Positions 1 to 20,582 of a DNA stretch of 20,582 nt are shown here, in pieces. The stretch lies in IMG/VR virus record IMGVR_UViG_3300017967_000286, positions 1 through 20,582 of that record; one strand, 5' to 3'. The translations under genes were made by a program, and so were the position numbers. Under the pieces are notes generated by a model. That model saw nothing but the letters and a program-made list of their open reading frames with translations. It was not told the DNA's origin and ran no database searches. How positions within the stretch are numbered: the first letter of the stretch is position 1; every line of letters begins with the position of its first letter. This DNA is from a virus.

Positions 1-1185
1 ACTTATTGTATGTCCACCAGTATTTACTAATACTATAGTGCCAGACTGACCATCTGGAATGTTAGTAAAAGTTAAAGTAATGTTGCCAGTAGGTGTGCAA
101 GTAAAGTTAGTACCTGCGTCTAAATCAAAAGAACCATCATTATCTACAACATCTGCACTTCTTGCTGTGTTTGTAGTTACTGTGCCTGTTACATTTATGC
201 CAGTAGATGTAGTGTTTAACTTACTTGCATTATCGTACCTTAGAGTTACATTTCCATTATCAGTGCAGTTAATGTAATCTTCACCAGATGTTGATTGTAT
301 GCTTAGATTAACACCACGGATAATCATATTTCCCGTGCCATTGTCAATTATATAACTATTACTACCATCATGGAAAATCTGTAAGTCATTACTAGCACCA
401 AACTGTGCTTTGTCATTATCGCCAAAGTTTAAATCAGCGGAGGTTGTACCACCGTCAAAAGTGATAGTGCCAGTTACATCTATGCCTGAAGAGGTTGTAG
501 ATAGTTTGACAGAGTTATTATGGTATAAGTTCGAACCTCCGCCATTAGCAAAGTCTGCATAAACTTGCGTGTTATCTGCGTTATTTAGATACAAGGCATT
601 AGACGCCCTTACATATAAATTGCCTGTTCCAGCGTCAGTAATAAAACTATGACTACCATCATGGTAAATCTGCAAGTCACTACCTGCACCAAAGACTGCT
701 TTGTCGTTATCACCAAAGTTTATATCATTACCATTAGATGCTAAATCACCACCTAGTTGTGGAGTTGTATCTTCTACGACATTTAATATTCCAGTATCTG
801 TATCTGTTGCTGAGATAGTACCATCAACAGCAATCGTAATATTAGTACCAGCTGTCAAAGCTGCAACAACATTAGTTGTGTCAGTTACATCTGCACTTGC
901 TTCAATGCCACTTAACTTAGTCTTTTCTGCATCTGTAAATGCGTTAGTATCTGCTTCACCTTCGTATGCAGTTTTAATTTCTGCACCAGTCTGGTCAGCA
1001 GTAGCACTTGCTTCAATGCCATCTAGTTTTGTTTTAAGTGCAGAAGTAAAGTTTTCATCAGATATACCTAAATTTGCTTTAGTAATCTTTTTACTTTGTC
1101 CAGCAGATACATCGGAAACTAAAAATAAATCATTGCTATCTGCACTTGTTAATTCTGTTAATTCGGATACCTTACTTGTTGCCAT
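1..1185 (-). CDS. Tail fibre-like repeat protein, C-terminus beyond the edge
   Basis: The frame is open for 395 codons and leaves the window without a stop, so only the N-terminal part is present. The start is the ATG at 1185, preceded by GGAG inside the end of the neighbouring gene. Two copies of a KLxGIEAS motif (about residues 53 and 90) are followed by two copies of a roughly 90-residue module. Each module begins NFGDNDKA, continues through a DLQI(Y/F)HDGS motif (residues 170-178 and 267-275) and ends in GI(D/N)VTGT (residues 234-240 and 329-335). Such low-complexity Gly/Asp/Asn/Thr modules are common in beta-rich tail fibres of marine phages, which is family recall. It is the last visible gene of the leftward late operon. 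Receptor binding or fibre attachment is inferred; no enzymatic motif is seen. Confidence 0.75.
   Translation of the reverse strand, partial: MATSKVSELTELTSADSNDLFLVSDVSAGQSKKITKANLGISDENFTSALKTKLDGIEASATADQTGAEIKTAYEGEADTNAFTDAEKTKLSGIEASADVTDTTNVVAALTAGTNITIAVDGTISATDTDTGILNVVEDTTPQLGGDLASNGNDINFGDNDKAVFGAGSDLQIYHDGSHSFITDAGTGNLYVRASNALYLNNADNTQVYADFANGGGSNLYHNNSVKLSTTSSGIDVTGTITFDGGTTSADLNFGDNDKAQFGASNDLQIFHDGSNSYIIDNGTGNMIIRGVNLSIQSTSGEDYINCTDNGNVTLRYDNASKLNTTSTGINVTGTVTTNTARSADVVDNDGSFDLDAGTNFTCTPTGNITLTFTNIPDGQSGTIVLVNTGGHTIS
361..721 (-). repeat. Imperfect direct DNA repeats inside the fibre gene
   Basis: The stretches at about 361-431 and 652-721 are near copies at the DNA level and encode the duplicated segment from the HDGS motif back to NFGDNDKA. 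Most differences are single substitutions at wobble positions. This indicates duplication of a fibre module, with later drift. Confidence 0.75.
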
Positions 1186-1188
1186 GTT

Positions 1189-1395
1189 TTACTCCGTAAT
1201 AATGTATGCGTTATTGGCTTCGTTATATAAATATATTCTATTACCTTCGATGCTTTGTTCTAGTTCGATCTCGTAAGGTCCAGAATACTCAGGTAGATTA
1301 TCTTGATTCCATTGTCTGCGATTTAAATATGCAGCTCTAGCTTTTCTTAGTCGCCAATGTGCTTGTTGTATCTTTGGAAACTTTCTACCAATCAT
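1189..1395 (-). CDS. Small basic virion-region protein, function unknown
   Basis: This is a 68-residue protein that I do not recognise. The first half is basic and probably helical, with several Arg/Lys residues between positions 4 and 27. The second half is mildly acidic with tyrosines. Its ATG overlaps the stop of the upstream gene in an ATGA arrangement, and its stop lies three bases before the fibre gene start, so translation is probably coupled along the operon. The position just before a fibre gene would suit a small connector or fibre-attachment protein, but that is inference from location only. Confidence 0.6.
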   Translation of the reverse strand: MIGRKFPKIQQAHWRLRKARAAYLNRRQWNQDNLPEYSGPYEIELEQSIEGNRIYLYNEANNAYIITE

Positions 1396-1961
1396 AATCT
1401 AAACAGTTGTTTTCTTCTGCCTATTGCTTGTCGTTTATCTAATTCTAACAGTTCTTCAACAATCTTATCAATCATTGGCTTAAATTGCCTTTTAACTGCA
1501 CTATCTTTTCTAGGAGCAATCTTACCATGATGTTGCTCATAAACGCTTGATTTTGCTTTAGTTTGAGAGTCTGAAGGTGCTTTGGTAGATGTATGAGTGT
1601 ATTCGTATGTAGTAGTTTCTACATTACCTTTCTCATTGTTTTCTTTTAGTTGTGAACCGCCATAAGTTGGAGCTTTGCCTTCTGACTTAACTGATTCTAA
1701 TTCTTCTTTAGGGTCAAACATATCTTCTAGCATCTTAACAATACTAGATGTTTCATCTTCTGGTTCTTTATCTCCAGGAAAATACAATGCGTTCTCAGCA
1801 CAATATTGATCAAGAGTCTTGTAATCTTCTTCATCATCTTTCATGTGTCCGTATTCAGACTCATACTCTTGCATAAGTATGGTTTGCCATATCTGACGAA
1901 TCTTATCTTTAACTCGATCTAGTTCGATGCCATCTGTGCTATCTTCAAGTATATCAAGCAT
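1392..1961 (-). CDS. Acidic protein of the late operon, function unknown
   Basis: This 189-residue protein has no recognised domain. Residues 1-100 are strongly acidic, with runs of Glu and Asp. The middle (about 105-150) is Thr/Ser/Lys-rich and probably disordered. The C-terminus (about 150-189) is basic and predicted helical, including an ELLELDKRQA segment. Start and stop both overlap neighbouring genes, by 8 bases upstream and 4 bases downstream. The split acidic-to-basic composition would suit a virion assembly or adaptor protein, but nothing seen proves it. Confidence 0.6.
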   Translation of the reverse strand: MLDILEDSTDGIELDRVKDKIRQIWQTILMQEYESEYGHMKDDEEDYKTLDQYCAENALYFPGDKEPEDETSSIVKMLEDMFDPKEELESVKSEGKAPTYGGSQLKENNEKGNVETTTYEYTHTSTKAPSDSQTKAKSSVYEQHHGKIAPRKDSAVKRQFKPMIDKIVEELLELDKRQAIGRRKQLFRL

Positions 1962-2205
1962 AACTCTTACCTTCTGTATTGTTTCTTTTGTTTTCTCTTT
2001 TGTTCCATCTATCTCTTAACTCGTGTGTTGTGTTCCAAGTTTTGCCAGACGATGTAATTCCGTATTGTACATTAGTACAAAAGGTTTGTTTATAGTTTGC
2101 TGGTTCACCACACTCTGGACAGATTTGTGGTTGTGTTCTGTCATCAAAACGAGATACATGATCGCTGCTATGATTATTAATGCAATGATATTCATAAACT
2201 GGCAT
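1954..2205 (-). CDS. FmdB-like zinc ribbon protein
   Basis: The 83-residue protein opens with MPVYEYHC and carries CPECG at about residues 29-33. This is the layout of the small FmdB-type single zinc ribbon, which normally has CxxC near the N-terminus and CPxCG some 20 residues later. Here the first pair is altered (Cys8 followed by Asn and His residues), so the first zinc knuckle may use His or be incomplete. The remainder is polar and basic toward the C-terminus. An AGGAGG-like ribosome site precedes the ATG. It is the first gene after the capsid terminator. Such ribbons occur in the structural regions of many phages; their role is not established. Confidence 0.7.
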   Translation of the reverse strand: MPVYEYHCINNHSSDHVSRFDDRTQPQICPECGEPANYKQTFCTNVQYGITSSGKTWNTTHELRDRWNKRENKRNNTEGKSYA

Positions 2206-2228
2206 ATAACCTCCTAATTAACATATTG

Positions 2229-2253
2229 AAACCCCCTCCGAAGAAGGGGCTTT
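2229..2253 (-). terminator. Terminator hairpin after the capsid gene
   Basis: Read leftward, AAGCCCCTTC, a TTCG tetraloop and GAGGGGGTTT form a ten-pair stem with two G-U pairs and a C-G pair closing the UUCG loop. Only a short T run follows. It lies just below the major capsid gene stop. Partial termination here would keep capsid mRNA more abundant than the genes downstream, and the stable loop may also protect the capsid mRNA 3' end. Confidence 0.75.
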
Positions 2254-2265
2254 GTATGTCAACTA

Positions 2266-3207
2266 TTAAGCAGCTGGAACTACGAACGCTACACCAGCGT
2301 TATTACGAAGCTCTGCAACACCATAAAGTGTATCAGCTGTGAATAGATCACCTAAGTACTCTTGCTTGTACTGAGTTTGTGTTCTAACACCAACTTGCTC
2401 AGCGTGTACAAGTGCATCTCTGTGGAAAATCATACCAACTCTACATGAAGCTGCATCGCCAGTAGTGATAGTAGGACAGTTAGATGAAACATATACATCA
2501 ACACCATAGATTTGACCAATCTTACCAGTCTTGATTGCATCACCATTACCGATGAACTGCTGCTCAGTAAATCTAGCGATACCTAGCATATCGTTAGCAG
2601 CTACTGGAGGAACAATGATAGAACGATTGTCCATAGGAACATCAGCATCATCTAGTGTAAGAATCATTCTACGGATACCATCGTCATCGATGTCTGTAGA
2701 GTTATCTGTAGCACCAGTAAATAAAGTTGTACCAGAACCACCGATTACTGCTTTCTCATAAAGAGCAGCACCTGTACCACCAACTGTACCACCTTGGAAG
2801 CCTTCAGCTAATGCGAATAAATCGTCATCAACTTGCTTAGCAAGAGCATAACCAGCATCATCTGTGTAGAATTTTCTCATAGAAGCTAGAGCTTGTACTT
2901 CAGCAATATCTTCAATTAGTTTTGAGTATTCATAATGCTTGTTGATAGTAACAGTAACAACACTATTAGTATCATCTTGTAATGTTACTTGTGTGTTAGC
3001 TGCTTTAAGAGCCGCAGAACCTCTTGATGGAACTGGGATATTAATTGCATCACCTTTCTTACCCTTATGGTTAAGTTTTGTTACTAAGTTAGCAACAACT
3101 AGGTTTGCTTTATAAGCACCAATAACTTCATCTGACCATAGTTGGGGAATGAAATTACCAGCAATCGTTGTAGTAACTGTAGAGCCACTTGCAAATGAGT
3201 TTGCCAT
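2266..3207 (-). CDS. Major capsid protein
   Basis: This 313-residue protein probably forms the icosahedral shell and is expected to adopt the HK97 fold. The N-terminus (MANSFASG, then residues around 18-30 containing FIPQLWSDEV) matches a capsid family common in marine podovirus-like genomes, by family recall. A GD-INIPVPSRG stretch at about residues 53-63 and a YEYSKLIEDIAEVQ stretch near residues 92-105 fit the shell spine region. Gene order (portal, small protein, scaffold, this gene) supports the call. A strong AAGGAG site lies ahead of the ATG and a tetraloop hairpin follows the stop, both consistent with high expression. No maturation protease domain is visible in it. Confidence 0.88.
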   Translation of the reverse strand: MANSFASGSTVTTTIAGNFIPQLWSDEVIGAYKANLVVANLVTKLNHKGKKGDAINIPVPSRGSAALKAANTQVTLQDDTNSVVTVTINKHYEYSKLIEDIAEVQALASMRKFYTDDAGYALAKQVDDDLFALAEGFQGGTVGGTGAALYEKAVIGGSGTTLFTGATDNSTDIDDDGIRRMILTLDDADVPMDNRSIIVPPVAANDMLGIARFTEQQFIGNGDAIKTGKIGQIYGVDVYVSSNCPTITTGDAASCRVGMIFHRDALVHAEQVGVRTQTQYKQEYLGDLFTADTLYGVAELRNNAGVAFVVPAA

Positions 3208-3225
3208 TTTTATTCTCCTTGAATA

Positions 3226-4071
3226 TTATTTAACTCGACCCTCAGCATACGCTTCATAGATTTCATCTGCTAAAGCCGCATATCTGTCTGGATCACGCAT
3301 ACGAAGTTCTTGTATATCTGAACTTCTGTATATTTTTTTACCACCTACAGAATCACCGCCAGTTCTAGTTTCAGATGCAGTTTGTTTCATTGCTTGGTTA
3401 CGAGTTTTCTCTTGTTGCTTCCTAACTTTTTCAGTCTTATCAATCATAGAAATACTTTTCCATGTATCTAATAACTCGTTAGCAGCATCAAAATCATACT
3501 TCTCGTTAGCATCAAAGAACAAGTTAGTTCTAACTTTACTCTTTGCTACCCAATCTTGAAACTCTTTGCTCTGTGCTATGTCCAGATAATCTGGATGTTT
3601 AGCTTCTAATTGTGAAAGACTAGCATTTTGCTGTGCTTTCATATTAGCTTCCCTAGCTTTTACAATCTCTGGGTGATTTTCTATTGCATGATTAATCGCT
3701 AATTGCGGGTCATCATAGAAATTCTCCTCAAAATTGTATTCTTCTTTAGGTTGTTCTTGTACTTGATTGCTTCGTGCTTCTGTTAGTTCCTGGATCATCT
3801 TTCGATATGTTCCAACTTCTTGGGTATGGTCATCGAATTTCATCTTCAGGTTCTCATACATCTGCACAACATCTTCTAGTGATTTACCAGCATACTTCTC
3901 TGGAATATTATAAGTCGGTTCAGCTGTTACCTCATCTTCTACTGATTCTTGAGCTTGTTCTACGGCTTCAACTGTTTCTTCAGCTGCCGCAGTTACTTCC
4001 TCAGCATTAATATTCTGATTTTCTGTTACCTGTTCAACACTTTCTTGTGTGCTATCAACTACTATACTCAT
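3226..4071 (-). CDS. Capsid scaffolding protein
   Basis: The 281-residue product has an acidic, Glu/Val-rich N-terminus (about residues 8-50), a long helical middle predicted to form coiled coil, and a basic C-terminus with KKIYRSSDIQELRMRDPDRY near residues 245-265. An acidic helical protein with a basic C-terminal tail directly upstream of the capsid gene is the usual form of podovirus scaffolds, in which the basic tail contacts the coat protein. A GGAGG site precedes the ATG. It would guide procapsid assembly and then leave. Identification rests on composition and position rather than on a catalytic motif. Confidence 0.78.
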   Translation of the reverse strand: MSIVVDSTQESVEQVTENQNINAEEVTAAAEETVEAVEQAQESVEDEVTAEPTYNIPEKYAGKSLEDVVQMYENLKMKFDDHTQEVGTYRKMIQELTEARSNQVQEQPKEEYNFEENFYDDPQLAINHAIENHPEIVKAREANMKAQQNASLSQLEAKHPDYLDIAQSKEFQDWVAKSKVRTNLFFDANEKYDFDAANELLDTWKSISMIDKTEKVRKQQEKTRNQAMKQTASETRTGGDSVGGKKIYRSSDIQELRMRDPDRYAALADEIYEAYAEGRVK

Positions 4072-4109
4072 TACTATGTCCTCCGCCCTTACGGGTTATG
4101 AAGTTAAAA

Positions 4110-4349
4110 TTAAGATGGGGCTGATTCCTCAACTTGTTCCATCGCTATCTTTGCTGCTTGTTCTAGGCTGAGTAACAATCCTAGAATTTGCAACTGACCC
4201 TTAGCATGGTAAAGGTCTTTTTCATTTTCAATAGTGCTTATATCTTTAACGCTATTTTCAATGTTCTGTAATTCTTCTTTTAAATCTTTCCAACCCTCAG
4301 ATTCAAACATGTCTGATCGATCTCTGTAAAATTGTTCGTCTGACTTCAT
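4110..4349 (-). CDS. Small helical protein between portal and scaffold
   Basis: This 79-residue protein is acidic and predicted almost entirely helical, with heptad-like spacing between residues 18 and 72 and a SEGWKDL segment early on. Its ATG overlaps the portal stop (ATGA), so translation probably depends on portal translation. Small helical proteins of unknown function are often found between portal and scaffold genes in marine podovirus-like genomes. A role in head assembly is inferred from location. Confidence 0.6.
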   Translation of the reverse strand: MKSDEQFYRDRSDMFESEGWKDLKEELQNIENSVKDISTIENEKDLYHAKGQLQILGLLLSLEQAAKIAMEQVEESAPS

Positions 4350-6304
4350 TGTATCTGGGTGTCAAGTACAGTCTTAACTGCTTGTTGTCTAGCATTAGCC
4401 AGGTTAAGTGCAGTTTCAGACCTTAAATGTTCTACTTCTGGAATGTTACGCATAGTTTCTGATTGCGTATTCTCCATATCTACTCGCATCTTCTGAATCG
4501 AAGCAGCTTCTTTCTGTAGTTTCACTATTCTTTCTTGAATATCTAAATCATTAGGAGCGTTCTTCTGTGCTTCTGTCTGATACTTCAATGCTCTTGCATT
4601 ATTCTCAGCAGCTTCAGATATTAGTTTGTTGATTTCTGCTTGTGCAGTCTGTTGTGCAACTTGTAATTGCATCATCTGCATCTGTTGTTGCTCTGGATTA
4701 GGTTGTGAACCTTGTGTAATCTGTGCAACCAACTGATCTCTGTTATGTAGCGTAGAGTTTTGTAGTAGTGCAGTCAAAATAGCATTAAATGCTGGACTGT
4801 CTTGTGGGATAGTCTGCATTAGTGATACCATTTGTTGCATCTCTAACTCTTTTGCCATGATTCCCATTGTTGAATATGGAATAAACTTAACATCAACAAC
4901 TGGATAACGCTCAACATCAAACTGAATCTTACGATGCAACGCTTTATTAATCATAGGAATCAAGAATGTATTCTGGAAATTCATTAATGTACGCTTTTGG
5001 CGTTTGATAGACGCTGATTGTGCCATTGACATACCACCAGCAGTTGCTCGATCAGCAGTTCCAATATCAGCAGAACCAGTTCCCATTTGAACCATTGCAT
5101 TTAGTGCTGCAACTTGACTAAATGTGCTTTGATCAGTTGTACCAAGTGTTAATGGCATCAATGCTTGTCTAGGGTCGCCATTAGTAAGCACAGTTTTTCC
5201 TGGTCTTACTTCAAATTTGACACCTCTAGGTAATTTAGTAGCATCAGCAGCCATCATAGGCGTAGTAGTCAGAGCTAAAGAGTCAATTCTTGCTCTCATT
5301 TCTGTATCTAATGCTTTTTGTGCGTTGTATCCCTTCTCACAAACACCCCTACCCCAGAATTTATTAGGAACTAGGTCATGTTGGTAAGCAACGAATGGTC
5401 TATCTTTCATCATAAACGCATTTTCTTCTGCTCTTAGGATATAAGAATCATTAACAATCGTTACAACAGCTTCAACCATCTCATCATTTGCATCATATTC
5501 AAAATCATCTTGATTTTTTGATGCTTTAAGGAATCTTTTTGGCACTCTCCCCCAGTATTCTGTAATTTTTACGCTATCAGACTCGTCTGCTTGTTTAGTT
5601 TCGTAGTCATAACCAAAATCTTGTGCTTCATAGTTACCATCAAGTGGCACATCTCTGTAAATTCCACTTCTAATACCCTCAACTACATGGTATCTAGGCT
5701 TAATTACCTCGTGTGCAACGCCTAATGCATCATTAATGTTGTTTGCAGATGGATCGCAGATAAATTCTTTAGGTGAAATAGGTTCAATCTTGACATCTAT
5801 AGAGTTTACTTCTGCTAAAGTTCTCTCCATAGCCATCGTTCCTTCGACTGGTTGCTCTACTGGCATCATTTCTGCGTTTTGCTCAACTACAATCTTAGCA
5901 ATTCCAGTTCCATATAACGCACCATTAAGAAAAACCTCCGCAATAGCGTCTTTACAACCTGTTTTTTCTAGGTCCTCTTGCAGTAAGTTGCGAACATACT
6001 CTGCATCTTGAGGTTGTTGGTCTAAATAATCATCTTGAATGTCAAACCACTTACCTCTGCCGAATGTGGCTTCTTCTAATTCAGCAACAGATGCTTCTAC
6101 TGCTTGTTGGAGGGCGGGTGAAATGATACGAGATTTCTCAGATGAGCGAACTCTGTCCTCAACTGCCCATACACCACGCCATAATCTATAGTATTCATCC
6201 CACTTAGGGTAGTAATTGGTATCTCGGTGGTTTCTCCAAGACTCTAAACGATACATTAGCCATGATGCTAATGCTTGATATTTTGATTCTTTGTCGTCAA
6301 ACAT
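4346..6304 (-). CDS. Portal (head-to-tail connector) protein
   Basis: This 652-residue protein is the probable portal ring subunit through which DNA enters and leaves the capsid. The N-terminal third includes aromatic-rich WDEYYRLWRGVW around residues 35-46, typical of podovirus head-tail connectors. The middle has a DRPFVAYQHDLVPNKFWGRG stretch (about residues 305-324), also usual in this family. From about residue 530 to the end the protein is Gln/Met-rich and strongly helical, as expected for an extended C-terminal barrel. It is longer than T7-type portals (a little over 500) and nearer to P22-type ones. It sits between large terminase and scaffold in the standard order. No clear ribosome site is visible before the ATG. 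Confidence 0.85.
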   Translation of the reverse strand: MFDDKESKYQALASWLMYRLESWRNHRDTNYYPKWDEYYRLWRGVWAVEDRVRSSEKSRIISPALQQAVEASVAELEEATFGRGKWFDIQDDYLDQQPQDAEYVRNLLQEDLEKTGCKDAIAEVFLNGALYGTGIAKIVVEQNAEMMPVEQPVEGTMAMERTLAEVNSIDVKIEPISPKEFICDPSANNINDALGVAHEVIKPRYHVVEGIRSGIYRDVPLDGNYEAQDFGYDYETKQADESDSVKITEYWGRVPKRFLKASKNQDDFEYDANDEMVEAVVTIVNDSYILRAEENAFMMKDRPFVAYQHDLVPNKFWGRGVCEKGYNAQKALDTEMRARIDSLALTTTPMMAADATKLPRGVKFEVRPGKTVLTNGDPRQALMPLTLGTTDQSTFSQVAALNAMVQMGTGSADIGTADRATAGGMSMAQSASIKRQKRTLMNFQNTFLIPMINKALHRKIQFDVERYPVVDVKFIPYSTMGIMAKELEMQQMVSLMQTIPQDSPAFNAILTALLQNSTLHNRDQLVAQITQGSQPNPEQQQMQMMQLQVAQQTAQAEINKLISEAAENNARALKYQTEAQKNAPNDLDIQERIVKLQKEAASIQKMRVDMENTQSETMRNIPEVEHLRSETALNLANARQQAVKTVLDTQIQ

Positions 6305-6335
6305 ATAATTTTGTTAATTAGACTTATTTGAGCGT

Positions 6336-6344
6336 AATATAACA
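6336..6344 (-). promoter_or_regulatory. Extended -10 promoter upstream of the portal gene
   Basis: In the 64-base gap between large terminase and portal, the leftward strand reads TGTTATATTACG. This is an extended -10 (TGn then TATATT, five of six to consensus). It resembles the -10 elements at 8502 and 10241. A TTGACA occurs upstream but too close (11 bases) to act as its -35. The predicted start lies about 25 bases before the portal ATG. Confidence 0.5.
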
Positions 6345-6368
6345 TAAAATTTTGTCAATAAACACAAA

Positions 6369-7619
6369 TTAATAACCAGCAACCTCATCAAGTGGCTGCC
6401 AATCATCATCTAATTCAATAGAATGAGCAAAATCAGCAACAGATACCTGATCGATATACGCTAGGGCATCTAACATGTCATCGTGGGAGAGTCTATTAGG
6501 AAAATCAACCATCTGACCGACAAAATCACGCCATTCTTCATCTTCATTGAATGTTATTTGCCCATGTTCCATTCTTCCTTGCAATGCCCAGACAATTCTG
6601 TCGTTTTTCTTCTTACCACCATGTCTTAACTCGTGAATTGACACATATTCACCCTGCGTTCTCATTTCATCTTCCAAATAAGGCATAATTGCATTACGAA
6701 GTGAGCCAGTTTCAATTCCAACGGCAGTTGCTTCAGTTTCTACGGCTGCATCGAGTATTTTTCTAGCAGTTTCTTTAATATTCCATCTTCCATGCAGTAT
6801 TTTGTACACCCACCACTTGTCTTGGCATATTTTTACTACTGCAATAGCTGTTTCGTCTAATCTTGAGCGTTTTAGGTTTCTTTCTTTCTCTACAGACTCA
6901 AAACCAGCAGGATCGATAGCAATCACAAAGTTACCATCGTCAGGTTCTTCACCAGTTTTAAACCATTCCTCTTGAAACACACCACCAGAGAATGTTTCAA
7001 ACGATGCTTCAAACTCTTGACGGAAAGATTGGCTAGACATTGACTTTCTAGCCGCTTCTATCTCACTTTCAGGAATAAATGGGTTATGTGTACTGTTAAA
7101 CTGCCAAGCATCCCAGTCATCATCATCAACAGCATCACGATAAATGTCAAAAAAGTGATTTTTACCAGCAGGAGTACCAATAAAGAGCGCACCACCCTGA
7201 ACATCAGCAAGAGTAGGTCGAATAATCAATTCCCACACGCTAGGTTTCATAGATGCATACTCATCAAGCACTACATACGACAAACCAACACCACGAAGTG
7301 TATCTGGTCTATCAGAACCTTTAAGAAATATTCTTCTGCCATTAATCAAAGTCAAAACAGCAGTATTCTCATGTGCTTGTGCAATGAGTTCCTGTCCTAA
7401 TTCTTTTAACATATTCCACATAATGTCTTTAGCTTGTTGAAAAGTAGGACCAATGTAGAACACATCTTTATCTTCTGACTGTATTGCTTTTATCAACAAT
7501 ATCCATGCAGCAAGACGAGATTTACCAAATCTACGACCAGCAGCAACAACTTTGAATCGTTTAGTAGAGTTAAATATTTCTAACTGGGCAGGATGTAAGT
7601 CAATATTGAGTTCAGCCAT
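6369..7619 (-). CDS. terL: Terminase large subunit (packaging ATPase and nuclease)
   Basis: This is the packaging motor that pumps DNA through the portal and cuts genome ends. Counting from the ATG at 7619 (416 residues), a Walker A loop GRRFGKS lies at 28-34, Walker B VVLDE at 116-120 and a GTP coupling motif at 148-150. The C-terminal RNase H-like nuclease shows Asp236 in AIDPAG, Glu303 in GIETG and Asp384 in DDMLDALAY. All key residues are present and the length is normal. The ATG overlaps the small terminase stop by 8 bases. A TTG at 7637 could extend it by six residues, but the product from the ATG begins MAELNIDLHP and looks more natural. Confidence 0.95.
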   Translation of the reverse strand: MAELNIDLHPAQLEIFNSTKRFKVVAAGRRFGKSRLAAWILLIKAIQSEDKDVFYIGPTFQQAKDIMWNMLKELGQELIAQAHENTAVLTLINGRRIFLKGSDRPDTLRGVGLSYVVLDEYASMKPSVWELIIRPTLADVQGGALFIGTPAGKNHFFDIYRDAVDDDDWDAWQFNSTHNPFIPESEIEAARKSMSSQSFRQEFEASFETFSGGVFQEEWFKTGEEPDDGNFVIAIDPAGFESVEKERNLKRSRLDETAIAVVKICQDKWWVYKILHGRWNIKETARKILDAAVETEATAVGIETGSLRNAIMPYLEDEMRTQGEYVSIHELRHGGKKKNDRIVWALQGRMEHGQITFNEDEEWRDFVGQMVDFPNRLSHDDMLDALAYIDQVSVADFAHSIELDDDWQPLDEVAGY

Positions 7620-8010
7620 GTGTTTCTGACATCTCAATAATTACTTCTTCATCTGATTTCATTTTTGGATTAACAATTTTCTTAGGATCAGTATTAGCTA
7701 TCTTTTCTTGTATCTCAGTAGATGCACCAACATTAATAACTACCTGTGATTGTTGTTTTGCTTTATTCGGATCAACAGCTTTATGTACTGGCAAGATACG
7801 ATCAATACACATCTTCATACAATGCACATCACCATCTAATGCCATATCAATAATCTTCTCGACAATCATTGGACCACGCTCTGTCATCATCTCACGAGCA
7901 AGAACAGTATATTTATTAACAGAACCTTTAGGTCTGCCAGGCGACTTAGCCAGAGGCTTCATACCTTTATAAAAAGCTGGGTTACCTGGACCTTTTCTCT
8001 TTTCAGTCAT
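7612..8010 (-). CDS. terS: Probable terminase small subunit
   Basis: The product starts MTEKRKGPGNP and has a KSPGRPKGSVNK segment near residues 23-34, an AT-hook-like signature of a family (recalled as DUF5681) often found directly before large terminase genes. The middle (about 40-85) is helical and the tail is acidic, as expected for a small terminase that recognises DNA and activates the motor. It overlaps terL by 8 bases. The frame is also open to an ATG at 8037, adding nine residues. Neither start has a good ribosome site. The ATG at 8010 is preferred because the family sequence begins there and the predicted transcript start is near 8044. Confidence 0.75.
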   Translation of the reverse strand: MTEKRKGPGNPAFYKGMKPLAKSPGRPKGSVNKYTVLAREMMTERGPMIVEKIIDMALDGDVHCMKMCIDRILPVHKAVDPNKAKQQSQVVINVGASTEIQEKIANTDPKKIVNPKMKSDEEVIIEMSETHG

Positions 8011-8050
8011 ATTGCGAGAGTATATACATAAATACATTAATCTGCAAATA

Positions 8051-8080
8051 AATATATTTTTAAATATTAGAGCTTGACAA
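8051..8080 (-). promoter_or_regulatory. Candidate leftward promoter for the terminase genes
   Basis: On the leftward strand TTGTCA (8080-8075, five of six to consensus) is followed after 18 bases by TATATT (8056-8051, five of six). The predicted start near 8044 would give a short leader before the small terminase ATG at 8010. Its -35 overlaps that of a rightward candidate. Confidence 0.4.
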
Positions 8081-8102
8081 TATAAAAAAAAGGTGGCAAA
8101 AT
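8074..8102 (+). promoter_or_regulatory. Candidate rightward promoter sharing a -35 with the leftward one
   Basis: TTGACA at 8074-8079 is a perfect -35. A 17-base spacer leads to CAAAAT at 8097-8102, four of six to the -10 consensus. It would transcribe into a stretch without a rightward gene until 8565 and so could make a non-coding RNA or a long leader. Confidence 0.35.
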
Positions 8103-8108
8103 CGAATC

Positions 8109-8290
8109 TTCCTTCCAGCGACTATCTATTATATACAGTCAGCTTCGAGGGAAATCTCTCTCCAAATGTCTGTGCCTTGAGTATGTGATCAGTATTCTTG
8201 GCACAACTATTGAAACTTCGTTTTTTGTGGTTTGGGTTATGTACCAGCAATCCATCGAGCCTGTTTATGGTCCCTCCCCATGCCTTTTTC
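8109..8290 (+). ncRNA. Candidate structured non-coding RNA
   Basis: No rightward gene lies here. A 35-base stem-loop occupies 8171-8205: TGTGCC pairs with GGCACA, then a U-U/U-U internal loop, then GAGTAT pairs with GTATTC around a 7-base loop. A second hairpin at 8147-8162 pairs GAGGGA with TCTCTC across AATC. Both stems contain G-U pairs that become A-C mismatches on the other strand, which favours rightward RNA. A weak stem (8266-8282) followed by five T residues at 8285-8289 could end it, and the 8074 promoter could start it. The opposite strand has a 63-codon frame (8122-8313) without a ribosome site and with unusual codon choice. The call is inference. Confidence 0.3.
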
Positions 8291-8421
8291 TGAGAAAATT
8301 CTTTGTAAGTCATTGATTATTAAGATCGTTTTCAAAAAAAAGCCAGGGATTTGAAAGTAAAAATAAAAATAAAGCGGATTGTAAATTTTTCCCCTGTCCA
8401 TTTAAAACAATTCTTTACCAC

Positions 8422-8460
8422 TTCGTTACGACTTCGTAGATATTTCGTTAATACTTATTA
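8422..8460 (+). repeat. Partial copy of the origin-like element
   Basis: The 17-mer at 8422-8438 (TTCGTTACGACTTCGTA) is identical to 13612-13628 inside the replication protein gene. Downstream, TTCGTTA recurs at 8444-8450, followed by TAATACT and AAATCTAT in the same order as at the other site. This copy lies in non-coding DNA, so its conservation is not due to protein sequence. The flanking 8314-8500 is otherwise very AT-rich and shows no gene. Confidence 0.6.
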
Positions 8461-8501
8461 AATCTATTTGTAGTAAATAATTTATATATACCAGTAATTA
8501 A

Positions 8502-8510
8502 TGTTATAAT
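8502..8510 (+). promoter_or_regulatory. Extended -10 promoter for the first rightward genes
   Basis: TGT then TATAAT (8505-8510) is a perfect extended -10. No convincing -35 is present, which extended -10 promoters tolerate. The start is predicted near 8517, giving a leader of about 48 bases. Confidence 0.65.
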
Positions 8511-8517
8511 CGCACAC

Positions 8518-8536
8518 GATACTATATAAAGGTATC
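8518..8536 (+). other. Hairpin at the 5' end of the first rightward transcript
   Basis: GATAC at 8518-8522 pairs with GTATC at 8532-8536 across a 9-base AT-rich loop. It falls at the predicted transcript start, so it could stabilise the mRNA 5' end or be an operator. It stops short of the AAGGAG ribosome site. Confidence 0.35.
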
Positions 8537-8564
8537 ACTTACTAAAACAATATAAGGAGTCATT

Positions 8565-8927
8565 ATGACAAAATTTAAACAGTTAAGAAGTAACTACGAA
8601 GTTCTTATAGATTTATGTAACTATCTCGAGTTTGATGTTGAAACATTAGACATTGCCATTAATTGTTTTGATGGTGAGGATTTAGTTAAATATCTTAAAG
8701 AGTGTCCAATTGGTGAAGGACAATCCGAAACTATCGAATATCCTGATGGAGAAAAGATGTTAATCATTTCTTTAGACTACCCAGATTTAGAAGAACATGA
8801 CGACAGGGTTATCGTTGCTAATTTTATGGGTGTTACAGTTTGGAAAAACAAAACAACATACCAAAGACAAACTGAGAAACCTCTGTTTCAATCTTTTGTA
8901 GATGTTTTTGCATACGAGGAGGTTTAA
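8565..8927 (+). CDS. Acidic early protein of unknown function
   Basis: This 120-residue protein is not recognised. It has a helical N-terminal third (an LRSNYEVLIDLCNYLEF stretch near residues 7-23), then an acidic region (EYPDGEKMLI and DYPDLEEHDDR, about 58-83), then a beta-rich end. No metal-binding or catalytic pattern is seen. TATAAGGAG lies at a good distance before the ATG. It is the first gene of a two-gene unit with its own promoter and ends one base before the next start. Its small size, acidity and early position suit a host-takeover or DNA-mimic protein, but this is only inference. Confidence 0.65.
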   Translation: MTKFKQLRSNYEVLIDLCNYLEFDVETLDIAINCFDGEDLVKYLKECPIGEGQSETIEYPDGEKMLIISLDYPDLEEHDDRVIVANFMGVTVWKNKTTYQRQTEKPLFQSFVDVFAYEEV

Positions 8928-8928
8928 G

Positions 8929-9360
8929 ATGGGTTATAAAAAAGTATTTAAAATCGAGTGGCATTCTCCTTGGTATGACAGGAAAGTTAGTTATTTTGAC
9001 AAAATCACGGATGTTCTTGCTTATTTATCTGATACTAGAGGTTTTGACAAAGAGTTCCGAGAAGTTGCGTTCAATCTTTGGGACAACTTCGAAGAACCTG
9101 CGTATTCATCATACAACTGGGACAACTTTCACGAGTTTACTGGTTTATATGGTGGTTTAACTTTTGAAGTGGATTTAATTGGTATTTCTTTAGATGAACT
9201 AATTGAAAGTGAATCTCAGGAAATTACTTCATACACACACGACTCACTTTACTCAGATTTAAACAATATTAATTATGGATGGGATGAAGGTTACATCAGC
9301 AACGATCTTGCACAATCCATGACAAAATATCACGCAAAATTATTTGCCCGTTTAAACTAA
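8929..9360 (+). CDS. Early protein of unknown function, second gene of the unit
   Basis: This 143-residue protein is not recognised. It begins MGYKKVFKIEWHS and is rich in Asp, Glu, Tyr and Trp, with a SYNWDNFHEF motif near residues 62-71 and a strongly acidic middle. The ATG at 8929 is chosen because GAGGAGG lies directly upstream; an earlier in-frame ATG at 8902 has no such site and overlaps the preceding gene. A strong bidirectional terminator follows. Cotranslation with the preceding gene suggests a shared job, which the sequence does not reveal. Confidence 0.65.
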   Translation: MGYKKVFKIEWHSPWYDRKVSYFDKITDVLAYLSDTRGFDKEFREVAFNLWDNFEEPAYSSYNWDNFHEFTGLYGGLTFEVDLIGISLDELIESESQEITSYTHDSLYSDLNNINYGWDEGYISNDLAQSMTKYHAKLFARLN

Positions 9361-9381
9361 AAAATTTACAACCACACATAG

Positions 9382-9409
9382 AAAAGGGAGCATTTAAACT
9401 CCCTTTTTT
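9382..9409. terminator. Bidirectional rho-independent terminator
   Basis: AAAAGGGAG (9382-9390) pairs perfectly with CTCCCTTTT (9399-9407) around an 8-base loop and is followed by further T residues. The A run on one side gives a T run on the other strand, so it can end both the rightward unit (to 9360) and the leftward unit (to 9432). Confidence 0.9.
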
Positions 9410-9431
9410 ATTGCCCAAAATCGAGCTTTTT

Positions 9432-9692
9432 TTATGGATCTTCAGAGTTCTTGGTAACTTCTTCAATATCATCCAATAGTTTTTGCTGATACAAAAGTGT
9501 TGCTAAATCTTCTGAACTTAAACTCTCTAATTTGTAACCACAATCAGAAGCATACCCAAGAGATTCTCTCAAACTAGGGTCGTGTTCTTTTAAGTAGTCA
9601 ATTGCCTTATGGTAATAAATAATCTCCTGAGAATAACAATATTCTTGTGCTTCTTCTAGTGTGTCAAAATATTCGTTGTCGCATTTAAACAT
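9432..9692 (-). CDS. Small leftward protein of unknown function
   Basis: The 86-residue protein begins MFKCDNEYFDTLEEAQEY. This pattern (a short strand, then a helix starting FDTLEEA) recurs at the start of many small phage proteins of unknown role. The rest is acidic and helical. The ATG at 9692 is chosen because GGGGGTG lies upstream and because it overlaps the preceding stop (TAATG); an upstream in-frame start at 9746 would overlap that gene by 55 bases. It is the second gene of a leftward unit set against the surrounding rightward genes. Confidence 0.6.
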   Translation of the reverse strand: MFKCDNEYFDTLEEAQEYCYSQEIIYYHKAIDYLKEHDPSLRESLGYASDCGYKLESLSSEDLATLLYQQKLLDDIEEVTKNSEDP

Positions 9693-10201
9693 TATTTCAC
9701 CCCCATTTCTTTTAATGCTTCTTGATAATTGTCGAACTCTTTCCATTCGCCCTCATAATCACCATTATTTAAACCAACTACTGAATAATTGATTTCTAAA
9801 TCTCCAGTTAATTCTAAATTTGATGAATGGTCATGAACATATAACTGTTTTGTTTCGTCTTTATTAACCCAAGATGGTGAAACATCATTTAAATAAGAAA
9901 CATCTTTTAGTTCTGGATAATCATCAAGATTAAAACCTATCATTTGATAATTGCCAAAAAGAAAAGTAGAACTATTATTTTCTATAACATGGTATTTATA
10001 AAAATCAAGATACTTATCCACCCAACTATTTGAATATAAATCATCAAAATTATCTGAAGCGGTAGAACATCCAGCAAATTCATCTTTTAAATCTGGAGTA
10101 ACAACACAACACCATTTTGAAATATCATGATAATAAATTTTTATATATTCTTGTTCGCTCCTATTCCAAGCGATATAGATTTTTTGTTCATCAGTTTTCA
10201 T
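9692..10201 (-). CDS. Leftward accessory protein of unknown function
   Basis: This 169-residue acidic protein is not recognised. It is rich in Tyr, Asp, Asn and Ser and looks mainly beta-structured, with an IAWNRSEQEYIKIYYHD segment near residues 9-25 and a C-terminal helix containing EFDNYQEALKEMG. That last motif resembles the FDTLEEA start of the following protein. AGGAG lies before the ATG, and an extended -10 promoter lies about 40 bases upstream. Base composition appears even more AT-rich than its neighbours. Opposite orientation plus its own promoter and terminator suggest an independently acquired cassette, with an unknown role. Confidence 0.6.
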   Translation of the reverse strand: MKTDEQKIYIAWNRSEQEYIKIYYHDISKWCCVVTPDLKDEFAGCSTASDNFDDLYSNSWVDKYLDFYKYHVIENNSSTFLFGNYQMIGFNLDDYPELKDVSYLNDVSPSWVNKDETKQLYVHDHSSNLELTGDLEINYSVVGLNNGDYEGEWKEFDNYQEALKEMGVK

Positions 10202-10232
10202 TTTTAACTCCTATTTATTTTTTGGTAGTCGA

Positions 10233-10241
10233 ATTATAACA
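10233..10241 (-). promoter_or_regulatory. Extended -10 promoter of the leftward cassette
   Basis: The leftward strand reads TGTTATAATTCG, a perfect extended -10 and a near copy of the element at 8502-8512. No good -35 is seen at 16-18 bases. The predicted start lies about 25 bases before the ATG at 10201. Confidence 0.6.
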
Positions 10242-10317
10242 AATAAAATATAAATAATGTATAAATTTATATATTAATTTTTTTCTTAATTAGTATCCGA
10301 ATAATCTTAAACGATCT

Positions 10318-10328
10318 CCTGGTCCAGG
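10318..10328. repeat. 11-bp perfect palindrome
   Basis: CCTGG, a central T, then CCAGG form a perfect inverted repeat between two divergent promoters. It could be an operator. The arms are also CCWGG sequences, a frequent target of cytosine-5 methyltransferases. Confidence 0.45.
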
Positions 10329-10355
10329 TCTATAAGTCTTTATATAATAAGTGAT

Positions 10356-10395
10356 AATAGGAAATAATAGAAAGCCATAGGAAGCAATGGGAAAT
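10356..10395. repeat. Four tandem 10-bp repeats upstream of the early promoter
   Basis: Four contiguous units, AATAGGAAAT, AATAGAAAGC, CATAGGAAGC and AATGGGAAAT, share the pattern nATrGrAArn with an exact 10-base period, close to one helical turn. They end about 31 bases before the -35 of the main early promoter. The rest of 10202-10487 is AT-rich and shows no gene. Confidence 0.6.
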
Positions 10396-10426
10396 AAGTA
10401 TATACCATTTATATATAAAAATAAAT

Positions 10427-10454
10427 TTGACTCTGGCGGCGACATGGCTATAAT
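10427..10454 (+). promoter_or_regulatory. Strong sigma-70-type early promoter
   Basis: TTGACT (10427-10432, five of six) is separated by 16 bases from a perfect TATAAT (10449-10454). The start is predicted near 10461, and an AAGGAGGG ribosome site precedes the ATG at 10488. This is the best promoter in the window and probably drives the long rightward operon. Confidence 0.75.
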
Positions 10455-10487
10455 AAGAATTACTCAAATAAAACAAGGAGGGCAATA

Positions 10488-11114
10488 ATGCCAAATCACA
10501 CAACTAACCATATAGATATATGGACTACAAATAAGGACCTTCTAAAGAAAATCGAGAAGGGTTTTGCAAGTCATACGCTAATGAAAACATTTCATCCAAT
10601 GCCAAAAGAATTGGAAGGAACAACTGCACCAAAAGACACACCAAACTGGTATGACTGGTGCGTTAATAACTGGGGGACAAAATGGGATGTTTATTCTTAT
10701 GGCGAACCTACTAAAAGATTCAAGTCAGCAATAATAGAGAAAGAAGATTTCAGTATTGATATAAATAGGGATTTTCTTAAACCTAGAAAATATTACGAAT
10801 TATCTGTTGAGTTCTTAACTGCGTGGTCGCCACCAACTCAGTTCTTTGATTATCTAATGGACAACGAGCTCGAAATTCTACAGATTCATAATAAGTTTAT
10901 TGATGAGGGAGGATTTTATATCGGGCAATCTAACTGGGAACGACCTAATGAAGAAGATGAGGTTGAATACTCTGAATACATCTACACTAATATGGAAGAG
11001 TTTGTTGATAATGTTAATGATGGCATTGAAATGAAAAACAAATACGCAGAGAAATCTCTTTATAACTTGTTTGAAGATAATCTTTTATGGATGACTGGGG
11101 AGGTAGAAGAATGA
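10488..11114 (+). CDS. Api92-like (DUF1281) ferredoxin-fold protein
   Basis: The 208-residue protein begins MPNHTTN and shows FHPMPKEL (about 35-42), WYDWCVNNWGTKWD (54-67) and a FLTAWSPPTQFFDYL stretch near 108-122. Together these are the signature of the Api92-like family, DUF1281, a ferredoxin-like domain found in phages and mobile elements. Its biochemical role is unknown. It is the first gene of the large early operon, with a strong promoter and ribosome site. Its stop overlaps the next start (ATGA). Confidence 0.8.
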   Translation: MPNHTTNHIDIWTTNKDLLKKIEKGFASHTLMKTFHPMPKELEGTTAPKDTPNWYDWCVNNWGTKWDVYSYGEPTKRFKSAIIEKEDFSIDINRDFLKPRKYYELSVEFLTAWSPPTQFFDYLMDNELEILQIHNKFIDEGGFYIGQSNWERPNEEDEVEYSEYIYTNMEEFVDNVNDGIEMKNKYAEKSLYNLFEDNLLWMTGEVEE

Positions 11115-11239
11115 ATGTTACTTTCTGGGAATTATTCTTAGCAATTTTTGTCATGGTAATGATGTATTACTTTATGCAAATTGTTATCGAACAAGAGAAA
11201 TGGAATCGAGAGGATGAAAAGAGGAGGATGAGGAAATGA
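11111..11239 (+). CDS. Single-span membrane microprotein (42 aa)
   Basis: The peptide has a hydrophobic segment at about residues 5-28 (phenylalanine, leucine, valine and methionine rich) followed by a charged tail with alternating Glu, Arg and Lys. This predicts one membrane helix with a charged cytoplasmic end. ATGA overlaps join it to the genes on both sides, and GAGG precedes the start. Function is unknown. Membrane microproteins in early operons may act on the host envelope or on superinfection, but nothing here proves that. Confidence 0.6.
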   Translation: MNVTFWELFLAIFVMVMMYYFMQIVIEQEKWNREDEKRRMRK

Positions 11240-11310
11240 TATTTTCATTTTTAGTAGTTGCCGCGATATTGACGATCTTATTCATTGTTACATCTGGAGG
11301 TCAAGAATGA
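11236..11310 (+). CDS. Membrane microprotein (24 aa)
   Basis: This 24-residue peptide is almost wholly one hydrophobic helix (residues 2-18), then TSGGQE. Its ATG overlaps the preceding stop and its stop overlaps the next start, both as ATGA, and GAGGATGAGG lies upstream as a ribosome site. Paired with the preceding microprotein it makes two single-span membrane peptides in a row. Its size makes coding status uncertain, but the double overlap and ribosome site support translation. Confidence 0.45.
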   Translation: MIFSFLVVAAILTILFIVTSGGQE

Positions 11311-11486
11311 GCTTTCCAGATAGATATGATGACCCAAATTATTTAAACGAACCTGAATCAACTGGGTTCTATGAATGTAAAGATTGCTGTATTAAATGGA
11401 CTGAAGCAGAACATGAAAACTGTTGTCCTGAATGTGGCGGTTGTAGATACTTTGAAATCTCGGTCAAAGAATATGTTGAATATTAA
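11307..11486 (+). CDS. Small zinc ribbon protein (59 aa)
   Basis: Cysteines at 24, 27 and 28 and a second set at 39, 40, 43 and 46 give a CxxC...CPECG zinc ribbon. The N-terminus is acidic (DRYDDPNY) and the C-terminus short and charged. GGAGG precedes the ATG, which overlaps the prior stop. Such ribbons bind nucleic acid or protein in many phages, but no specific role is visible. A frame on the same strand starting at 11371 runs across this gene and is not thought to be read there. Confidence 0.65.
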   Translation: MSFPDRYDDPNYLNEPESTGFYECKDCCIKWTEAEHENCCPECGGCRYFEISVKEYVEY

Positions 11487-11511
11487 AATCCAAAAAAACA
11501 AGGAGAAACCT

Positions 11512-11667
11512 ATGAGTAATATCGGAAGTTATTATATGGAATTAACTGAACAAGCGAGTGTCTTAACTCTCAGAGAGTTCTGTGATAAATACGGAGATAC
11601 TTGGGAAAACCAGAATGTATGGTTTGAAGTTAATGACGAGAACGACCATGAAGAAAAGTCTGTTTAG
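11512..11667 (+). CDS. Acidic microprotein (51 aa)
   Basis: The peptide starts MSNIGSYYMELTEQ and has an LREFCDKYGDTWENQ segment resembling a short helical motif, then an acidic end. AAGGAG lies eight bases before the ATG at 11512; this is why I reject an in-frame start at 11371, which would overlap the zinc ribbon gene. Its 3' end overlaps the next gene by 20 bases. It is not recognised. Confidence 0.55.
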   Translation: MSNIGSYYMELTEQASVLTLREFCDKYGDTWENQNVWFEVNDENDHEEKSV

Positions 11668-11812
11668 AGCGTTCTGTTATGAGCAATTTATGGCTAATAA
11701 AGATGAATGTAGATGGTATCGCATACCATGTAGATATAGAACATTTCATAGTTATTGGAAAAGCAATAAATCATTCTTAAAGCGTAAATGGAAGGAGAGA
11801 AATGATGACTAA
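11648..11812 (+). CDS. Basic microprotein (54 aa)
   Basis: This peptide is rich in Arg, Lys, Tyr, Trp and Phe, with two cysteines (positions 10 and 21) and a lysine-rich end. The start at 11648 lies within the preceding gene's 3' end, consistent with coupling. An earlier in-frame ATG at 11582 is less likely because it would overlap that gene by 86 bases. The composition would suit nucleic acid binding, but no motif confirms this. Confidence 0.5.
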   Translation: MKKSLFRAFCYEQFMANKDECRWYRIPCRYRTFHSYWKSNKSFLKRKWKERNDD

Positions 11813-11933
11813 GCAAGAGAAAGATTTAAAAGAATGGGAAAGATATTTAGACTTAGAACGAAAGACCATCAAACTAAAACTGAGAATGGTTGAGAACGGA
11901 AACACTTACTTTTATAAGAGGAGAAACAAATGA
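11802..11933 (+). CDS. Helical microprotein (43 aa)
   Basis: The peptide begins MMTKQEKDLKEWERYL and is predicted as a single charged helix with coiled-coil-like spacing, ending in YKRRNK. GGAGAG lies upstream, and either of two adjacent ATGs (11802 or 11805) may be used. It overlaps the genes on both sides. Function is unknown. Confidence 0.5.
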   Translation: MMTKQEKDLKEWERYLDLERKTIKLKLRMVENGNTYFYKRRNK

Positions 11934-12109
11934 TAGAAATATTTCAAACAATCGCCGCAAATGTCGGAAAAACCTATGACGATCTTTTGCAGGACAAACA
12001 ATTTCGCCAGGCCGTAGATGAGATTATGAACTCTGACGAATACAAGAAAGACCATGATAACCAATCATTGGTCATTGCTAAAAACAATAAGGAGAATAAC
12101 AATGAGTAA
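11930..12109 (+). CDS. Small early protein (59 aa)
   Basis: This small protein starts MIEIFQTIAANVGKTYDDLL, is acidic and helical in the middle, and ends in an Asn/Lys-rich tail that overlaps the next gene's ribosome site and start by 8 bases. AGAGGAG precedes its ATG. The tail sequence NKENNNE is probably dictated in part by the embedded GGAG signal of the following gene. It is not recognised. Confidence 0.5.
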   Translation: MIEIFQTIAANVGKTYDDLLQDKQFRQAVDEIMNSDEYKKDHDNQSLVIAKNNKENNNE

Positions 12110-12650
12110 AAAACTCAAGACTGTAAATATTAAAGGCAAAGAATATGTTGAAGTAAATGAGCGTATTCGCCATTTTAGAGAGAACTACCCAGAAGGTAGC
12201 ATAGTTACCGAGTTAGTCAGTAATAATGGTGGTGTTTGTGTATTTAAAGCAATCATCTATAACATGGACCAGATTGTGGCCACAGGTCATGCCTACGAAA
12301 AGGAAGGTAGCACATTCATCAATAAGACAAGTTATATCGAGAACTGCGAAACTAGCGCAATCGGAAGAGCATTAGGCATACTCGGAATAGGAATTGATGG
12401 TTCTGTTGCTAGTGCGGAGGAAGTTAAGAACGCTATCGCTAACCAGGACCAAGGAGATGATGAGATTACATTAACTCCTAAACAGATTAATGACTCACTC
12501 GATCTTCTAAGGCAATATGCAGAAATGAAGAACCAAACTGCCGCGAGGGCTATTTTTAAGAAAGCGAATTACAAGAACATTGTTAATCGCCATGTAATCA
12601 TTAATGAAGCAGTTAAGCACTTTCCTAAATGGGAAGATGAGATTGTATAG
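12102..12650 (+). CDS. Putative single-strand annealing recombination protein (Erf/Rad52-like)
   Basis: The 182-residue product has a conserved-looking core: YVEVNERIRHFRENYP (residues 15-30), ATGHAYE (60-66), then SYIENCETSAIGRALGILGI (78-97). The last motif occurs in phage proteins usually placed among single-strand annealing recombinases of the Erf/Rad52 type. The C-terminal 60 residues form a separate, probably helical part. The ATG at 12102 follows AAGGAG; an in-frame upstream start at 12054 lies within the previous gene. Neighbours fit a recombination-replication module: an SSB-like protein downstream and RusA further on. Family assignment is by motif recall, and no active-site test is possible from sequence alone. 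Confidence 0.6.
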   Translation: MSKKLKTVNIKGKEYVEVNERIRHFRENYPEGSIVTELVSNNGGVCVFKAIIYNMDQIVATGHAYEKEGSTFINKTSYIENCETSAIGRALGILGIGIDGSVASAEEVKNAIANQDQGDDEITLTPKQINDSLDLLRQYAEMKNQTAARAIFKKANYKNIVNRHVIINEAVKHFPKWEDEIV

Positions 12651-12656
12651 GAGGTT

Positions 12657-12869
12657 ATGATGAGTCAATGTGAAAGATTATTGCAATATCTACAAGAGCA
12701 TAATACAATAGACCCTTTAGAGGCTTGGAAAATTTTGGGAATCTATAGACTATCCTCCAGGATTTATGACCTAAAGAGTGATGGTCATAGAATAGAAACT
12801 CATAAGAAAAAAATTACAAATCAATTTAATGAGAAAACATCTGTTGCTCAATATAAATTAGTGAATTAG
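12657..12869 (+). CDS. Winged helix-turn-helix DNA-binding protein (70 aa)
   Basis: The peptide shows CERLLQYLQEH (5-15), TIDPLEAWKILGIYRLSSRI (17-36) and then a beta-wing-like DLKSDGHRIETHKKK. This closely matches the small phage helix-turn-helix family in which a helix pair ends in RLxxRIxDL. TAGGAGG precedes the ATG; the second of two ATGs, at 12660, could also be used. It may regulate the operon or assist replication. It is followed by the structured leader of the SSB-like gene. Confidence 0.72.
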   Translation: MMSQCERLLQYLQEHNTIDPLEAWKILGIYRLSSRIYDLKSDGHRIETHKKKITNQFNEKTSVAQYKLVN

Positions 12870-12879
12870 TGGGGAGTTG

Positions 12880-12983
12880 TTTACCGATACTAATCGGGGT
12901 GGTTTCATAGAATATCTATTCTGTCCTTGCCTTCCTCGTTAGGTAAAAAGAACAAACAGGAGTGGTTGCCCTAAGCAACTTTT
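12880..12983 (+). promoter_or_regulatory. Structured leader with attenuator-like hairpin
   Basis: The gap of 137 bases before the SSB-like gene holds several potential stems: TTTACC (12880) with GGTAAA (12942), CCGAT with ATCGG around ACTA (12884-12897), ATAGAAT with ATTCTGT around ATCT (12907-12924), and GTTGC with GCAAC around CCTAA (12965-12979) followed by TTTTATT. The first two overlap at CC and are mutually exclusive. The last looks like a weak terminator placed just before the ribosome site at about 12992. The arrangement suggests attenuation or another RNA switch; binding of any ligand or protein is unproven. Confidence 0.4.
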
Positions 12984-13006
12984 ATTAATCAATTAGGAGT
13001 GTATCA

Positions 13007-13288
13007 ATGGAATACGATAATACAAATAGGGGTGTCCTTTTCTTGCAAGAACAAGAAACTGAAAGACATCCTAACTTTAGCGGCAACATCAATATTGATG
13101 GAAAAGAATACTATCTTAGTGGTTGGTCTAAGACTGCACAAACTGGTAAGAAGTTAATCTCACTATCAATCAAACCTAAAGAACCTGCTCATAGTGAAAC
13201 TGAGAATGGACATAGTGGCTCACATAGTCATGATAAAGCACCAATCGGTGCAACTAATGACGAGTTTGCTGACGAGATACCATTTTAA
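13007..13288 (+). CDS. SSB-like single-stranded DNA-binding protein
   Basis: The 93-residue protein begins MEYDNTNRG and runs through INIDGKEYYLSGWSK (28-42) and GKKLISLSIKPKE (about 47-59), predicted beta strands. A His/Ser/Gly-rich linker follows, and the end is ADEIPF. The acidic tail closing with IPF is the protein-recruiting tip of bacterial SSB proteins. Phage proteins of this type, often left as hypothetical, occupy this spot in replication modules. It would coat ssDNA and may recruit host enzymes. TTAGGAG precedes the ATG, after a structured leader. The tail is the strongest evidence; the fold is inferred. Confidence 0.6.
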   Translation: MEYDNTNRGVLFLQEQETERHPNFSGNINIDGKEYYLSGWSKTAQTGKKLISLSIKPKEPAHSETENGHSGSHSHDKAPIGATNDEFADEIPF

Positions 13289-13293
13289 TTAAC

Positions 13294-13311
13294 GGAGGGG
13301 TAACACCCTCC
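13294..13311 (+). other. Intergenic hairpin GGAGGG/CCCTCC
   Basis: GGAGGG (13294-13299) pairs with CCCTCC (13306-13311) around GTAACA. No T run follows, so it is not a standard terminator. It may stabilise or help process the mRNA between the SSB-like and replication genes, or hide a GGAGG that would otherwise act as a ribosome site. Confidence 0.5.
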
Positions 13312-13330
13312 ATACTAAAAGCAAGGGGGA

Positions 13331-14005
13331 ATGATGTCTATTATCGACAACATTATCAAAAACCATACAGAACACGAGATCGAAGAATATACTGGTGCTT
13401 CTTTACAAGCGTTATTAACGCACAAAGGAACACAAAAAGTATTCAAGCTCACTTTGTTCTTTGGTTATAACAAATCTAAAAACCCAATTTATCAAACAAT
13501 AGAGATAACTGAGAACCAGTATTTGCAGTTAAGTTCTGCTGTGTTAGATAAGAATAATTCAGTTCTTAAAAAACATAATAGTTTATTGACTGATGATGAA
13601 TTATTTGGAAGTTCGTTACGACTTCGTAACGACCCTACTAATACTAATACTAAATCTATAAATACTAATACTACTAATACTAATACTTTAAATATAGAAA
13701 AATATATTGAAAAAGGTTATGAGAAAAAACGGATTGATGAATTGGTTACACATAGGAAAGCATTGAAGAAGCCATTACTAACTGACAGGATGTTAAGTGG
13801 TCTTTTGAAATCTTTGGATAGATATGCGGCGCATTGGGATATAACTTTTGATGATGCTTGTAAGTATTACCTATCACAATCATGGATAAGCATTGATGTT
13901 GAATACAAATACCCTGCTCGTTTAGTTAAGAAAGATACTAAAGAGTTAGACTTCACCGACATCAAGAATAAATTACTAGAAGCAAAACAAAGGAGAATAG
14001 GTTAA
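13331..14005 (+). CDS. Putative replication initiator (lambda O-like organisation)
   Basis: The 224-residue protein has two parts joined by a low-complexity linker of Asn and Thr (about residues 100-118). The N-terminal part (1-95) is mixed alpha/beta and unassigned. The C-terminal part includes KRIDELVTHRKALKKPLL and ACKYYLSQSWISIDVEYKYP, resembling helical C-terminal domains of phage replisome organisers that end in a W-containing loop. The linker is encoded by an origin-like array, just as lambdoid O genes contain their own origin. AAGGGGGA precedes the start. The next gene overlaps by one base (TAATG). It would bind the origin and recruit host helicase; this is inferred from architecture, not from clear homology. 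Confidence 0.55.
   Translation: MMSIIDNIIKNHTEHEIEEYTGASLQALLTHKGTQKVFKLTLFFGYNKSKNPIYQTIEITENQYLQLSSAVLDKNNSVLKKHNSLLTDDELFGSSLRLRNDPTNTNTKSINTNTTNTNTLNIEKYIEKGYEKKRIDELVTHRKALKKPLLTDRMLSGLLKSLDRYAAHWDITFDDACKYYLSQSWISIDVEYKYPARLVKKDTKELDFTDIKNKLLEAKQRRIG
13613..13714 (+). other. Probable replication origin inside the initiator gene
   Basis: A perfect palindrome of nine-base arms around CT spans 13613-13632 (TCGTTACGA, CT, TCGTAACGA). It is followed by five copies of TACTAATAC starting at 13636, 13642, 13663, 13672 and 13678, then by a strongly AT-rich stretch to about 13714. Initiator binding sites, direct iterons and an easily melted segment, in this order and within the initiator gene, match the lambda-type origin plan. 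A 17-base part of the palindrome recurs in non-coding DNA at 8422. Confidence 0.6.
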
Positions 14006-14490
14006 TGTATCAAAGAGATGAAAAGATCGATCTTGGAGTTGTTGCTACAGACATAGCACAATGGTCAATAATGCATTACGGATATTTTGTTAAGTCATCA
14101 CTTGACAAAGTAGAACTAATACAAAGATTTGCTGAGGACTTGGACAGATTGCCAAGTAACTCAATAAGATTCGTAAACAAGGTTCAGGAAGAATGGGTAG
14201 ATGGTGGAAACAATAGACCACCAACAATACCTGAGTTCCTGGCTGAATTAAGAAAACATCATAATCGTGATAATGCAAACAATCATCAGATTGAATATAA
14301 ACCACAACGCATTGACTATGCTGGTATGTGGGATGGTGCTGAATCAAGAGGTTTAGACGCTGCCAAGCATTACATGAAGATGACTTACAATGCACGAGAA
14401 GTTTCTCCAGCCACTAAGTATGTGATTAGGAGTTTCTTTGAAAAGCACGGATATACCAAAACACAATTTAAGGAGATGAAATTACTATGA
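14005..14490 (+). CDS. Possible helicase-loader analogue or replication accessory protein
   Basis: This 161-residue protein is not firmly recognised. It has a helical N-terminus, an RPPTIPEFLAELRKHHN segment near residues 72-88, and a helical C-terminus with SPATKYVIRSFFEKHGYTK. Prolines followed by an EFL helix at this position also occur in some phage replication P-type proteins. It starts on the last base of the initiator gene stop, so it is coupled to it, exactly where lambda P lies after O. The role is proposed mainly from position. Confidence 0.45.
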   Translation: MYQRDEKIDLGVVATDIAQWSIMHYGYFVKSSLDKVELIQRFAEDLDRLPSNSIRFVNKVQEEWVDGGNNRPPTIPEFLAELRKHHNRDNANNHQIEYKPQRIDYAGMWDGAESRGLDAAKHYMKMTYNAREVSPATKYVIRSFFEKHGYTKTQFKEMKLL

Positions 14491-16208
14491 ATGTTTTAAG
14501 TTTATTTGACGGAATGTCATGTGGCCAGATTGCCCTGGACCAATTAGGAATTAAAGTAGATAACTATTTTGCGGCAGAGATTGATAAGTTTGCAATACAA
14601 GTTGCAGAAAAGAATTATCCCAATACCATTCATTTAGGTGATGTGAAGCAGATAAGAGGGGATGTTTTGCCGCAAATTGATTTATTGATAGGAGGCTCTC
14701 CATGTCAAGGTTTCTCATTCGCAGGGAAACAATTAAACTTTGATGACCCACGCTCTGCATTGTTCTTTGAGTTTGTTAGATTGTTAGATGAAACTAAACC
14801 CAAATATTTCTTGCTTGAGAATGTGCGCATGAAGCAAGAATACCAGGATGTGATTACTGAGTATCTTGGTGTAAAACCTATCTTGATTAACTCAGCATTA
14901 GTATCAGCACAAAATAGAAACAGATTGTATTGGACTAACATACCAAACATCACACAACCTGAAGATCGAGGATTGTTACTTAGAGATGTGTTGGAAGATA
15001 TAAACGAGTTTGATAGAACTTGTGAGCCAAGAGAGTTTAGTGAAGATTCATTGTGTCATCATAGTGCTACTGCTACTGACATAAAAGGCAATGATTCAAT
15101 CAAGCGTGTATATGCACAAACTGGTAAATCTCCCACACTAACAACTATGCAAGGTGGACATAGAGAACCAAAAGTTACTATTGTTCCTGAGATTGTTAAA
15201 GTTAGAAAACATGAAGTAGATGTTGAAAAACTACAACAAACATTAAGAGAACATAGAAAACCAATCAAACAAATAGTAGAACACTTAGGAGTTAAGAAAA
15301 CAACTGTAGAGCATTGGTTTAGAACTGATAGTTCGTTCTCTATACCTGATGAAGATGTTTGGTTCGATCTTAAAAGTTTTCTTGGTATAGAAACAGATGA
15401 GTTCGATAAGTCAATAACAGAGTTTGAAATTAGAGAGGGTGTGTATGAGATGGCTAATCGTGTGTATAACCCAGACTATAAAGCACCTACTGTAGTTGCT
15501 AGTCAGGTATCTAAAGTATCTTGCGGCAGATTAGTTAATCGTAGAATCAATCCTGAAACTGGTAAGCGTGATGATTATAACCAGGACCTGGAACTAGAAC
15601 CAAGAATAGAGCCTCGTGAAGATGATAAGTCTGGATGTCTAACAACTGTAACTAAAGACAATGTTGTGATAAGAGATATGCCTGATGAGTTCATACAACA
15701 AGAGATTCGTAAACTACTGGGTGATTCTAAATACAAAGATAACTTCATGTGGAGATTTGATAAGCAAGGAAGAATACTTGTTATGCGACCAGATGGATTA
15801 AAGATACAGAGAATAGGCAGAATTGCTTTCCCTGATAATAAGTCTGAAATCGTAACATCTTTAGCACAACCTCATGTTGTTGATACTTTGTATGTCAGAG
15901 AAGCAACTAAGAAAGGTTTTGCAGAAATAAAACCTGGTGAGTGTTTTGACGCTACATTTCCTAACAGCAAGACAAGAAGAGGTAGAGCTATGAGGGAGAA
16001 GTCAAACACATTGATGGCAGCAAACTTTGAATATAATCATTGGAATGGGTATAGTTATAGAAAATTAACCCCGATCGAGTGTGAAAGATTACAGACAGTT
16101 CCTGATAACTACACAGAAGGTGTATCAAAAAGTCAAAGATATAAAATGCTTGGCAATGGATGGACTGTTGAAGTTATCAAACACATCTTTAAAAATATAG
16201 TAGAATGA
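14487..16208 (+). CDS. DNA (cytosine-5) methyltransferase with long inserted region
   Basis: The 573-residue enzyme would transfer a methyl group from S-adenosylmethionine to cytosine C5. Motif I LSLFDGMSCGQ is at 4-14, catalytic Cys73 lies in GGSPCQGFS, ENV at 111-113 and QNRNR at 142-146. Near the end come YRKLTPIECERLQTVPD (524-540) and the motif X segment GNGWTVEVI (556-564). All core motifs are present. Most members are 320-420 residues, so roughly 150-200 extra residues lie in the target recognition region. This includes a helix-turn-helix-like stretch at about 244-300 and several short TL(T/M)-type repeats. It overlaps the preceding gene by 4 bases. No partner endonuclease is visible, so protection from host restriction is the likeliest role; target sequence is unknown. 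Confidence 0.93.
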   Translation: MNVLSLFDGMSCGQIALDQLGIKVDNYFAAEIDKFAIQVAEKNYPNTIHLGDVKQIRGDVLPQIDLLIGGSPCQGFSFAGKQLNFDDPRSALFFEFVRLLDETKPKYFLLENVRMKQEYQDVITEYLGVKPILINSALVSAQNRNRLYWTNIPNITQPEDRGLLLRDVLEDINEFDRTCEPREFSEDSLCHHSATATDIKGNDSIKRVYAQTGKSPTLTTMQGGHREPKVTIVPEIVKVRKHEVDVEKLQQTLREHRKPIKQIVEHLGVKKTTVEHWFRTDSSFSIPDEDVWFDLKSFLGIETDEFDKSITEFEIREGVYEMANRVYNPDYKAPTVVASQVSKVSCGRLVNRRINPETGKRDDYNQDLELEPRIEPREDDKSGCLTTVTKDNVVIRDMPDEFIQQEIRKLLGDSKYKDNFMWRFDKQGRILVMRPDGLKIQRIGRIAFPDNKSEIVTSLAQPHVVDTLYVREATKKGFAEIKPGECFDATFPNSKTRRGRAMREKSNTLMAANFEYNHWNGYSYRKLTPIECERLQTVPDNYTEGVSKSQRYKMLGNGWTVEVIKHIFKNIVE

Positions 16209-16212
16209 AATT

Positions 16213-16452
16213 ATGGCTATAGATAAAAAACGAATGGCTTGCAATAAACCTCGTAGAACTCCTGGTGGTTCTAAGAAGTTTGTTGTTAAAGCATGTGAGA
16301 ACGGAAAAGAAAAGATTGTTCGTTTTGGCGATCCAAATATGAGAATCAAGAAGAACAACCCAGCAAGAAGAAAATCTTTCAGAGCAAGACATAAGTGCGA
16401 CCAGAAAGTATCTAAGATGACTGCTGGTTACTGGAGCTGCAAGAAATGGTAG
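16213..16452 (+). CDS. Small basic conserved phage protein (79 aa)
   Basis: The protein is strongly basic and contains KKFVVKACENGKEKIVRFGD (about 21-40), then RRKSFRARHKCD and a final YWSCKKW. This pattern belongs to a conserved family of short proteins in marine phages, recalled as DUF6321. Three cysteines and a histidine late in the sequence could hold a metal. It starts four bases after the methyltransferase gene. Its role is unknown; the charge favours nucleic acid contact. Confidence 0.7.
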   Translation: MAIDKKRMACNKPRRTPGGSKKFVVKACENGKEKIVRFGDPNMRIKKNNPARRKSFRARHKCDQKVSKMTAGYWSCKKW

Positions 16453-16658
16453 TGATCGAAGAAGAATTTGATTTTGATTGTGATAATGCACATCAGGACG
16501 CAGTTGCAGAGAATATAGTTGCATTAGTTAAGATGTTGGATAAAATATCTGATAACCGATTGAAAGAAGAAATTAAATCTACAGTCATGGAGATGTGTAA
16601 TGACTCTTTCTTATTCGGTTTAACTTTTCAAGAACAAACAGAGAATACAATACAATGA
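16446..16658 (+). CDS. Acidic small protein (70 aa)
   Basis: The peptide begins MVVIEEEFDFDCDN and is followed by an amphipathic helix (about 20-50). Its start lies within the last codons of the previous gene and its stop overlaps the next start (ATGA). It is not recognised. Acidic and basic small proteins alternate along this stretch, which could reflect partners, but no evidence of interaction is visible. Confidence 0.55.
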   Translation: MVVIEEEFDFDCDNAHQDAVAENIVALVKMLDKISDNRLKEEIKSTVMEMCNDSFLFGLTFQEQTENTIQ

Positions 16659-16756
16659 AAGCATACGGAAAATCAGCAGGGTTCAAACCTTGCGCAAGTT
16701 GCAAGACAAAAGCAAAGTGTAAAAAAGCTGGTAGATGTTTAGCAGGGAGTAAGTAA
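16655..16756 (+). CDS. Cysteine-rich microprotein (33 aa)
   Basis: Cysteines at 13, 16, 22 and 28 lie in a lysine-rich background (CASCKTKAKCKKAGRC), a pattern able to bind zinc. Similar tiny proteins with a CxxC then C and C spacing occur in marine phage genomes, by recall. Its ATG overlaps the prior stop and its last base starts the next gene, so it is probably translated as part of a coupled chain. The role is unknown. Confidence 0.55.
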   Translation: MKAYGKSAGFKPCASCKTKAKCKKAGRCLAGSK

Positions 16757-16860
16757 TGTTAAGATACAAAGTCGAAGTGCCTAAAGCACAACCAAAGAAA
16801 GAAGAAACTACTTCTACAAATACACCTAAAAAGACTACAAAGAAATCTACTAAGAAATGA
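16756..16860 (+). CDS. Lys/Thr-rich microprotein (34 aa)
   Basis: After MLRYKVEVPK the peptide consists almost only of Lys, Thr, Ser, Pro and Glu, ending KKTTKKSTKK. It resembles a disordered basic tail. Its start shares a base with the previous stop (TAATG) and its stop overlaps the RusA start (ATGA). A nucleic acid neutralising role is possible; otherwise it may mainly keep translation coupled to RusA. The evidence is limited to overlap and composition. Confidence 0.45.
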   Translation: MLRYKVEVPKAQPKKEETTSTNTPKKTTKKSTKK

Positions 16861-17249
16861 AGTTAAGGTTTGATGTAGTTCCTACACCAGCCTCTCGACC
16901 AAGAGTTAGTAGATGGTCCACTTACTACGGAAAAAATCATACTGAGTTCGTTAAAGTTATGAAAACCATAACTGCTCACGCTAATGTAGTTCCATTTGAG
17001 GGTCAAATTTACGCAAAAGCAGACTTTTATGTTCCTATGCCACGCACATGGTCAAGAAAGAAAAAAGACGCTCATATTGGAAAATATTGCGACAACAACA
17101 AAGACTTAGATAATTATCAGAAATTACTATTCGATTGCATGAATGGTATCTACTTCAAAGATGATCGACAACTGGTCATGATTAGAGCCAGGAAATACTG
17201 GACATCAGGTAACGGACATATTGAATGTGAATTAACCAAGTGTGGGTAG
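16857..17249 (+). CDS. rusA: RusA-family Holliday junction resolvase
   Basis: This 130-residue endonuclease would cleave four-way junctions made during recombination and replication, clearing branches before packaging. The hallmark NKDLDNYQKLLFDCMNG lies at 81-97, followed by KDDRQ at 101-105. Acidic residues Asp83, Asp85 and Asp102 or Asp103 correspond to the catalytic acids of RusA. The N-terminus shows the usual PTPASRPR motif (9-16). Length is normal and nothing is missing. It ends the coupled early operon and overlaps the previous gene by 4 bases. Confidence 0.92.
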   Translation: MKLRFDVVPTPASRPRVSRWSTYYGKNHTEFVKVMKTITAHANVVPFEGQIYAKADFYVPMPRTWSRKKKDAHIGKYCDNNKDLDNYQKLLFDCMNGIYFKDDRQLVMIRARKYWTSGNGHIECELTKCG

Positions 17250-17304
17250 CGGGGCTTGGTTTAAGAGGAGTGTAATCTAATGAAAAAAATTACGAACTAC
17301 CCAC
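17242..17304 (+). repeat. 8-bp inverted repeat around a tiny reading frame
   Basis: GTGGGTAG (17242-17249) is perfectly complementary to CTACCCAC (17297-17304), with one more G-U pair possible. Between them lie AAGAGGAG and an ATG at 17280 starting a 15-codon frame (17280-17327). Pairing could loop out the ribosome site. The remaining 17328-17373 contains only AT-rich sequence. Confidence 0.4.
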
Positions 17305-17327
17305 GAATCAGAATCATACACAAATAA
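17280..17327 (+). CDS. Possible 15-residue peptide
   Basis: A basic peptide beginning MKKITNYPRIRI is preceded by AAGAGGAG at a workable distance. It is very short and could be spurious or act as a regulatory leader peptide. The 3' arm of the inverted repeat lies within it. Confidence 0.2.
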   Translation: MKKITNYPRIRIIHK

Positions 17328-17373
17328 AATCACAATACAACCTCTTTTTCTCGGTATTGGTATATATATAGTA

Positions 17374-17379
17374 TATAAT
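17374..17379 (+). promoter_or_regulatory. -10 element before the RHH regulator
   Basis: TATAAT, followed by ACG, lies 26 bases before the ATG at 17406. No convincing -35 is seen. The resulting leader of about 20 bases has no clear ribosome site. Confidence 0.4.
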
Positions 17380-17405
17380 ACGAGTTTTAACTACTAGATA
17401 TAGTA

Positions 17406-17612
17406 ATGGGAAGAAGAAGTAAAGAGGAAGTAAAACCACAAGTTACACAAATAAATCTAAAGATTGCTAAGACCGATCTTAAGATTATTGATGAAAAAGC
17501 TAGACGATACGGAATGACTCGCAGCGCTTTAATTAAATATCTTGCTTTGAATACTGAGTTGAGTTATGAAACTCGTGGTGAGATATTACAGTCAAGACAT
17601 CCTAGAGTCTAA
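17406..17612 (+). CDS. Ribbon-helix-helix DNA-binding protein (68 aa)
   Basis: After a basic start MGRRSKEE, a strand TQINLKI (about 14-20) is followed by two helices, TDLKIIDEKARRYGMTR and SALIKYLALNTEL. This is the Arc/CopG/MetJ-type ribbon-helix-helix fold, which binds DNA as a dimer through the strand pair. It probably regulates phage or host transcription. It has its own -10 element but a weak ribosome site. It is the last rightward gene, and its stop overlaps that of the convergent lysozyme gene by 4 bases. An antitoxin role is possible but no toxin neighbour is visible. Confidence 0.8.
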   Translation: MGRRSKEEVKPQVTQINLKIAKTDLKIIDEKARRYGMTRSALIKYLALNTELSYETRGEILQSRHPRV

Positions 17613-18073
17613 TACCCCAGCATACCTTTATACTTTCTTGCTGCTTTGATTCTTTCTTGTTCGTGAGGAACGCCAGGTCTTAGATACCTATTCATAATCT
17701 CTCTGGTCATTGTATCAACATCATCATTTAAGAAAGACTTTCTAAGTTTTCTCTTATGACCATAACCAATATCATGAACAGTATTCGGACTATCGCCATA
17801 TATCATGTTCTTAGCAAACATTGTCTGAGCTTTAGAACTATCCTTCATTCCAGACCTTTTTAACCATTCAAAGTATGCAGGTTTTTGTGCGTCAAATTGA
17901 AATAAACCATAACCTGGACCAGTATCGAATATTCCCTGGACTTCTTCAAAATCAAAAGAACCACCAGTTTCTACATCAATGTTTCCTAATAATGCTGGTA
18001 ACGATCTTAATGGGAAACCAGATTCTATTAAGTCATCTATTACTTTTAAAACTTTTGGCGGTATTTTTTTCAT
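17609..18073 (-). CDS. Phage tail lysozyme-type peptidoglycan hydrolase
   Basis: The 154-residue protein contains LLGNIDVETGGSFDFEE (28-44), with Glu35 as the likely catalytic acid, then GYGLFQFD (54-61). This is the pattern of the phage tail lysozyme family, which cuts glycan strands. The rest is helical and basic. No signal peptide or membrane segment is seen, so it is either a virion-carried lysozyme used at entry or an endolysin needing a holin not in view. It follows two large virion-type genes, which favours the first option. Confidence 0.8.
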   Translation of the reverse strand: MKKIPPKVLKVIDDLIESGFPLRSLPALLGNIDVETGGSFDFEEVQGIFDTGPGYGLFQFDAQKPAYFEWLKRSGMKDSSKAQTMFAKNMIYGDSPNTVHDIGYGHKRKLRKSFLNDDVDTMTREIMNRYLRPGVPHEQERIKAARKYKGMLGY

Positions 18074-18077
18074 TGTA

Positions 18078-19148
18078 TTAAAGAACGCTTCTTAGTGCAT
18101 TAAGTAATCTTTGAGCATCACCAGAGTTCATGCCAGTCATTTGAGTAATAATCTCTACTGCTTTAGAATCTTTCATCTCTGCTGGTGCAGATGTTTTTTC
18201 ATATTCAAACATACCTTTATCTTCTTCAGACATATTTGACATAGGATACATACGCTTCTCATAAGCCGCTTCCATAGCATCCTGGTCAGCACCTGCTTCC
18301 ATCATTGCCATGTCCATATCTGCTTGATTATAAGCATCTTCTAAAGCTTTTTCTTTACGCATCTGTTCTTCTTCGTAAGCAATAGCTTCATCAGCTTCTT
18401 TTTGTATTCTTGCTGCTCTTTCTTTATCATCTAGTTGTTCTTCAAGATTAGCGTTTCTATCGCTCATAAGAATTTCTTCAAGAGATTTTCTTGCTGGATC
18501 GATCATTGCTTTGACTTCAGCATCTTTCTTTTCTTTCTCTGCTTTAGCCATTGCTTCTATTTCTTGAGCCAATCTATCTTCACGCTTCTTAGCAAAATCT
18601 TCTCTAATCTTTGCTTTGTTAAACTCAGCTTCATCTGCATACTTAGCCTTAGAACTGTTATATTCTTTACCAGTAATATCTGACTTAACTGTCTTAACAA
18701 CTTCATCTTCAGTCTTTAAAGAACCATCTTCTGATCGATCACCAGACATTCCTCTGTCTGCATAAGTGCCGCTTTCGTATGCTTGTATATCAGCAAGGAA
18801 TTGCTCATACTCTGGTGTTCCTTCTTCTGCATCAGTTACCAACTTACGCTCATCTGGAACAACAAACTCTTGTGTAGTAGGCTCTTCTTTAGGTGCTTCT
18901 TCAACCATCTCTCTGATTGCTTCTGCTTCTTTCTTTAAACCTTGTTGCTCTAACCAATCAGCATACTTTTCCCAACGATCAGGTGCAAATGAAGTTCCAA
19001 AACCAGGATGTTGTGGACCAGTTTGTCCTCTTTCTTCTTGTGATAAAGATTGATAACGAGCAAGGTTCTCTTGAAACAAACGCTTGTTAAATGCTAACTC
19101 ATCTGTCTTTGTCCAGTTATCACCTGTTATTGGATTTCTTGATGCCAC
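18078..19148 (-). CDS. Coiled-coil internal virion-type protein
   Basis: The 356-residue protein is highly charged. It has an aromatic-rich start (GFGTSFAPDRWEKYADWLEQ near residues 49-68), an acidic, probably disordered middle, and a long helix of Lys/Glu/Ala (about 170-290) predicted as coiled coil. Its end has an NALRSVL-type helix. It begins on the last base of the preceding stop. Location between a large virion-type protein and lysozyme suggests an internal head or ejection protein, but there is no specific motif and the assignment is weak. Confidence 0.55.
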   Translation of the reverse strand: MASRNPITGDNWTKTDELAFNKRLFQENLARYQSLSQEERGQTGPQHPGFGTSFAPDRWEKYADWLEQQGLKKEAEAIREMVEEAPKEEPTTQEFVVPDERKLVTDAEEGTPEYEQFLADIQAYESGTYADRGMSGDRSEDGSLKTEDEVVKTVKSDITGKEYNSSKAKYADEAEFNKAKIREDFAKKREDRLAQEIEAMAKAEKEKKDAEVKAMIDPARKSLEEILMSDRNANLEEQLDDKERAARIQKEADEAIAYEEEQMRKEKALEDAYNQADMDMAMMEAGADQDAMEAAYEKRMYPMSNMSEEDKGMFEYEKTSAPAEMKDSKAVEIITQMTGMNSGDAQRLLNALRSVL

Positions 19149-20582
19149 TATTCTTCTCCTTCGACTTTTGTTGCTTCACCCAAGAATCTTGCTAATGTTT
19201 GTGCGAAAGCTCGTGTAAATCTAGTTCTACCTGATTGTCTTGTTAGACCAGCCAATCTTTTTGCCATAGTTGGATTGGTCATAATTTTAGCTAATGCTGC
19301 AGGACCTATTGTAACTGAACCAGCAGTAACAAAATCAAAATCACCTTGACCAAACAAAGTGCTTGGTATATCTAATACTAAACTCGCTTGAACAATTTTA
19401 ATTGCAAACGCACCTTCAGTAAGTGGTTTAGTTTCTGCTAACTTAATAGCATCTTTAAACTGTCTTAATCCATCTATTTGTTCTTTGCTGAATGTAGTCA
19501 GTATGTTTTTATTTTGAGGTGTGTATTTAATAAAATACTTTTCTAATTTAGGAACGCTAATTGCGCCAGTTTCGTTTCTAAGACTACCCAGCATATTACG
19601 AATATAACCTTGTTGTATCTGTTGCCAGTCTTTAGTGAATGATGTCTTGTTTAATTTAGCAGATGCTCTAATTGCTTTCTTTGCCGCTCTAATAACTTCA
19701 GGAGGTTGATTCAATAAGTCAGCACCAACCTTAGATGCGTTCTTATCAAGATAACTTCTGATTAGTTTATCGTTAAAGATTGACTTACCAGTTTTCCACC
19801 ATTTGTTTGCTTTTCTCCAAGCGTCAATAAACTCTTTGTTACCTGTGCTAACAGCACCTTGCTCAATAACATCATCGGTAAGTTTGCTAATATCTTTAAG
19901 AGTAAATGCAACTCCACCTTCTCCTGCTGCTTGTGTTCCTTTTGCACCAGCTTGTTCTGCAATTCTTATCTCACTAAGTATCTTCGATCTAAATTGTTGT
20001 GCAACTTCAAAAGATACAGAATCATCAAAACCTCTAATCTTTTCAAGTAATGATTTAGCACTACTAGCTAATCCAGTATAGTTAGTTGCTTTTGCATCAC
20101 CTAATACTTTATTAGCGTAATCTTTTAACTTCTTAGTTGATACTGGTAATACTTCCTCAAAAACAGTTTGACTTGTTTTCTTACTAAGCATATTACCACC
20201 AGCATCTATAAAACCAGTAGGTGTTTCTTTAGTAACTTGTTTTGGTTTATATAGTGTCTTGTATAAGTCATCTAGGTTCTTATACATTTCACCACCAATC
20301 TGTGAATGTGCTTTATCACCAGCTTTATAAATATTCTGGAATAAGATACCTACACCTTCATCAGTAAGAATCTCATCAGATACTTGATTAAAGTTCTTAA
20401 TGTAATCATCGAGATAGTTATCTATTGCTTTTTGGTTTAAATCTTCTAATCTCTTGAATTGACCACCGCCACCCCAAGTAGATCGAAGTAAACCTTCAAG
20501 TGTTTCTAGGAACTTATTATTACTTAATTGTGCTGGTGTTAATTGACCACCAAACTTTTCAATAAGTTGAATAGAATCATCA
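19148..20582 (-). CDS. Large internal virion-type protein, N-terminus beyond the edge
   Basis: The frame stays open from 19148 to the window edge, with 478 codons counted including the stop, so the internal ATG at 20287 is not the true start. Translation upstream of that ATG gives normal-looking protein, including FLETLEGLLRSTWGGGGQF, with no stop. The visible part is mostly helical and Lys/Ala-rich, with a hydrophobic Ala/Ile/Gly-rich segment near the C-terminus that could insert into a membrane. A large helical protein followed by a coiled-coil protein and a lysozyme resembles podovirus ejection protein sets. Its end overlaps the next gene by one base. The family is not firmly recognised. 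Confidence 0.6.
   Translation of the reverse strand, partial: DDSIQLIEKFGGQLTPAQLSNNKFLETLEGLLRSTWGGGGQFKRLEDLNQKAIDNYLDDYIKNFNQVSDEILTDEGVGILFQNIYKAGDKAHSQIGGEMYKNLDDLYKTLYKPKQVTKETPTGFIDAGGNMLSKKTSQTVFEEVLPVSTKKLKDYANKVLGDAKATNYTGLASSAKSLLEKIRGFDDSVSFEVAQQFRSKILSEIRIAEQAGAKGTQAAGEGGVAFTLKDISKLTDDVIEQGAVSTGNKEFIDAWRKANKWWKTGKSIFNDKLIRSYLDKNASKVGADLLNQPPEVIRAAKKAIRASAKLNKTSFTKDWQQIQQGYIRNMLGSLRNETGAISVPKLEKYFIKYTPQNKNILTTFSKEQIDGLRQFKDAIKLAETKPLTEGAFAIKIVQASLVLDIPSTLFGQGDFDFVTAGSVTIGPAALAKIMTNPTMAKRLAGLTRQSGRTRFTRAFAQTLARFLGEATKVEGEE

Follow-up and report, generated by a model that had tools for sequence, protein, structure and literature searches.

To our knowledge, the replication origins of uncultured tailed phages have rarely been located. 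The element at 13612-13714 of the DNA studied here, a palindrome followed by short repeats and an AT-rich tail inside a putative initiator gene, raises the question of whether it is such an origin, and what a partial copy of it some 5 kb away, ahead of the early genes, may do. The stretch analysed (hereafter the window) is a 20,582-bp IMG/VR fragment, IMGVR_UViG_3300017967_000286, of an uncultured aquatic virus of bacteria. Terminase, portal and capsid genes run leftward from about 8.0 kb, and early and replication genes run mostly rightward from 8565 to about 17.2 kb. The portal and terminase place the phage in an uncultured group, with IMG/VR relatives that are 71-87% identical; cultured phages are remote (about 25% in the portal), and the closest annotated records are mostly Pelagibacter, Roseobacter and Puniceispirillum phages. 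The window also carries a direct repeat of 109 nt (328-436 and 619-727; 82% identity, 291 bp apart).

Relatives of the initiator N-terminal domain were found on five IMG/VR contigs (L143, L144, L145, L146 and L147) by an alignment-based protein search of viral contigs. A single-sequence protein search of viral contigs returned none, and no relatives were found in the genome contigs, GenBank phages and plasmids searched. The six initiators compared, that of the window and these five, represent about four diverged lineages, all from one uncultured group; L144 shares a contig with L051, and L147 with L088.

The putative initiator gene

The gene that contains the element, its parts and its downstream neighbour are as follows.

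13331-14005 (+): putative replication initiator gene, 224 aa, with an orphan N-terminal domain, a low-complexity linker and a C-terminal loader-like domain; assigned from PHROG 678 and the relatives
13331-13609 (+): coding part of the N-terminal domain, putatively DNA-binding; AlphaFold2 model
13706-14002 (+): C-terminal domain, putatively recruiting a helicase loader; its type differs between L146/L147 and L143-L145
14005-14490 (+): 161-aa gene directly downstream, placed where a helicase loader or partner would be expected; without a family match

The 13331-14005 protein matched PHROG 678, 'replication initiation O-like', weakly as a whole (E = 5.5e-5) and with E = 0.0033 for the C-terminal part alone; the match spans residues 68-168 only and comes mostly from a region that takes in the linker. 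Neither the protein nor its N-terminal domain had a Pfam match, and the N-terminal domain alone had no PHROG match. This domain is predicted with fair confidence (pLDDT 84) to adopt an alpha-beta-beta-beta-alpha fold, for which a search of PDB and viral folds gave no structural match at E <= 0.001, and it shows no recognised DNA-binding fold; the full-length model is weak (pLDDT 59.5). A single-strand-binding-protein-like gene precedes the initiator gene.

Three types of C-terminal domain were distinguished: those of L143, L144 and L145 are mutually alignable, those of L146 and L147 form another type (PHROG 15768, plus a very weak DnaD-like helicase-loader match), and that of the window is a third. 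In L146 and L147 a DnaB-like helicase gene directly follows the initiator gene (PF03796, E = 1.5e-17 in L146). Retention of the N-terminal domain and linker with exchange of the C-terminal domain and its partner is a known modular pattern of lambdoid O genes. Adjoining the replication genes of the window is a 573-aa C5 cytosine methyltransferase gene (14487-16208, +; PF00145, E = 3e-52). Its best match spans residues 1-258 only and a second stretch is also matched, suggesting a long insert.

The linker is constrained as DNA

Within the linker, three features follow one another.

13612-13632 (+): two 11-bp-phased iteron units, TTCGTTACGA and TTCGTAACGA, together making the 9+2+9 palindrome
13633-13687 (+): CCC, then a TACT/TAAT (CTA-trinucleotide) tract, likely a melting or single-strand capture element; identified from codon identity and the blind scan
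13687-13714 (+): AT-rich tail, TTTAAATATAGAAAAATATATTG, by direct reading

What the original prediction had read off the letters was confirmed directly: the perfect 9+2+9 palindrome (TCGTTACGA-CT-TCGTAACGA, 13613-13632), the five overlapping TACTAATAC units (at 13636, 13642, 13663, 13672 and 13678), a 17-mer present at both loci, and the shared order of TAATACT and AAATCTAT. Its view of the TACTAATAC units as iterons was not borne out. They look like part of a melting tract, whose trinucleotides run CTA CTA right after CCC and then ATA CTA ATA CTA in phase, and the likely binding sites are instead the 11-bp-phased TTCGTWACGA units.

Comparison of the relatives showed that all six linkers, across the three C-terminal domain types, read as TTCGTWACGA-like units, then CGACYC, then CTACTA and its continuation. 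An exact TCGTWACGA occurs only once in each of the linkers of L143, L144, L145 and L147 and is absent from that of L146 (TCGTCACGA). Wherever two tracts encode the same amino acid they use the same codon (window and L143, 12/12; window and L144, 14/14; window and L147, 9/9; L143 and L144, 12/12), whereas the N-terminal domain keeps 35-54% of codons in diverged pairs, with synonymous-codon identities to the window of 20/57 for L143, 24/62 for L144 and 19/43 for L147. The difference between the tract plus iteron part and the N-terminal domain gave Fisher p values of 9e-6 to 5e-3 over six diverged pairs. Threonine is always ACT and asparagine always AAT in all six tracts, compared with about 50% each in the rest of the genomes. 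When about 1.1 Mb of DNA from related phages was scanned blind for stretches with 9 or more TACT/TAAT words per 48 nt, the six initiator linkers were the only hits. These comparisons indicate that the linker is constrained as DNA in the six relatives, so that the expectation that the DNA itself is conserved holds for the iteron units and the tract, but not for the perfect palindrome, which the relatives do not keep. A search with the DNA pattern ACGACYCTACTAWTACTWA returned the known relatives together with L150, L152, L153, L154 and L155; the latter five were rejected as relatives, their matches sitting in unrelated coding genes.

It could be argued that the linker is a slippage-prone Thr/Asn spacer with pure codons arising from repeat expansion, and that the palindrome reflects coding constraint on SLRLRND. 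Slippage does expand low-complexity linkers, the AlphaFold confidence of this one is low (pLDDT <50), and the purity of one tract could have such a cause. However, the same words recur from lineage to lineage, even where the encoded residues change (TNTNTNT to TILTTTTLNTT), codon identity in the tract is complete across lineages that differ at half of the synonymous sites elsewhere, the units occur in non-coding DNA too, and the tract is found nowhere else in the related DNA scanned. This explanation is disfavoured and appears most improbable.

A second locus at the early promoter

The partial copy lies where the rightward-running early genes begin.

8421-8453 (+): second locus, three 11-bp-phased units, TTCGTTACGA (8422), TTCGTAGATA (8433) and TTCGTTAATA (8444), one perfect and two degenerate
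8449-8498 (+): AT-rich stretch containing TAATACT and AAATCTAT, ordered as at 13612-13714
8481-8510 (+): predicted early promoter reading rightward, TTTATA-18-TATAAT, in which TG precedes the -10 box; a consensus match only
8565-8927 (+): first of the rightward early genes

Consensus searching found 5 promoter matches in the window against 3.7 expected. Judging from gene order, the early promoter probably drives the initiator gene. Another good match, TTGACA-17-CAAAAT with TG (8074-8102, +), points rightward into 300 bp without a rightward gene and may belong to a leader or a small RNA; an Rfam search gave no matches.

The 17-mer TTCGTTACGACTTCGTA is exact at both 8422 and 13612. TAATACT follows at +27 in both loci and AAATCTAT at +38 (8460) and +40 (13652), the only two sites of that word in the window. 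Among 4048 segments tested, the best local-alignment partner of 13606-13714 was the 8421 segment, which scored 54; the next independent segment reached 43. The original statement that chance identity of 17 bases is very unlikely proved too strong: direct repeats of at least 17 bp arose in 2-10% of Markov sequences of the same length and composition, and the window has other 17-18-mer repeats. The 17-mer alone is therefore weak evidence, and the case rests on the relatives. Nor does the 17-mer serve as a family signature, as its only matches in viral contigs were L001, an overlapping near-identical contig, and L002, an unrelated coding match.

The core word TCGTWACGA was found exactly three times in the window and in each of the contigs of L143, L144 and L145 (G013, G001 and G014), against about 0.05-0.13 expected per window, and in all four only in the initiator linker and the early promoter or intergenic region. 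In 956 kb of related phage DNA it occurred twice (0.04 per 20 kb), one of the two (in L026) being at the same early locus. The results also showed a triple unit, GTCGTTACGA-AGTAGTACGA-AGTCGTTACGA, with 10-11-bp phase at the early locus of L143, L144, L145, L026 and L159. Its 31 bp are identical in L143, L144 and L145 while the flanks diverge, and the outer units are slightly changed in L026. Exact words common to both loci of one phage were seen in two lineages, the 17 bp of the window and GTAGTACGAAGTCGTTACGA of L145.

In the relatives with the triple unit, it sits between a TTGACA-N16/17-TAGAAT/TACAAT promoter and the start codon of the first early gene, whereas the window has its second locus upstream of the predicted promoter, so that one operator geometry does not fit all. 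L147 has no second locus, although the early region is on its contig; a TCGTAACGA at L147:752 was set aside as chance, as it falls in the portal gene region. The L146 contig ends before the early region. Taken together, four contigs and two partial ones support the reading of a second locus, and one lacks it. The idea of two loci was thus borne out in L143, L144, L145, L026 and L159, which have a matching site at their early promoter, and failed in L147. The losses in relatives that had been named beforehand as telling against the prediction, of the palindrome or of the 8422 copy, were for the most part not seen, the exceptions being the imperfect palindrome and, again, L147.

These data bear on the possibility that only the linker site is an origin and the 8422 copy a functionless partial match, neutral or due to chance. 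The frequency of such repeats in simulations, the two degenerate units out of three, the case of L147 and a promoter geometry unlike that of the relatives are all compatible with it. We nevertheless consider it quite unlikely, given that L143, L144, L145 and L026 have the core word at the counterpart early promoter, that the first three contigs have it otherwise only in the linker, and that AAATCTAT is restricted to the two window sites.

DnaA-box-like arrays and a regulator-like gene in relatives

The early intergenic regions of L143, L144, L145, L026 and L159 contain an oriC-like array of 7-11 same-strand DnaA-box-like 9-mers (TTATCCACA, TTATCAACA and TTATCCACT). The arrays, at L143:1084-1251, L144:4849-5100, L145:5820-6071 and in the L026 and L159 early regions, span about 160-290 bp and are followed by CTAATAATAATAATAATAAAAAAAAG and then by the promoter and initiator units. 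Within the array region, 11-mers of the form ATCRCGTTAAG are repeated in L144 (4926-4978) and L145 (5897-5949). An automatic scan also gave 8-box arrays in L029 and L087. The first early gene of the relatives (L143:1502-1798; L145:6349-6651), which adjoins the triple unit, resembles SarA/Rot winged-helix regulators; the L145 match to PF22381 (E = 1.4e-5) is below the curated cut-off.

The succession of boxes, CTAATAATAATAATAATAAAAAAAAG, promoter and iterons in these five relatives would suit an early-promoter locus that is itself a second origin, in the relatives a composite plasmid-like one that combines initiator iterons with host DnaA boxes and a (TAA)n/A-rich melting tract; in plasmid F, too, oriS has iterons together with DnaA boxes and an AT-rich 13-mer (PMC13028717). 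The early locus of the window, however, has no DnaA boxes, and where such an array is present it might just as well serve DnaA titration or transcription control; on balance a second origin seems unlikely. A related proposal, doubtful but conceivable, is that there are two coupled initiation sites: an origin in the initiator gene with a DnaA-trio/TnnT-like melting tract, iterons replacing the DnaA boxes, and an oriC-like early locus in the relatives. If this were true, the DnaA status of the host could gate or assist phage replication. A DnaA-box array in a phage early region is in any case directly testable as a second origin, as a means of DnaA titration or as a control element.

Could the sites be operators of a phage transcription regulator and not of the initiator, lying in the initiator gene for transcription control? 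The SarA/Rot-like gene beside the triple unit in L143, L144 and L145 would be a candidate regulator. Against this, the first early gene of the window has no SarA/Rot match, the protein common to all carriers is the initiator N-terminal domain, L146 and L147 retain the linker site, and an operator does not explain the adjoining TACT/TAAT tract. We regard this as very unlikely.

Cumulative GC skew, suggested at the outset as a check, was rejected as origin evidence; it tracks gene direction and gives no independent origin signal.

Proposed function of the two loci

The explanation that we consider likely is that 13612-13714 is a lambda-like replication origin in the linker of the initiator gene, and that the early-promoter units are a second initiator-binding site, most likely autoregulatory. 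The reading of the linker as an origin is well supported by comparative sequence. On this model the orphan N-terminal domain would bind the 11-bp-phased TTCGTWACGA units along one face of the helix, and the resulting initiator complex would melt the TACT/TAAT and AT-rich tract next to them. Capture of the strand laid bare, perhaps by the loader-like C-terminal domain or a partner, would follow, and the C-terminal domain would bring in the helicase through its partner, in keeping with the helicase gene next in L146 and L147. As the initiator accumulates, the units at 8421-8453 would dampen early transcription, possibly with a loop between the two sites. The initiator may thus start copying and also control its own supply.

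If so, an origin, its initiator and a second site are readable from sequence. The comparison of relatives itself reveals a constraint on the DNA within coding sequence. On the proposed reading, an apparently unrelated initiator would have reached the lambda arrangement, and the phage offers a test case for trinucleotide or TnnT melting tracts as a general solution beyond DnaA.

Comparison with known systems

In lambda the origin lies in the middle of gene O and has inverted-repeat iterons, two of which together with the AT-rich tract form the minimal melting fragment (PMC7466680). Judged against lambda, the linker element contains the parts required of an origin. The present element resembles lambda and lambdoid O in that inverted-repeat iterons and then an AT-rich tract lie mid-gene in the initiator, an arrangement kept in the six relatives, and in that phages exchange the C-terminal side but keep the N-terminal side and origin. 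Unlike in lambda O, the N-terminal domain is an orphan alpha-beta-beta-beta-alpha domain without a Pfam, PHROG or fold match, and Pfam and PHROG searches found no homology to the N-terminal DNA-binding domain of lambda O. The iterons also differ in being short 11-bp-phased TTCGTWACGA units, the tract in consisting of TACT/TAAT repeats, and the phage in having, at its early promoter, a second putative binding locus; we know of no lambda counterpart to this locus.

Initiator-type repeats at both an origin and a promoter, the arrangement proposed here, are known from iteron plasmids, of which F, with its initiator RepE, is one and P1 and pSC101 are others. RepE of plasmid F also binds repeats between its promoter and its open reading frame, and loops oriS to incC (PMC13028717). 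In the relatives only, DnaA boxes and an AT-rich tract accompany the repeats, as in F oriS. Unlike the iteron plasmids, the present case is a phage, its putative origin lies inside the initiator gene and its operator-like locus, 5 kb off, heads the early gene run; no sequence relation between Rep proteins and the initiator was found. Of these known elements, the RepE operator of plasmid F resembles the second locus most closely, and autoregulation is favoured as the role of that locus.

The linker also resembles the bacterial basal unwinding system and DnaD recognition element of the subtilis origin (PMC8287927, PMC10201434) in its order of sites, a short C-rich spacer and CTA trinucleotides, which read 3'-GAT-5' on the bottom strand, with TnnT words on the top strand. 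The central-A rule for DnaA-trios (NAN, 3'-5'; PMC8287927), applied here as at least three trinucleotides in phase, agrees with the tract on the bottom strand, but it is a loose rule, framed for sites beside a DnaA box. The DnaD recognition element is a 5'-TnnT-3' motif (PMC10201434), and the TACT/TAAT repeats (at least 9 per 48 nt) provide the two or more copies that it calls for on the strand opposite the trios. No DnaA box with 2 or fewer mismatches was found at a distance of up to 16 bp from the trios in any of the initiator linkers tested, the best upstream 9-mer having 3-5 mismatches to TTATCCACA, and the element is therefore not a basal unwinding system; phage iterons occupy the place of the DnaA box. 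The linker may work in a similar way, with the phage initiator replacing DnaA.
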